Of a DNA stretch of 51,213 bases, positions 1-51,213 are shown one piece after another (the stretch's first letter is position 1; each line of letters opens with the position of its first letter). The notes under the pieces are model-generated. The model searched no databases, had not been told where the DNA came from, and saw only the letters and a program-made list of their open reading frames with translations. Origin of the DNA: a virus; IMG/VR virus record IMGVR_UViG_3300010939_000106, positions 1 through 51,213 of that record, one strand, 5' to 3'. A program made the translations under genes and the position numbers.

Positions 1-96
1 GCCCCGGAGGGCGGGCGTCTCAAGGCTGGAGTTTCACCCCAGCAATGCAAGTGCCTTACATAAACCTCCGGCCTGGGTAAAGTACAGTCCCGCTTT
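1..96. other. Left edge, no gene seen
   Basis: No convincing coding frame. It contains an inverted repeat, CCGGAGG at 4-10 and CCTCCGG at 65-71, downstream of the last minus-strand gene. This could fold as a weak transcript end but lacks a clear U-run. No copy of the tRNA-Lys 3' sequence found at the right edge is present here. Confidence 0.4.
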
Positions 97-474
97 TTAA
101 TCCCATAGCGTCCAGCCGAAGGCCCTGACGGCACGATACATCGCCTGGCGCCTGAACCACCTTACTCCAACCGACTTCATGCCGTCGAGGAACAGCAGAT
201 CGGCCTCCTCGCGGGTGAGGTTCGTCTTAGATTCATAGCACCAGTCATGCACGATAGAGGGCTGAATGTGCCGGCCGATCTGGGGGATGATCGAGCGGAC
301 AGCGCGTGGGATCGAGGCGAGATCGGTAATGAACCCAGCTTCAACACTAAACCGCACAGGATCAGACAGATGGCCTTTCCAAACGACCTCAAAGGTCTCT
401 GTAAGTTCCCATGCGCGCGAGACGGCGTGCCAGGTAAGCCGAGGCTCGGCGCTGTAGCTAACAGTCCGGGCCAT
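97..474 (-). CDS. DUF1353 family phage protein
   Basis: This 125-residue protein matches the DUF1353 pattern. An acidic N-terminal part leads to a segment around residues 47-60 reading FITDLASIPRAV, followed by a VHDWCYE stretch near residue 75 and a conserved RAVRAFGW near the C terminus. DUF1353 proteins are small phage proteins of unproven function, often found near lysis or tail genes. It is the last gene of the late minus-strand run seen here. The ATG at 474 has an upstream G-rich stretch that could serve as a ribosome site. The family call is strong; the role is unknown. Confidence 0.8.
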   Translation of the reverse strand: MARTVSYSAEPRLTWHAVSRAWELTETFEVVWKGHLSDPVRFSVEAGFITDLASIPRAVRSIIPQIGRHIQPSIVHDWCYESKTNLTREEADLLFLDGMKSVGVRWFRRQAMYRAVRAFGWTLWD

Positions 475-515
475 TGTTTAAGGCCCCCCTGAAAGCGCCG
501 CCGCGAGCTTACGGT

Positions 516-1037
516 TCATTCGCACCCCGGCGCTTGAGACAGAATGCCCGCCGGATCGTCACGAGCTTGCCTAAGCACATCTACCGTCACGAGTTCCGGG
601 TAGTTCTCAGCGAGCATCTCACGTAAGGCTGATTCGTCGCCTGCCCGCTTCAAAGCTTCGATCTCCCGTACCAAGGACGCTTGACACTCCTTCCGAATGA
701 ATTGGCGGAGCCCGTGAACTTCGCGGACATAAGCGCCGGCCGCTTCGTGCAAATAGACCGCATCCGTTATTGCATATGCTAAGCCCTGGGCGCATCCGCC
801 GAGGCCGCCGATGAGCACTAACGAGAGCAAAACGACGCCGAGGAGCTGCCCCCTCCCCCTTTGCCTTGTCCTTTGGCATGTCCGGCATTGCCGCCAGCCC
901 CGATTAGGCAAGTTCGTGACGATGACGATGTATAGGTTGTCCCCGGAATAGGGATGGCCGTGCGGGCAGTGGGTCTTGGCCGCGTTCCGCCGGCCGTTGC
1001 TCAACCCGCCGAGACGGCCGGCCTCCTGCCGGCTCAT
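516..1037 (-). CDS. Lysis-cassette protein: zinc-knuckle head plus lipobox-like segment (possible spanin)
   Basis: The 173-residue frame begins at ATG 1037, which overlaps the holin stop as ATGA. Residues 1-62 look like an HNH-type zinc module: a CPHGHPY motif and a later CRTC pair among many basic residues. Residues 63-82 are a hydrophobic run ending in LGGC, as in a lipobox or a single transmembrane anchor. The remainder is a charged, helical tail. Position directly after the holin suggests a spanin (i- or o-type), but the zinc part does not belong to that family. It may be a fusion, or the lipoprotein may start internally; I found no good internal start. Function is unproven. Confidence 0.5.
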   Translation of the reverse strand: MSRQEAGRLGGLSNGRRNAAKTHCPHGHPYSGDNLYIVIVTNLPNRGWRQCRTCQRTRQRGRGQLLGVVLLSLVLIGGLGGCAQGLAYAITDAVYLHEAAGAYVREVHGLRQFIRKECQASLVREIEALKRAGDESALREMLAENYPELVTVDVLRQARDDPAGILSQAPGCE

Positions 1038-1240
1038 TCGATGCCCTGCCTGGTGATGAGGCGCAGGACGATGTTCACGCCAGCCAGCACGGCTGCCACG
1101 ATCTCGGCCTGGGTCTCCGGCGTGAGCCCGAGATCGACGCCGGCGATTACGGCTACCGTTGCAGCAAAAGCCACGAGATTCGCCCAGATGGTTTTCGAGA
1201 CGTACCAGGGTTTCGATGACTGTGTAATTGTCGGGTCCAT
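1034..1240 (-). CDS. Putative holin
   Basis: A 68-residue protein with two predicted membrane helices, about residues 18-34 and 45-62, joined by a short acidic turn, and a charged C terminus. Size, topology and position immediately after the lytic enzyme (3-base gap) fit a small class II-like holin that would form inner-membrane lesions to release the endolysin. Its stop overlaps the next start as ATGA, so the lysis genes are translationally coupled. No family signature is visible beyond topology, so the call rests on context. Confidence 0.6.
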   Translation of the reverse strand: MDPTITQSSKPWYVSKTIWANLVAFAATVAVIAGVDLGLTPETQAEIVAAVLAGVNIVLRLITRQGIE

Positions 1241-1243
1241 GAT

Positions 1244-1771
1244 CTACTCCTTCACATATCTGCGGTAGTTGCTGATAAAGTCCCTGATCTTTTCCGGGTC
1301 GTTCTCTGTTTGGTAAAATTGTCCCCAATAACGAGCCATTCCTTCTATGTCATCGGCTTCCGGCAATGGCTCCGGGCGGCGCCAATAGATCAGCCGGCAG
1401 ACAGCGGCCGCGTAAGGCAGGTTGCCGATAAGCTCCGTGTCAACTGGCCCATCTATCGCCAGCCACCTGATCGTGGACAAATCAGTAAGCGCGGCCCTTA
1501 ACGGCACTCGAAAGTGGAGGTAACTTCGCCACAGGTCCTCATGCGTCGATGGCTGGATCTGGAACAGCCCGCGGCCGGCCTGCTCGTGGACCAGGCGAAC
1601 GCCGTTCGCTTGTCGCTGCCAGAGGTATTTCAGCCCGCCCGATTCATGGATCCCGGTTCCGACCACCAGGGTCTCTGCCGCCGGGCTCCACAGGCGTGGC
1701 TCATCAGTCTCGCTGGCAAGGAGCTGCAACGCCGGCCGGACCACGAGCTCGCGGAAGTCGCCTACGTCCAT
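1244..1771 (-). CDS. Putative endolysin, lytic-transglycosylase-like
   Basis: A 175-residue protein with an SLT/goose-lysozyme style active-site signature: IHESGG at residues 41-46, with E43 the likely catalytic glutamate, and GLFQIQP at 68-74, the usual GLxQ motif that follows it. It has no signal peptide, so it would need the adjacent holin to reach peptidoglycan. It lies in a compact cassette with a secreted protein, a small membrane protein, the holin and a possible spanin. A copy of the GCGAACG-N-CGTTCGC palindrome lies inside the gene at 1595-1609. The family assignment is by motif only. Confidence 0.65.
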   Translation of the reverse strand: MDVGDFRELVVRPALQLLASETDEPRLWSPAAETLVVGTGIHESGGLKYLWQRQANGVRLVHEQAGRGLFQIQPSTHEDLWRSYLHFRVPLRAALTDLSTIRWLAIDGPVDTELIGNLPYAAAVCRLIYWRRPEPLPEADDIEGMARYWGQFYQTENDPEKIRDFISNYRRYVKE

Positions 1772-1778
1772 GACCCGC

Positions 1779-2036
1779 TCATTGCCCGCTCCGCCCGGTC
1801 GCGATCGCCCAGATTGCCGCCGCCACGCCGACGACCACCATGGTTATCAGGACGAGGATGGCCTTGACCCGGATCTTGCGCTCCAGGATCCGGCGGCCGC
1901 GCACCCAGGCGAAGTCCTGCTGCACCTCGATGATCGGGTCGGGCCCGGACATATCGACCCCGAGCTTGGTGAAGGTTTCCTCGACGGCGTACCTGGCCGC
2001 CTCGCGGGCGATGAGTTTGACCTCCTGCTCGGTCAT
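1779..2036 (-). CDS. Small C-terminally anchored membrane protein
   Basis: The start at ATG 2036 overlaps the previous stop as ATGA. The 85-residue product has an amphipathic helical N-terminal half and one strong membrane helix at about residues 60-80. Similar tail-anchored small proteins are common beside endolysin genes in phages, and a role in lysis (holin partner or antiholin) is possible. I do not recognise a named family with certainty. Confidence 0.6.
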   Translation of the reverse strand: MTEQEVKLIAREAARYAVEETFTKLGVDMSGPDPIIEVQQDFAWVRGRRILERKIRVKAILVLITMVVVGVAAAIWAIATGRSGQ

Positions 2037-2422
2037 GCCGGGGTCTCCGGTGATGGCAAGGTTATGTCCGGGTAGGCGCACCTGAATCGCTCGACCGAGA
2101 TGAGCGACCGTCCCACGTAGCAGCCTTCCTGGAATCCGTGGAACAGGACGCCCGGCTTGCCGGGCCGGAAGAACAGCACCACCTCGTCGGCCTCGAGGTC
2201 CGTCTCCGACGGGATGGCATTGTAGAAATCCATGAACGCGCGTGCTTCGTCGTCTCGGAAATAGCCAATGGTCTCGTTCGTGTCGAGCAGATCCGGCACC
2301 AGGATCTCGGCTCTAAGGCAGGGACCTACGTGATCGGGCCCATGCCACGCTTGCGCGGGCATCGGCCACAAAAACGCCGCCACAAGGGCGGCGGCCATGA
2401 GGCAACCAAGTAGTCGAGACAT
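2033..2422 (-). CDS. Secreted small protein of unknown function
   Basis: This 129-residue product begins with a clear Sec signal peptide: basic start, hydrophobic core over residues 6-20, and a cleavage-type AQA at 23-25. The mature part is acidic, with two cysteines about 60 residues apart that could form a periplasmic disulfide. AAGGA about 8 bases upstream of the ATG supports this start. It sits between the tail-fibre genes and the lysis genes, so a periplasmic role during lysis or superinfection control is possible. No family is recognised. Confidence 0.6.
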   Translation of the reverse strand: MSRLLGCLMAAALVAAFLWPMPAQAWHGPDHVGPCLRAEILVPDLLDTNETIGYFRDDEARAFMDFYNAIPSETDLEADEVVLFFRPGKPGVLFHGFQEGCYVGRSLISVERFRCAYPDITLPSPETPA

Positions 2423-2467
2423 TGTCTCGTTCCTTTCGTCGCTCGAAGCCTTCAGCTATCAGTTTTC

Positions 2468-2506
2468 AGCCGTCAGCTTGCTGAATGCTTTTTGTGGCTG
2501 ACGGCT
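2468..2506. repeat. Inverted pair of the GCTGACG repeat
   Basis: AGCCGTCAGC at 2468-2477 and GCTGACGGCT at 2497-2506 form perfect 10-bp arms around a 19-base loop, between the tail-fibre accessory gene and the secreted-protein gene. The arm sequence is the same heptamer family found at 12219, 29979, 32531 and 32871. It could fold as a hairpin at a gene boundary. Confidence 0.7.
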
Positions 2507-2510
2507 ATAA

Positions 2511-2828
2511 TCAGACCGGCCTTCCTGCGACCCGGCCGGCGCTGGTTTGGCCCAGCAGAGCCTCCCCCAGCTTCCTGACGGGACTGCCGGGCGGTTCGTC
2601 CTTGATGGCATTTGCAATGGCCGCCACCAATTCGGCGTGGGGGTCAATCGGCGGCGGCAGAACGGCGAAGTCTGCAGTCCACTGCACAATCTGCGCCGCT
2701 GTGGGCTTAGAACCAAGCTGGGCCACGGGCCAGTCGAATATCTCCATTCCGCCCTGGCCGTCCTCACGTGTGCGGATACCTGAAGCGAGATTAAATTTCC
2801 ACGCAAGAACTTCTGCTAAACTACTCAT
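2511..2828 (-). CDS. Tail-fibre-adjacent protein
   Basis: A 105-residue acidic protein whose ATG overlaps the tail-fibre stop as ATGA, so it is translated with the fibre. The N-terminal half includes a WKFNLASGIRT segment and an EIFDWPV segment. The middle resembles small host-interaction or assembly proteins encoded after fibres, but no definite family is recognised. Gene order suggests a fibre chaperone or fibre-associated protein. Confidence 0.5.
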   Translation of the reverse strand: MSSLAEVLAWKFNLASGIRTREDGQGGMEIFDWPVAQLGSKPTAAQIVQWTADFAVLPPPIDPHAELVAAIANAIKDEPPGSPVRKLGEALLGQTSAGRVAGRPV

Positions 2829-4390
2829 GGCTCAATCTCCGTGATAACTATGCTTGACGCCGCGATGCCACCGAACCTTCGTGTCCCAGCCGATCCATTG
2901 AACGTCATCGTGCCTGCGATGTCCGAGCCGCCTCTTACCCTGAATGTCGTCGCTGACACCGTACCTGCCGCCATGATGTGCGTGAACGCGATCATTGTTG
3001 CTTCATTAGTTCCCGCCTTAGTGTCAGATACGGCGGCTAGAGCATCGGCGACAGAGTCTTGAAAGAGGGCGGCGTGAATCGGAGTAGAACCTGGCTCAGA
3101 GTTTGCGAGCCATATGGTGACCTCTATTATTAGCCTATTGCTTGCACTCGCAGGAGTAATGCTGAGGGTCATATACTCGTCGCCTTCGGTGTTCTGGGGG
3201 ATCGTGTCGTCGCTCGGTATCGTTGTCGTGCCCGTGGCGACTACCCCAGTCTCGATCGAGACAATCTGCTTAACGACGCCGGCTGCTGTTACACCCATCG
3301 CCCCAAGCGAGCGCCAACTGGTCCCCTCGGTCCAGATCAGCGTCCACTCGTTCTGGGCAAGCGTCATGGTGGCGCTGCCGTCGATGGTCTCGGCTCCCGC
3401 CGGGTCGATGGTCAGCGTGCCCGCGCCGATGTTCTTGATGAAGGCAACGAAGCCTGCGCCCAGGGTCGCCGCGGCGGTCAGGTCGAAGGTGATCGCGCTC
3501 CCCAGATTGGCGATGAGCATGGTGCCCACGTCAGCCGCGACCACGGTGTAGGGAGTGGCGGTCTTGATCGCTTGGGGCAGGCGTGAGAGCCGCGTCTGCG
3601 CCCCTAACGGCAATTCAGCATCGGCGGTGCCGATCAAGACGTATTTCGGGTTCTCGGCGTCGCTGGTATCGAGGATTGCCACCTTGTCGCCGGTGGCCCC
3701 GGCGACCGTCGGCTCGGTGCCGGCGAACACCCCATCGGCACCGGCCGGTCCAGTCGCTCCAGTCGTGCCTGTAAGGTCAGCGACCGGTGTGCCCCAGACC
3801 CCCGCTGACTTCGGTCCGTAAACCTCGTCCGTTGCCGTGTCGAGATACATATCGCCGTCGATGCCGAGGCTCGCTGCCGGCGCGCCTGAGCCGGTCAGCC
3901 ATTGCACTGCGTCGGCGTTCTCAAGGGCGTCCGCAGCGCTGTTCCAACGCAGGTGCTTGAGCGCCGAGGGATCGGGAACGGTGAGCCCTGTCTGCGCCGA
4001 GGTCGCCTTGACCGTGATCGCCCGGTCGATCTGTTCCTGAAGTTGCTGGTCGGCCATCGTGCCGCGATCCAGCGCATCCTCATGGGCCTGCGCCGGAAAC
4101 TTCCCGCCTTCGGGGTAGTCGGTCCCCTGCGTCAAGGGGACCACGCGCTTGATAACAAGCGTCTCGCCACTGGCCGGCGCCGTGGTCGCCGTCAAAGTGC
4201 CGCCAGAGGGGTCGCCGGCACCCGTCAGGGTATAATCGGTGCCCTCCACCCAGGTCGTCTCGACATCGTTCGCGTCCCGCAGGATCGCCGTGATGTCGGC
4301 GTTGGCGAGGAACAGGAACGGCACCGAGAAGGCAGTCGTCGAGCCGTCGCCGGCGTAGGAGACTTTGTTAGCCGCAGAAGGAACGGTCAT
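2825..4390 (-). CDS. Tail fibre protein
   Basis: A 521-residue protein. Residues 1-130 resemble the T7 gp17-type N-terminal anchor that attaches fibres to the tail tube: a beta-rich start, a TWVEGTDYTLT stretch, and an AHEDALDR helix followed by a short coiled coil. Residues near 208-220 contain a short collagen-like run, GATGPAGADG. The remainder is Gly/Thr/Ala-rich, beta-type sequence typical of a fibre shaft and tip. The start has GGAG 7 bases upstream, just after a strong terminator hairpin at 4405-4431, so fibre output may be reduced by read-through. Receptor specificity cannot be read from the sequence. Confidence 0.85.
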   Translation of the reverse strand: MTVPSAANKVSYAGDGSTTAFSVPFLFLANADITAILRDANDVETTWVEGTDYTLTGAGDPSGGTLTATTAPASGETLVIKRVVPLTQGTDYPEGGKFPAQAHEDALDRGTMADQQLQEQIDRAITVKATSAQTGLTVPDPSALKHLRWNSAADALENADAVQWLTGSGAPAASLGIDGDMYLDTATDEVYGPKSAGVWGTPVADLTGTTGATGPAGADGVFAGTEPTVAGATGDKVAILDTSDAENPKYVLIGTADAELPLGAQTRLSRLPQAIKTATPYTVVAADVGTMLIANLGSAITFDLTAAATLGAGFVAFIKNIGAGTLTIDPAGAETIDGSATMTLAQNEWTLIWTEGTSWRSLGAMGVTAAGVVKQIVSIETGVVATGTTTIPSDDTIPQNTEGDEYMTLSITPASASNRLIIEVTIWLANSEPGSTPIHAALFQDSVADALAAVSDTKAGTNEATMIAFTHIMAAGTVSATTFRVRGGSDIAGTMTFNGSAGTRRFGGIAASSIVITEIEP

Positions 4391-4404
4391 CTGGTCACTC
4401 CATC

Positions 4405-4431
4405 AAAAAACCCGCCGAAGCGAGGTTTTTT
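4405..4431. terminator. Rho-independent terminator upstream of the tail fibre
   Basis: Six A's, CC, a GC-rich stem with a 4-base loop, then GG and six T's make a symmetric hairpin with U-runs on both strands. On the minus strand it follows the last large internal virion gene and precedes the fibre start by about 14 bases. Confidence 0.75.
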
Positions 4432-4445
4432 CAGATTGCTTGCGA

Positions 4446-6947
4446 TCAACGCCCGAACGGGGCCGGCAGCGCCGGGGGCCGCTCCGGCGGGAAGCCCGTG
4501 CCGGGCAGGGAGTAGTATCCCTGGCCGCGCCTTGCGGCGAGGCTCCTCAAGCGCCGCGCCCGCCGCCGAGCCTGGTTCGGATCGACCATCTCGCGGAGCT
4601 GGTCGGTAACCAGCCTGTCCTTCGCCAGCCGCAGATACCAAAGCGAGGTCCCCGGCAGCAGGAAACGGTCGAAGAATTCAACGAACTCCGGCAGGACCTT
4701 CGCGCCCTGCCCCTTGACCACGCGCTGCACGCCGCCGACGGTAAGCGCCACAGTGCGGTTGGCGAAATCCCAGGCCGGGCCGGCCAACAGATTGAGGGCT
4801 CCGCGCCCGTAACCGGTCACGTCCTGGAACAGCGTGTCGCCCCAGATCCCGAGCGCGCCGCCTTTGAGCATCCCCCTGATCCATGTCTCGGGATCGTCGA
4901 GCGCCGCCGGATCGCGGCCGAAGGTCATCTGCTGCAGCTCGTACCCCAGCGTTCCCAGGACCGTGGTGTAGATCATCACCTTGGCCATGTAGGCCCCTTT
5001 CTGAAATGGCGTGCGCCGCGGCGCGAACATGGCCCGCATCATATGGGTGTGAATGATGAGCGCGGGGAACCGCTTGTACATCCCGAAGAACCGGAACAGC
5101 TCCCCCTCCGGCGTTCCCTTCTTCGTCCCGACGGTCAACAACGCCTCGACCCGGGCGTTCGTGGTCGGCACCGCGAACTGCTGCTCCTGGATCACCATGG
5201 CCTTGACCTTCTGGGCGACCCTGATCGCGCGCCCGCGATCCACGCCCTTGATGTCGAGTATCCGCGAGGGGTGGAACCAGCCCTGGCCACGCCACTGGAA
5301 CAGCTCGGCCCGGCCCATGAGCTTCCAGTCCTCGGCCGTGATCCCGTAGCGCGTCAGCAGGTCGTGGAACGCCTTGTCGGTTCGCGCCAGGTCGTCGAAC
5401 GGACGGGCGAGCTTGTCGGCGAGCTCGCCGTGGAGCATCAAGGCGAAGCCCCGGCGCCCGGCGTTGGTCATCTGGGTCAGGCCCGAGGCGCGCAGGATGA
5501 AGTCGGCGTAGCGGCCCGTGGCGTTACCGCGGTTGAAGGAGTCTACGAACCGGGCCCCGGCCGCGACGTTCCCGACCATGTCGTCGATCACGATGCCCTG
5601 GCGGGTCATGTTGACGTTGATCTCGCCCCCTTTGATGGCGTCCAGGTAAAACTTCATCGCCTTGACCCCGCTGAGCCCGTTGAATTCCGCCGTCGCCTTG
5701 GTGAAGCCAGGGTCGGAAAGGGCCGAGAGCGAGGCGCTGCCCAGTTGCTGGCCGACCAGGAGCGAACGGATATTCTGCGCCACCCCCGCGAGGGATCGGC
5801 TCTCTATCCCGTCCCCACCCGAGGCGATGCGGTACTGGGCCTGAATCTGGCTTCGCTTGAACACGCCCACCCGGCGCTTCTTCAGCACGTCGTCGATGAC
5901 CCGCATGGCGTGATCCGGGTTCGGCCCGTATATCTCCATGGTCGCGATGTCGCGCGCCTGGCGGTCGAGGTGGTGCATCAGGGTCGAGAACGGGGCCTCG
6001 CGGCCGTACTTCCGGTTGTAGGCGAGCCAGCTGTCGGCGTCCTTGAAGAACAGCACCCGGGGCAGGGTCCGCCGGTTGCCGAGCTTGAGCCCCCCCGGCG
6101 CGCCCGGCTCGATCTTGTTCAACCCGTCGGTCGCGAGCGTCTCCCACACCTCGCGCAGTATCAGCTCCTTCCTCAGCCCGACGGCGATGTCGTCGGTCTC
6201 GAAATCGACCACTTCGACCCACCTCCCCGCGTCGGCGATCCAGGCGTCGCGGTCGGCGTCGGTGCTTTTCCTGACCATGCCGAGGCTCCGCGGTTTCCGC
6301 CTGCCGCCGGCGGCGAGCGCGATGCCCACATGGTCATGGACCGGATTGGGCAGGAGCCAGGGACGGTTGGGGAAGCGCTCGCTCAGCTCCGGGACGATGG
6401 CCCCCGCCAACCGCAGCTTCGCGACTCCCGTCTCGCTCGCCGCGAACCAGCCGGCGGCGAAGCCTTCCGATTCGTCCCCGGTCTTCTCGCCGAAGATCGC
6501 CCGGATCAGGTTTTCCTCCCCTTCCAGGTCGCGCTTCAATCCGGCGGCCTTGATTCGGAATTTGAAGATGGCCTCGGCCATGACCTCCTGGGCGTCGCCG
6601 AGGTGGATGGTGCGCAGCGTCTCCAGGTTCGGCACGTCGTTCATGCTGTGGTGGATGTCGAAGCCGGTCTGGGCCTGGATGCCGTTGCCCAGGCCTTTCG
6701 GATGGCGCTCCGCGAGGTTGAGCACGGCCGCCAAGCGCTGGATCTGCAAGAGACCCTGATACTTGTGTTCGAGCGCCCGCCGCTTGAGGAGCTTCGCGGT
6801 CCTGATGTCGGCGGCCTTCACCGCCGCACCGGTCTCGGCGCCGAAGTTCAGGCGTTCCTGGCCCAGGATGAGGTCGCGCAATCTCAGCGCCTCCTCGGCC
6901 TCCGCCCCGGTGAGCCCCTTCGCTCGAAAACACTTCCTCACGCTCAT
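4446..6947 (-). CDS. Large internal virion (DNA ejection) protein, gp16-like
   Basis: An 833-residue protein at the position of T7 gp16. It is mostly helical and charged, with amphipathic and weakly hydrophobic segments in the last third (about residues 640-760) that could insert in membranes during ejection. No lysozyme or transglycosylase signature is visible at the N terminus, unlike T7 gp16. It overlaps the upstream 656-residue gene by 4 bases. Together with the upstream 656- and 746-residue proteins it probably forms the ejectosome that carries DNA across the envelope. Assignment is by gene order, size and composition, not by a catalytic motif. Confidence 0.65.
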   Translation of the reverse strand: MSVRKCFRAKGLTGAEAEEALRLRDLILGQERLNFGAETGAAVKAADIRTAKLLKRRALEHKYQGLLQIQRLAAVLNLAERHPKGLGNGIQAQTGFDIHHSMNDVPNLETLRTIHLGDAQEVMAEAIFKFRIKAAGLKRDLEGEENLIRAIFGEKTGDESEGFAAGWFAASETGVAKLRLAGAIVPELSERFPNRPWLLPNPVHDHVGIALAAGGRRKPRSLGMVRKSTDADRDAWIADAGRWVEVVDFETDDIAVGLRKELILREVWETLATDGLNKIEPGAPGGLKLGNRRTLPRVLFFKDADSWLAYNRKYGREAPFSTLMHHLDRQARDIATMEIYGPNPDHAMRVIDDVLKKRRVGVFKRSQIQAQYRIASGGDGIESRSLAGVAQNIRSLLVGQQLGSASLSALSDPGFTKATAEFNGLSGVKAMKFYLDAIKGGEINVNMTRQGIVIDDMVGNVAAGARFVDSFNRGNATGRYADFILRASGLTQMTNAGRRGFALMLHGELADKLARPFDDLARTDKAFHDLLTRYGITAEDWKLMGRAELFQWRGQGWFHPSRILDIKGVDRGRAIRVAQKVKAMVIQEQQFAVPTTNARVEALLTVGTKKGTPEGELFRFFGMYKRFPALIIHTHMMRAMFAPRRTPFQKGAYMAKVMIYTTVLGTLGYELQQMTFGRDPAALDDPETWIRGMLKGGALGIWGDTLFQDVTGYGRGALNLLAGPAWDFANRTVALTVGGVQRVVKGQGAKVLPEFVEFFDRFLLPGTSLWYLRLAKDRLVTDQLREMVDPNQARRRARRLRSLAARRGQGYYSLPGTGFPPERPPALPAPFGR

Positions 6948-8914
6948 AATGCGATCCCCACACAGGCGAAAAAGGCGTCCACGATCTTATCCTTTTCCTT
7001 TTGCAGTTCGAAGAACTTCCTGGCCGTGACGATGCGGCCGTCCGGCAGCGGTATCTCCAGGGTGTCGAGATCGACCTCGATCGCCTCCCGCCCGCCGATG
7101 CCGATTTCGTCGGCCTGGGCCATCAAATCCTCCAGCTCGCGGATCCGTGCCGGGATGTTATCGGCCATTTCCCCGACCGCGCGGGCCGCCTTGAGCGGGT
7201 CGCCCTCGAGCCCGGCCAACTCGTCGATCGCCGGTGCCGCCCGCGCCGCCGCGTCCAGCCTTTGCCGGACCTCGGCGTTGCTCATCGCTTTGAGGTCGAT
7301 ACCGAGCTCATCCAGTTCCCTGCCGAACTCTTCAAGGATTTCCTCATGGACCACGAGCGGCTCGTCACGAGGACGAATGAGCGGCCGCCTGCCCGCGAAC
7401 TCATCACCCATGGCCTCGAACAGTTCCGAGATGAGCGGCCGCTCGCGGAAGAATCCGGCCTCAAATGCCTGCAGCCCCACTTCATCGGCGGGCAACCCGG
7501 CTTTCTTTTTAACCAGACCCTTCGCTGTTTTGGGGGTCATGTCCCGCGCCGCGAGTTCGCCGCTCTCGTCCCTCACGCCGCCGATCCTTTTCACAAAGGC
7601 GTTCAGCGTTTGGGGTTTCTTGGCAAATTTGCCGCCCGGTGCCCGCCCTGTCCGCAATTCGTTCAACAGCCTGTCGAGCTCGTCCTCGGGCTCGGTCTTG
7701 GCTTCCCGCGCCAATCGTCTGGCTTCATCGACGATATCGATCTGCCGGCGCGCCGCGACGTCGAACAGGCCCTCGTCCGCCGCGAGCTGCCCCTTCTTGG
7801 CCCTGAGCGGCGCCGCGATCCCGCGTTCCGCCAACTCCCGCTCGCTGATCCGCTCCGCCCCCGGGATGACGCGCTGGGCTCCGGCCTCGGTCCGCTCGAT
7901 GATCGACTCGTGCGGGAGATCGACCGGCCGCCCGGCTTTCGCGGCCTCCTCCGCCGCCGCCAGGTTCTCCAGATGCTCGCCCACGGCATCGGGGTCACGG
8001 CTCTTGAACGGCGCGGTCCTCTCCGCCTCCCGCACCTCCTTGAGCACGTCCAGGGCATCGCGCTGGTCCGGCGTCAGTTGCTCGCGCTTGGCGTCAAGCC
8101 CATCGAGCACTTGGTCGATCACCTTGGCGTCACCGCGCCGGAACTTCCTGAACGCCGCCGCGCCGAGCTTGAACACACCGAATCCAAGGCCGCCGAACAG
8201 CCCGCCGAAAACGCCGGCCGAGATGACCTTTTCCGCCGCGAGCGCCAGCGCCTCCTCGCGCGACATCCCCTGCTCCATGAGGAAGGGCACGACCTTGGTC
8301 TGAATAATCGCTTCCGAGACAAGGCCCGTCGCGCCCTCGAGGAGAATAGCCGTGCCGAGGCTTTGGAGGGCTATGGGCGCAACCGCGGTGAAAGCCAGAA
8401 CATTGATCGGGTCGGTGATGACGCCGACACCAACCGCGCCGAATTCCGCCAATGTGCTTTGGAAGCCGGGGACAACCATCGATCTGACTTCCTCGGCCCG
8501 TTCCCTGGCCTCGACAGCCTCTTCCAACACGCGGGTCTCGATTTCAAAGACCGTCAGGAAAGACTCCTCATCCGGCGTTTCGGCCAGCGTATCGTTCGCC
8601 CTCCTCACGGCCTCGTCATAGCCAAACCGCAGATCGCCGCGCTCGCTGGGTCTTTGGAGGATAAGCTCGCGGTTGCCGAGGGGATCAAATGGGTTCAGGT
8701 GGTCGCTTCGTGGCAGATCGATGCCGAGGGCCTGGGCACGGCGGAATTGGCTCGCAAGCAAATCCCCCTTGGCGCCGGCCGCCGAATCGCTCTGCTCGTT
8801 CTTGATGAACGACCCAAGGGCGGCCGTATAGAGATCGCCCGGAGTCGAGGCAAGAACGTCGCTGGTCAGCCGGTCGACGCCGCGACGGCTGTTCTCGTCG
8901 AGGAACACGGTCAT
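6944..8914 (-). CDS. Internal virion protein with central hydrophobic region
   Basis: A 656-residue protein between the gp15-like and gp16-like genes, overlapping both by 4 bases. Residues about 165-275 form a Gly/Ala-rich hydrophobic stretch with an FGGLFGGLGFG motif that could cross or line a membrane. The flanks are long charged helices. It may represent the N-terminal part of a gp16-like protein encoded separately, since the two together are close to T7 gp16 in length. No enzyme motif is seen. Confidence 0.6.
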   Translation of the reverse strand: MTVFLDENSRRGVDRLTSDVLASTPGDLYTAALGSFIKNEQSDSAAGAKGDLLASQFRRAQALGIDLPRSDHLNPFDPLGNRELILQRPSERGDLRFGYDEAVRRANDTLAETPDEESFLTVFEIETRVLEEAVEARERAEEVRSMVVPGFQSTLAEFGAVGVGVITDPINVLAFTAVAPIALQSLGTAILLEGATGLVSEAIIQTKVVPFLMEQGMSREEALALAAEKVISAGVFGGLFGGLGFGVFKLGAAAFRKFRRGDAKVIDQVLDGLDAKREQLTPDQRDALDVLKEVREAERTAPFKSRDPDAVGEHLENLAAAEEAAKAGRPVDLPHESIIERTEAGAQRVIPGAERISERELAERGIAAPLRAKKGQLAADEGLFDVAARRQIDIVDEARRLAREAKTEPEDELDRLLNELRTGRAPGGKFAKKPQTLNAFVKRIGGVRDESGELAARDMTPKTAKGLVKKKAGLPADEVGLQAFEAGFFRERPLISELFEAMGDEFAGRRPLIRPRDEPLVVHEEILEEFGRELDELGIDLKAMSNAEVRQRLDAAARAAPAIDELAGLEGDPLKAARAVGEMADNIPARIRELEDLMAQADEIGIGGREAIEVDLDTLEIPLPDGRIVTARKFFELQKEKDKIVDAFFACVGIAL

Positions 8915-11151
8915 TGGCCGAACTCACCGGCCGTCTCCGGGAACACAGGCGTTTTCGCACCGCTGGCGCGGCGCACCGGCGGCGTCTGACGACGGAAGCC
9001 AGCCCCCGCTTCTAAAGCAATGCCCCAGTCGAGAACGTAGCGGTCGCCGGTCTCCGAGCTTCTGAGCGGGAAGTAGTCCCCGCTCGGGCTCTGCATCCAG
9101 ATTTGGAACCGCCCAGGGGCCTCGGAAACCAGCCGAGCCTCTTCGACAATCCTCTCGATCGGAACGTCCTGAACTGCGGTCCCGCGGCCCGCCACCGGCA
9201 GGCCGCCGCTCGCATCGACGAAATTGCCGGTCTCGAATCCTTCCCATTGATCCTCGAATTCGCTTTCGCTCATGCCATAGACCGGCGTGATGAAGGCCCC
9301 GCCGTTGAGCTCCAAAACGCCTCCCGTAACAAGTGCTATCGCCTTGTCCGCCCGATCAGTGTCAAGATCAGTCTCGGTCTGAGAGAGAACGTCTGGGTCA
9401 TCACGCGCGGCCGCCAAACTCAAGCCGATATAAACATTGAGCGCCGCCTCTGTGAGTTGGCGCACGGCATTGCCCCCCTGATCGACGAAGCCCTCTTTGG
9501 TGATCGGGAACAACGGCAACAGTTTCGTTAGAACATATCTCTCAACCGCCTTCTCACTCTTGAGCGTCCCGCGAAACGCCCCGCCGCCGATAATCAAGTT
9601 TGCCGCCTCACGAGCCTCCGGCGGAGTCTCAATGAGCATCAGCTGGGAGGCGATTGCCAGGCCCGGATTCTTCGGCGCGAGGGCCTCGAATATCTCCGGC
9701 ATTTCCGGGGCGATCGTTCGCGCGATCTGATCCACGATTTCGAGCTTGCCCGCACGATCAGCCCTTTGGTACGCATCAGCAATGGCATCGACCTCTGCGG
9801 GACGCAGGAGCGAAACTGGCCGGTCGAAATGCTCCTCCGCGATATCCCGTTGCCGGATCCGTGTCTCGATCATTTCCGGATCGCTTGGTTCGAGAGGCGC
9901 TATCTCGTCTATGATGTCGATGGCCGCCGCGAGATCGAGAGCCTCGCCAGCCTCAAGCATTTTCTGTTGCCCGGCCAAGATCGCCCGTTTGGCTTCCAAC
10001 AACACCACGGCGCGCTTCGTCGGGGCCTGGCGCGCCGCTGCGTCTGTGATTTCGAGCGCCTGAACCGTCGGAGATTTCGCGGCGAAAGTGATGATCTCGT
10101 CGCGATCCTCAAGGGCCGTCAGAACTTCCGTCGCAAGGCTTGCCGCAGCTTCTGCGCTCTGGTCGTCGGCGCGCGGATCACCGGCGGCACTCTCCAAACT
10201 TACGAGCAGTTCATCCAGCCCCTCCGGATCGCGTCCATCTCCGTAGAGGACAAAAAGCGCGTCGCGAGCGTCGGCAGACAGGGTTTTGAAGTCCGCTTTG
10301 AACGCGGCCGTCGCCTTCCGAGAGATATCGTCCGCGAGGCTCTCCTGCTGCCCCGCATCGAGGTCTTCGGCAAAACGCGCCAAAATCTCCTGCGCCGCCT
10401 CGAAATGCCCCGCCCGCACGAGCCCTCCGGTAAAGGCCAATATGACATCGCGCCGCGCGCCCGTCCTCGTATCCCGTTCCACGTCCTTGCCGAAGATGTC
10501 ATCGAAGAGCGCGGCCGCGCCCTCCACCCGCTCCAGCTGTTCCTCGAGGTGCTGGATCGCCAGATCCGGAGCGCCGATCTCCGCCACCCGGGCGGAATCG
10601 GAAACGATCCCGTTGATGGATTTGGCGAGATTGTCCCGGGCGAGTTTCTCGGCCGCCGCGCCTGAGTTTGCTATGGCCAGAATCTCGGCTCTCGTCGCCA
10701 TCTCGCCGAGAACTATCTGGGTCTCGGCGATCACTTCCTGGCTGACGCCCGCCGGAGGAACGCCCAGAATCCTCTTCTCAAGCGCACCGATCTCGGCCAT
10801 GTAGGCCGCGACAGCTCCGGGCTCGGCGGGATTACCCTCGCGCGTGAACCGCTCGTTGATCTCCGCCACGCCGACACCGAACGCGTCCTTTTTCTCGGCG
10901 AGATAGTTCGCGTCATCGATGCGCTGCAGGCGCTTCCGGCGCACTTCAACGGCGGCCGCGAATTCGGCGCCGGCGGCCCCAAGACCCGCAATTGCCCGTC
11001 CTGTCTCCTGGCCGAACGCCCCCGGCGGCACCGCCACCCCAGGATCTGTCGGACGCGCCACGCGCTCGATGGATTCAAGGCCGGGCGCACGGCGCCCGCC
11101 CTCCTGGCGCGAGACCCCTATCCGGCCCGGGAGCAGCAGCTTCTCGACCAT
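8911..11151 (-). CDS. Internal virion protein, gp15-like
   Basis: A 746-residue, strongly helical, acidic protein rich in Ala, Glu and Leu. Its length is almost that of T7 gp15 (747 residues) and it occupies the same place after the gp14-like gene. It would form the middle of the ejection tube. The final part is less helical and may contact the next internal protein. Similarity is by length, composition and synteny; no diagnostic motif can be cited. Confidence 0.65.
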   Translation of the reverse strand: MVEKLLLPGRIGVSRQEGGRRAPGLESIERVARPTDPGVAVPPGAFGQETGRAIAGLGAAGAEFAAAVEVRRKRLQRIDDANYLAEKKDAFGVGVAEINERFTREGNPAEPGAVAAYMAEIGALEKRILGVPPAGVSQEVIAETQIVLGEMATRAEILAIANSGAAAEKLARDNLAKSINGIVSDSARVAEIGAPDLAIQHLEEQLERVEGAAALFDDIFGKDVERDTRTGARRDVILAFTGGLVRAGHFEAAQEILARFAEDLDAGQQESLADDISRKATAAFKADFKTLSADARDALFVLYGDGRDPEGLDELLVSLESAAGDPRADDQSAEAAASLATEVLTALEDRDEIITFAAKSPTVQALEITDAAARQAPTKRAVVLLEAKRAILAGQQKMLEAGEALDLAAAIDIIDEIAPLEPSDPEMIETRIRQRDIAEEHFDRPVSLLRPAEVDAIADAYQRADRAGKLEIVDQIARTIAPEMPEIFEALAPKNPGLAIASQLMLIETPPEAREAANLIIGGGAFRGTLKSEKAVERYVLTKLLPLFPITKEGFVDQGGNAVRQLTEAALNVYIGLSLAAARDDPDVLSQTETDLDTDRADKAIALVTGGVLELNGGAFITPVYGMSESEFEDQWEGFETGNFVDASGGLPVAGRGTAVQDVPIERIVEEARLVSEAPGRFQIWMQSPSGDYFPLRSSETGDRYVLDWGIALEAGAGFRRQTPPVRRASGAKTPVFPETAGEFGQ

Positions 11152-11156
11152 TTCGA

Positions 11157-11672
11157 CTAGGCCAGGTTCTCGGCGATGGTCGAGGCCCCGCTCAGCAACG
11201 ACGCCCCGGCGCCGATGACCCCAGCCGTCCGCGCCGAGCCCCCGGCCATGCGCTCGAGGATGGCCCGCTGGCGGAGCCGAGCCGAGGTGATGTCGCCGCC
11301 GGCCCGGATCGTGAGCGCCTCGAGCTCGGCCCGGGCCGCCGTCTCCACCTGCAAGAGAAGCGGGGAGCCCTCTTCCACCTTGACCCCGCTTTTGGCGAGA
11401 AGCGCCCGCTGGGTGCCCTTGAAGCGCCTGACATCGCGGCGGAAAACCGCCTCCCGGCGCGCCGCCCGCTGTTGCTCGAACGCGGCCTGCTGCTCGAAGA
11501 CACGGGCCTGGAACGCCGCCTGGGCCGCGGCCGCCTGTCCTTGCCGGATCGCGCCAACCGCACTGGTGAAGGCACTGATGCCGGTTAGGATGCTCCCGAC
11601 GGTGAAGGCACCTTTACCCGCCGAGCCAGCCGCGATTGCTCCCGCGGAGGCCGTGGCCCCCAATACTACCAT
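11157..11672 (-). CDS. Internal virion protein, gp14-like
   Basis: A 171-residue protein with a Gly/Ala-rich hydrophobic N terminus (residues 1-45), then a long Gln/Arg/Glu-rich helix (about 46-100) and a second Ala/Gly hydrophobic end. This hydrophobic-helix-hydrophobic layout is typical of gp14-type ejection proteins, which form the outer-membrane pore. Its ATG overlaps the end of the preceding gene (ATGGTAG). Confidence 0.7.
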   Translation of the reverse strand: MVVLGATASAGAIAAGSAGKGAFTVGSILTGISAFTSAVGAIRQGQAAAAQAAFQARVFEQQAAFEQQRAARREAVFRRDVRRFKGTQRALLAKSGVKVEEGSPLLLQVETAARAELEALTIRAGGDITSARLRQRAILERMAGGSARTAGVIGAGASLLSGASTIAENLA

Positions 11673-12196
11673 CTCATGTACCTTACAAAACCGTCTTTAA
11701 ACTGTTCTCCAAATACGATAAATCCGAGTCTTTTGACCCACTCATGCCCCCCTCTGAATCCATCAGCCACGGCAAGTTCGATTATATCGGCACCAACATC
11801 CTCGGTAATCCACTTCAATCCCCGCTTGAGGCTCCGGTGCAAAAAAACCGGATACCGCTCTCTCGCCTCGTCTGACACTAAAGCCCATGCCTTAACGACG
11901 CCATCTACCTCAGCCGCACCGCCGATCGCCAGCACCCTCCCCCCCACAACCATGCTGACCGCGCGGCCCGCGTACGCCTGAACCGCGCTGCCTCTGATCA
12001 CCCCGGCCATAGCCTGACGGTCGAACCGCCCAGGGCGGAAGCGCCGTAAGTGCTCCGATCGGAAGGGAACAAGTCGCGGCTGAGATGCCCTCTGGACCGC
12101 GTAGGAACCCCGTGGAGCCCCATGGGTGACTTTCGCGGGCACAACACCATCCCCGGCCGATGTTGCGCTCCTTGAGCACATTTCAGCGATCAGCAC
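11666..12196 (-). CDS. gp13-like internal protein, DUF2833/GNAT-like fold
   Basis: The C-terminal 120 residues resemble T7 gp13 (DUF2833) in their order of features: a short strand reading VLAIGGAAEVDG, a WALVSDEAR segment, a helix with HRSLKRGLK, and a final GFIVFGEQFKDG strand. This is a GNAT-like layout. The start is uncertain: the frame is open to 12196, but the first 40 residues are unlikely to belong, and a GTG near 12131 is another choice. In T7 the gp13 protein is needed for virion assembly. Confidence 0.65.
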   Translation of the reverse strand: MLIAEMCSRSATSAGDGVVPAKVTHGAPRGSYAVQRASQPRLVPFRSEHLRRFRPGRFDRQAMAGVIRGSAVQAYAGRAVSMVVGGRVLAIGGAAEVDGVVKAWALVSDEARERYPVFLHRSLKRGLKWITEDVGADIIELAVADGFRGGHEWVKRLGFIVFGEQFKDGFVRYMRW

Positions 12197-12218
12197 TCAG
12201 CACTCAGCAAAAATCTAA

Positions 12219-12280
12219 GCTGACGGCTGACAGGCTGACGGCTGACGGCTGACGGCTGACGGCTGACGGCTGACGGCTGT
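12219..12280. repeat. Heptanucleotide tandem repeat (GCTGACG)n
   Basis: About eight copies of GCTGACG, one variant and one slipped, lie in the 99-base gap between the tail nozzle gene and the gp13-like gene. Flanking sequence at 12188-12208 holds shorter CAGCACT copies. The same unit occurs inside three genes at 29979, 32531 and 32871 and as an inverted pair at 2468-2506. Confidence 0.9.
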
Positions 12281-12295
12281 GTGGCACTAGCCCCC

Positions 12296-14974
12296 TCACC
12301 GCTCCTCGACCTTGAGATGGACCGCCGCTCCGAGCACCATGAGCGGCAGGGGCTGGGTCTGCTCGATAACGATACGCGTGTCGGTATCAACATCCCCTGG
12401 GAAGGACACGAATTTCTCGCCGGTGAACAGCGGCACCGCCGCGTCCATCGGATCGGCCGTGGATCGGAACGGCACCACGTCGAGCGTCGCCTCGTCAGGG
12501 CCGATTTTCATGCCGATGCTGTCGAGCAAGACCACGCTCACGCCGTCGATGCGTTTCAATTGTCCGACCGCCGTCCCTCTGGCGGCCCCGGCCGCCACCT
12601 TCAGGGTCTCGATGACCGAGCTGTACTTCAGGCCTGCGTGGATCTTGCCGGCCGCCGATTCCAAGGTAACGCTTCCCGCCGAGACCGTCTTGCTCGGATG
12701 CACGGCACCGTCGGCCAGGATATCGACCTCCTTGCCTTCCAGGTGATCCAGGCCGGCAACCGTGGTCACCTTATCGTCCGGGTCGAGCCAATCGCTGGTG
12801 GCGATCGCGCGAAGGCTCGCCGGCACTGCGCCTAAGAACTTCACGCCCACGTCGCTGGCCGAGGCGAAGGCCGTGATCTCGACCGCCACCTGGTCGCGCC
12901 CGCGGCCGAGCGACCATATCTGGCCTACATCACCGGAGAGAAATGGCGTGTGACCGGATGATGTCATCGATGTCGCATCGCCCGTCGCCCACGGGCCGCC
13001 GCCGGTCAATGTCAGGGTCTTGGCCGTGTCGGTGTTCCACTTGTTAAGAGATAGGCCAGAATCCACGGAAAAGGCGTCGTTCTGGTTTTCAAAATCGCGG
13101 GTCTCGAAGAACTCGATATAGCGTTTGGTCTGCCCGCCCACCACGCGCTTGACGACGACCCACACCTCATCTTCCTGGACGCCGGGAATGACGGCGACGC
13201 CCTCGAAGGCTCCGTCGTCCCTATCGTTCGGATCACCGGTGATGTGCCGGGCCCAGCCGATCACGTCCTCGGCGCGCTGGTAGGTGAGCGCGGCCAGAAC
13301 CCCGTCCGCCCGCACGCACCACAGGATCGAGTCCGGAACCTGGCTGTAGTCCATGTCGGTGAATCCGCTGGTGGCGACGGTCGCGGCGCGGCTCACATGA
13401 TCGGCCAGAATAGTGAGGTCCGGCGCGCTAAAGCTGTCGAGCTCGAAGTTAAAGGCGAATTCGCGAATCTCCCGTCGAGAGCGCTGGAGAAACAACACCG
13501 CATGGCCCACCCGCTTCGGCATTATGGAGGCGCTGCCGTGGGTGGTCTGGCGCTTGATCTGAACGTTGGACGGCGTGATCGGATCGTCGAGCGACGAAGC
13601 TTGCACGGTCCACTCGCCGCCGGCCGTGCCCACCGCGAGCTGCCGGCCCGGCGAAAGCCATTCGATCACGTTCACCCGGTCGGCCGCAATGGTGTAGTTG
13701 ACCGGATCATCGTCGGCCGTGCCCGGCGTGAAATCTTCCAGCACGGCCGACTTCGACCCCCAAAGCGTCTGTGGCTTTTCAGAACTCCCCGCCAGGTAAA
13801 GCCGCTGTTCGTAGAAGGCGACGCAGCTGGGATAGCCCGTCGTTCCCGACCACGCCCCAAGCCGCCACTTGGACTGCGCCGTGGCGCTCACAAAGTCCTT
13901 TTTCACATCGGCCGTGACCTGGGTCGCGCTGGTGAAGCCGACGATTCTGGCATAGCCGTAGTTCGCCCCCTCGTCGATCCTGACCAGCCGGCCCACGTCG
14001 GTGGAGGCAAACAGGCTCTGCCCAGCCGCGGTGATGGTGATGCCGTTGCCCATGATCGCACTGGGCGTCAGTGTCTTGGCCGTATCGGTGTTTGCTACCA
14101 GATACGGCCCGTCGATGAAGTCCGCCTCGGTCAGCGACCAGGAGGTGTGGCCCGATCGGCTGAGCTTCTGTACCGGATGGTCCGGGTTGACCAGGTACAT
14201 GATGTCCGCCGTCTGGGCGAACTGAAGCTCGGAAAGATCGGCCTCCAGATACGATCCGTCAATTTCGACCGGCGCGCCTGCGATCAGCGCCACATCGTCG
14301 ATTCCGAGCGTCTTATTGTTCTCGTTGCGGAACTGGACGAAGAACGGCGAGGCCGTCGGCGTGAAGGTGTAGCAGTGATAGCCGGCGGCGAACTCCACAT
14401 CGTTGACCAACTCGCCGCCGGTGCTGGTCGTGCCGACGCGGAGCTTGATCTTGTCCCCGGCCGCCCCGATCACCCGGAACTTCAGGACATGGGCCTGGCC
14501 GGTATTGGTGGTCGTGATGTCCTGCTCGGCCCAGCCGACATTCGCCGCGCCGGCGCCGTTCAGATTCATGTAGCCGGCCGAGTTCCAGGAAATAGAGCCC
14601 GTGCCGGTGCTGCGGTCGTCCCAGCCCAGGATGTCAGAATCGAAGGTGCCGTTGGTGATCGCCGCGTCGGTGGCGGCAACCGTGATAACCCCCTTGTCCT
14701 TGTAAAACCGGAAATTGAGGTCGCCCGCCACGATGATGTAGGCCTGGACGACCGAGAACTCGAACGGAATGGGCCGGGCCTTCTTGGCCGAGTCCTTCAC
14801 CTCGGCGACGAACCTCAGTCCCGCCCGGCGCTGGGCGCCGCCCTGGGGCAGCGCGATGAAGTTCTCCAGCCTCTTGCAGGCGTTGCGGTACTTGCTGAAA
14901 TCGACCCGCGCCTCCATGCGCGCTGAAAACTCGCCGGCATTGAAGCTGACCTGAAGCGGCGTGGCTCTAGGCAT
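12296..14974 (-). CDS. Tail tubular protein B (nozzle), gp12-like
   Basis: An 892-residue protein with the conserved gp12-type start: residues 1-60 include LQVSFNAGEFS, RMEARVDFSKY, and LENFIALPQGGAQRRAGLRFV. The nozzle forms the end of the short tail and holds the fibres. The rest is beta-rich, including a jelly-roll-like stretch around 150-230 that may bind carbohydrate. It follows the gp11-like gene by 12 bases. It is somewhat longer than T7 gp12 (794), probably from the extra beta domain. Confidence 0.85.
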   Translation of the reverse strand: MPRATPLQVSFNAGEFSARMEARVDFSKYRNACKRLENFIALPQGGAQRRAGLRFVAEVKDSAKKARPIPFEFSVVQAYIIVAGDLNFRFYKDKGVITVAATDAAITNGTFDSDILGWDDRSTGTGSISWNSAGYMNLNGAGAANVGWAEQDITTTNTGQAHVLKFRVIGAAGDKIKLRVGTTSTGGELVNDVEFAAGYHCYTFTPTASPFFVQFRNENNKTLGIDDVALIAGAPVEIDGSYLEADLSELQFAQTADIMYLVNPDHPVQKLSRSGHTSWSLTEADFIDGPYLVANTDTAKTLTPSAIMGNGITITAAGQSLFASTDVGRLVRIDEGANYGYARIVGFTSATQVTADVKKDFVSATAQSKWRLGAWSGTTGYPSCVAFYEQRLYLAGSSEKPQTLWGSKSAVLEDFTPGTADDDPVNYTIAADRVNVIEWLSPGRQLAVGTAGGEWTVQASSLDDPITPSNVQIKRQTTHGSASIMPKRVGHAVLFLQRSRREIREFAFNFELDSFSAPDLTILADHVSRAATVATSGFTDMDYSQVPDSILWCVRADGVLAALTYQRAEDVIGWARHITGDPNDRDDGAFEGVAVIPGVQEDEVWVVVKRVVGGQTKRYIEFFETRDFENQNDAFSVDSGLSLNKWNTDTAKTLTLTGGGPWATGDATSMTSSGHTPFLSGDVGQIWSLGRGRDQVAVEITAFASASDVGVKFLGAVPASLRAIATSDWLDPDDKVTTVAGLDHLEGKEVDILADGAVHPSKTVSAGSVTLESAAGKIHAGLKYSSVIETLKVAAGAARGTAVGQLKRIDGVSVVLLDSIGMKIGPDEATLDVVPFRSTADPMDAAVPLFTGEKFVSFPGDVDTDTRIVIEQTQPLPLMVLGAAVHLKVEER

Positions 14975-14986
14975 TATCGGCCATGG

Positions 14987-15601
14987 CTATAAATTCTCCG
15001 ACCCGCCCGTTCGGTCACGCTGAAAGCCGCCGTCGCGGTCCGTGACCCAGGAGCCTTCGGGGAAGGCCTCGGCGAAGTCTTCCTGGGCATCGACGCTGCG
15101 GGCCTTGCGCATCACGGCCTCGAAGGCCTCACGCTTCAATTGCTCGAGCGTGCCTGACTGAGTGAGAGGCCGCGTCAACGCCCAGGCCAGGCGGAATATC
15201 AACGCCTCCGTGAACAGCTCGTCGAAGGTGTTCGGATCGGTGACCCGGTGGATGTAGCGCAGCCACAGCTCACCGGCGCCGGACAGCACCTTCCGGCCCT
15301 CGATCCGGTACTCGACCGAACCCACCCCGGCGTCATTGTTGTGGACCGATAGTGTCCTCAGCCAGTCCGAGGGAAGCTGGTAGGCGAAGTCGAACTCATA
15401 GGTGGGCGCGGCCAAAAGCTGGCCGAGCTTCGCCCGGGCAACCGCGAAGTTCCACGGGTGCGCCCTTAAGAGCTTGTCGCGCAACGAGGCGTAGCGTTTG
15501 TTGCACTCACGGGCGTTCTTGTCGTCCTGGTCGAGCGCCAGAATCGAGGCGCCGCCGATCTCGGAAAGCGCCTCGTTGCAAATACCGGTTTCGGAGGCCA
15601 T
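14987..15601 (-). CDS. Tail tubular protein A, gp11-like
   Basis: The true start is ATG 15601, with GAGGGA a few bases upstream; the frame is open further but that part is not protein-like. The 204-residue product opens with the family pattern ICNEALSEIGG, followed by RYASLRDKLLRAHPWNFA. That is typical of gp11/gp4-type head-tail connector or tail-tube adaptor proteins. T7 gp11 is 196 residues. It sits between a capsid-proximal protein and the nozzle gene, as in T7. Confidence 0.85.
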   Translation of the reverse strand: MASETGICNEALSEIGGASILALDQDDKNARECNKRYASLRDKLLRAHPWNFAVARAKLGQLLAAPTYEFDFAYQLPSDWLRTLSVHNNDAGVGSVEYRIEGRKVLSGAGELWLRYIHRVTDPNTFDELFTEALIFRLAWALTRPLTQSGTLEQLKREAFEAVMRKARSVDAQEDFAEAFPEGSWVTDRDGGFQRDRTGGSENL

Positions 15602-15608
15602 CGCTCCC

Positions 15609-16142
15609 TCATGCCGCCTTGGTCTTCGGCACTGCCGATTCACCCTCCGCAGGGCTACGGGGGACGGGCGCCGGCGGCTGCGCGGCCTTGTAGAGCGACC
15701 ACGCCTTGTCCCGCTCGCCGGCGGAGATCGGCCCAACGACCTGCTGGAGAGCCCCAAGCCTTGGTCTGCCGTCGGCCTCAAAAGAGGCTTCGTCGGTCGG
15801 GTCAAGCCCCCCGATCGCCGAGATGATCCTGGTCATCTTGGCCTGGCCCTTCGTGTGGTCGCCAGCCTCGGCGCCGACCCTCTTCCGCCAGAGGGTCTTC
15901 ACCTCGACGTAGCCCGGCTCGGAGAGCGTGACAATCACCTCCCCGATCTCCGGCTCGTTGGATTTGAACTCGGCGATGATCTCGATTCTGTCCCAGAGCA
16001 GGGGGTTGGACTGTCCGCCGCGGCCGAAATAGTTGGGCGAGAGAACATCGTCGAAGGCTCTGGGAGTCACATAGATCCACTTCGCGAACCCACGCGATCC
16101 GCAATAGCTGACTTGAAGGTCAGGCGCATTGAGTTTCATCAT
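15609..16142 (-). CDS. Phage structural-region protein of unknown function
   Basis: A 177-residue protein between the capsid region and the tail-tube adaptor. The N-terminal two thirds look folded, with a YFGRGGQSNPLLWDRIE stretch; the C terminus is Pro/Ala-rich and probably disordered. AGGGG lies about 7 bases before the first of two adjacent ATGs. Position suggests a neck or head-completion protein; no family is recognised. Confidence 0.6.
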   Translation of the reverse strand: MMKLNAPDLQVSYCGSRGFAKWIYVTPRAFDDVLSPNYFGRGGQSNPLLWDRIEIIAEFKSNEPEIGEVIVTLSEPGYVEVKTLWRKRVGAEAGDHTKGQAKMTRIISAIGGLDPTDEASFEADGRPRLGALQQVVGPISAGERDKAWSLYKAAQPPAPVPRSPAEGESAVPKTKAA

Positions 16143-16184
16143 GGATTATCCCCTTTCATGGAGGTCCAGGGTTCAAGTCAAAGA

Positions 16185-16213
16185 TGCCCCGCAGCGCGGA
16201 ACGCCACGGGGCA
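16185..16213 (-). terminator. Probable terminator after the capsid genes
   Basis: TGCCCCG and CGGGGCA form 7-bp arms with inner pairing, followed on the minus strand by CTTTG. It lies in the 107-base gap after the capsid-linked gene. The U-run is short, so termination may be partial. Confidence 0.5.
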
Positions 16214-16249
16214 CCTTTCCTTTGAGCGTTGTCAGATTGACGCTCTTTT

Positions 16250-16603
16250 CTACGTGGTGATAATGCCAACCGCCCGCAGCGCCGCCTTGACTTCGTTGAC
16301 TTCGGTTTCCAGCGCGGCCACGGCGAGCCCGGAAGTGTCAGGGTTCACCGCCTGTTTCTCGTAAGCCGCGTCCCTGGCGACCACCACGGTCGTACCGTCG
16401 TTCGAGACCACACGGATCAGGCTTGTAAGGTCCCCGCTGTCGCGAACGATGATGAGGTCGCCGACGCGCAGCTCATCGACTGCGTTGTCGAAGTAGTTGG
16501 CCGTCATGATGGTGGCCAGCGTGTCGGCGCTAGACTTGTACTGCCAAAGCTGGAAGGCGTTGGCAGTCACGAGCATGGAAAAGTTACTTGCACTAAATGC
16601 CAT
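16250..16603 (-). CDS. Small capsid-associated protein
   Basis: A 117-residue protein directly downstream of the major capsid gene (13-base gap). It has an N-terminal ANYFDNAVDELRVGDLIIV segment that predicts a beta-rich fold and a C-terminal short helix. Small proteins here in podoviruses are often decoration or head-fibre proteins. The role is inferred from position only. Confidence 0.55.
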   Translation of the reverse strand: MAFSASNFSMLVTANAFQLWQYKSSADTLATIMTANYFDNAVDELRVGDLIIVRDSGDLTSLIRVVSNDGTTVVVARDAAYEKQAVNPDTSGLAVAALETEVNEVKAALRAVGIITT

Positions 16604-16616
16604 GATTCAGCCCTCC

Positions 16617-17432
16617 TTACTCTTGGCAGTCGATTCGGACCACCCCGTTGGAGTCGATCAGGCACGCGCCCATCGACATCGCATTGGTGATCCGGTGCAT
16701 CTGCTTCTCGCCGTTCCACCAGATGTCGGAAGTGATGTCCTCACCGATGGCATGGCCCAAAGCCGTTTTGTGGTACCACAGACACTGCCGGTCGGAACCG
16801 ACCTTGGTGAGACCGGAGTGTGGCACCCAGAGCGTACCGAGCCAGATCTTGGCCTGGACGCCCTTCCACGGCAGCTTGTCGTCGCCCACGAAATCCGCGT
16901 CCTTGAACTCCGGGATATCGAGGATCTCGGTCCACTGCTTCCAGCCGACGAAAGCAAAGCGGTTGCCGTCGTCGGGCACGTCGTTGTTGCCAAGGGTCTC
17001 CAAGGCGCTGAGCGCCTTGGCCTTGGTGAAGCCGGTGGCGGCGGCGACCACGATGGTCGTGGTCGTGACCGCTTGGTCGATGAGAAGCTGGTCGGTTTGC
17101 CGGCCCAGCGCGAACGCACCCGACTGGACGATGGCCTTGCGCTCGTCGTGCTGAAGCTTCATCTCGTCGAGCTTGTCGACGTCGTCCGCCGCGTAGTGGT
17201 CGGAAAGTGCGCAGATGATCGGCGTGTGGTCCAGGTTCATGGTCGGCACGTTGCCGTGGCGGGTTTTGGTCGTCGCCACGCCTGTCCCGATCTTCTGGAA
17301 CGTCGTCGATTCACCCTTGATGTTGTTCTTCGTACGCACGGTATTGCGAAGCTTGGAGCCCATGCGCTGGTACTCCATATGCACCTCGCTCTCATACTGG
17401 CGCTTGAAGCTTAGTGAGACGCTCGTAGACAT
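16617..17432 (-). CDS. Major capsid protein
   Basis: A 271-residue protein following the scaffold gene. It shows features of the podoviral capsid family: an N-terminal arm with VSLSFKRQYESEVHM, a long central helix region with KLDEMKLQHDERKAIVQSGA, and repeated short beta elements toward the end. It should form the shell lattice with an HK97-type fold. AGAGGAAC lies about 7 bases before the ATG. It probably has its own promoter in the 315-base region upstream. Assignment rests on sequence pattern, length and position between scaffold and tail genes. Confidence 0.8.
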   Translation of the reverse strand: MSTSVSLSFKRQYESEVHMEYQRMGSKLRNTVRTKNNIKGESTTFQKIGTGVATTKTRHGNVPTMNLDHTPIICALSDHYAADDVDKLDEMKLQHDERKAIVQSGAFALGRQTDQLLIDQAVTTTTIVVAAATGFTKAKALSALETLGNNDVPDDGNRFAFVGWKQWTEILDIPEFKDADFVGDDKLPWKGVQAKIWLGTLWVPHSGLTKVGSDRQCLWYHKTALGHAIGEDITSDIWWNGEKQMHRITNAMSMGACLIDSNGVVRIDCQE

Positions 17433-17747
17433 GACAATGTTCCTCTTCTGAGTTGCTGCTTGAGCGCACTCAGAGCGGTTGTCCTGCCTCTTCGGCTGCC
17501 ATCGGGGTTGTCCTTGCGGGCCCGCGCTGCATGTGCCTCAGCAGGGCCTTCATCTTCTGCGCAAATGGGGGTGGGGCCCTGGCGGGTTGTCCCGGATCGG
17601 ATGGCGAACGGCGTTCGCCCTCCTGGTAAACTTTACAAATCCAATTTTCACCTCATGCAAATGTTCTCAATGGCTCCTCCCGCCGCGGTCAGCTTGGGTC
17701 TGGTTATGCGTTGGATGTAGCAATCCTGGGGCCAGCAATCCTGGCTC
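17433..17747 (-). promoter_or_regulatory. Capsid upstream region with candidate promoter and palindrome
   Basis: This 315-base gap has a candidate minus-strand promoter: TTGCAT (17655-17660), 17-base spacer, TGTAAA (17632-17637). Just downstream lies the perfect palindrome GGCGAACG-G-CGTTCGCC (17603-17619), placed to act as an operator or a 5' stabilising hairpin. A 27-codon frame at 17470-17553 is possible but unsupported. No other gene is seen. Confidence 0.5.
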
Positions 17748-18803
17748 CTACGCCACTTCCGCAGGCCGGTCGGCCGGTGCCGTGCCGTAGAGCTGGTCGT
17801 TGATCGCCCGCACCTCCGTCTGGATTTTCGGGTCGGTCCAGTAATCGCCGCGAGCCTGCAACTCCTTCAGCCGCTCCTCCAACGTCTGGCGGCTCTCGTC
17901 GTCCGCCTCCCCGGTCAACAGCCTGGCTTCGCCGGCCAATCGGCCGATCTCCGCGAGCCCACGGGCGAAGACCGGATACGATCCTATCGCCGTCCCGTCG
18001 GCCAGCGTTATGTTTCTCGCATCTTTTCCGAAGAAAGTTTGGAGCCCGCGGTTGGCGAAATCCATGTTCGCGTCGTAATCCGGCCCCCATTCCTTCTTGA
18101 GCTCCGTCTTTGCCTTTTCCATGGCATCGGCATCACGGTTGGCCATGGCTTCGGCCATTCCAAGCGCCCAGCTGTTGTAGCCGTCAAACAATTCCTGCGC
18201 CACGATCTGGCTGACACCGGCATTGAAGAACCATGTCCTGGCTTGGGCGTCGAGTTCCTCGTTGTAGCTGAACTCCTCGCCCAGCGCCGAGAGGTCCGGC
18301 GGCTCGAGCACATAGTCCTCGGGTTTGTCCGGGCGCCCCAATTGCTTGTGGAAGGTGGCAATCTCTTCCTCGCTGGCGTCCTCGGCCGGAAGGTTGATCG
18401 CGCTACCGAGCTTCTTCTGGAGCTCGGCATAGGATTTCACGACATCGGCCGGGCCGGTGAATTTCTTCGCCACCGTCCGGTGCTCTTTCGGCAGACCCTC
18501 CCGCCAATCCGGCACCACAGTGGTCTTTCTCGCCTTGGCGAATCCTTGGCGTTCTTCGACTCGAGTCTGCGCCACGGCAAGCCCGCGCCCCGTCTCGACG
18601 GCCTTGTTCCGCGCCGCCTCGACAGCCGACGCCGCGGCATCCCTGCCGTCTTCGTCCGCACCCTCAAGGGCCGCCTCGGCGTCCTTGAGGGTCTGATCCG
18701 CCGCCGCCGCCGCCTGTTCGGATTCGGTGACCGCCGCGCCGGCCTCCTTCAACGATGCGTCTTCTGATTCCGTCGGATTGTCCGAACTTCCCGGGTCCGT
18801 CAT
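17748..18803 (-). CDS. Scaffolding / capsid assembly protein
   Basis: A 351-residue, very acidic and helical protein. The first 100 residues are Ala/Glu/Asp-rich and probably disordered or coiled. The middle contains DWREGLPKEHR and an LGRPDKPEDYV motif typical of podoviral scaffold proteins. The end is a predicted helix bundle that binds capsid. It lies immediately before the capsid gene. A GTG at 18806 and an ATG at 18803 are both possible starts after AGGAG. The leader is nearly the same as that of the PP-loop gene 1.2 kb away. Confidence 0.8.
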   Translation of the reverse strand: MTDPGSSDNPTESEDASLKEAGAAVTESEQAAAAADQTLKDAEAALEGADEDGRDAAASAVEAARNKAVETGRGLAVAQTRVEERQGFAKARKTTVVPDWREGLPKEHRTVAKKFTGPADVVKSYAELQKKLGSAINLPAEDASEEEIATFHKQLGRPDKPEDYVLEPPDLSALGEEFSYNEELDAQARTWFFNAGVSQIVAQELFDGYNSWALGMAEAMANRDADAMEKAKTELKKEWGPDYDANMDFANRGLQTFFGKDARNITLADGTAIGSYPVFARGLAEIGRLAGEARLLTGEADDESRQTLEERLKELQARGDYWTDPKIQTEVRAINDQLYGTAPADRPAEVA

Positions 18804-18855
18804 CACCTTCTACTCCTCTTCTCGTCTCTCTGTTTCGGCCGCTACGGGCCGCTTG
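18802..18855. repeat. Direct repeat copy A flanking the PP-loop cargo
   Basis: These 54 bases match 19976-20028 at about 45 positions. On the minus strand they still encode a remnant of the Bbp19-like C terminus, KRPVAAETERREEE and a stop, just before the scaffold start. The intact copy is the true 3' end of the Bbp19-like gene. Confidence 0.85.
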
Positions 18856-18860
18856 CAGCC

Positions 18861-19124
18861 TCACGTTTTTGAATTTTTCCGTTTTCCCCTCCGGCGTTTG
18901 GCCAAGCCGGCACGGGCGAGAAGCATCCCGACGCCACGACTACCGCGACCGAACTTCACACCAGGGTTGTCTCTCAGGGTGCTGCGCGCCCCGACATCGG
19001 ACAACACTCGAATGGGATACGGTTTCCCACTCGGACCAACCCGGAAGCGCACCCTGTCGCCCTTGTTCGGTCCCCGAGTTATCCTTTTCGTAAAGGTCGT
19101 ACCAGGCTTGAAAGGCTCCGGCAT
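18861..19124 (-). CDS. Small basic protein with RAGL-KRRRG tail
   Basis: An 87-residue, very basic protein. The C-terminal segment LLARAGLAKRRRG is nearly the same as the tail of the 73-residue protein at 22487-22708 and resembles the tail of the 79-residue protein at 21965-22204. It sits between the PP-loop gene and the scaffold gene, within the segment bounded by the direct repeats. The function is unknown; DNA or capsid binding would fit the charge. Confidence 0.55.
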   Translation of the reverse strand: MPEPFKPGTTFTKRITRGPNKGDRVRFRVGPSGKPYPIRVLSDVGARSTLRDNPGVKFGRGSRGVGMLLARAGLAKRRRGKRKNSKT

Positions 19125-19173
19125 GTCTCAACTCCTTCTTTCAACAGATCGGGATTTCTCAAGAAACGGGGGG

Positions 19174-19980
19174 CTACGCAGGGCTGAAGCAGCCACAACC
19201 ACCCCAATCAAATAATTCTTCCTGCTCCCCAGCCTCAATGCGCTTACGAAAATCGCGCAGGGTCAGAGGGCGCCGTGGACCGCCCCCACTGCGGTCAACA
19301 AGTATTGCCACATCCTTGCCAAGATACTTCCGCAATTCTTGCTCACGTTGCTCGTGGTAGGCGTACCGTTCAGGCATTTTCTCTAGCAGTAGCCGGAAAT
19401 GAGTCTGCCCGGCTTTGATACAGAACCCACCACAGTTGTTGTGCGGGAATCCCATTTCGTACAACCTGGGAGGCGCGATGCCAGCCGCCTTTAACATGTG
19501 GAGAATATCGTCTTTCAGGATTAGCGGAGGGGTGCAAAGCGGAGCCTCAACGACCCACGGCATCCAATACTTCTGCGCCGCGATAAAGCGGTGTTCCTCC
19601 GTCCAATCAATGCCTAAGTAGATAACAGCAGCACTTGCTTCGCATCTCGCCTCGATCCACTTCCTCAAGAATTGCCGCTTTAGAACTTTGGAACACGGAT
19701 CAATCCGCGGGTTGCCGAGAAATTTCACATCAAAGAACACCTGCCAGGGATCACGACCCTCTTTTAGAATGAGCAACTGCGCCCCTAAATACTCCGCACC
19801 TTCTTCCATGAACCTGTAGAGGTCTTCGTCCTCGATCAACGTATTAGCAAACAATAGAAGAACGGCCGCCGCTCCGTGTTTGTCTACGATACGCTGCGCA
19901 GCGGCGAAAGATCCAAGCCCGCCAGAAAACATAACGATATGCGCTATGCCATGCTCGTCGCGGGGGATTTCAGTAATCAC
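19174..19980 (-). CDS. PP-loop ATPase, PAPS-reductase-like / adenine nucleotide alpha hydrolase
   Basis: Near the N terminus the motif MFSGGLGSFAAA is a PP-loop (SGGxxS) that binds ATP pyrophosphate. A later NNCGGFCIKAG motif holds two cysteines three residues apart, as in PAPS reductase-like and tRNA-thiolation-type enzymes, and CGC near the end adds further cysteines. Such proteins adenylate or reduce small substrates, or modify nucleic acid. It stands among head genes and is bounded by direct repeats, so it is probably cargo rather than structural. The start is taken as GTG 19980, 5 bases after AGGAG; a GTG at 19986 is also possible. The substrate is unknown. Confidence 0.75.
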   Translation of the reverse strand: MITEIPRDEHGIAHIVMFSGGLGSFAAAQRIVDKHGAAAVLLLFANTLIEDEDLYRFMEEGAEYLGAQLLILKEGRDPWQVFFDVKFLGNPRIDPCSKVLKRQFLRKWIEARCEASAAVIYLGIDWTEEHRFIAAQKYWMPWVVEAPLCTPPLILKDDILHMLKAAGIAPPRLYEMGFPHNNCGGFCIKAGQTHFRLLLEKMPERYAYHEQREQELRKYLGKDVAILVDRSGGGPRRPLTLRDFRKRIEAGEQEELFDWGGCGCFSPA

Positions 19981-20028
19981 CTTCACTCCTCTTCTTGTCT
20001 CTCTGTTTCGGCTATCTTAGGCCGCTTG
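19976..20028. repeat. Direct repeat copy B flanking the PP-loop cargo
   Basis: This is the 3' end of the Bbp19-like gene plus the leader of the PP-loop gene. It matches 18802-18855 with one gap and about eight mismatches. The two copies bound a 1.1-kb segment with two genes. Confidence 0.85.
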
Positions 20029-20327
20029 ACGGGCTCCGTATTGAGCGCCGTGAAAATTTGCAGCCCCACTTTCCGCGCGCCTTCGTGGACGTGTGTCTCG
20101 TAAACGTCGCCCTCTACATAGGACAAATCTAACAGGCGGCACCATGCAAGCACCTGGTTAAGCACGCGGCGGCCTTCCGCGGTGTCTAAGAAAACTCGGC
20201 GGAAATCCCGCCAGCGATCCGTCTCCGTGTAGCGCGGGCCGAGCTCGGCGCGTCTCAAATCCTCGAGAAAGCCCTCGATGTCCGGTTGTTCGCGCAAACG
20301 TCGCGACAACCACCGTGGCAATTTCAC
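19983..20327 (-). CDS. Bbp19-like phage protein
   Basis: A 114-residue protein whose core (about residues 32-95) has the Bbp19 pattern: a DFRRVFLDTAEGRRVLNQVL helix, then a CRLLDLS turn and a final helix containing GLQIF. Bbp19 is a small protein encoded next to the portal gene in Bordetella phage BPP-1 and relatives. It lies 18 bases after the portal stop. Its C-terminal 45 bases are duplicated before the scaffold gene. Its role is not established. Confidence 0.7.
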   Translation of the reverse strand: MKLPRWLSRRLREQPDIEGFLEDLRRAELGPRYTETDRWRDFRRVFLDTAEGRRVLNQVLAWCRLLDLSYVEGDVYETHVHEGARKVGLQIFTALNTEPVKRPKIAETERQEEE

Positions 20328-20345
20328 TGTCCGGCCCAGTCAGCC

Positions 20346-21959
20346 CTATGGCTGTCCCAGCGGCAGCTTGGAGACTCCTTCCGCCAAGCGTTCGGCGTCG
20401 GCCTTCGCGGCCTCCGCTTCCTGCGCCTGTCGGCGCGCCTCTCTTATCTCCTGCACCTGTTCGATCGGGCGTATCCATCTTGGCCGCATGTCGCTCCCCT
20501 CGGCAACGTCGCGGGCGATCGTGTTACTGTCGAAATTGTCCATGATTGTCGGATCCGCCGCCACGAACGGCGCCAGCACATCGATCGTGGCCATCGCCGC
20601 CGCGATCTCGATCTGTTTTTGCGCTTTCTGAATTGCGGAGGCGTATTCGAATTTGACGCGCCGGCCCCGAAGCGCCTCGGGCAGCTCGGCGAAGACGCCG
20701 GCCCGGAGAAGAATGCCGAATACCCGCTCGGTGATCGGAGCGATATAGCCCGTTTCCAGTCGGGCGAATGTCGGGCCGATGACCCGCAGGAATTCCTGCC
20801 GACGCTCAAGGATCTCCGTCGCGGTCATCTGCTTGCCTGGTACCGGAAGCTGCAGAACGTTGCGGAAGAACGCCGCCCAGATCTGTTCCCGGGTCTGGTT
20901 CTGCATCTCCAGCGTCAGGGGCAGATTGGCCCCGGTTTGCAGCGGCTGGATCGGCACTCCGCCGCCGCGGCGGAACAAAGAGGCGTCGTAATAGGTAATG
21001 CCGCCCGGGAACAGCCGAGGCGCGCCGATCACGCCGTCGTCCGGGGCAAGGAGCGGCGGGTCGGCTATCTTTTGGCCGGTCCTGAGCATCGTCCTGCCCA
21101 TCACATTCAGGGTGTTCGCGTCCGGCAAGGCCAGCATCCCGGGCGAGCGGCCGTAGACTTCACCCGTGGCCGTGTCCCACCGCGGTACCGCAAATGGGAA
21201 CTCGTGAAATCCGCTCTCCTCGATCACATGCTCGGAAGCGATCTCGATCACGAACGAGGCGAAAGGCATGTTCCGGTTGTCGAGCCGCCCAGGCTCGCGT
21301 TCCCGGCGCGGGAAGACCGCGTGCAGGAAACGAAACTCCTTGTCCGGCTCATCGTCGGTCAGCGCCGCGCGCACCTTTTCTCCCAACGCTTCGCGGCCGA
21401 ACGCCTGCTCGGCTTGGCGCGCGGTGTATTTGAAGGTGCGGAAGACGGTGTCGATGTCACCTTCCGCGTTCTCCGCAATGTAGGTGTCCGCGAGCCGCAG
21501 GCTCCGGAACAACAGCTCGCCCTTGCCCAGCTTCTCGCCGATGAACAACAGCCCGGTTCCGAAGGTCACGAGATCGTTGTCGACCTCGCCGGTCCGCTCC
21601 AGAAACTTGGCCCCAGGCGAATATATCGCGGTCCGTGTCAGCCGTGTGCTGTTCTCGAGCCACGCCCTGACACCATCGTCCTCGTTCAGCTCCTCGTCTT
21701 CGGCGCGAACCTCGGCCCAGTTCGAGGTCTTGGGCTTGAGCATGGCGTCGAGGGCCGACGCCAAGCCCCTCACGGCCTGCATCGGCGTCCCGTCGAAGTT
21801 GTCTTCCGTGCGCTTGGCCCCCGCCGTCTGCTGTGCCGTGAAGTCGGCTCGCCGGGGCAGGAACCGCTCGGCCAGCTCTTGCCAGTGGCTTTCCCAGGTC
21901 GATCGCGCGGCCTTGAGCCGGTTGAACCGGCTTATCAGATCCTTCGCCTGCTCGGCCAC
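20346..21959 (-). CDS. Portal (head-to-tail connector) protein
   Basis: A 537-residue protein, almost the length of T7 gp8 (536), with the family opening: residues 9-40 hold a helix containing LKAARSTWESHWQELAERFLP. The middle contains the FVIEIASEHVIEESGF and GRSPGMLALPD segments typical of the T7-type connector family. The portal forms the dodecameric ring for DNA entry and exit. The start is GTG at 21959; the stop of the preceding small gene lies just upstream. Confidence 0.9.
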   Translation of the reverse strand: MAEQAKDLISRFNRLKAARSTWESHWQELAERFLPRRADFTAQQTAGAKRTEDNFDGTPMQAVRGLASALDAMLKPKTSNWAEVRAEDEELNEDDGVRAWLENSTRLTRTAIYSPGAKFLERTGEVDNDLVTFGTGLLFIGEKLGKGELLFRSLRLADTYIAENAEGDIDTVFRTFKYTARQAEQAFGREALGEKVRAALTDDEPDKEFRFLHAVFPRREREPGRLDNRNMPFASFVIEIASEHVIEESGFHEFPFAVPRWDTATGEVYGRSPGMLALPDANTLNVMGRTMLRTGQKIADPPLLAPDDGVIGAPRLFPGGITYYDASLFRRGGGVPIQPLQTGANLPLTLEMQNQTREQIWAAFFRNVLQLPVPGKQMTATEILERRQEFLRVIGPTFARLETGYIAPITERVFGILLRAGVFAELPEALRGRRVKFEYASAIQKAQKQIEIAAAMATIDVLAPFVAADPTIMDNFDSNTIARDVAEGSDMRPRWIRPIEQVQEIREARRQAQEAEAAKADAERLAEGVSKLPLGQP

Positions 21960-21964
21960 GGCTT

Positions 21965-22204
21965 CTACGCTTTCCTCCGCACCAAGCCCGCGCGCTCCAG
22001 CGCGGGCTCGCTCATGTTCACGGTGATCTCTGGGTTCACGGCGGAATATGTCTTCGTTGTCTGGAAATCTGACGGCTCCCCCTTCTTGCCCTTTTTCTCA
22101 ACCGTCCTTGAAATGATCCAGCCGTTGTTGATTCGCTTAATGGAAACCGTGACATCCTCTTTGCCGTCACCGCTCAAAACCGTCTTGTGTCTGTGCTCAG
22201 CCAT
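21965..22204 (-). CDS. Small head-region protein with RAGLVRRK tail
   Basis: A 79-residue protein with a beta-rich middle and a C-terminal ALERAGLVRRKA that resembles the RAGLVKRRRG tails of two other small proteins in the head block. It is 5 bases from the portal start. The function is unknown. Confidence 0.55.
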   Translation of the reverse strand: MAEHRHKTVLSGDGKEDVTVSIKRINNGWIISRTVEKKGKKGEPSDFQTTKTYSAVNPEITVNMSEPALERAGLVRRKA

Positions 22205-22242
22205 TGACCTATCCCTTCAACTGCCGCGCCCACAGATGTTAG

Positions 22243-22482
22243 TCATCGCGGCCGATGCTTCGCGAATGTCCTGGCGAGCGCGGCCCGGCGCTTCGTCTTC
22301 GTGCTGCCGCGGCGTGCAAGCTCGTCCAGGTCGGCCGCGCTCAAGGTCTCATCGCCCTTGATCAGGCCCATGCGCTTGGCGATGGCGCGCAGCGCTCCTT
22401 TCGTGCCCCGGCGCTTGATGCCGGCCGCGATCGCGGACAATGGTTTTTTCCTCCGCCGCTCGGCCGCCGTGTGCGAAGGCAC
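22243..22482 (-). CDS. Small basic helical protein
   Basis: The GTG at 22482 is preceded by GGAGGGG at 8-base spacing. The 79-residue product is strongly basic, with a helix reading IAKRMGLIKGDETLSAADLDELA in two pieces and a basic end. It belongs to the row of small genes before the portal. No family is recognised. Confidence 0.5.
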   Translation of the reverse strand: MPSHTAAERRRKKPLSAIAAGIKRRGTKGALRAIAKRMGLIKGDETLSAADLDELARRGSTKTKRRAALARTFAKHRPR

Positions 22483-22486
22483 CCCC

Positions 22487-22708
22487 TCATCCCCTCCTGC
22501 GTTTGACCAGCCCGGCCCGGGCGAGCCGCGCCCCGACGGCATCGCTCTTCCTCGCCGGCGTGTTTATGGCGCGGGCTTGTCGTTCGGCTTTGGCCCGGCT
22601 CCTGTGGCCGCCGCCGTCGCGCGGGGCGCCCTTCGCGCCCGTCGCAATTGTCCCGTCCTCCTCGACGATGCGGAACTTATCCCCGCGCCGCGCCACCTTC
22701 ACGGGCAT
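22487..22708 (-). CDS. Small basic protein ending in RAGLVKRRRG
   Basis: A 73-residue, very basic, probably largely disordered protein. The last 13 residues, RLARAGLVKRRRG, are shared with the 87-residue protein at 18861-19124. This suggests paralogy or a common C-terminal tag. Its stop lies 4 bases from the next start. Confidence 0.55.
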   Translation of the reverse strand: MPVKVARRGDKFRIVEEDGTIATGAKGAPRDGGGHRSRAKAERQARAINTPARKSDAVGARLARAGLVKRRRG

Positions 22709-22762
22709 CGCGCGGTATCCCGTATGGCCGCCGGATCAACAATGATCACGCCGCACGCTTGC

Positions 22763-23065
22763 CTACGTGTTGGAGATGACGGCCACCTTGTCGCCGCCCT
22801 CGACACCAAACATCTCCGTCGCCCCAGCATCGAATCTGGCGTCCGAGGTCGTCGCCGTCGGATTAGCCCCGAATTTCACGCTGCAGATCACGTCGGTGTG
22901 CAGGCGCACGAACTTCGTCCGTGCGTTGAAGGCCGCCGACTGCACGCTCGCGCCGCCGATCGCGACGGTCTGGCTCGCCAACGCCGGCTCCTGCCCGATC
23001 TGAACCGGCTTCCCCATGTCGTCAACGGCCAGTTTGGCGTATTCCTGGATGTACAAAGTCGCCAT
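22763..23065 (-). CDS. Small structural-type protein
   Basis: A 100-residue, beta-rich protein with an ARTKFVRLHTDVICSVKFG segment and a Gly/Thr-rich C-terminal half. Size and composition resemble small head decoration proteins often found near portal genes. The function is inferred from context only. Confidence 0.55.
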   Translation of the reverse strand: MATLYIQEYAKLAVDDMGKPVQIGQEPALASQTVAIGGASVQSAAFNARTKFVRLHTDVICSVKFGANPTATTSDARFDAGATEMFGVEGGDKVAVISNT

Positions 23066-23069
23066 GGCC

Positions 23070-23282
23070 TTAGGCTCCCAACAGCGTCTTGCGTACGACC
23101 GGAGCCTCGCTCACGTCGCCCAGACCGCTGGTCAAAATGGTCTTGCCGCCCCGGGCCCGCCGCTTCTGTGCCGCGAGCCGGGCCTTGCGCTTCGCCTCCT
23201 CCACCGCCGGATCGGTGATCTTGGGCAACGGCGGTATCGACGGCAAGGGCGGTGGTTTGGGTGAGCTGAACAGTGAAGTCAT
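23070..23282 (-). CDS. Small phage protein with RKTLLG C terminus
   Basis: A 70-residue protein with a Pro-rich start (SPKPPPLPSIPPLP), a basic central helix and the ending VVRKTLLGA. The same ending, in the form VTRKTLLGS, closes the short protein at 23570-23713. It is 4 bases from the adjacent gene. Function unknown. Confidence 0.6.
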   Translation of the reverse strand: MTSLFSSPKPPPLPSIPPLPKITDPAVEEAKRKARLAAQKRRARGGKTILTSGLGDVSEAPVVRKTLLGA

Positions 23283-23285
23283 GGC

Positions 23286-23552
23286 TCAGGCTCCCTTCAC
23301 GGCGGCGCCCAGCCGCTTGGCGATGGTCTCTGCAGCCGCCGATGCCTGCTCCAATGCGTCCTTGATCTCGGGCTTCTTCGCCATTCCGGCGATCCGCTTC
23401 ATCTCCTCGGCCAGACCCATGACGCCCGTCGCCTCGCGCTTCACGATCCCGACCGCCTGAGCGTACATATCAGCCGCGCTCGGGCGCTTCGTCTTCGGCT
23501 TGGCCGAGGCCTTCATCTTGATTTCAGGCGCTTTGCTCTTTCGCTTGGGCAT
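23286..23552 (-). CDS. Small Lys/Ala-rich helical protein
   Basis: An 88-residue protein with a Lys-rich N-terminal 25 residues followed by two amphipathic helices. It might bind DNA or act in head assembly. No family is recognised. Confidence 0.5.
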   Translation of the reverse strand: MPKRKSKAPEIKMKASAKPKTKRPSAADMYAQAVGIVKREATGVMGLAEEMKRIAGMAKKPEIKDALEQASAAAETIAKRLGAAVKGA

Positions 23553-23569
23553 GATTCATCCCTTTCCTG

Positions 23570-23713
23570 TCACGATCCTAAAAGCGTCTTACGGGTCACG
23601 GTGCCGTCGCCGGTCTGGGCGAGAGTGCCCCGGCTGCCGATCACCTCGCGCCGCGTCTGGCGCTTGCTTGATTTCTTTCTCAGGTCGGCTGATTCAAAGG
23701 GCAGAAGTCTCAA
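23570..23713 (-). CDS. Short RKTLLG-tailed protein, TTG start
   Basis: A 47-residue product from TTG 23713, with GAGGGGG 5 bases upstream. Its C-terminal half, RREVIGSRGTLAQTGDG then VTRKTLLGS, parallels the end of the 70-residue protein at 23070-23282. It overlaps the end of the 36-residue frame upstream, suggesting coupled translation. It is below usual gene-length limits and would be missed by simple callers. Confidence 0.5.
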   Translation of the reverse strand: MRLLPFESADLRKKSSKRQTRREVIGSRGTLAQTGDGTVTRKTLLGS

Positions 23714-23804
23714 GAAGGCCCCCTCGTGTCCGTCCCTGAAGCTCTCTCTTCGCAGTCTCAGACAGTGGCAACTGCGGCCTCACGGTCTCAAATAGCGCGG
23801 CCAT
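23694..23804 (-). CDS. 36-residue protein
   Basis: ATG 23804 lies 8 bases after AAAGGA and only 2 bases after the stop of the preceding gene. The product has an amphipathic SETAKRELQGRTRG helix. Its stop overlaps the next small gene. Supported only by ribosome-site spacing and gene packing. Confidence 0.4.
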   Translation of the reverse strand: MAALFETVRPQLPLSETAKRELQGRTRGGLLETSAL

Positions 23805-23806
23805 CG

Positions 23807-24295
23807 CTACGATCCTTTCGTCAGATGCTTGAACAGTTGGAACGGCGTGACGATCCACCACGCCCTGATCCCAAGGACCCGCTTGACCGCTTCGGCACAG
23901 GTGCAGAGGGCCGGAGGCAGGGGCCGGCGCACGGCATTGCGAACAAACGTCGGCACCACCCGATAGCCCAACTCCCGGTAGAACGCGGCGATCTCATCCC
24001 CAGAAACCTCTGCCAGGATCGAGATATCAGTGTGATGCGCCAGAGGTTCCAACAAAAGCCAACCGGAGCCTTTGTCGATGAGCACGAAGCAGTGGCGGAA
24101 ACCAGCCTTGAGGCGCCGGCCCGACCACAAGTGGCAGGCGTCGGTGAAGACAACCAATGCGTTGAGCAGTCGAGGCACGCTGACGGTCTTGTCAAGTGCC
24201 CTTAACACTTCCGCCGCGCTGACAATCTCGTTACCGGAGGCAAGCAGCGGCGGGCTGACGGCCCTCTGTGCTGCCCTCAATATGGCGTCATTCAT
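23807..24295 (-). CDS. Conserved-looking phage protein, possible cysteine-protease-like fold
   Basis: ATG 24295 is chosen because the upstream part of the frame is Pro/Arg-rich and not protein-like. The 162-residue product contains RHCFVLIDKGSGWLLLEP in its middle and CTCAEAVKRVLGI with a following WWIVTPFQLFKHL near the end. A Cys at the start of a helix plus an upstream His suggests a papain- or NlpC-like arrangement, but the order and spacing are not diagnostic. It lies between terminase and portal genes. Confidence 0.55.
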   Translation of the reverse strand: MNDAILRAAQRAVSPPLLASGNEIVSAAEVLRALDKTVSVPRLLNALVVFTDACHLWSGRRLKAGFRHCFVLIDKGSGWLLLEPLAHHTDISILAEVSGDEIAAFYRELGYRVVPTFVRNAVRRPLPPALCTCAEAVKRVLGIRAWWIVTPFQLFKHLTKGS

Positions 24296-24401
24296 AGCCT
24301 TGGAGGGCGGCCTGGTGGAGGCGGGTGTGATCGGACGGCGTTTGGAGTTTTCGTGCCATCGAGGGCGCACGCCCCCGAATCTTGGGGGCAAAACCTAGCG
24401 G

Positions 24402-24437
24402 TTTTTGTTCGAAATGTTCACAACTTTTTTGTTCGAA
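24402..24437. repeat. Direct repeat TTTTTGTTCGAA
   Basis: TTTTTGTTCGAA occurs at 24402-24413 and 24426-24437, and the second copy extends into the palindrome TGTTCGAACA. The stretch is AT-rich against a GC-rich background and lies between two minus-strand genes. It looks like a binding site or part of a promoter; no clear -35/-10 pair is seen. Confidence 0.45.
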
Positions 24438-24455
24438 CACTTTTCCGACGCGATT

Positions 24456-24896
24456 TCAGGCACTTAGATTCAGCCTTGTCGCGATCTTCAGGAGGGCGAC
24501 GGTCCACATCTGCCACGCCTTCGTCCGGCCGAGCCCAAGCTCCGCCGTGAGGACCTTCCACCTGCACCGCCAAGCCCGCCCCCAGACCAGCTGCCGCTCG
24601 ACCGGATCGAGCCACTCGTTCGCCCAACCGATGGTCTCGTCCAGCTGGTCGATGTCCTTGGGCTCGGCGGCGGCATGGCCGAAGGCCGCCGGCCCGTAGC
24701 CATAGGCTTCTTCGTAGCTGCGGATCACCTCGGGCCACGAGCTGGTGTAGCCCTGCGGCACGTCACGGTTGGTCAGGCCCGGTAGCCGGCGCAGCGTATC
24801 GACCGCCTGGCGGAACCGCTCGTGAACGAGCGGCGGCGTCCACTGTGGCAGCTGGGACCGGGTGGTGGGTTCGACGGTGGTCATTCTCACGGCCAC
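24456..24896 (-). CDS. DUF6362 family protein
   Basis: A 146-residue protein with the DUF6362 layout: an N-terminal helix with TLRRLPG, a middle DIDQLDETIGWANEWLDP, and a C-terminal helix-turn-helix-like segment VLTAELGLGRTKAWQMWTVAL. This family appears in alphaproteobacteria and their phages. It may be a DNA-binding protein with a packaging or late regulatory role, since it follows the large terminase. GTG 24896 has AGGTGA upstream; ATG 24884 is an alternative. Confidence 0.65.
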   Translation of the reverse strand: MAVRMTTVEPTTRSQLPQWTPPLVHERFRQAVDTLRRLPGLTNRDVPQGYTSSWPEVIRSYEEAYGYGPAAFGHAAAEPKDIDQLDETIGWANEWLDPVERQLVWGRAWRCRWKVLTAELGLGRTKAWQMWTVALLKIATRLNLSA

Positions 24897-24920
24897 AAGA
24901 TCATCACCTCGGCTCCCGCA

Positions 24921-26432
24921 TCACCATGGCCGCCGCCCGCCGAAGGCCGCCAAGTCGTCAGCGTCGGGCTCCATGATCGCCCGCTCCGGAAGCCGCCGGC
25001 GATCCTGTTCCCGGCGCTGGTGCCCCCTCATCTCGTGATACTCGCCGCCGCCGGAGAGGGCATACTGCAGCCCATCGTGGGGATGGCTGAAGGCGTTCTT
25101 CTCCGGCTTCGGGTCGTACTCGGGCCCGCCCGAGCCGCGCCGGCGGCGGTAGCGGTAGCCCGAGTTGAAGCCCTTGCGGAGGATCCGGCAGCGCGGCGAC
25201 AGCACATAGCCCGGGATCTCGCCGTCGATCGACCGGGCGAGCGGCCCCCGGACCGCCTCGTGGCGGGCGATGATCTCCTGGGTCGGCGCCGGCTTGACCG
25301 CGAGCCCGATGCCCTTGAGCGCCTCCTCGACGATCTCCAGCCAAGTCTGCTCGCCGCCCTCGCTATCGGCGCCGTGAACAGTCTGCGGATCCGCCCATGC
25401 CGTGCCGGTGAAGCCGTCGTAGCGCTCGATCAGGAGCTGCACCAGCATCTTGGCGAACCGCCTCGGCCCGATCGACTCGTCCTCGCCGACGATGAGCTCA
25501 TCAAGGGTCCGCCACTGGCCGTTCGGCATATGCTGGTTGATGATCGCGGCGGGCGTCAGGCCGGCGTCGAGGCCGAGGACGAGCGGTATCCCGGCGACCG
25601 GCAGGAGCTCCCGGGCCGCGACGTGGCGGCTGTCGGACCACTCCGGATAGACCGGCTTGCCCTCGCGCGAATAGCCGAACTCGTTGCGGATATAGCGCCG
25701 GACATACCACTCCGGCTGCCCCTTGGCCTTCTCGCCGTAGTAGTCGTCACCAATCTTACTGTTCAGGTTCCGGAGATTCTCGGCCTGAGGCGAGAAGCCG
25801 CTCGGCTGGCGGAAGAAGGCGAAGCCCTCGGTCGGCTGGTCCAGGAACTCGCTGTAGGTCCAGTTGTCGGTGTCCGGGGCGTTCATGTCCAAGGTCACCA
25901 TCCAGTCGGTGGCCCCGCCCTCGTCCTTCGGCGGGTAGCGGTTGCACCGCCCGTAGACGTAGGTCAACACATCACGGGACAAGAGGTCCGCCTCGTTGAT
26001 GTAAGCCGAGGTGCCCTCATAGCCGCGCATGACATCCTCGATCTTGTGCTCGCCCAGGCCGATGAACTCGGCAATGATCTCGATCCTTCCCACCCCGTCG
26101 ATCTCGATCAGAACGGTGTGGGTGGCGGGCTGGCCGCCCGCGCCGCCGACCCACTGGCCCACGCTCTTCGGGAACCATCTGTTCCAGGTCGGGATCGTGG
26201 TCTTCTCAAGCTGCCGATAGGTGTCCCGGATGACCGGGAACTTGTAGCGCCGCACCCCGTCGATGGGCGAGGGGGCTTGACGGACCGCCATAAACACGTT
26301 CGCCATCAGGCAGCACGAGGTCTTGCCGCTCCCCTCCGGGCCCATGAGCAGCTTGACCCGGGCGGGGGAGTCCATGAAGGCCGCCGCCACCGGCCCCGGC
26401 GGGTCGAACCGGATGGAGAAGTCAGTCGCCAT
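24921..26432 (-). CDS. Terminase large subunit
   Basis: A 503-residue protein from ATG 26432, overlapping the previous stop as TGATG. Residues 31-38 form the Walker A motif GPEGSGKT. A Walker B-like segment, GTSAYINEADL, follows about 140 residues later. The C-terminal nuclease half shows LGLDAGL and WADPQ, plausible metal-binding aspartates of the RNase H-like fold. It would power DNA packaging and cut the concatemer. It is slightly shorter than T7 gp19 (586). The 31 residues upstream of this ATG are low-complexity and are not included. Confidence 0.9.
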   Translation of the reverse strand: MATDFSIRFDPPGPVAAAFMDSPARVKLLMGPEGSGKTSCCLMANVFMAVRQAPSPIDGVRRYKFPVIRDTYRQLEKTTIPTWNRWFPKSVGQWVGGAGGQPATHTVLIEIDGVGRIEIIAEFIGLGEHKIEDVMRGYEGTSAYINEADLLSRDVLTYVYGRCNRYPPKDEGGATDWMVTLDMNAPDTDNWTYSEFLDQPTEGFAFFRQPSGFSPQAENLRNLNSKIGDDYYGEKAKGQPEWYVRRYIRNEFGYSREGKPVYPEWSDSRHVAARELLPVAGIPLVLGLDAGLTPAAIINQHMPNGQWRTLDELIVGEDESIGPRRFAKMLVQLLIERYDGFTGTAWADPQTVHGADSEGGEQTWLEIVEEALKGIGLAVKPAPTQEIIARHEAVRGPLARSIDGEIPGYVLSPRCRILRKGFNSGYRYRRRRGSGGPEYDPKPEKNAFSHPHDGLQYALSGGGEYHEMRGHQRREQDRRRLPERAIMEPDADDLAAFGGRRPW

Positions 26433-27076
26433 CAGTCCGCCCGCCGGCGAAGCAGCCGCTGCGGCTGCGAAGACCGGACAGCCCGCTCGTCGGCCTGGCT
26501 TCGCCGAAGGCTTCGCCGGAGACACGCGAATGCCGTTCGCTCCACCCTCCGCAGTAGTGCTGCTATGGAGGCCAGACGCACCCTATCCCGCCGCCTGTGC
26601 AAATATCGCCAGCTTTCAGGCGGCCTTATCGGGACCATAGTCGGGAACTCGAGCCATACGTCTCCGTGGCGCGAGGCGAGACCCGGCGCCCCCTCAACCA
26701 CCACGGCAAGAACAGTTCCATCCTTTGGCGCGCCGGCCGGCCTACGATCCCTTGCCATCACCGGCTTTCGCCTCCATCGCCCGCTCGTGCCCGCTCCCGC
26801 CTTCGCCGCGCCCAGCCCGGCTGCAGCGCGATCGTTGTGCCGGCTTCGCCGCGATCGCGCCCTCGGCCGAGGATACCCAAGCTGCTTCCACCCTCCGCCC
26901 TTCGTCACCGAGCACAGCACCGGCCCGGCTTCGCCGAAGGCAAGCCCGGCTGATCTTAAATCAGCAGTTCGCACGGCTAAAAACGGCGGAAAACCAACCG
27001 CTCTCGGCAAACCGTTAGACTCCAAGCCGTTAGACTCTTGCTCGCCGCAACGCCCTAAGTTGTTGAAATCATTCAT
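26432..27076 (-). CDS. Low-complexity protein between the terminase subunits
   Basis: A 214-residue frame coupled on both sides: ATG 27076 overlaps the upstream stop after GGAAGG, and its TGA overlaps the large-terminase ATG. The N-terminal part is repetitive, with two ESNGL units and GEAGP-type units that come from short dispersed DNA repeats. A more protein-like segment around residues 110-165 reads APKDGTVLAVVVEGAPG and then HGDVWLEFP. The tail is Arg-rich. It may be a real small protein enlarged by repeat insertion. Function unknown. Confidence 0.45.
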   Translation of the reverse strand: MNDFNNLGRCGEQESNGLESNGLPRAVGFPPFLAVRTADLRSAGLAFGEAGPVLCSVTKGGGWKQLGYPRPRARSRRSRHNDRAAAGLGAAKAGAGTSGRWRRKPVMARDRRPAGAPKDGTVLAVVVEGAPGLASRHGDVWLEFPTMVPIRPPESWRYLHRRRDRVRLASIAALLRRVERTAFACLRRSLRRSQADERAVRSSQPQRLLRRRAD

Positions 27077-27707
27077 TTCCGCCTTCCTCGCCGGATTCAT
27101 CGATCACTTGCCCTTCGATCACCACCACGCCGCCCGCTTCCTCCCTCACCCCTTCGCCCGCACCGCCGCCACCCGACACTCCGCCGCCACCCGGCACTCT
27201 GCCGCCACCCGGCAAGTCGCCCCCGATCACCAGCGTCACGACGCCGCGCGCATCGACCTGGACCGCCAGCGGCTGCTTCTGATGCACATACGGCGCGAGC
27301 TCCTTCGCGGCCAGAAGCTGCAGCTTGAACGCCTCCCCCTTGGTGATGGACAACTCCTTCGCCAGCTGATCGACCGGCCGCGAATAGGTCTCGGCGAGCA
27401 CCAACAGCGGCGGCCGCCGGCCGCGCAGGAGATAGTCAACCCACTCATCCGTCCGCTTGTTGCGCGACCCTTTGGGCCGGCCCGGCCCGCGAACCTGCGG
27501 TTGGCCTCCCTGCGGTTGGCCTTCCACCCCTCCCCTGTCCTCGCCTTGCTGGCCACCCTCCGGCTCGACGACAATCGGCAGCGGCATCTGCTCCGCCTGG
27601 CCCAGGTGTGGCGGCGAGATCACGTTGCCGACCGCGTCCAGCGCCGCGCTCAGCCCGACCTTGCCCTCGCCCTCGCTGCCTTTCCCGCCGCGCTTGTCAT
27701 CCGTCAT
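27069..27707 (-). CDS. Putative terminase small subunit
   Basis: A 212-residue protein. A Gly/Gln-rich N-terminal linker leads to an AT-hook-like GRPKGSRNKRTDEW at about residues 75-88. Next comes a helical region with LAETYSRPVDQLAKELS and LAAKELAPYVHQKQP, then a Gly-rich tail. This arrangement is common for proteins encoded just before the large terminase, which bind DNA and start packaging. The Gly/Gln region includes two copies of a 15-base repeat (27494-27523). A 118-bp palindrome lies 38 bases upstream of its ATG. Confidence 0.65.
   Translation of the reverse strand: MTDDKRGGKGSEGEGKVGLSAALDAVGNVISPPHLGQAEQMPLPIVVEPEGGQQGEDRGGVEGQPQGGQPQVRGPGRPKGSRNKRTDEWVDYLLRGRRPPLLVLAETYSRPVDQLAKELSITKGEAFKLQLLAAKELAPYVHQKQPLAVQVDARGVVTLVIGGDLPGGGRVPGGGGVSGGGGAGEGVREEAGGVVVIEGQVIDESGEEGGNE
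27494..27523. repeat. Two 15-base repeats CCTGCGGTTGGCCTY
   Basis: CCTGCGGTTGGCCTC is followed by CCTGCGGTTGGCCTT. Three related copies lie in the helicase gene at 29359-29403. Unit length is a multiple of three, so the coding frame is kept. Confidence 0.75.
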
Positions 27708-27744
27708 CGAATAAACACCTGATATTTAATTGCTTTCCGCTCTC

Positions 27745-27862
27745 AGGGAGACTAATGAGACACTCCATGCCGCTTCTAAACGTTAACCACTGTTACACGC
27801 GCACACACACGTAACAGCCCTTAACCAAAACACCCGGCGTGGAATGTCTCGCCAGTCTCCCT
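27745..27862. repeat. 118-bp imperfect palindrome upstream of the terminase genes
   Basis: Two 59-base arms centred between 27803 and 27804 pair with no gaps. Matched blocks, from outside in: AGGGAGACT (9), GAGACA (6), TCCA (4), GCCG (4), GTTAA (5) and CTGTTAC (7), each facing its exact complement; about 38 of 59 positions pair. The right arm ends 6 bases from the stop codon of the upstream gene, and the left arm ends 37 bases from the small-terminase ATG, so the structure fills the gap. It could be a packaging or replication site, a multi-operator region, or a remnant inverted-repeat element. Confidence 0.85.
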
Positions 27863-27868
27863 TATGCT

Positions 27869-28384
27869 TCACAACTGGTCTCTCCTAGCCGCTTTCAACC
27901 GCAACCCGCAATGCGCCCTCACCCCGCCGTGCCGCCGGCACCGCCGATAGCCGCGAGCGGCGAGTGCCCGGCAGAAGGCCCGCTTGCCGGCGAACTCCCC
28001 CGCTGCCTCGGCCCATGCGCTCCAACTTTCGTAGAGCTCGCCCACAGTTGCCACCACACCCCGGCCTCTCGCGCAACAATCCTTGATCCAATCGCCGACG
28101 GCCGCCCTAACCTCGGTATCGTCTACGGTCCGGAGCACCTCATCCGCTCCAATAAGCGCTAGTCCGCGATGCGCCCTCACACCGCCAAGCAGGCGGCAGC
28201 GCTCGAACCTGTGCCGGGTGAGCAGCCGACCCAACTGGCGCTTGCTGACCGGCTCATAATTCCCACCCCGCGACCAATCCATCCAGCTCGCATGAAGATC
28301 GGCGATCGCCGTCGTGGCATCGACCACGGCGACCGTGATGCACGCCCGCATCCACAGCTTGAACGCCGCCTCCGCCACCAGCAT
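27869..28384 (-). CDS. Tandem repeat of the helicase C-terminal winged-helix-like domain
   Basis: ATG 28384 lies about 7 bases after GGGAG and one base after the helicase stop. The 171-residue product holds two copies (about residues 10-78 and 97-163) of one domain: a helix with a SWxxW pattern, a helix with GRLLTRHRF or CRALAARGY, and a final GGVRAHRGL or GGVRAHCGL strand. The same domain ends the adjacent D5-type helicase (its residues 429-500). In P4-type primases this region is a DNA-binding winged helix. The protein could bind origin DNA or compete with the helicase. An earlier ATG at 28405 is possible. Confidence 0.65.
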   Translation of the reverse strand: MLVAEAAFKLWMRACITVAVVDATTAIADLHASWMDWSRGGNYEPVSKRQLGRLLTRHRFERCRLLGGVRAHRGLALIGADEVLRTVDDTEVRAAVGDWIKDCCARGRGVVATVGELYESWSAWAEAAGEFAGKRAFCRALAARGYRRCRRHGGVRAHCGLRLKAARRDQL

Positions 28385-28385
28385 C

Positions 28386-29948
28386 TCAGTGCTCCCACGG
28401 CTCATCGCTAGTGCTGTCGGCCAGGCTCAGGTTCTGCTGGCCGCCCTCCTTGAGACCGATCCCGCTGAAGCCATGCTGTCCGCCGGTGAACCGGCGCGGC
28501 TTGAAGCCGCGCGCCTTGAGCGCGTCGGCGAACTGCCGCTCCTTACCAATCCATTCCTTCGCCACCTCGGCCCACGCCCTCCAATCGCCGAACAGCTCGC
28601 GCGTCAACGCGGCCTGATCCACGCCGACCGCGCAGCGCTCCTCGATCCAGCGGCCGATCACGTCCTCGGCCTCGAAGTAATCCCCCGTCGCGGCGCGGAC
28701 CGCGTCGGGCGGAGAGAGCCCGATCTTCTGCCAGTCGAGCGCCCCCTCGACCGCCCACGCCAGGATCCCGGGCCACTCCCGCTTGAGCCTGTCCGAGAGC
28801 TTCTTGTCGGGCTTGGGCGGCACATGCTGGAACGGCACGATGTTCAGGCGCCGGCGCATCGCCGCGTCGACGCTCCTCACCGTCGGGCGATAATTCCCGG
28901 CCATGAACAGCTTGAAGGTGGGCAAGAAGCTGAAGAAGTCCTGGCGCATCTGGCGCGCGGTGATCCGGTCGCCGCCGGTGATCGCCTTCAATTTCGCCTC
29001 GTCCCAGCGCCGCCCCTCCTCGGTCTCGGTCGCGATCACCAGCCGCCGCCCGGCCAGCATCGCCAGCTCGGTCGGATGGCGCTCGCCGCGGCTCACCGTG
29101 AACACGTCCATCGGCGCCGTCGTCGCATAGTCCCCCATGATTCCCGACAACGCGTTCAAAAACACGCTCTTGCCCGCCCCGCCGGGGCCGAAGGCGAAGA
29201 ACACCGCGTGTTCCTCGATCGAGCCCGTCAGGCAATAGCCGGCGATCCGCTTGAGATACGCCTGGAGCTCCTTGTCGCCCCCGGTCGCCTCGTGCAGGTA
29301 GCGCTCCCACCTCGGCGCCGCCGCGCTGAGCATCGCGTCCTTGAGCCCGCCGCTTGAACCTGCGGTTGGCTTTCCTGCGGTTAGCCTTCCTGCGGTTAGC
29401 CTAGGCCCGACCGGCGTGATCCTGGTCATCTTGGCCGCCGGGTCGTGCGGGCTCGCCCGCCCGGTCGCGAGGTCGACGATCCCCTCGGGCGTGTTCAGGG
29501 TCATCGGGTTGACATCGAACTCCTCGAGGCTCGCGGCGTGGCGCCGGTCGGTCCCGGCGAGCGTGGCGATGGCGTAGATCGTCTTCTTCGACGACACCTG
29601 GGCCGCCGAGTGCGGGGTCGGGCAGTGCCCCGCCGCGGTGCGGCAGATCCGGCGCGCCACGTCCCACAACTTCTTGGTCTTCTCCGGGGCCCACCGCTTG
29701 CCGTCCCAGCGGAGCCAGACATCGCTCGCGCCCAGGTGCAGCCACTTGCCCTCGAGCCGGTCGGACAGCATGAGCGCCAGGGCGTCGTCGGAGAACTGGA
29801 TCGGTCGCTCTTGGCTGTCCGGCGGCTCGCCTTCAGACCCGCCGCCGGACCTGCGGTCAGCATCCAAGCCGCTGATCTCCGCCGCCCCGGCCTGGTCGAG
29901 ATGCAACCGCACCACCTTGGCGCCCTTGCCCGCCTTTTCATCCGCCAT
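28386..29948 (-). CDS. D5/P4-family replicative helicase (primase C-terminal type)
   Basis: A 520-residue superfamily 3 helicase. Residues 50-165 resemble the D5_N region; Walker A GPGGAGKS is at 254-261, a Walker B-type RRLVIATETE at 301-310, and a sensor stretch FKLFMAGNYRP at about 345-355. The C-terminal winged helix spans about 429-500. It lacks the primase polymerase domain, which matches the separate CHC2 primase two genes upstream. Residues 183-197 are three copies of an LTAG/PTAG unit coded by a 15-base DNA repeat. It would unwind phage DNA at the fork. Confidence 0.9.
   Translation of the reverse strand: MADEKAGKGAKVVRLHLDQAGAAEISGLDADRRSGGGSEGEPPDSQERPIQFSDDALALMLSDRLEGKWLHLGASDVWLRWDGKRWAPEKTKKLWDVARRICRTAAGHCPTPHSAAQVSSKKTIYAIATLAGTDRRHAASLEEFDVNPMTLNTPEGIVDLATGRASPHDPAAKMTRITPVGPRLTAGRLTAGKPTAGSSGGLKDAMLSAAAPRWERYLHEATGGDKELQAYLKRIAGYCLTGSIEEHAVFFAFGPGGAGKSVFLNALSGIMGDYATTAPMDVFTVSRGERHPTELAMLAGRRLVIATETEEGRRWDEAKLKAITGGDRITARQMRQDFFSFLPTFKLFMAGNYRPTVRSVDAAMRRRLNIVPFQHVPPKPDKKLSDRLKREWPGILAWAVEGALDWQKIGLSPPDAVRAATGDYFEAEDVIGRWIEERCAVGVDQAALTRELFGDWRAWAEVAKEWIGKERQFADALKARGFKPRRFTGGQHGFSGIGLKEGGQQNLSLADSTSDEPWEH
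29359..29403. repeat. Three 15-base repeats inside the helicase gene
   Basis: Units CCTGCGGTTGGCTTT, CCTGCGGTTAGCCTT and CCTGCGGTTAGCCTA are joined head to tail and encode the LTAG/PTAG run. They are related to 27494-27523 in the small-terminase gene. Confidence 0.8.
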
Positions 29949-30384
29949 GATCAGCTTTCAGTGTACGGCCACGCTTTGGCTGACGGCTGACGGCTGACGG
30001 CTCGCTTTCAAGGTTCTTGCATATCCACCTCACCAGCTTGGGATTGTCGCGGAAGACCGTCGCGAAGCCGTTGCTAAAGAGGAGCGCGGCTTGTTCCTGG
30101 CCGATCATCTCATTGTCGCCGCGGCCCCATACCGACCAGATCGCGTGGCTTAGCTCGTGCAGCATGGTGCTCGCCACATTATGGGCATCGAGGCCAAGGT
30201 CGATCCAGATATAGCCGAGGCTGCTGCTGCACGACCCGAACTTCTGCTCGTTGACGGCCTGGGCATGATCGGCCAGATATACCTCGTAGTCGCGGAAGCC
30301 GATCTTGATTCGTCCGGGCGGCTTGCCGCGCGTGGCCCGGCTTGGCGGGATCGTCGGGTTGATCATGGGCTTTTCCTCACTCAT
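29938..30384 (-). CDS. Small zinc metallopeptidase-like protein
   Basis: A 148-residue protein with HELSH at residues 76-80, the HExxH zinc-binding and catalytic motif, followed by acidic residues near 92-97 that could supply the third ligand. This resembles compact ImmA/IrrE-type or SprT-like phage peptidases, which cleave repressors or remodel host proteins. ATG 30384 overlaps the methyltransferase stop (ATGA) and has GGAGG 4 bases upstream. Residues 129-136 (PSAVSRQP) are translated heptamer repeat. The stop lies 11 bases inside the helicase gene. Confidence 0.75.
   Translation of the reverse strand: MSEEKPMINPTIPPSRATRGKPPGRIKIGFRDYEVYLADHAQAVNEQKFGSCSSSLGYIWIDLGLDAHNVASTMLHELSHAIWSVWGRGDNEMIGQEQAALLFSNGFATVFRDNPKLVRWICKNLESEPSAVSRQPKRGRTLKADHGG
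29979..30002. repeat. GCTGACG repeat inside the metallopeptidase gene
   Basis: About 3.4 heptamer copies lie in the 3' part of the gene and encode SAVSRQP on the minus strand. Three heptamers make seven codons, so only multiples of three keep the frame. Confidence 0.85.
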
Positions 30385-32120
30385 CCAACCTCCGCGAGTA
30401 ATGGCTCGGCGTTCGCCTCAAAATCGTCGATGCGCCGGCCGATCCAGCCCATGACCGGCACCGCCATCGCGTTCCCTATCGCGCGGTAGCGCGGCCCGTC
30501 GGGGCAGTCCTCGGCGGGCCTGCCGCGCCAGGGGATCCGGGTGAACCCACGCGGGAAACCTTGGAGGGCCTCGCACTCCTCGACCGTTAATCTGCGGACT
30601 GCGTAAGTTCCATGTGTTGGTTGACCTTGACCGCCATCGGATTGCCCCACTTCTTCCAGCGTTGATAGTGCTTGTCGCAGTAGCCGTGACCCTTCATCGG
30701 CTTTCCGCAGACAACGCACGAGGCGCGCCGCCGGTGAAGGCGCATATGGCAGGAGCGACAGAGCCGCTCCAAGTTCTCCGGCGAGTTGTTCAGATGGTCG
30801 CCATCCCTGTGGTGGACGTCCAAGGCATCCGGCGCGCCACAGCGAGAGCACGACCCCTTCGGGACAACCTTGCGCGAATGCCAGTGCATAGTCGACCAGT
30901 CCGTGCTTCGGCTCGGTCGGGCATCGAACGCCGCGGCCATGCAGGAACGATCGCAGTATTTCCGGCGCCGGAAGTGAAGCAACGACTCCAAGACCCCATT
31001 CCTGAAACGCTTGCGCTCCAACCGCTTGTCGCAATGTGCGCAGTAGCGCAACGGTGTCGGCTTCCTCGGATAGGCCATAATTGTCCTCCGTCTTGCAGGA
31101 GAATGCGATGGCCGGAACGCCGCTCGTGATCCCGCCATCACCACGTCTCAGGCTTGGCAGATGTGTACCCACGTTCCCCCCGTCGCATTGCACCGGCACC
31201 AGCGGCGGGCCGCGCAAGATCGACTGATCCATGCCGTCCTCGCTGGCGTCCGCGCCCTCGGCGGTCAAGGCATGGCACACGAACGTCTCGGACGCGAAGT
31301 CCTGGCGGCCGTGCGCCCCCGTGTGGGCGGTGCGGGCGGTGGCCACGTCTAGCGGCCCTCGCGTCCGGTTGCCGCCATAGGCGAGGACGGCGTTTCGCAT
31401 CCGGCCGTCCTTGCCGGCGGCCGCCCCGCCGTGCTTTCCAAGGCTCGCCGTAATTGGATCGGCAACTCCTTGCCCCGCCGCGCGGCGCGGCGCAGGATGC
31501 CCCGACAGGCTTTCGGGCTCAAAAAGTACCGCCGCAGATGGTCGCCAGTCTCCAAGATATCCGACAACGAAGACGCGACGGCGGCGCTGGGGGACTCCGA
31601 AATATTGAGCGTCAAGCACTCGCCAGCAGCCAAGATACCCGCTGTCCCGTAGCGTGCTGAGGAAGGCCGCGAAATCACTGTTTTCGATAAATTCCATAAA
31701 TCCCCCTGACTGTCCCGGCTGTCCCGGCGGTATTTCGTCCGCCGATGCACCGCTCCAATTGGACAGGAGGCCGGGGACGTTCTCGAATACCAGCCAGCGG
31801 GGCCGAAGCTCGCGAGCCACGCGAAGATAGACCAGCGCCAGGTTGCCGCGCGGGTCGTCCAGGCCGAGCCGTTTGCCGGCGACCGAGAACGACTGGCAGG
31901 GCGTTCCTGCGATAAGAAGGTCAACTGGCCCATGATCCCGCGCCCTTTCCGCGAAGTCCGGTGCCGCCACGTCGCCCAGGTTCGGCGCGTCCGGCCAGTG
32001 GTGCGCCAGGACGGCGGAGCAGAACCGGTCGGTCTCGGCGATCCACGCCGGCGGCCCCCACAGATCCGCCCACGCCAGCTCCGGCGCGCCGATCCCTGAA
32101 AAGCACGACGCCCATTTCAC
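30381..32120 (-). CDS. DNA cytosine-5 methyltransferase (Dcm-type) with nested HNH gene
   Basis: A 579-residue protein. Motif I, FSGIGAPE, is at residues 7-14; the catalytic PCQS is at 74-77, with Cys75 the nucleophile; ENV is at 113-115; and QRRRRVFVVGYLG is motif VIII near 195. The C-terminal motif IX/X region has RRLTVEECEALQGFP and RYRAIGNAM. It would methylate phage DNA, probably against host restriction. Residues about 348-511 are extra: this part of the gene also encodes an HNH protein in another frame. The ATG overlaps the primase stop. Target specificity is unknown. Confidence 0.9.
   Translation of the reverse strand: MKWASCFSGIGAPELAWADLWGPPAWIAETDRFCSAVLAHHWPDAPNLGDVAAPDFAERARDHGPVDLLIAGTPCQSFSVAGKRLGLDDPRGNLALVYLRVARELRPRWLVFENVPGLLSNWSGASADEIPPGQPGQSGGFMEFIENSDFAAFLSTLRDSGYLGCWRVLDAQYFGVPQRRRRVFVVGYLGDWRPSAAVLFEPESLSGHPAPRRAAGQGVADPITASLGKHGGAAAGKDGRMRNAVLAYGGNRTRGPLDVATARTAHTGAHGRQDFASETFVCHALTAEGADASEDGMDQSILRGPPLVPVQCDGGNVGTHLPSLRRGDGGITSGVPAIAFSCKTEDNYGLSEEADTVALLRTLRQAVGAQAFQEWGLGVVASLPAPEILRSFLHGRGVRCPTEPKHGLVDYALAFAQGCPEGVVLSLWRAGCLGRPPQGWRPSEQLAGELGAALSLLPYAPSPAARLVRCLRKADEGSRLLRQALSTLEEVGQSDGGQGQPTHGTYAVRRLTVEECEALQGFPRGFTRIPWRGRPAEDCPDGPRYRAIGNAMAVPVMGWIGRRIDDFEANAEPLLAEVG
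30587..31078 (-). CDS. HNH endonuclease nested in the cytosine methyltransferase gene
   Basis: A 163-residue protein in a different frame of the same strand as the methyltransferase. Its ATG at 31078 has a textbook GGAGG 6 bases upstream. It has zinc-binding pairs (YCAHC near the start, SCSRCG in the middle, LCRSC, then CVVCGKP and YCDKHY) and the HNH core VHHRDGDHLNNSPENLERLC. These features cannot arise by chance, so the frame is coding. It begins after the methyltransferase target-recognition region and ends just before RRLTVEEC. It is probably a homing-type nuclease that entered the gene while keeping the host frame open. Confidence 0.85.
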   Translation of the reverse strand: MAYPRKPTPLRYCAHCDKRLERKRFRNGVLESLLHFRRRKYCDRSCMAAAFDARPSRSTDWSTMHWHSRKVVPKGSCSRCGAPDALDVHHRDGDHLNNSPENLERLCRSCHMRLHRRRASCVVCGKPMKGHGYCDKHYQRWKKWGNPMAVKVNQHMELTQSAD

Positions 32121-33175
32121 GCGCTCACCTCCGCCTCGACCCCGGTAAGCAGGTCGTTGAAGTCGTGGGTCCCATCGGGCGGCCGGGCGATCAAAACCTT
32201 CCGCCCCTGGCCGGTGAACGCCTCCACGGCGCGCGCGAGCCCTTTCTTGGCGCCCTTGTTCGCGCCGTCGTTGTCGGCGCAGATCAGCACCCGCTCGACC
32301 GCCCCCGGCAGCACCACGTTCTTCATGTTGCCGAGGTGGACGGCCGCCAGTACGCGCAACTCGGGCTTGGCGATGGCGACCGTAAGCCCGTCCTCGATTC
32401 CCTCGGTGAGCGCGACCGTCTCGCCCGGCCCGGCTTGCTCAAGCGGTCGTCCGCTCGCCCCCTGCCACAGCCGGATCGCGCCGCCTGCATAGCGCCCCAG
32501 CGTCATCTTCGGTTCCTCCAAAGGCGCCTTGCTGACGGCTGAGGGCTGACGGCTGTCTATCGCCAGCCACGTCCGGTGAACTGCGGCGAAACCCCCGGCC
32601 GGATCCAGGACTGCGGCCAGCAAGGCCGGCCAGAACTTGCCGCTCTCGCGGTTCCAGCAGTTGCCGTGGAAGCGCAGCGCCCGGGGCTGGCGGGAACAGC
32701 CTTGGCTGTCCTTCAAGCTCGCGAGATCGATTCCTCGGCCCGCCAGATAAGCCGCCGCTGGCGTCTCCCTGAGCCGTTCGCTCGCCCCCCGCCACAGCCG
32801 GAGCGCGCGCTCGCGATTCTGGTTTTCCTCCGCTCGAGCGGCAGCCGCCTTCGTGGCTCGGTCTTGCTTTGCTAACGGCTGACGGCTGACGGCTGACGGC
32901 TGATGGCTCTCCAACAAACGCGCCACCGCTTGCGCAAAGGACAGGTTGTCCATGTGCATGATGAAGCCGATGACATCGCCATGGGCGCCGCAACCGAAGC
33001 AGTGATAGAACCCTTTGTCCTCGTTGACCGTGAAGGACGGGGTCTTCTCGTTATGGAAGGGGCACAGGCCGAGGTACTCCCGGCCCCGCTTCTTCAACTG
33101 CACCCGACGCCCGATCGCCTCAGCCAGCGGCGCGCGGCCGCGGAGCTCATCAAGAAACTCGGGCGTGAAGGTCAT
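32117..33175 (-). CDS. DnaG-type primase (CHC2 zinc finger + Toprim)
   Basis: A 352-residue protein. Residues 38-62 form the CHC2 zinc ribbon: CPFH at 38-41 and CFGC at 59-62. A Toprim-like region in the last third has ALTEGIEDGLTVA and LICADND with metal-binding acidic residues. It would make RNA primers for the separate D5-type helicase. PSAVSRQP occurs twice (near residues 92 and 211), coded by GCTGACG repeats in apparent linkers. It is the first gene of this minus-strand block, whose promoter must lie in 33176-33266. Confidence 0.9.
   Translation of the reverse strand: MTFTPEFLDELRGRAPLAEAIGRRVQLKKRGREYLGLCPFHNEKTPSFTVNEDKGFYHCFGCGAHGDVIGFIMHMDNLSFAQAVARLLESHQPSAVSRQPLAKQDRATKAAAARAEENQNRERALRLWRGASERLRETPAAAYLAGRGIDLASLKDSQGCSRQPRALRFHGNCWNRESGKFWPALLAAVLDPAGGFAAVHRTWLAIDSRQPSAVSKAPLEEPKMTLGRYAGGAIRLWQGASGRPLEQAGPGETVALTEGIEDGLTVAIAKPELRVLAAVHLGNMKNVVLPGAVERVLICADNDGANKGAKKGLARAVEAFTGQGRKVLIARPPDGTHDFNDLLTGVEAEVSA
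32531..32554. repeat. GCTGACG repeat inside the primase gene (copy 1)
   Basis: About three heptamers, one altered (GAGGGCTG), encode SRQPSAVS between the zinc and Toprim regions. Confidence 0.8.
32871..32908. repeat. GCTGACG repeat inside the primase gene (copy 2)
   Basis: About five heptamers, the first and last altered, encode a PSAVSRQP run just after the zinc finger. Confidence 0.85.
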
Positions 33176-33183
33176 ATTAAACC

Positions 33184-33219
33184 TTGACTCTTACTATCGG
33201 GTGTCCTACATATAGGACA
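33184..33219 (+). promoter_or_regulatory. Promoter with palindromic operator for the rightward island
   Basis: TTGACT at 33184-33189, a 17-base spacer and TACATA at 33207-33212 form a sigma-70-type promoter pointing right. A perfect inverted repeat, TGTCCTA-CATA-TAGGACA (33202-33219), covers the -10 box and is a strong operator candidate. The leftward primase promoter may share this divergent gap. Confidence 0.6.
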
Positions 33220-33266
33220 TAGGGCAGGGCATCAGGCCCGCCCAAGGAAGGGCAAGGAGGCCCGCC

Positions 33267-33557
33267 ATGAAAAGCAAAACCGAGACTACCTATATCCCTC
33301 TCCGCTCTCCTGATTGGCAGTCCGAGCGCGCCATTGGTATCGACGGCACTCTCGCCGAGGACGTGACCGGTCAAACCCGCCGCGTCCGGTTTTTCGTGCC
33401 GAAATCGCTGCTCAAGAACGGCGCTGCACCAGACTGGTTTATCTTCAAGAAGGCCGCCGCGCTCCGCGACGAGTGGACCGGCGGCACCTCGCGCGGCCTC
33501 GGCGGTTGCTTTGTAATCGAAGGCGTGGCCGCCGACGGCCAAGCGATCTATTGTTGA
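33267..33557 (+). CDS. Unknown protein, first gene of the rightward island
   Basis: A 96-residue beta-rich protein with AAGGAGG 7 bases upstream of ATG. It has DWQSERAIGIDGTLAED and FFVPKSLL segments and ends with a single Cys. It is transcribed opposite to its neighbours from the promoter at 33184 and is followed 12 bases later by a helix-turn-helix-type protein. No family is recognised. Confidence 0.6.
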   Translation: MKSKTETTYIPLRSPDWQSERAIGIDGTLAEDVTGQTRRVRFFVPKSLLKNGAAPDWFIFKKAAALRDEWTGGTSRGLGGCFVIEGVAADGQAIYC

Positions 33558-33569
33558 AAGGAGGCGATC

Positions 33570-34214
33570 ATGTATTCTGTGACTCATCGAAAGCACGACG
33601 AGGCGCTCCGGCTTTGCGGGCTCGCGAAACTGGGCACCATCGCCCTCAGTGAGCAGGACATCAGCAGCCTGAATCTGCTGGCCACTTCCTATATTACCGG
33701 GGAGGGTTGTCCGGACGGCGAGTACACCCACGCAATACTTCTGATCGAACGCCATACTGAAACCCGCGCGACGCCCGAGCAGGTGCGGGCGGCGCCCGGA
33801 ACGGCGGCGCAGAAGTTCCTCCGCATGGCTGACGCCACTGGCGAGTGCCCTGACCGCGGCGCCGCCGAGGCGGCTGGTTTCACCTTCCTCGGCTCCATCG
33901 AGGACCACGATAACTTCCTCGGCCCCGACGGCTCGCGGCTGGCGATGAAGGGGGGGGAAATGTGGGCGATGCCCCCCGATGACGGCGCGTTGCTCGTACT
34001 CGCCGGCCATCTCCTGTTCGGAGAACGCTGGCAATCGGCCTTGGCCCGTGCGCTCGACATCGCCGACCGCACCGTGCGCCGCTGGGCGCGCGGCGACACG
34101 TCGCCAGCGCCGGGGGTATGGCATGAGATCGCGGCGCTCGCGGCGACCCGGCGCAAGGTGCTTCCCGGCCTTTGCGCCGTGCTCAAGCGGCGCGAATTGT
34201 CGAGCTCGAAATGA
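33570..34214 (+). CDS. Putative DNA-binding regulator with C-terminal helix-turn-helix
   Basis: A 214-residue protein. The N-terminal part is of unknown fold. Residues about 150-195 form a helix-turn-helix-like unit, WQSALARALDIADRTVRRWARGD, where the second helix and RRW fit a recognition helix. GGAGG lies 6 bases before ATG. With the preceding gene it forms a two-gene operon driven by a promoter that overlaps a palindrome, so it may bind there itself. Confidence 0.55.
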   Translation: MYSVTHRKHDEALRLCGLAKLGTIALSEQDISSLNLLATSYITGEGCPDGEYTHAILLIERHTETRATPEQVRAAPGTAAQKFLRMADATGECPDRGAAEAAGFTFLGSIEDHDNFLGPDGSRLAMKGGEMWAMPPDDGALLVLAGHLLFGERWQSALARALDIADRTVRRWARGDTSPAPGVWHEIAALAATRRKVLPGLCAVLKRRELSSSK

Positions 34215-34215
34215 C

Positions 34216-34299
34216 GGAGGGCGGCGCGGCGGCGTAGCCGATGGGAGATTGGCAGGCGCAGACCCGCCAGCGATCCTCATCACCGCCGCGCCAACCTCC
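34216..34299. terminator. Long inverted repeat between converging genes
   Basis: Arms 34216-34232 and 34283-34299 (GGAGG-GGCGCGGCGG type) match at 15 of 17 positions around a 50-base loop. It lies in the gap where the rightward island meets leftward transcription. It probably acts as a barrier or two-way terminator; no long U-run is present. Confidence 0.5.
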
Positions 34300-34338
34300 A
34301 TTCTAGCTCTCCCCGCCATCATTTCAAGCCTCATCCTG

Positions 34339-34656
34339 TCAGCTTTTCGTGCCATCGAGCACCTTTCGGGCCTGAGCGAGCGTCTTGGACGGCACCAGGC
34401 CGGTGACGATGAAGATGTGCTCGGCTTGGCCGGTGTCGTTATGGCGTATTTGGTTGCGCCCGCAGATGCTTTGGAGCTTGCCGAAGAGGGCGAACAACGG
34501 CGCCGCCGTGACTCGCATGGCGCCCGCGGCGCGCAAACCATTCAGACTCTTGACCGTAGAGTCCACGAAATAGACGATAACATCGCCGGGTCGGGCGACC
34601 TCGAGGATGTCACAGGCCTGGGCGACGGTCTGTACTTGCGTGACGCTGCGGTTCAC
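34339..34656 (-). CDS. Unknown protein after the GcrA-like gene
   Basis: A 105-residue protein starting at GTG 34656, which overlaps the previous stop as GTGA. It has an alpha/beta look with PGDVIVYFVDSTVK, and an AEHIFIVTGLVPSKTLAQARKVL end. It is the last gene of the second minus-strand block. No family is recognised. Confidence 0.55.
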   Translation of the reverse strand: MNRSVTQVQTVAQACDILEVARPGDVIVYFVDSTVKSLNGLRAAGAMRVTAAPLFALFGKLQSICGRNQIRHNDTGQAEHIFIVTGLVPSKTLAQARKVLDGTKS

Positions 34657-35468
34657 GGTCCAGCCTCGGCGACCATTGCGGCGGCGGTTCCCATGCCCGG
34701 GCCCGACGGCGGGTCGGAGTCGGGCAAGGCGAACAGCGGCGCGCCCAGACGGCCGCGAACGGCGTTCGCCTGGGCCACGAGCTGGCGCGCGGTCAGGTTA
34801 TCGCCTCGAAACAGGTAGCCCCCGGTCGCATCGTCGCGGCCAACCGCCTCGCCATGTTCCTCGAGCCACGCCACGACGTACTCCATGACGGCGACGAAGG
34901 CCGGATCGAGATCGGTTTGTGTCGGCGCTCTCGGCGTCTTCTCTGGCCCGGCGGGCGCGACCGCATGGTCGAGCTTCGCGCCCCGGTCATGGCGCTTCCG
35001 GGCGGCCATCCGGTTTACGATGCTGCGGAACTCCGGCGAGCGCCTTAGCCTAAGGAAGCTTACCTTGGTCCGGATCGAGGCTCTTGAGCACCCTTCAAGC
35101 CGGGCTGCGATCTCCGCCATGGGCACGCCCGCCGGCCAGGCTTGTTTGAGATAGGCGATATCTTCGGCTGACCATGGCACCCGTTTACCAGTCGCGCCGG
35201 GCTTCTGTACTCGGCCCCCAGGCCTCGGCCCGGCATGGTCAAGCGGACGCGTGGCCTCGACCGCCGGCTCACCGGTCGGCGCCGACGGTGCCGGCAAAGC
35301 CGGCTGGGTTTGCAAAATCTCCTCGGGCGTGATCACGCCGGTGACGAAGGCCTCGGCTCGGGCCGCGAGCGCGAGGGCCTCCTCGATCCCCTTGCCGTCA
35401 GCGAGCGCCTGGGCCAAGAACTCCGCGCGCCGGATCTCGGCCTCTTGTAAAACCACCTGATCGGTCAT
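34653..35468 (-). CDS. GcrA/SANT-like DNA-binding protein
   Basis: A 271-residue protein. The central segment (about residues 95-145), VPWSAEDIAYLKQAWPAG then MAEIAARLEGCSRASIRTKV, resembles the GcrA or Myb/SANT-type helix-turn-helix, with W and basic residues in place. An N-terminal helical region and a Pro-rich linker precede it. GcrA works with adenine-methylated DNA in alphaproteobacteria; here it sits next to an N4/N6 methyltransferase, a suggestive pairing. The palindrome at 34755-34769 lies inside this gene. Confidence 0.65.
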   Translation of the reverse strand: MTDQVVLQEAEIRRAEFLAQALADGKGIEEALALAARAEAFVTGVITPEEILQTQPALPAPSAPTGEPAVEATRPLDHAGPRPGGRVQKPGATGKRVPWSAEDIAYLKQAWPAGVPMAEIAARLEGCSRASIRTKVSFLRLRRSPEFRSIVNRMAARKRHDRGAKLDHAVAPAGPEKTPRAPTQTDLDPAFVAVMEYVVAWLEEHGEAVGRDDATGGYLFRGDNLTARQLVAQANAVRGRLGAPLFALPDSDPPSGPGMGTAAAMVAEAGP

Positions 35469-36895
35469 GTTACCCCCGCGAACAAACCGGCGTCGGCCTC
35501 GACGCGCTCCCGCGCCATTTCACAGTACTCTGCCTTGCTATCGATCAGGATCGCATCGCGGCCTAAGCGGTCGGCGACCAGCCCGACAGTCCCGGCGCCG
35601 GAGAACGGATCGAGGATCGTGCAAGAAACAGCATCGTTTATGGTGCGAATGTCATCGTTTGTGCAGCTACATGATGGTGACCAGCCGACTGTCGCCGTCT
35701 CGGCAAGAAGATTGTTCCCGCGCCACCCATGATGCCCGCCTGGCGATCCCAAGGCTTGTTTGTCCTCAGACCGTGAGCGCGGGTCGTTGCCGGCCGACGG
35801 GCGATTCTTCCGATACTCAGTTTCCGTCTCCCGTATCCAAGGGCCCCCGCACTCAGGGCAGCATCCTTTCTCCGATGTCCCGGCCTTGACCATCGGCTCG
35901 ACCAGCTTCGGCGGGAAGGTGGCGAAATGGGCCTTGGGATAGGGCGCGGTGGCGATCTCCCAGACATTGCGGAGGTTGCGGCCAATGCCACGCCCGACAT
36001 CGTCAAGACTTTCACGGGCACTACTGTCGTATTGGCTGTGACGCGGCGGTAGGCCACGCGTGCGTCCCTTTTCGCGGTTGCCTTTCTGCTGGGTTTGGCC
36101 GGGAGCGGCATAGCCTTGGCCCGTCAAGTCGTGGGCATTGCACCCGATAGCGCGCTCCCGCACCGCCTCGGCGTCGTAGAAGTACCGCTCCGCTCTTGAA
36201 AACAAGAAGACGTGCTTATATGCCTGGGTCGGGCGGTCGGTTACGGATTCCGGCATCGGATTCGGCTTGGCCCAGATGATGTCGGAGCGCAGCCACCAGC
36301 CGTCGGCTCGGAGCGCGCGTGCGACCTCGAAGGGCATGAGCATCAGATCCTTGGGCTTGAGGCCAAAAGGCACAGGCTCCCATGTTCCTTTTCCGTACCG
36401 TGCCTTTGCTCCCACCTGGGAATATCGTTCCCCTTGCGTTCCACCTCCAAATTTACCTGTGGCTGCATAGACATCGCCCATATTGAGCCACAGCGTCCCG
36501 TCCTTGCGGAGCACCCGCTTGACCGCCCGGAAGCACTCGACGATGTGGGCGAGGTAGAGCTCCGGCGTCGGCTCGAGCCCGAGCTGGCCGCGCCAAGCAC
36601 CGCAGCGGCGGCAGAGTGTGTCCTCTCGCCACCGCGTCCGCTTAAGGCGCTCGGCATTCTCGGGTCCAGGCTTGCTGAACGCCTCGTGCGAACCGACGCT
36701 CCCGCCGCCCTCGCGGTAGTATCGACGCGCAGACCACTCATGCTCGCAGTCCGCTTCCCCGCCCCACACCAGCGGCTCGAGCTTGTAATCCCTGAGCCCG
36801 AAATAGGGCGGGCTGGTGATGCAGCACTGCACCGAACTCGGCTCCATCCCGACCAGCACCTCCCGGCAATCGCCGTGTTCGATCCGGACGCTCAT
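35465..36895 (-). CDS. DNA N4/N6 (adenine or N4-cytosine) methyltransferase
   Basis: A 476-residue protein with SPPY at residues 28-31 (catalytic motif IV, close to the N terminus) and DPFSGAGTVG at about 429-438 (SAM-binding motif I near the C terminus). This is the beta-class order. Zinc-ribbon-like cysteine pairs occur in the first third (LCRRCG) and the second half (CCPECGG), which may help DNA binding. It would modify phage or host DNA. It overlaps neighbours by 4 bases on both sides. The target base cannot be fixed from the sequence. Confidence 0.85.
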   Translation of the reverse strand: MSVRIEHGDCREVLVGMEPSSVQCCITSPPYFGLRDYKLEPLVWGGEADCEHEWSARRYYREGGGSVGSHEAFSKPGPENAERLKRTRWREDTLCRRCGAWRGQLGLEPTPELYLAHIVECFRAVKRVLRKDGTLWLNMGDVYAATGKFGGGTQGERYSQVGAKARYGKGTWEPVPFGLKPKDLMLMPFEVARALRADGWWLRSDIIWAKPNPMPESVTDRPTQAYKHVFLFSRAERYFYDAEAVRERAIGCNAHDLTGQGYAAPGQTQQKGNREKGRTRGLPPRHSQYDSSARESLDDVGRGIGRNLRNVWEIATAPYPKAHFATFPPKLVEPMVKAGTSEKGCCPECGGPWIRETETEYRKNRPSAGNDPRSRSEDKQALGSPGGHHGWRGNNLLAETATVGWSPSCSCTNDDIRTINDAVSCTILDPFSGAGTVGLVADRLGRDAILIDSKAEYCEMARERVEADAGLFAGVT

Positions 36896-37044
36896 ATCTC
36901 TGGCCGTTTGGGCATCGGTTGTTTTTTAGCCTCCGCCAAAAGGCGCTTCTTGATGCACTTCAGGCATAGGCCACCTTGAACGGCCCCTTTGGCGCCGCAC
37001 TCCTGGCACCGCTTGTTGAAGTCGATCTTGATCGTAACGCTCAC
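36892..37044 (-). CDS. 50-residue zinc-ribbon protein
   Basis: The GTG at 37044 overlaps the previous stop as GTGA and has a G-rich ribosome site. Two CxxC pairs (CQECG near residue 13 and CLKC near residue 27) should bind one zinc; the tail is basic. It is shorter than most automatic cut-offs. It may help the adjacent methyltransferase or bind nucleic acid. Confidence 0.6.
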   Translation of the reverse strand: MSVTIKIDFNKRCQECGAKGAVQGGLCLKCIKKRLLAEAKKQPMPKRPEI

Positions 37045-37493
37045 CTCGCCCCCTCCCCGGCCGCTTCGCACAGCAGGTCCAGGACCGCGCCGAACACCGA
37101 GGCCGGCAGCCGTGGGCCGCGGCGGCCCGGCCGGTCCAGGGCCCCGGGATCCGGTGGCTCCCCGATGACCGGTGCCGCGGCCGGCACCCGGCCTATGCTC
37201 TTGGCCAAGGCCGCCGGCGGGATCCCGTGCTGGAGCGCGACCGAAGTCTGGACGGCGAAATCGGCGAGCATCGCGGCCACGTCGAAGCCGCCGCCACCGG
37301 CAAGCAACGCCTCCAAGGGGCGTTCTCCCGGATGATCGAAATTGCGCCTGGCGCGGTCGAGAAAGACCTCGAGGGGCCGCCCGCCGGGGCGGTCGAAGCC
37401 GATATCGACGGTGACGATCCATCTCTCGAGCACCAGATCGTGAAGCTCAGCTATCCGCCGGTCGGGCAGGCGCGTCCTGATCGGTACAGCCAT
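37041..37493 (-). CDS. TSCPD-like domain protein (ribonucleotide-reductase-tail type)
   Basis: A 150-residue protein from ATG 37493; an ATG at 37514 is also open. The pattern RTRLPDRRIAELH near the start, GERPLEALL with GGGGFDVAAMLADFAVQTSVALQHGIP in the middle, and SIGRVP follows the TSCPD domain found at the C terminus of class II ribonucleotide reductases and as a free phage protein. No reductase is present in this window. It lies in a cluster with two pyrophosphohydrolase-like genes, which suggests nucleotide metabolism. Confidence 0.65.
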   Translation of the reverse strand: MAVPIRTRLPDRRIAELHDLVLERWIVTVDIGFDRPGGRPLEVFLDRARRNFDHPGERPLEALLAGGGGFDVAAMLADFAVQTSVALQHGIPPAALAKSIGRVPAAAPVIGEPPDPGALDRPGRRGPRLPASVFGAVLDLLCEAAGEGAR

Positions 37494-37503
37494 GGCTTGC
37501 GAT

Positions 37504-37950
37504 TTAGGGCTCATCGCAGCAAGACCGACGCGACCGGGCCTGCGCCTCTCGATCTAGCGCGCTCTCAAGCACGTGCTTCAAATCCGGCGGGCGATAGTTT
37601 GGCCCCTTGCCTATCTTGCCGGACGCATCGACAAACGGTTTGCCGGAGCGGTCGAGCTTGGTCATGTTCGATTCGTGGACCTCGGCGCAGCCGGCCTCGA
37701 AATGCTTCTTGAACCCGAACGAGAGGATCGTGCTGTCGAGGACGTATCTGAGGTCGATCACGGCGTCGAAAACCGCGATCAGGTCGTGCGCCAGCACCGC
37801 CCGCAGGAGTTCATTTGTCTCCTCGCCTAACGCGGCGATTCGGCCGACCATCTCGAAGTCGTCGCTCGGCCAGCCTGGGGCGTCGCGGATGGTCAGCCCG
37901 AACGCCCGGTGGAACTCCGCCACCCGCGCGATGTTGGAATCCTCAGGCAT
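37504..37950 (-). CDS. All-alpha NTP pyrophosphohydrolase-like protein (PRA-PH/MazG superfamily)
   Basis: A 148-residue protein. It has the helical core EFHRAFG, then GEETNELLRAVLAHDLIAVFDAVIDLRYV with the acidic EExxE and D residues that bind magnesium. The C-terminal KFVDASGKIGKGPNY-type segment is typical of phage-borne members. It would hydrolyse a nucleoside triphosphate, possibly to clear modified or unwanted nucleotides. It overlaps its neighbour by 8 bases. Confidence 0.75.
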   Translation of the reverse strand: MPEDSNIARVAEFHRAFGLTIRDAPGWPSDDFEMVGRIAALGEETNELLRAVLAHDLIAVFDAVIDLRYVLDSTILSFGFKKHFEAGCAEVHESNMTKLDRSGKPFVDASGKIGKGPNYRPPDLKHVLESALDREAQARSRRSCCDEP

Positions 37951-38404
37951 TGGCGATCTCGAGCAATGGATCTACGTGGCATGGATCACAGTCGTCGCAG
38001 TGCTCGCCTAAGGGCTTACCGCCCGCATGGTTGAAACAGAGGCGGCACCAGCATGCGAGGTTCTTGCCGCGCAGCGGTGCCAGCCACGCGGCATAGGCCT
38101 TCGGCGCGGTGTCGTAGAAGTGGGTCGCCAGGACCTGGAATAGCCGCACCGCGATGGCAGGGGCCTCGGCGGTCCACTGCGGGGCACCTGCGAGCTCGGC
38201 TCCGTGCGGCACCGCGAAGAAGGCGCGGTAAAGTCCGTCATGGGTATTGCCGGACCAATCATAGGCCTTCACGAGCGCCCGCCGGAGGGCGCCCACCGGC
38301 CACGGGTTACCCCAGCGGCTGGGCCGCGCGACGCTCACCGTGTTCGGCGGCATCCGCCAGCCCTTGGTTCGCCGGCGCTGGACGCGGATCGGGCGGTCAG
38401 CCAT
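37943..38404 (-). CDS. DUF4326 family protein
   Basis: A 153-residue protein with the DUF4326 pattern: RTKGWRMPPNTVSVARPSRW and GNPWP near the N terminus, and LRGKNLACWCRL with CHVDPLLE at the end, where the Cys/His residues may bind metal. DUF4326 proteins are common in phages; the biochemical role is unknown. It overlaps genes on both sides. Confidence 0.75.
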   Translation of the reverse strand: MADRPIRVQRRRTKGWRMPPNTVSVARPSRWGNPWPVGALRRALVKAYDWSGNTHDGLYRAFFAVPHGAELAGAPQWTAEAPAIAVRLFQVLATHFYDTAPKAYAAWLAPLRGKNLACWCRLCFNHAGGKPLGEHCDDCDPCHVDPLLEIANA

Positions 38405-38717
38405 CGCCCAGCACCTGGTCTGTCTGCATGAAGCGCGTGAGTTGGCGGCGCTTATTCTTTCGGCCCGTCTCGATAGCTTTGGGGAGCACTAGCCCGGCAT
38501 TGATGGCAAGGTCTATCATTTCCATGAGATCGCCGATCTCCAAACCGAGGCGAAAAGCGTTGTTGAGCAACTGACCCGGTTGTACTTCTTCCGGGCCAAA
38601 CCGCAGGAGTTTGGTGGCTCGTTGCTGGACCTCTGCGCACTCTTCAATCATAACCGTTATCACTTCGCGTTGGTGCGGCGTCGGGGGAGGAGCACGGGAT
38701 ACGAAACGCTCAGCCAT
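38397..38717 (-). CDS. MazG-like NTP pyrophosphohydrolase superfamily protein
   Basis: A 106-residue protein from ATG 38717, overlapping DUF5131 by 8 bases. It has EVITVMIEECAEVQQRATKLLRFG, in which EExxE fits the magnesium site, and LEIGDLMEMIDLAI as the second helix. This is the compact phage form of the all-alpha NTP-PPase fold. It is the second such gene in the block. Confidence 0.65.
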   Translation of the reverse strand: MAERFVSRAPPPTPHQREVITVMIEECAEVQQRATKLLRFGPEEVQPGQLLNNAFRLGLEIGDLMEMIDLAINAGLVLPKAIETGRKNKRRQLTRFMQTDQVLGDG

Positions 38718-39795
38718 CGGAGTACTCCCTGATGCGAAGATCGGATGGCCACTCGGCCATATCGCCGCCCTTGGGGTCGCGCAGCGGCCATTCGACGGTG
38801 TATCGGTGGCCGTCACGCGAGAGCACTTTGGCTTGCCGGGTTTCGGATATTCCGTCCACCCAGACACCGATCGTCTCGAGGTTTACCGGGACTTGCTTCG
38901 GCGACGTGCAGATTTCTCTCGACCGCGCCCCCAACTGCTTGATGAACACCGGCACGTTCGCTTCCCGGCACTGGTCGCGGATTGACCGCACCCACGCAAG
39001 CTCGCAAGGCCGGGCTCCGGGGCCACTTTCGCCACCGACGATGACCCACTGCACGCGTCGATGCGGGCCGCTGATCGCGGTTCGGCCATGCTCGCCTGCC
39101 GTCAGGCGCTTGCCTGGCGCGCACTGGTGCTCCCAGCCTGTCAGGGCGTCCCAATAGACCCGGCGATCGCCGTAGCCGTGCGTCCGCTTGATGCCCAGAT
39201 CAAGCCGGGTGAGATCAATCGGCCCCAGCAACGGCTCGCAGGACAGAAGCCTGACCGCTGCCAGAGTCTTGAGCACATACGGAATGCGCTCGTTGGCGCG
39301 CTTCTGATCCTCGACCGAGGGACCGACCCAAACGTTCGGAAGGGGCCATCCTTCCCGTGGTCCACGTTGCGCCCATAACTGTCCCAGCCGTTCGATCTGT
39401 TGCTGCATTCGCTCGGCCCGTTTGGTTAAGACCTGGAATTGATGCTGTGGTGCGTTCTCCATGACGCCAAATATTGATTCGATCCACTCGTCCGGTACAT
39501 CGGGGTGGAACAAGTCGGACATCGAGTTGACGAAGATACGCTTGGGCTTCCGCCAGCGGAGCGGCGCGGTCAGGGTCGCCTCGTTAGTCAGCCAGACCAC
39601 GCCGTTCCACACCACCTTGCCGTTGACGACATCGGTGAGGCCGCCGTACTTCGCGCCTGTCTTGCCGCCCACGTGTGAGAGTCGGTGGGCGAGCCGCATC
39701 GCGTAGCAGTTGGTGCAGCCGGGCGAGACCAGGGAGCAACCGGTGATCGGGTTCCAGGTCGCGTTCGTCCATTCAATTTTCGAGGTCTCACTCAT
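38710..39795 (-). CDS. DUF5131 family protein (phage Gp37/Gp68)
   Basis: A 361-residue protein with the family opening SKIEWTNATWNPITGCS and the Cys motif SPGCTNCYAMRLA at about residues 23-35, which may hold an iron-sulfur cluster. Later motifs include FVNSMSDLFHPDVP and WVIVGGESGPGARP. The fold resembles radical SAM-like barrels, but the reaction is not known to me. The gene is common in temperate phages and sits mid-operon here. Confidence 0.85.
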   Translation of the reverse strand: MSETSKIEWTNATWNPITGCSLVSPGCTNCYAMRLAHRLSHVGGKTGAKYGGLTDVVNGKVVWNGVVWLTNEATLTAPLRWRKPKRIFVNSMSDLFHPDVPDEWIESIFGVMENAPQHQFQVLTKRAERMQQQIERLGQLWAQRGPREGWPLPNVWVGPSVEDQKRANERIPYVLKTLAAVRLLSCEPLLGPIDLTRLDLGIKRTHGYGDRRVYWDALTGWEHQCAPGKRLTAGEHGRTAISGPHRRVQWVIVGGESGPGARPCELAWVRSIRDQCREANVPVFIKQLGARSREICTSPKQVPVNLETIGVWVDGISETRQAKVLSRDGHRYTVEWPLRDPKGGDMAEWPSDLRIREYSDG

Positions 39796-40103
39796 TCCGG
39801 CGGCTCCGGTGCGGCGGCGAGCACGATTTGAATATACATCCTTGCTCCGCCTTCTCCGCCGTGCGCTTTAGAGACAACGCGACTTAGCCACTCTTCCGTT
39901 GGCTTCTTCGGCACCACCCGCCAGCCATCGGGGATGCTTGGCCTCTCCCGTGCCTCCGCCAACGCCTCTTGCCGCACCTTCTGCAATTCAGGAAGGATCA
40001 AGTCGCGGATTGCCTGCCACGTCCGGATCCGGCCCCTGAGGACGTGGTTCACGGTGTTGGCAATATCCTGAGCGCGGTCAGAAAGCGAAGATTGATCAGC
40101 CAT
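39792..40103 (-). CDS. Unknown early protein
   Basis: A 103-residue protein with an N-terminal helix, an IPDGWRVVPKKPTEEWL segment and a short C-terminal helix. It resembles small phage early proteins but no family is certain. The end overlaps the DUF5131 start by 4 bases. Confidence 0.55.
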   Translation of the reverse strand: MADQSSLSDRAQDIANTVNHVLRGRIRTWQAIRDLILPELQKVRQEALAEARERPSIPDGWRVVPKKPTEEWLSRVVSKAHGGEGGARMYIQIVLAAAPEPPE

Positions 40104-40413
40104 CGGGCTCCTCGTATCTATCCCACATGGCTTGCCAAGCGTGAAATGCCTGAGCCGCGCTTATTTCCATGCTCACATCGGAGCCCGATTGAACCATCTC
40201 CTTTGTCGGCTCCTTCGGTCTAATCCCAAGGGCCTTTATGGCGAGAGCATCTTTGTGGGCTTTGATGGCGGCGGTCGCTTCCGGCTTAAATTCTGGCCAA
40301 ATGCGATCAATTTCAATCGCAACACCAATATTCTTCAGCTTTCCGACATACTGCCTTGTCAATTGAGCATAAGCTATTGCCCGCGCCACAGCCTCAATCA
40401 TCTCATCGGTCAT
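40096..40413 (-). CDS. Unknown early protein with helical N terminus
   Basis: A 105-residue protein beginning MTDEMIEAVARAIAYAQLTR and ending with SAAQAFHAWQAMWDRYEEP, a pattern common in small phage proteins with no known activity. The short C-terminal part resembles that of its neighbour at 39792 only in being helical. It overlaps genes on both sides. Confidence 0.55.
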   Translation of the reverse strand: MTDEMIEAVARAIAYAQLTRQYVGKLKNIGVAIEIDRIWPEFKPEATAAIKAHKDALAIKALGIRPKEPTKEMVQSGSDVSMEISAAQAFHAWQAMWDRYEEPDG

Positions 40414-40618
40414 CGCTTGTCTCCGGCGAGTCAGGTATCAGCATCTTCCCGCCTCCATGCTGCTGCAGCCATAAATCTCTAAATGCCGGGGCCAGCCGCC
40501 TCTGCTTGCGTCGGGTACAGGGTTTAAGCACCAGCAGTAATGCGGCCTGCTCCCATATCCGAACCCCGGCTCGGAGGAGTGGTCCCTGGCCAGGTGTCAC
40601 CCCTCCTTTCCCATGCAT
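40403..40618 (-). CDS. Possible internal-start protein within the HNH 3' extension
   Basis: A 71-residue product could start at ATG 40618 after GAGGG, in the same frame as the HNH gene. It has ALLLVLKPC, a basic patch and AFRDLWLQQHGGG. It would be an original operon gene that lost its boundary when the HNH gene arrived. Alternative: only the fused protein is made. Confidence 0.3.
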   Translation of the reverse strand: MHGKGGVTPGQGPLLRAGVRIWEQAALLLVLKPCTRRKQRRLAPAFRDLWLQQHGGGKMLIPDSPETSDDR

Positions 40619-41155
40619 TTCGTCACCCTCTACCGCGCAAAAAGAGCGCCGCCGGGTGGCTCGGCAGCGCCCTTGACCGGCCACGTCAGACCATGTCTTT
40701 CCTTGCCTGATTAGGCTGATGGTTGTCCGGTGCACTCCGTACTCGGCAGCCACCACCCGCGCGATGCGCGGATCAGCCCGGATCGTGCGAACATCGGCGA
40801 CCGTGAGCTTCGCATTATTGTTTGCTTGGCCGACCTGGTAGCTTGTCGTCGCCCGACCCTTGACGCGCCGGTCGGCCATGTTTTCGTCATTCGTGCCCAG
40901 CCCCAGATGGGCCGGATTACAGCACGCGGGATTGTCGCAGCTGTGGCAGACGCATTGATTTCCTGGGATCGGGCCCTTGCACATCGCCCAGGCGCGGCGA
41001 TGCGCATAAATCACCTTTCCGCCGCGTTTGAGCTTTCCGTAGCCCCACCGATCTCGGTAGCCCATCCACGGCCAGCATTGATCCACTGACCCTATATCGA
41101 TCTTTGCCGCAAATCGCGGATCGGCGGGGAATTGACGTTGAGCAAAAGGAAGCAT
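40403..41155 (-). CDS. HNH endonuclease fused in frame to a C-terminal extension
   Basis: A 250-residue frame. Residues 27-92 form an HNH_3-type nuclease: CWPWMGYRDRWGYGK, AHRRAW, VCHSCDNPACCNPAHL and GTNDEN. Residues 115-155 (AKLTVADVRTIRAD then YGVHRTTISLIRQGKTW) are the usual DNA-binding helix-turn-helix of such nucleases. The family normally ends there. Residues 161-250 are unrelated, and an internal ATG at 40618 has GAGGG 7 bases upstream, so a second protein may start inside. It is the first gene of the second minus-strand block. Confidence 0.75.
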   Translation of the reverse strand: MLPFAQRQFPADPRFAAKIDIGSVDQCWPWMGYRDRWGYGKLKRGGKVIYAHRRAWAMCKGPIPGNQCVCHSCDNPACCNPAHLGLGTNDENMADRRVKGRATTSYQVGQANNNAKLTVADVRTIRADPRIARVVAAEYGVHRTTISLIRQGKTWSDVAGQGRCRATRRRSFCAVEGDEMHGKGGVTPGQGPLLRAGVRIWEQAALLLVLKPCTRRKQRRLAPAFRDLWLQQHGGGKMLIPDSPETSDDR

Positions 41156-41518
41156 GCGACCCCTCGATCCGTCGAGTGTCTGGCAGCTTCCTCCCTGGGT
41201 CCTGGCGCGACCGGTTGACCCGGCCGTCTTGTGCGCCTTGTCAGGCGCGCGGTGCCACGCCTGTCGTCAATATTTCGTATCTATTTCAGATTTAAACACA
41301 ATCTCTTGTGGTTATTTATCCTTGAATCTGTTTGTACTTGAGCCATGGGCTAGAAATACATTAAGCTCGCCGGGCTTCTGTTCATGATTTAAAGGCCTGA
41401 TGGCAGTCAGGCCCTAATACTTGTCTCCTAGCCAGGACGCCTGATTAGGCTCAAACCCCGGCCTCCTTGAACCTCCATGTTTCATGCGGCCCGCACGCCC
41501 GCCGACAGGCGGGGTGCG
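41156..41518. promoter_or_regulatory. Early control region, AT-rich core
   Basis: This gap lies between the HNH gene and the Cro-like gene. Positions about 41270-41345 are clearly AT-richer than the flanks and probably contain the leftward early promoter, though I cannot pick one -35/-10 pair with confidence. No gene is seen. Confidence 0.45.
41394..41413 (-). terminator. Hairpin downstream of the Cro-like gene
   Basis: GGCCTGA and TCAGGCC are perfect 7-bp arms with a 6-base loop; the minus strand continues with TTTAAAT, so it could end the Cro-like transcript. Confidence 0.5.
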
Positions 41519-41731
41519 TCATGCCGCCTGAGCGGACTGCCGGTCGGCGAAGAAGTCGTTCGCGGTGACCCGCCCCTGGGTCGCCTTGACGATGCGCGCC
41601 ATGATCTCGCAGGACGGGATCCTCCGCCCGTTCGCGTACCTCGTCACGGTCGAGCGACTTTTCACTCCGATCCGACGGCCGAATTCGGCGTAGGTCGTTT
41701 CCGTTTGTTCGAGATAGTCCGACAAGCGCAT
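41519..41731 (-). CDS. Cro-like helix-turn-helix repressor
   Basis: A 70-residue protein with a lambda-type HTH: TYAEFGRRIGVKSRSTVTRYANGRR over residues 13-37. It diverges from the CI-like gene. A promoter with perfect TTGACA lies so close that transcription would start at or near the ATG, so the mRNA may have little or no leader. It probably sets the lytic state by binding the operator at 41753-41762. Confidence 0.75.
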   Translation of the reverse strand: MRLSDYLEQTETTYAEFGRRIGVKSRSTVTRYANGRRIPSCEIMARIVKATQGRVTANDFFADRQSAQAA

Positions 41732-41737
41732 GGTGCC

Positions 41738-41766
41738 TTGTAGTCAAAACGGCAACGCGTTGTCAA
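41738..41766 (-). promoter_or_regulatory. Cro promoter and operator palindrome
   Basis: On the minus strand TTGACA (41761-41766), a 17-base spacer and CTACAA (41738-41743) make a promoter; with TACAAG (41737-41742) the spacer is 18. The 10-bp palindrome CAACGCGTTG (41753-41762) sits between the boxes. AAACG and CGTTT outer half-sites flank it. Confidence 0.65.
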
Positions 41767-41837
41767 GAACGTTTCCGCTTTGGGTGCTATGCGCCCCGCG
41801 AGGACACAATTAAAAAGCAGGCTTGAGCCAGGGGCCC

Positions 41838-42275
41838 ATGACGAACCGCATCCGTGAGATTCGGCAGTCGCGCAACATGTCGCTGCAACAGGTTGCCGAT
41901 CGGGTTGGCACGACCCGCGCCCAGGTCATGCGCCTGGAAACCGGCGAACGGCGCCTCACCGACACCTGGATGTATCGCCTCGGCCGCGCTCTTGACTGCC
42001 ATCCCGCCGAGTTTCTGGTAAACTCCGTCCCCGGATGTTCGCCCAAGGACCCGCTCGCCGAAGAGCTCGTGATCCGCGCCGTCGAGGAGATCCTGACCTA
42101 CGTGAAAGAGGAACGACTCGACCTCGACCCAGCGGAGGTTGCCGCCGGCGTGATCGAGCTTTATCGCCAGTACGACGAGATCGCCCGCCGCCCCCCGGCT
42201 GTTACCCTCGGCGGAAACGTCGTGAAGTTCCCCGCCGAACGGCGAAGTAGACGGGCGGTCAAGGATATCCTATGA
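41838..42275 (+). CDS. CI-like XRE-family repressor
   Basis: A 145-residue protein. Residues 1-60 hold a typical XRE helix-turn-helix: IREIRQSRNMSLQQVADRVG and TTRAQVMRLETGERRL. The C-terminal half is helical and probably dimerises; no serine-lysine self-cleavage site is visible. ATG 41838 is preferred over an upstream TTG at 41823. It diverges from the Cro-like gene, so it is the best candidate for the lysogeny repressor. Confidence 0.75.
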   Translation: MTNRIREIRQSRNMSLQQVADRVGTTRAQVMRLETGERRLTDTWMYRLGRALDCHPAEFLVNSVPGCSPKDPLAEELVIRAVEEILTYVKEERLDLDPAEVAAGVIELYRQYDEIARRPPAVTLGGNVVKFPAERRSRRAVKDIL

Positions 42276-42296
42276 TCTCGGCTAGCATAGGAGCAT

Positions 42297-42560
42297 ATGA
42301 TGAGAAACGTTCTGCTTGCGGCGCTCCTGTTGCTTGCCCCTGCGCCCGCAGCGGCCTACCATAACCTCACCCCCCATGACGATCCTCTTGCGGTCCATGA
42401 CGCAGGTAACGCCGCCTCAGACTGGTTCCGTGACTACATGCTCCGCGGCGAGATGGATCAGCTGCGCCGGGAGCAGGAGCGGCTGCGCCGGGAGCAGGAG
42501 CGGCTGCGCCGGGAACAAGAGCGGCTGGACGCCGAAAATCGCGGCTCTTTGCTGTATTGA
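42297..42560 (+). CDS. Secreted coiled-coil protein
   Basis: An 87-residue protein with a Sec signal peptide (residues 1-20, ending APAAA) and then a coiled coil formed by three exact-length heptad units, QERLRRE, coded by three 21-base tandem repeats (42461-42523). AGGAG is 3 bases before the first ATG and 6 before the second, so the second may be used. It may be a periplasmic or envelope protein expressed in the lysogen. Confidence 0.6.
   Translation: MMRNVLLAALLLLAPAPAAAYHNLTPHDDPLAVHDAGNAASDWFRDYMLRGEMDQLRREQERLRREQERLRREQERLDAENRGSLLY
42461..42523. repeat. Three 21-base tandem repeats
   Basis: Units 42461-42481, 42482-42502 and 42503-42523 differ at only two bases in the third copy. 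They encode the heptads of the coiled-coil protein, so change in copy number keeps the frame. Confidence 0.85.
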
Positions 42561-42621
42561 GCCGCGCCTGCCAGACGCGGCTACGGCACCAGCCTGGCTT
42601 GGTATAGGGGACGGGGAGTAA

Positions 42622-42858
42622 ATGGTGAAGGCGTGGCGCGACATGGATCTGGACCGCCGGGTCGCCGCCCTCTCGCTTGTATTGTGGGGGGCAGGCATAT
42701 ATCCGGTCTATGCGTTCATATTGTGGGTTCACGCGGCGGCTGACTGGTGGTTCCTAGATTATCTTACCTATATCCTGGCGTTCTGTTGGTTCTATCTTCT
42801 GATCCCCTTGCATAAATACATCGGCTGGTTTTTCGAGAAACGCGACTTGGGATCCTGA
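42622..42858 (+). CDS. Small membrane protein, two membrane helices
   Basis: A 78-residue protein with hydrophobic stretches at about residues 15-36 and 42-65, rich in Trp and Tyr. Its stop lies in the first of the 20-base repeats downstream. It may change the lysogen's membrane (for example superinfection exclusion), but this is inference from size and context. Confidence 0.6.
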   Translation: MVKAWRDMDLDRRVAALSLVLWGAGIYPVYAFILWVHAAADWWFLDYLTYILAFCWFYLLIPLHKYIGWFFEKRDLGS

Positions 42859-42929
42859 CCACCCCTGCGCAAAGCTGACCACATCTGCGCAAAGCTGACC
42901 ATCCCTACGCAAAGCTGATCACCTGAGCG
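42855..42929. repeat. 20-bp tandem repeats (iteron-like or IS21-type end)
   Basis: Three units, CTGACCACCCCTGCGCAAAG-type (42855-42874, 42875-42894, 42895-42914), and a partial fourth. The invariant part is CTGACCA...GCAAAG. Tandem direct repeats of this length occur at iteron-type origins and at ends of IS21-family elements; no RepA or IstAB gene is here. Confidence 0.85.
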
Positions 42930-42997
42930 CTCCCCACGTCAATCGCGGCCGGACTGAGCGGCCCTGCCACGGTTTTTTGCCGTTGAAGTTGCCGGTC

Positions 42998-43048
42998 TGG
43001 AACGACTGGTTGACAGTTGTTCCCAAATCGGATACAGGTATCGTTCCA
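42998..43048 (+). promoter_or_regulatory. Promoter flanked by inverted repeats
   Basis: TTGACA (43010-43015), 17-base spacer and TACAGG (43033-43038) form a promoter for the rightward block. TGGAACGA (42998-43005) and TCGTTCCA (43041-43048) are perfect 8-bp inverted repeats on either side and could bind a looping or dimeric regulator. Confidence 0.55.
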
Positions 43049-43076
43049 ACGTGCCCGACAACCAGCTGGCGGAGCC

Positions 43077-43484
43077 ATGCCAACCCAACCCGCCCTGTTC
43101 GCGGCCGATCTTGAGCCGTTGCCTGTGTCGGACGATCTGCCCGCGCTCATCCGAAGATTCGCCCGGAAACTGGCCACCCTCCATGGCGGCGATCCGGACG
43201 CACCGCTCATCGACGACGGTGATACGCCAGCCTGGCACTATCACATCGATGATGCCCACGAACTCCTCGAGGGCCTGATCGGCCTCCTCGCACGAGACAC
43301 CCTTCCGAGCGATGTTGTCAGCCGAAGGCGCCAGCGCGCCGCGGCGAAGACGCTCAGGGCGCTGATGAAAAGCGATCAGCCGTTGCCGCCGGGCAATGAC
43401 CTCGGCCAGCGTCTGCGACACGGAGGACTAGAGCCATGCACATTTCCATCCTACTCGAGCCGAAGAAGCTGGCGCTCAACTTGA
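43077..43484 (+). CDS. Unknown protein, first gene of the right arm operon
   Basis: A 135-residue protein from ATG 43077 (GGAG just upstream). It has an acidic start, a LPALIRRFARKLATL helix and an IDDAHELLEGLIGLLARD helix. The last 16 residues lie in sequence shared with the next gene and may be a poor match. No family is recognised. Confidence 0.55.
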   Translation: MPTQPALFAADLEPLPVSDDLPALIRRFARKLATLHGGDPDAPLIDDGDTPAWHYHIDDAHELLEGLIGLLARDTLPSDVVSRRRQRAAAKTLRALMKSDQPLPPGNDLGQRLRHGGLEPCTFPSYSSRRSWRST

Positions 43485-43756
43485 AAGCCGTCGATGCGGT
43501 CGACCAACGGCTCCTTACGGCGCTCCGTCGAGCGGTGCAAGACATGAGGAACGGACGCTTCTCCTTCACCAATAACCTTCCGGGAGTGGCCGAGCGCTCG
43601 CTCAACAGCGCCGACGTAACCCTGACCCTAGAGCCCGAACCGTCTTCTGAAATCCTCGAGGGGCCCTGCTCTCAAACCGCAACCGAAGCCGGCGAAGGAT
43701 CCGCCACCCATAGCAGGGCTATTGCGGAGGACGGGCATGACGAAAGCAATGGCTGA
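43436..43756 (+). CDS. Unknown protein
   Basis: A 106-residue protein beginning MHISILLEPKKLALNLKAVDA, with an N-terminal alpha/beta look and an acidic, disordered C-terminal third. GGAGG is upstream within the previous gene. It overlaps the next small gene. Confidence 0.5.
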   Translation: MHISILLEPKKLALNLKAVDAVDQRLLTALRRAVQDMRNGRFSFTNNLPGVAERSLNSADVTLTLEPEPSSEILEGPCSQTATEAGEGSATHSRAIAEDGHDESNG

Positions 43757-43841
43757 GGCCGAGGCCGCCGTCGCGGGGATCGGCAAGGCCCTCGAGCCAA
43801 CCCCATTCCAGGCCAAGCTCTGCCGCGAGGACAAGGATTGA
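43737..43841 (+). CDS. 34-residue protein
   Basis: ATG 43737 has GGAGG 6 bases upstream. The product is a single Ala/Glu-rich helix then PFQAKLCREDKD. Its stop lies 2 bases before the next ATG. It is shorter than usual gene limits but has a better ribosome site than most of its neighbours. Confidence 0.55.
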   Translation: MTKAMAEAEAAVAGIGKALEPTPFQAKLCREDKD

Positions 43842-43843
43842 CC

Positions 43844-44125
43844 ATGGCCAAGTTCAACCGCCGTCAGGCTCTCAAGCTGTTCACCGAAGTCCTGGTCGCG
43901 GGCTATGCTGCGTTACAGCTTCCCTTCTCTGACCCGGTGCTGGCACCAAAGGCAACCGATGTCATGCGATTCGAGTTCTCGACCGCACATGCTCATATAA
44001 TCGCGCTCGGCACCGAGTTTTATGCAGCCGATTATATCGGGCGTTACCATCGCGTTTACCCCGTCGTCGCCCACGCCGCCGCTAACGTGCGCGAGATCGT
44101 CGACGCCCTCCGGGACCGATCATGA
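43844..44125 (+). CDS. Small protein with twin-arginine-like N terminus
   Basis: A 93-residue protein from ATG 43844 (AAGGA 7 bases upstream). It starts MAKFNRRQALKLF then a moderately hydrophobic segment, which resembles a Tat signal (RRxxLK), although the hydrophobic part is weak and may be a membrane anchor. The remainder contains a central FEFSTAHAHIIALG segment and a C-terminal helix. It may be exported; function unknown. Confidence 0.5.
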   Translation: MAKFNRRQALKLFTEVLVAGYAALQLPFSDPVLAPKATDVMRFEFSTAHAHIIALGTEFYAADYIGRYHRVYPVVAHAAANVREIVDALRDRS

Positions 44126-45006
44126 CCTGCATTGCCTACATCGAAAAGAATTTCTCCAACACCAGTCTTTCGATCATCGCCCACGCCAGCGGGATCATCG
44201 AGGAGTACAAACAGCAGGGATTCATCCTGACGCTTCGGCAGCTCTACTACCAGTTCGTCGCCCGCGATCTAATCGCCAACGACCAGCGCCAGTACAAGCG
44301 GCTCGGCTCCATCATCAACGATGCGCGTCTCACCGGTCTCATCAGTTGGACCGCCGTTGAAGACTTTACCCGGAACGTCCAGCGCAACGCCCATTGGTCG
44401 TCGCCGCGCGAACTCCTGCGCGCGGCGCGAGACAGCTACGCCACGGAGAAATGGAAGTCCCAGCCATACCGTGTTGAGGTCTGGATCGAGAAAGACGCCT
44501 TGACCGGGGTGATCGCGCCAGTCTGCGAGGAACTGGACGTGCCGTACACGTCCTGCCGCGGCTACTACAGCCAGTCCGAGCAGTGGCGCGCCGGACAACG
44601 GTTCAAGGGCTACATCGCCGCTGGGCAAACGCCTGTCGTCCTCCACCTCGGCGACCACGACCCCAGCGGGATCGACATGACCAGGGACAACCGGGAACGG
44701 CTGTCCCTGTTCGCCCGCACGCCGGTCGAAGTGCGCCGGCTTGCCCTCAATTACGACCAAATCGAGGAATTCCACCCGCCGCCAAACCCGGCGAAGGTCA
44801 CCGACAGCCGCATTGCCGGGTATGTGGCCCAATACGGCACGGAGACTTGGGAGCTCGACGCCCTCGAGCCGACCATCATTGCCCGATTGATCCGCGAAGC
44901 CGTCGCCGAGATCCGCGACGACAGCCTATGGGTGCAAGCGCTCGGTATCCAAGAGAAAGACCGAGCGCATCTCTCCGAATTCTGTGAGCAGCTTGGCGAT
45001 GAGTAA
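44122..45006 (+). CDS. Orphan topoisomerase VI A-subunit/Spo11-like protein
   Basis: A 294-residue protein. Residues 38-46, LRQLYYQFV, match the 5Y-CAP motif where a tyrosine attacks DNA in Spo11 and topoisomerase VI A. Toprim features follow: VWIEKDALTGV at about 120-130 with E123, and HLGDHDPSGID at 175-185 with D178 and D180. Short A-only proteins of this kind occur in phages and plasmids (Mini-A type). No ATPase B subunit lies nearby. It might nick or break DNA, relax supercoils with a host partner, or act in recombination. It overlaps the previous gene as ATGA. Confidence 0.8.
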   Translation: MTCIAYIEKNFSNTSLSIIAHASGIIEEYKQQGFILTLRQLYYQFVARDLIANDQRQYKRLGSIINDARLTGLISWTAVEDFTRNVQRNAHWSSPRELLRAARDSYATEKWKSQPYRVEVWIEKDALTGVIAPVCEELDVPYTSCRGYYSQSEQWRAGQRFKGYIAAGQTPVVLHLGDHDPSGIDMTRDNRERLSLFARTPVEVRRLALNYDQIEEFHPPPNPAKVTDSRIAGYVAQYGTETWELDALEPTIIARLIREAVAEIRDDSLWVQALGIQEKDRAHLSEFCEQLGDE

Positions 45007-45017
45007 GGAACCCGACC

Positions 45018-45209
45018 ATGCGTGAGCCGATCCCTGAATTTCTGACCCGCCCGCCGGTCACCCTGCCCCAGTTCGGCCGGCATCCTTGGTGGCGGCACCG
45101 CTGGCGAAGATCCCGCCGCCGAATCCGCGCAGACTTCCGCTGGCTGTTCTTCCGGCATCACACTTCCGTGACGCTCATCATCAACGTCCGCTGGCCCATC
45201 TCAGAATGA
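45018..45209 (+). CDS. Small Arg/Trp-rich protein
   Basis: A 63-residue, strongly basic protein with HPWWRHRWRRSRRR. AAGGA is 8 bases upstream of ATG. Its stop overlaps the next start as ATGA. No family is recognised; antimicrobial- or DNA-binding-like composition, but function unknown. Confidence 0.45.
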   Translation: MREPIPEFLTRPPVTLPQFGRHPWWRHRWRRSRRRIRADFRWLFFRHHTSVTLIINVRWPISE

Positions 45210-45571
45210 CCTTTCACCTCGCCCTCACCCCGACGGATCCAGGCATGCTGCTCGTCAACACCGACGACTGGCACGAGGCCGAGGATATGGCCTGGTACTA
45301 TTTTCGCTATGGCGGCAAAAACAGCGCCGGCGACAACATGTCGCTCCGCAAGGCCGACCTCCGGATCATCGTCGTCGCCGGCGCCGATCCGCCGCGCCCC
45401 GCCGCCATGCCCTTCGTCTATTGGTTCATTCCCGCCGAACGCTCGGACGCCTATTGGCTCGAGCGCCTGGGCCTCGGCCTCGACGATCCCCGCCTCCTCC
45501 ATATCGGCGCGCCGCCGCCGATCCAGGAGATCATCGCCGCGGCGCAGACAGCTGACAATCCCCATGGCTGA
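45206..45571 (+). CDS. Unknown acidic protein
   Basis: A 121-residue protein from ATG 45206. It has HLALTPTDPGMLLVNTDDWHEAEDMAW then a basic patch and a MPFVYWFIPAERSDAYWLE segment. It looks folded and is tightly coupled to its neighbours by overlaps. No family is recognised. Confidence 0.55.
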   Translation: MTFHLALTPTDPGMLLVNTDDWHEAEDMAWYYFRYGGKNSAGDNMSLRKADLRIIVVAGADPPRPAAMPFVYWFIPAERSDAYWLERLGLGLDDPRLLHIGAPPPIQEIIAAAQTADNPHG

Positions 45572-45785
45572 GATCATCGATCTCGGGCGCGCCCGTTCCA
45601 GACAGCCGAGCGTTGCCCGGGGGTCGCGTGCGCCGGCGCTTGACGCTTCCACCCCTGTCGCCAGCGCCGGCCACGTTACCCCGATACATCGCGCGACCTG
45701 TGATTCCGACCGGCCATCCGACACCGAGCCGCCGACGCACCAAAGCCGCTTTGGCGACGGCGCACCGCCGGCGGGCGCAGTATGA
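45564..45785 (+). CDS. Unknown Ser/Pro-rich protein
   Basis: A 73-residue protein starting MAEIIDLGRARSRQPS, then low-complexity. Both ends overlap neighbours by 4-8 bases. An IIDLGRAR start is common in small phage proteins of unknown role. Confidence 0.45.
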   Translation: MAEIIDLGRARSRQPSVARGSRAPALDASTPVASAGHVTPIHRATCDSDRPSDTEPPTHQSRFGDGAPPAGAV

Positions 45786-46036
45786 AGCAGCACCCCTCCA
45801 CCAACTCCCGCCCCGGTACCTGGAGCGGCAGCTTGCGGGTCTCTGTCAACCAAACCGGAGACGAGGTCACCTTGACGTTTCACTGCCGCAATAAAGCCGA
45901 CGCCAATGCCATCTTCGAGCGGGTTGACCGGCATCTGCGCTGCGGCGCCCTCCGGTTCACCATGTTCGACGCGTCGAGCGACAACGAAACATCAGAGGAG
46001 GCGAACGCCGTTCGCCTCTCGCCAGCTGAGAGCTAA
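45782..46036 (+). CDS. Unknown small protein upstream of the ParB gene
   Basis: An 84-residue protein with a SLRVSVNQTGDEVTLTFHCRNKADA beta segment and a short helix. ATGA overlap with the preceding gene. Its last codons include the longest copy of the GCGAACG-N-CGTTCGC palindrome (45998-46018). No family is recognised. Confidence 0.5.
   Translation: MKQHPSTNSRPGTWSGSLRVSVNQTGDEVTLTFHCRNKADANAIFERVDRHLRCGALRFTMFDASSDNETSEEANAVRLSPAES
45998..46018. promoter_or_regulatory. Longest palindrome copy, upstream of the XRE-ParB gene
   Basis: GAGGCGAACG-C-CGTTCGCCTC has perfect 10-bp arms. It ends 23 bases before the XRE-ParB ATG. Shorter exact copies occur at 1595-1609, 17603-17619 and 34755-34769, with a one-mismatch copy at 26526-26540. 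Confidence 0.8.
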
Positions 46037-46041
46037 CAGCT

Positions 46042-48144
46042 ATGTCGGAAAATAAAGCCATGGCCGCCGCCGAGGCGGATATCGCCAAGCAGAAGGCCGC
46101 GCCGCACGGAACCGCACTTACCCGAAATCTGCGCCAGAGGGTGAAACAGCGAGGCCTGTCCATCCGCGCGATCGCCGCCGGGGCCGGCGTCGACCACTCC
46201 GATCTCTCGCGTCTCCTCAATAACCAAAAGAAGCGGGTGAGCCTGGATTTGATCACCCGCTTGGCGGCCTACTTCGGCTGCACCGTCTCCGAGCTCCTGG
46301 ACGAGGCCGCGCCAGCCGCCGAGCCGGTCGAAGGCGTCGGCGTGATCGTCACCCTCGGCCAGATCAAGCCGCCGTCCTTCAATGCCCGCAAGCTGTTCGC
46401 CGAGGCACCCCTCGCCGAGCTCGCCGAGTCCATCGCCGAGCATGGGCTCTTGCAGGACCTGATCGTCCGATCGCTCGGCGGCGCCGGCCGCTATGAGCTC
46501 GTCGCCGGCGAACGCCGCTGGCGCGCGCTGCAGCGCCTCGCCAAGGACGGCCGCTGGAAGCCTCACCAGCCGGTGCCATGTCGCGTCGTCGAGGGTGATG
46601 ATGCCTCCATGCGCGCCGTGGCGTTGGTCGAGAACCTTCAACGCGAGGACCTGGCCCCGCTCGAGGAAGCCGAGGCCTACGCGGCGCTCTGCAAGCTCGA
46701 CCCCAAGACATGGACGTCGGCCACGATCGCCAAGAAAGTCGGCAAGACCCGGCGCCACGTGCAACTCCGCCTCTGGCTCCTGGCCAGGCTCGCGCCGCCG
46801 CTCAAGACGGCCCTCGCCGAGAACAGGATCACCCTGGCCCAGGCCCGCGCCGCCAGCGTCGCGACGCCGAAGCGCCAAAAGGAGCTTCTGCCCGACATGG
46901 TCGAGGATGGCGAGCTTGCCACCGCCGAGGACGTGCGGTACGCCGCGACGAGAGACTGGATCCCGCTTGAGCTTGCCATCTTCGACCTCGAGGGTCTCGA
47001 GTCCTCGATCGCCGAGGATTCTGAAACCGGCGAACGCTATTTCATCAATCACAAGCTGTTCCTCGAGCGCCAGAGCAAGGCCGCCGAGGCCAGGGTGGCC
47101 GAACTCAAGACGGTGTGGGCCTGGGCCGAGCTTCGCGACTACTATTCTGAATGGGAGTTTGGGCACAGTAGCGACAAGGCCAAGGCCGGAGCCATCGTCA
47201 CTTTCACTTCCTACAACGGCAAGGTCGGGGTCCACACTGGCCTGGTCAAGCGCGCGCCGGCGAAAGCTAAAGCCAAGGCCGACGCCCCACGGCCGGAGTT
47301 CACTAAGGCCCACTTGATCCATGCCCACAACGTCAAGACGTCCGCCCTACAGGCGGCGATCGCCGGCGATCACCGTAGCGCCTTGATCCTGGTGATCCTG
47401 GGCCTCATGGGCGCGACGCGTTGCGTCCACATCAGCGCCGACGGTCATGGCGCGAACGATTTGATCCTGGCGCCGGAAGTCGAAGCTATCCTCGACCGTC
47501 ACCGGCCATGGTTCAAGGATCTCCTGGCCCCCAAGGCCGAGGTCCACATGACGGCCGGGGTGCAGATCACCCCCGCCCGATACGAAATCGGCGCCGGGGC
47601 CGAGGACGAGGTGGCGCTCTATCAGGCCCTTAAAAGTATGGCCGATAGCGACCTTGACGAGCTGTTCGCCGCCCTTGTCGCCGCTCGCGCCGGCACGTTC
47701 AACGAATGGGGCCCTGAGCTCGGCGAGCGGCGGCTGGCCGTCGCCCTGGCCGACGATCTGAATATCGACATGGCCGACCATTGGCGGATCGACGAGGGCT
47801 ACCTCAAGCTCTGCCGCAAGGCCAGGCTCGCCGAGATCGCCGACGCGATCAAGGTCGGCTTACAGAAAACGCGGACAAGTCGGGGCTTAGGACCGCTCTT
47901 TCTCACTGCGGCCGAGCTCGAAAAACTTCCCGGCCCGAAACTACGCGCCGCCATCCTGGCCCGCCTCGAGGAATTGCGCGCCGCCGGCGCAGCCCCCTAC
48001 ATTCCCCGCGAGATGCGGTTCGGATCCAAGTCTGCCCTCGAGGCGCGCAAGCCTAAACCTCGGCCCACCCAAACCGCCGCCGCCGACAACGATCTTACCG
48101 CGAGCATCCCGCCTCATATGCAGCGCAAGAAACCCGATGGCTGA
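46042..48144 (+). CDS. XRE-ParB fusion DNA-binding protein
   Basis: A 700-residue protein. Residues 27-86 form an XRE helix-turn-helix (LRQRVKQRGLSIRAIAAGAG then DHSDLSRLLN). Residues 101-205 form the ParB N-terminal CTP-switch-type domain, with GERRWRA at 156-162 and ENLQRED at 197-203. A ParB HTH follows at about 220-270. The long C-terminal part (about 330-690) is like plasmid-type ParB tails and includes basic, Ala-rich linkers. No ParA gene is in the window. It may bind the palindromes described here. The second DNA-binding domain at the N terminus is unusual. Confidence 0.8.
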   Translation: MSENKAMAAAEADIAKQKAAPHGTALTRNLRQRVKQRGLSIRAIAAGAGVDHSDLSRLLNNQKKRVSLDLITRLAAYFGCTVSELLDEAAPAAEPVEGVGVIVTLGQIKPPSFNARKLFAEAPLAELAESIAEHGLLQDLIVRSLGGAGRYELVAGERRWRALQRLAKDGRWKPHQPVPCRVVEGDDASMRAVALVENLQREDLAPLEEAEAYAALCKLDPKTWTSATIAKKVGKTRRHVQLRLWLLARLAPPLKTALAENRITLAQARAASVATPKRQKELLPDMVEDGELATAEDVRYAATRDWIPLELAIFDLEGLESSIAEDSETGERYFINHKLFLERQSKAAEARVAELKTVWAWAELRDYYSEWEFGHSSDKAKAGAIVTFTSYNGKVGVHTGLVKRAPAKAKAKADAPRPEFTKAHLIHAHNVKTSALQAAIAGDHRSALILVILGLMGATRCVHISADGHGANDLILAPEVEAILDRHRPWFKDLLAPKAEVHMTAGVQITPARYEIGAGAEDEVALYQALKSMADSDLDELFAALVAARAGTFNEWGPELGERRLAVALADDLNIDMADHWRIDEGYLKLCRKARLAEIADAIKVGLQKTRTSRGLGPLFLTAAELEKLPGPKLRAAILARLEELRAAGAAPYIPREMRFGSKSALEARKPKPRPTQTAAADNDLTASIPPHMQRKKPDG

Positions 48145-48424
48145 CCGCGTCCTTATTTCCGCCGCCGAAGTGGCAACGAAACTCGGCCACGCCACCGACT
48201 GGTTCTACCGCCGCCGCGACCGTCTCGAGCGCGACCTGGGCTTTCCTCCCTGCGTCGCCGGCTGCGGCAAGCGCTGGGATCCCGAGGCCATCGACCGTTG
48301 GCTCGACGCTCAGATGCCGGCCCCCTTGCGGCCCACGGGCAAGCAGATCGACGACTCCTGGGCGCGCCGCCTCGACGCCCGGGCCGCCGCCCTGGCCGTG
48401 CGCATGGGCGAAGAAGCCGGTTGA
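48137..48424 (+). CDS. AlpA/Xis-like excisionase or regulator
   Basis: A 95-residue protein with a MerR/AlpA-type winged helix: LISAAEVATKLGHATDWFYRRRDRL then GCGKRWDPEAIDRWLDAQ. It overlaps the XRE-ParB gene by 8 bases and precedes the integrase by 60 bases. It is likely to direct excision or regulate integrase. The helix-turn-helix is clear; the role is inferred from position. Confidence 0.7.
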   Translation: MADRVLISAAEVATKLGHATDWFYRRRDRLERDLGFPPCVAGCGKRWDPEAIDRWLDAQMPAPLRPTGKQIDDSWARRLDARAAALAVRMGEEAG

Positions 48425-48484
48425 CAACCACCCGCCGTCAGCGAAGATGCCGGCGGCGCCGATTGCACAGGGAGGCACGAAGAA

Positions 48485-49633
48485 ATGGCCCGAATCAAAA
48501 TCCGCTATCTGACCGAGCGGTCCGCGCGCCGCGGCGGCGTCCGGCGTTTCTGGCAGCCCTCGGCCGCGCTCCGGACCGATGGCTGGCGCATGGTTCGCCT
48601 GCCCGACGATCCTGCGGCAGCCATCGCCGAGGCCGAGCGCCTGAACGCCCTCCTCGACGCCTGGCGCCGGGGTGAGGATATGCGTGATGTAATCCCGCCG
48701 GCAGTCAAGGCCCCGCACCGCATCCGCCCGGCGATCCGCACCGTCGACGCCCTGATCGCCGACTACCGCGCGGCCGAGGACTTCACCCGCCTCCGGGCCT
48801 CGACCCGGCGCGGCTACGAGCAGAACCTGGCCATCATCTCGGATTGGGCCGGCGATGCCCCGGTCCGGGCCCTGACCCCGAAGCGCTGCAGGGCGCTCCA
48901 TGCCCAGTTCAAGATCGAGACCCCGGCCAAGGCCAATGCGGTCCTCCGGGTCCTTCGCCTTCTCCTGGAGTACGGCCGCCGCGACGATTGGATCGAGATC
49001 AACCCAGCACGCAAACTGAAGCTCGCCGGGCTCCCGCCCTCAGGCCGGCTGTGGCCGCGCGAGGCGGTGCAGCTGTTCGCCCGGACCGCCGACCGGATGG
49101 GCCGACCGTCGATCGGCACCGCCGTTATCCTGAACGAGTGGCTCGGCCAGCGCGAGGGTGACCTGATCCGCCTATCGCGGTCGATCTACCGTGAAGGCAA
49201 CCTGTGGATCACCCAGGCGAAAACCGGGGCGCAGGTCACGTTGCCGGTAGACATGGTGCCGCACTTGCGCGCACGGCTCGAGGAGGAGCTCGCCCGCCAA
49301 ACCGTCGCCGAGGTCACCGCGACGACGCTCATCGTCTCGGAGGTCACCCGCCGCCCCTACGAGGCCGACAACTTTCGCCACGTCTTCGCCGCCGTCCGCG
49401 CCGAGGCCGCCAAGGAGATGCCGGAGATCGCGCAGCTTTGGTTCATGCATCTGCGTCACACCGCTATCACCCGCCTCGCCGAGGCCGGCTGCGAGCTGCC
49501 CGAGATCGCCGCCATCACCGGTCATTCCCTGCCGACCTGTCAGGCGATCATCGACCGCTACCTTATCCGCACCGGCGAGCTCGCCCGCGCCGCCTTCCAG
49601 AAACGCCTTGATGCGGAACGGAACGGCGCGTAG
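48485..49633 (+). CDS. Tyrosine-family site-specific integrase
   Basis: A 382-residue recombinase. The first 62 residues form a small basic domain that is copied in the next gene. Residues about 85-175 are the core-binding domain. Catalytic residues: R223 in GQREGDL, R324 in the HLRHT box, H347 in TGHS and Y359 in DRYL. The box II position that is usually His (HxxR) is Met321, a variant seen in some integrases. It would recombine at the tRNA-Lys site 650 bases away. GGGAGG lies 9 bases before ATG. Confidence 0.9.
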   Translation: MARIKIRYLTERSARRGGVRRFWQPSAALRTDGWRMVRLPDDPAAAIAEAERLNALLDAWRRGEDMRDVIPPAVKAPHRIRPAIRTVDALIADYRAAEDFTRLRASTRRGYEQNLAIISDWAGDAPVRALTPKRCRALHAQFKIETPAKANAVLRVLRLLLEYGRRDDWIEINPARKLKLAGLPPSGRLWPREAVQLFARTADRMGRPSIGTAVILNEWLGQREGDLIRLSRSIYREGNLWITQAKTGAQVTLPVDMVPHLRARLEEELARQTVAEVTATTLIVSEVTRRPYEADNFRHVFAAVRAEAAKEMPEIAQLWFMHLRHTAITRLAEAGCELPEIAAITGHSLPTCQAIIDRYLIRTGELARAAFQKRLDAERNGA

Positions 49634-50194
49634 ATGGCAACAATCAAGGTCCGTTATTTCACGAAACGTGTCGGCAAACGCGGCAACGTCCGTTACTTTT
49701 GGGAGCCGGGCGGCGCTCTCCGCCAGAAAGGATGGCGCACAAGGAGACTGCCGGACAATGAATTGGATGCGATCACTGAGGCCGAGATAATCAATGCTGG
49801 TCTGGATATGAGCCGTCGTTCACACCAGCCGACCGAAGGCATCTCTATTAATTCCCAGCAACAGAAGTACACACCGGGTGGAATATATATCATCGCGTCA
49901 CCCAATGGCCCGGTGAAAATCGGAGTCACCACTAATCCGATGCGGCGACTAGCTCACCTCCAGCAGTCTACACCAAACAAACTGGATCTTCTATTCTACA
50001 TGAAGTGTCGTGAGATACACGCGACTACAGCCGAGCGGGTTGTCCATTATCTGTTGAGCGCCAAGCGATTAAAAGGCGAGTGGTTCGCCGTGACACCTGA
50101 GCATGCTATCGCCGCGATCTTCCGCGTACTGGGTTGGCATCCGCCTAAAGTCAAAATGTTCCGGGAGGCCATGCACGTAGACCGGCCCGATTAG
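49634..50194 (+). CDS. GIY-YIG nuclease carrying the integrase N-terminal domain
   Basis: A 186-residue protein that starts directly after the integrase stop. Residues 1-62 match the integrase start at about 36 of 62 positions, with shared motifs such as ALR, GW, RLP and AEA. Residues 80-165 form a GIY-YIG/T5orf172-type nuclease: GGIYII at 82-87, KIGVTTNPMRRLAHLQ at 95-110, E134 and GEWF at 148-151. The nuclease half is visibly less GC-rich than its surroundings, so it was likely acquired. The N-terminal domain may guide the nuclease to DNA sites bound by the integrase. Confidence 0.8.
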   Translation: MATIKVRYFTKRVGKRGNVRYFWEPGGALRQKGWRTRRLPDNELDAITEAEIINAGLDMSRRSHQPTEGISINSQQQKYTPGGIYIIASPNGPVKIGVTTNPMRRLAHLQQSTPNKLDLLFYMKCREIHATTAERVVHYLLSAKRLKGEWFAVTPEHAIAAIFRVLGWHPPKVKMFREAMHVDRPD

Positions 50195-50284
50195 TATTAG
50201 AGTGCTTTAATTTTCGTCGGTGAAGGCCCATAGTATAACAGCCTCTGACGGCCAACGGTTTCGTTTTCAACACAAAGCACCAAT
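50195..50284. other. Phage side of attR
   Basis: This is the non-coding strip between the GIY-YIG gene and the tRNA fragment. It may hold arm-type integrase sites; no clear repeat stands out. Confidence 0.4.
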
Positions 50285-50329
50285 CTCTTAATCAGCGGGT
50301 CCCGGGTTCGAGTCCCGGATCGCCCCCCA
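50285..50329 (+). other. attR core: 3' half of tRNA-Lys (CTT)
   Basis: The sequence from CTCTTAA (anticodon loop with CTT) through TCAGC, a 5-base variable loop, the T arm CCGGG-TTCGAGT-CCCGG, acceptor strand ATCGCCC, one base and CCA reads as the 3' half of a tRNA. The 5' half is missing: the bases upstream do not pair. This is the typical trace of integration into a tRNA gene. Confidence 0.85.
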
Positions 50330-50372
50330 TATTTATCAAATAGTCACCACGCACTTCATCGTGCCTGGAGCT

Positions 50373-51213
50373 ATGCTGCCGATCTTCTCAAAGCCCGTGG
50401 ACCAAATCACCGCCGAGGACGTTAGCGCACTTGTGGCGAACAAGTGGCCCGAAGGCGACACGGTTGAGTTCAAAGAGGCGCTTCCCAGCAAGAAAGCCGG
50501 CGGTGATCCTTGGATCACTGGGGCCAACAGCATTTCGGATTACGCCCGCAATGAGATTTTGGCCGGGGTCGTGGCGTTCGCAAATGCTCATGGGGGCATG
50601 GTCATCCTCGGCATCGCGGAGACTACGGACAAGCTGCCCCGAGCTGCCGCTATCAACCCGCTTCCCCGTTGCGCGGAGCTGGCCGAGCGGCTTCTCGACC
50701 AGGCTCGGGAGTGTATTGAGCCCAAGCTGCCCGTGCTTTCCGTGCGAGGCGTTGAAATGGACAAAAAGGGCAACGGAGTTGTTGTCTTTCGCGTGCCCCA
50801 GTCACGTCTGGCTCCTCACCGGCTGGAGCCCACTCGTCACTGCTATTACCGAAGGGCGGCTAGCAGCGAGAAGATGACCATGCGGGAGATACAGGACCTC
50901 ACCTTGCGCCTTGAACGAGGTCTTGAGGCTATCGAACGGCGGTTTATAAAACAGCGAGAGGCGTTTGAGAAATGGGTCACGGCGGGGGGAATAGGTTCGG
51001 ATGGCGTTCCCGCTTTCGGCATAAAGAGCACGGCAATACCCATGTCTGCGGACCTAAACGTGGAGCGCGTTTACCAAAGGCCAGAATACCTCCCGGCTGT
51101 TCGCCCATTCGCCGCAAAGGTGGAGAAAAGCGGAGTCGAACTGCTAGTACCGAATATACCGGTCAGGGAAAGGCCGATACTCCGCGGGACGCTCAGAGAG
51201 TACGATGATAGGC
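50373..51213 (+). CDS. AlbA_2 (Schlafen-like) domain protein, open at window end
   Basis: A frame from ATG 50373 that stays open to the last base (280 codons seen). Residues 30-90 match the AlbA_2 pattern: DTVEFKEALP, then a helix and VVAFANAHGGMVILGIAE. The next part continues an alpha/beta fold with KGNGVVVFRVPQS. AlbA_2 domains occur in helix-turn-helix regulators and in some defence proteins. It lies outside attR, so it belongs to the host chromosome (or another element). The C-terminal half is not visible. Confidence 0.75.
   Translation, partial: MLPIFSKPVDQITAEDVSALVANKWPEGDTVEFKEALPSKKAGGDPWITGANSISDYARNEILAGVVAFANAHGGMVILGIAETTDKLPRAAAINPLPRCAELAERLLDQARECIEPKLPVLSVRGVEMDKKGNGVVVFRVPQSRLAPHRLEPTRHCYYRRAASSEKMTMREIQDLTLRLERGLEAIERRFIKQREAFEKWVTAGGIGSDGVPAFGIKSTAIPMSADLNVERVYQRPEYLPAVRPFAAKVEKSGVELLVPNIPVRERPILRGTLREYDDR

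Follow-up and report, generated by a model that had tools for sequence, protein, structure and literature searches.

Odn (ICP1 gp88) is a T5orf172 nuclease that carries a borrowed initiator domain, and it was shown by experiment to cut the origin used by that initiator; E180 of Odn is a predicted catalytic residue, and was mutated in experiment (PMC8263062). In Odn-like proteins of coliphages, domain swaps mirror the initiators of the satellites (PMC10448857). The T5orf172 domain is also found in free-standing phage homing endonucleases, which behave as mobile genes and insert by a conserved target; those surveyed are mostly zinc-finger proteins (CapR, DUF723, DUF4397) encoded near structural or replication genes (PMC10448857). 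No report of a nuclease joined to an integrase arm domain was found in the open literature that was searched, which omits most subscription papers and preprints.

The nuclease described here is similar to Odn in that a T5orf172-type C-terminal nuclease is joined to a putative DNA-binding domain copied from a DNA-handling protein of a mobile element, and in that the domain swaps track the partner protein in both. Odn has a RepA_N replication-initiator domain, targets the origin of a rival satellite and is carried by a lytic phage, whereas the present nuclease has the arm domain of an integrase, is encoded beside the matching integrase and has the attachment site as its predicted target. Pairwise BLASTP of the two proteins gives no significant match, and none in the N-terminal part; it takes a multiple alignment to align their nuclease cores. 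With the RepA_N feature absent, the family is not Odn; it would apply the same logic at another site. The free-standing homing endonucleases share its domain family, its apparent mobile-gene behavior and its placement beside a conserved target, and differ in their mostly zinc-finger domains and genomic neighbors. The lambda-type tyrosine integrases are the presumed source type of its N-terminal domain and in relatives have arm-like repeats beside the core; their core-binding and catalytic recombinase domains are missing from the nuclease.

The window, meaning the whole stretch of 51,213 nucleotides that was analyzed, is a virus contig from IMG/VR. The element is recognizable as a tailed phage by its genes for tail, head-tail adaptor and primase, and as temperate by its integrase together with an attachment-site remnant (Table 1). 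An earlier note, made from the sequence alone, had placed a GIY-YIG nuclease directly against the integrase gene at attR, and this description holds. The integrase stop codon, TAG, occupies positions 49631-49633, and the nuclease frame opens with no gap at 49634. Residues 82-164 of the nuclease match MUG113 (PF13455; 2.6e-17, 63.6 bits) and T5orf172 (PF10544; 6.1e-13, 49.6 bits), above the curated Pfam gathering cut-offs of 22.3 and 20 bits, respectively. The catalytic Arg and Glu are kept, with R105 and E134 aligned to R148 and E180 of Odn in the multiple alignment. A Foldseek search with the whole nuclease gave just weak and uninformative matches to the GIY-YIG fold. The 3' part of a tRNA-Lys(CTT) lies 87 bp past the nuclease stop, with no intact tRNA called there by ARAGORN, as would fit attR; several loci whose integrases are related have this same tRNA sequence downstream of int as well.

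Table 1. Features of the integrase-nuclease locus in the window, and arm-type repeats in related loci (prefixed by locus)
Feature	Coordinates	Strand	Support or remarks
Small gene for a Xis-like DNA-binding protein, upstream of int	48137-48424	+	phrog_66 excisionase/regulator 1.6e-5
Tyrosine integrase, 382 aa	48485-49633	+	PF00589 1.6e-10
Integrase N-terminal domain, arm-binding position; type common to nuclease	48485-48679	+	BLASTP; lambda Int alignment
Chimeric GIY-YIG nuclease, 186 aa	49634-50194	+	Pfam, BLASTP; AF2 model pLDDT 84
Integrase-type N-terminal domain of nuclease	49634-49822	+	BLASTP and structure model
GIY-YIG (MUG113/T5orf172) catalytic domain	49877-50134	+	Pfam; alignment with ICP1 Odn
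Arg105 codon, equivalent of conserved catalytic Arg (Odn R148; residue role, PMC8263062)	49946-49948	+	Alignment
Glu134 codon, equivalent of Odn catalytic E180	50033-50035	+	Alignment
Spacer from nuclease stop to att core, AT-richer, candidate arm region	50195-50282	.	About 87-90 bp
Probable attR core: tRNA-Lys(CTT) 3' part, anticodon loop to CCA	50283-50329	+	
Arm-type triple repeats by tRNA-Lys(CTT) cores	L009:2731-2763; L012:6232-6264; L037:7287-7330		

Three further observations concern the rest of the window. Past the att core, the sequence at 50379-51213 encodes a protein that by eye resembles an AlbA_2-type DNA-binding protein, and probably belongs to the host or to another element. Two methyltransferase genes, 30384-32120 (-) and 35468-36895 (-), give family matches that are overlong relative to their profiles (571 residues against 289 profile positions, and 470 against 227), a sign that they may contain large insertions in frame, for example inteins or additional domains. 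The 95-nt tRNA-His called by ARAGORN within a coding region, 32005-32099 (-), is probably a false positive.

The first 62 residues of the nuclease were said in the earlier note to resemble the start of the adjacent integrase at about 36 positions. The count is exact, at 36/62 identical residues (E 1e-20), and BLASTP of the two proteins aligns nuclease residues 1-65 to the integrase N-terminus with 36/65 identities and no gaps, again at E 1e-20. Starting from this domain, a profile of the integrase family aligns colinearly with lambda Int (probability 96, E 2.7e-9), and in that alignment the shared domain occupies the position of the lambda Int arm-binding domain; compared by itself in hhalign, the domain does not match lambda Int significantly. 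An AF2 model of the domain folds as strand-strand-short helix-strand-helix. Its top Foldseek matches by TM-score are the lambda Int structures 2wcc and 1z1b, both at TM 0.55 with E about 6; 2wcc, the lambda Int N-terminal domain on arm DNA, has E 6.3. The structure prediction proposed in the earlier note therefore yields a resemblance to the lambda Int arm domain that falls short of significance, and the likeness of the modeled folds is suggestive only. From the position and the fold, the N-terminal domain of the nuclease would bind arm DNA. Repeat domains of large clostridial toxins, which came up when the domain profile was compared with solved structures, were rejected because the likeness is that of 20-residue hairpins, none of the aligned stretches being significant by itself. 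The window type of domain is rare, being present in 9/385 Alphaproteobacteria genomes.

The fusion gene is one compositional unit, unlike the neighboring integrase: its two parts have the same GC3, 0.60, against 0.83-0.88 in the integrase. A recent local tandem duplication of the integrase start was ruled out by this difference. Nor can assembly errors explain the shared N-terminus in general, given that fusions occur on numerous contigs of independent origin, one of them from a Sphingomonas genome. Single-sequence scans of viral and genome collections gave no match to the full nuclease, and such scans with the N-terminal domain alone gave one weak phage match (E 0.1) and no plasmid match.

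Scans of viral contigs and genomes gathered 188 distinct GIY-YIG ORFs. The search for other nucleases with an integrase N-terminal domain, which the earlier note had called for, found eight further distinct fusions, making nine with the window (the near-identical contigs L264 and L267 were counted once). The N-terminal domains fall into four classes, with the window and L021 in class 1, L262, L264, L270 and L268 in class 2, L054 (Sphingomonas sp.) and L261 in class 3, and L314 in class 4. In all but L021, where the integrase lies 2.3 kb upstream, the nuclease gene is on the same strand and at most about 500 bp downstream of the integrase gene. The nuclease and integrase of a pair are identical at 30/41 positions in L021 (best segment), 18/46 in L054 (E 2e-5), 25/50 in L261, 31/58 in L262, 34/56 in L264, and 25/46 in both L270 and L314. 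When each nuclease N-terminus was compared with 60 integrases, its own integrase was the top match in seven of the eight cases scored (the window, L021, L054, L261, L262, L264 and L314) and ranked second in L270. The two class 1 nuclease N-termini are 40% identical and are each other's lowest match in the compared set. An N-terminal part of 25 aa or more was present in 128 distinct GIY-YIG ORFs, and of these none encoded away from an integrase matched an integrase N-terminus. The interpretation given in the earlier note, that a nuclease sharing the arm domain could act at att sites, is supported in part, in that the fusion is genuine, occurs repeatedly and goes with a nearby integrase.

The arrangement is rare in chromosomes, since among the loci inspected for the 57 GIY-YIG matches from 385 Alphaproteobacteria there is no fusion linked to an integrase. 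The AU test rejects a single clade for the nine GIY-YIG domains (p 0.001). In the GIY-YIG tree the nuclease domain of L261 groups with the class 2 fusions (support 97/80) despite its class 3 N-terminal domain, and that of L054, also with a class 3 domain, is placed apart from L261, with a clade of both only near rejection (p 0.059). The arm and nuclease domains were therefore combined several times. For the 62-aa N-terminal domain, which is too short for a firm tree, a clade of the window and L021 nucleases is not rejected (p 0.118). The nuclease gene has a lower GC content than its own integrase gene in 7/9 cases.

This recurrence bears on the possibility that the N-terminus is a stray duplicate of the integrase start, picked up by a GIY-YIG gene and without a targeting function. 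Recombination can create N-terminal duplications beside a gene, and GIY-YIG genes do adjoin integrases without the matching domain, in L011, L015, L207, L243, L315 and L318, and in L221, L279 and L288, where they lie upstream of int; L011 and L015 could be read as favoring such a by-product. Four domain classes, several GIY-YIG lineages, nearly constant local matching, and the retention of open frames and catalytic residues argue against it and make this origin very unlikely.

Two of these counter-cases have features of their own. The GIY-YIG gene of L011 (6586-7092) lies downstream of a class 1 integrase and has an N-terminus that appears by eye to be an excisionase-type helix-turn-helix, with a weak match to phrog_7338 (E 0.01); an excisionase-like N-terminus is a possible second way of aiming at att. 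In L015 (6409-6809), a GIY-YIG domain lies between int and att with no usable in-frame start codon upstream, and may be a decayed or frameshifted member.

The history of one insertion can be read in L054, a Sphingomonas element bounded by a 41-bp repeat of the 5' half of tRNA-Cys, with the copies 23 kb apart and the nuclease as the last gene before att. The nuclease gene is absent from three relatives at tRNA-Cys, L347, L348 and L349. The integrase of L347, at the same tRNA-Cys, is 73% identical to that of L054, and L347 aligns with L054 on both flanks of the nuclease gene, with the join at CAGGAG. As we read this alignment, about 0.48 kb is inserted in the last codons of the L054 integrase gene, between its 3' end and att, such that the nuclease now ends in the former integrase tail. 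No close relative of the window element was found for a similar empty-site comparison.

The reading that best accounts for these observations is that the gene encodes a homing-type GIY-YIG nuclease directed to att arms, a proposal to which we give an even chance. In short, the N-terminal domain, copied from the arm-binding domain of a lambda-type integrase, would dock on arm-type sites beside the att core, leaving the GIY-YIG domain to cut DNA in the vicinity. The nuclease gene itself would be an insertion between the 3' end of the integrase gene and the arm sites. Relatives without the gene would keep an intact int/att junction and the same integrase specificity, often at the same tRNA gene, and would be cut; repair would then copy the nuclease gene, the rival would be lost, or both. 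Arm binding, DNA cutting, the escape of the carrier's own DNA and any advantage are all presumed. This account covers position, domain matching, variable presence, low GC and the insertion footprint; it does not cover sparing of the carrier's own att.

The nuclease might instead be purely an exclusion effector, with a prophage cutting the attP of incoming phages that have similar arm sites, and so protecting the host and the tRNA site without homing. Accessory prophage genes often lie between int and att, as this gene does, and the use of tRNA-Lys(CTT) by related integrases means that competition for one site is real. A further case that fits is L268, where the nuclease (4758-5366) has a class 2 arm domain and overlaps an upstream integrase of an unrelated class, as if targeting another element. 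This mismatch reflects either aim at another element or exchange of the integrase, and suggests that some copies of the nuclease aim at other elements. Elsewhere, however, the domain mostly matches the integrase of its own element and not that of a rival, so that self-targeting would be expected, and the insertion footprint resembles that of a mobile gene. Exclusion without homing is therefore rather unlikely.

The presumed target sites were sought beside the att cores. In relatives, the stretch from int to the tRNA-Lys core contains three short repeats, an arrangement like that of lambda P'1-P'2-P'3. The repeated word is AGTTGGAAT in L009, AGTTTGAAC in L012 and L014, and GTTAGACT in L032, L037 and L039, with one copy inverted. 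No shuffled sequence equaled these triple repeats in 1000 trials for each locus (200 for L014). Weaker repeats, equaled by 25/500 and 9/500 shuffles, lie next to the fusion genes of L262 and L314, respectively, and no repeat motif was resolved in the spacer of about 90 bp in the window. In tRNA-Cys elements, words like GACTGCAAACT or GTGCGAACT lie just downstream of int, twice in L348 and L349, by direct reading and without statistics. The arm-repeat motifs differ between the integrases of L009, L012 and L037, and might serve to decipher the arm-site code of the family.

The nuclease stop is 9 bp from the tRNA 3' end in L268, 51 bp in L262 and 166 bp in L314. Presumed arm sites lie just downstream of some nuclease genes, which would also suit a regulator that tunes integration or excision, either by competition with the integrase over arm sites or by nicking of the element's own att, with any cutting of other elements incidental. 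Expression coupled to int is suggested by the tight gene order, with no gap in the window, a gap of 2 in L264 and an overlap of 10 nt in L054. Most relatives with the same integrase type nevertheless lack the gene: PF13455 is present in 4/24 such records, the window included, and the three tRNA-Cys relatives are without it, so that recombination does not require the gene. In addition, the kept catalytic residues would be needless for a mere competitor. A regulatory role is accordingly judged quite unlikely. For the homing nuclease, the presence of presumed sites beside each element's own copy means that self-cutting must be avoided. Possible means are distance or sequence demands for cutting, as with I-TevI, or a shift of the cut site when the gene inserted.

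More generally, tyrosine integrases may have repeatedly supplied arm domains to invading GIY-YIG nucleases, forming a class of att-arm-directed nucleases that spread between elements, or exclude them, by cutting the site that rivals need for integration; we hold this broader view tentatively, at a little under even chances. If it is true, attachment sites would be a battlefield like replication origins, where a nuclease borrows the address system of the integrase. Integrase specificity would then constrain both the element and its parasite, and could drive the diversification of arm sites among phages that use the same tRNA gene. Such pairs of integrase and nuclease would have matched DNA specificity, and the poorly known arm-site code would become directly measurable.
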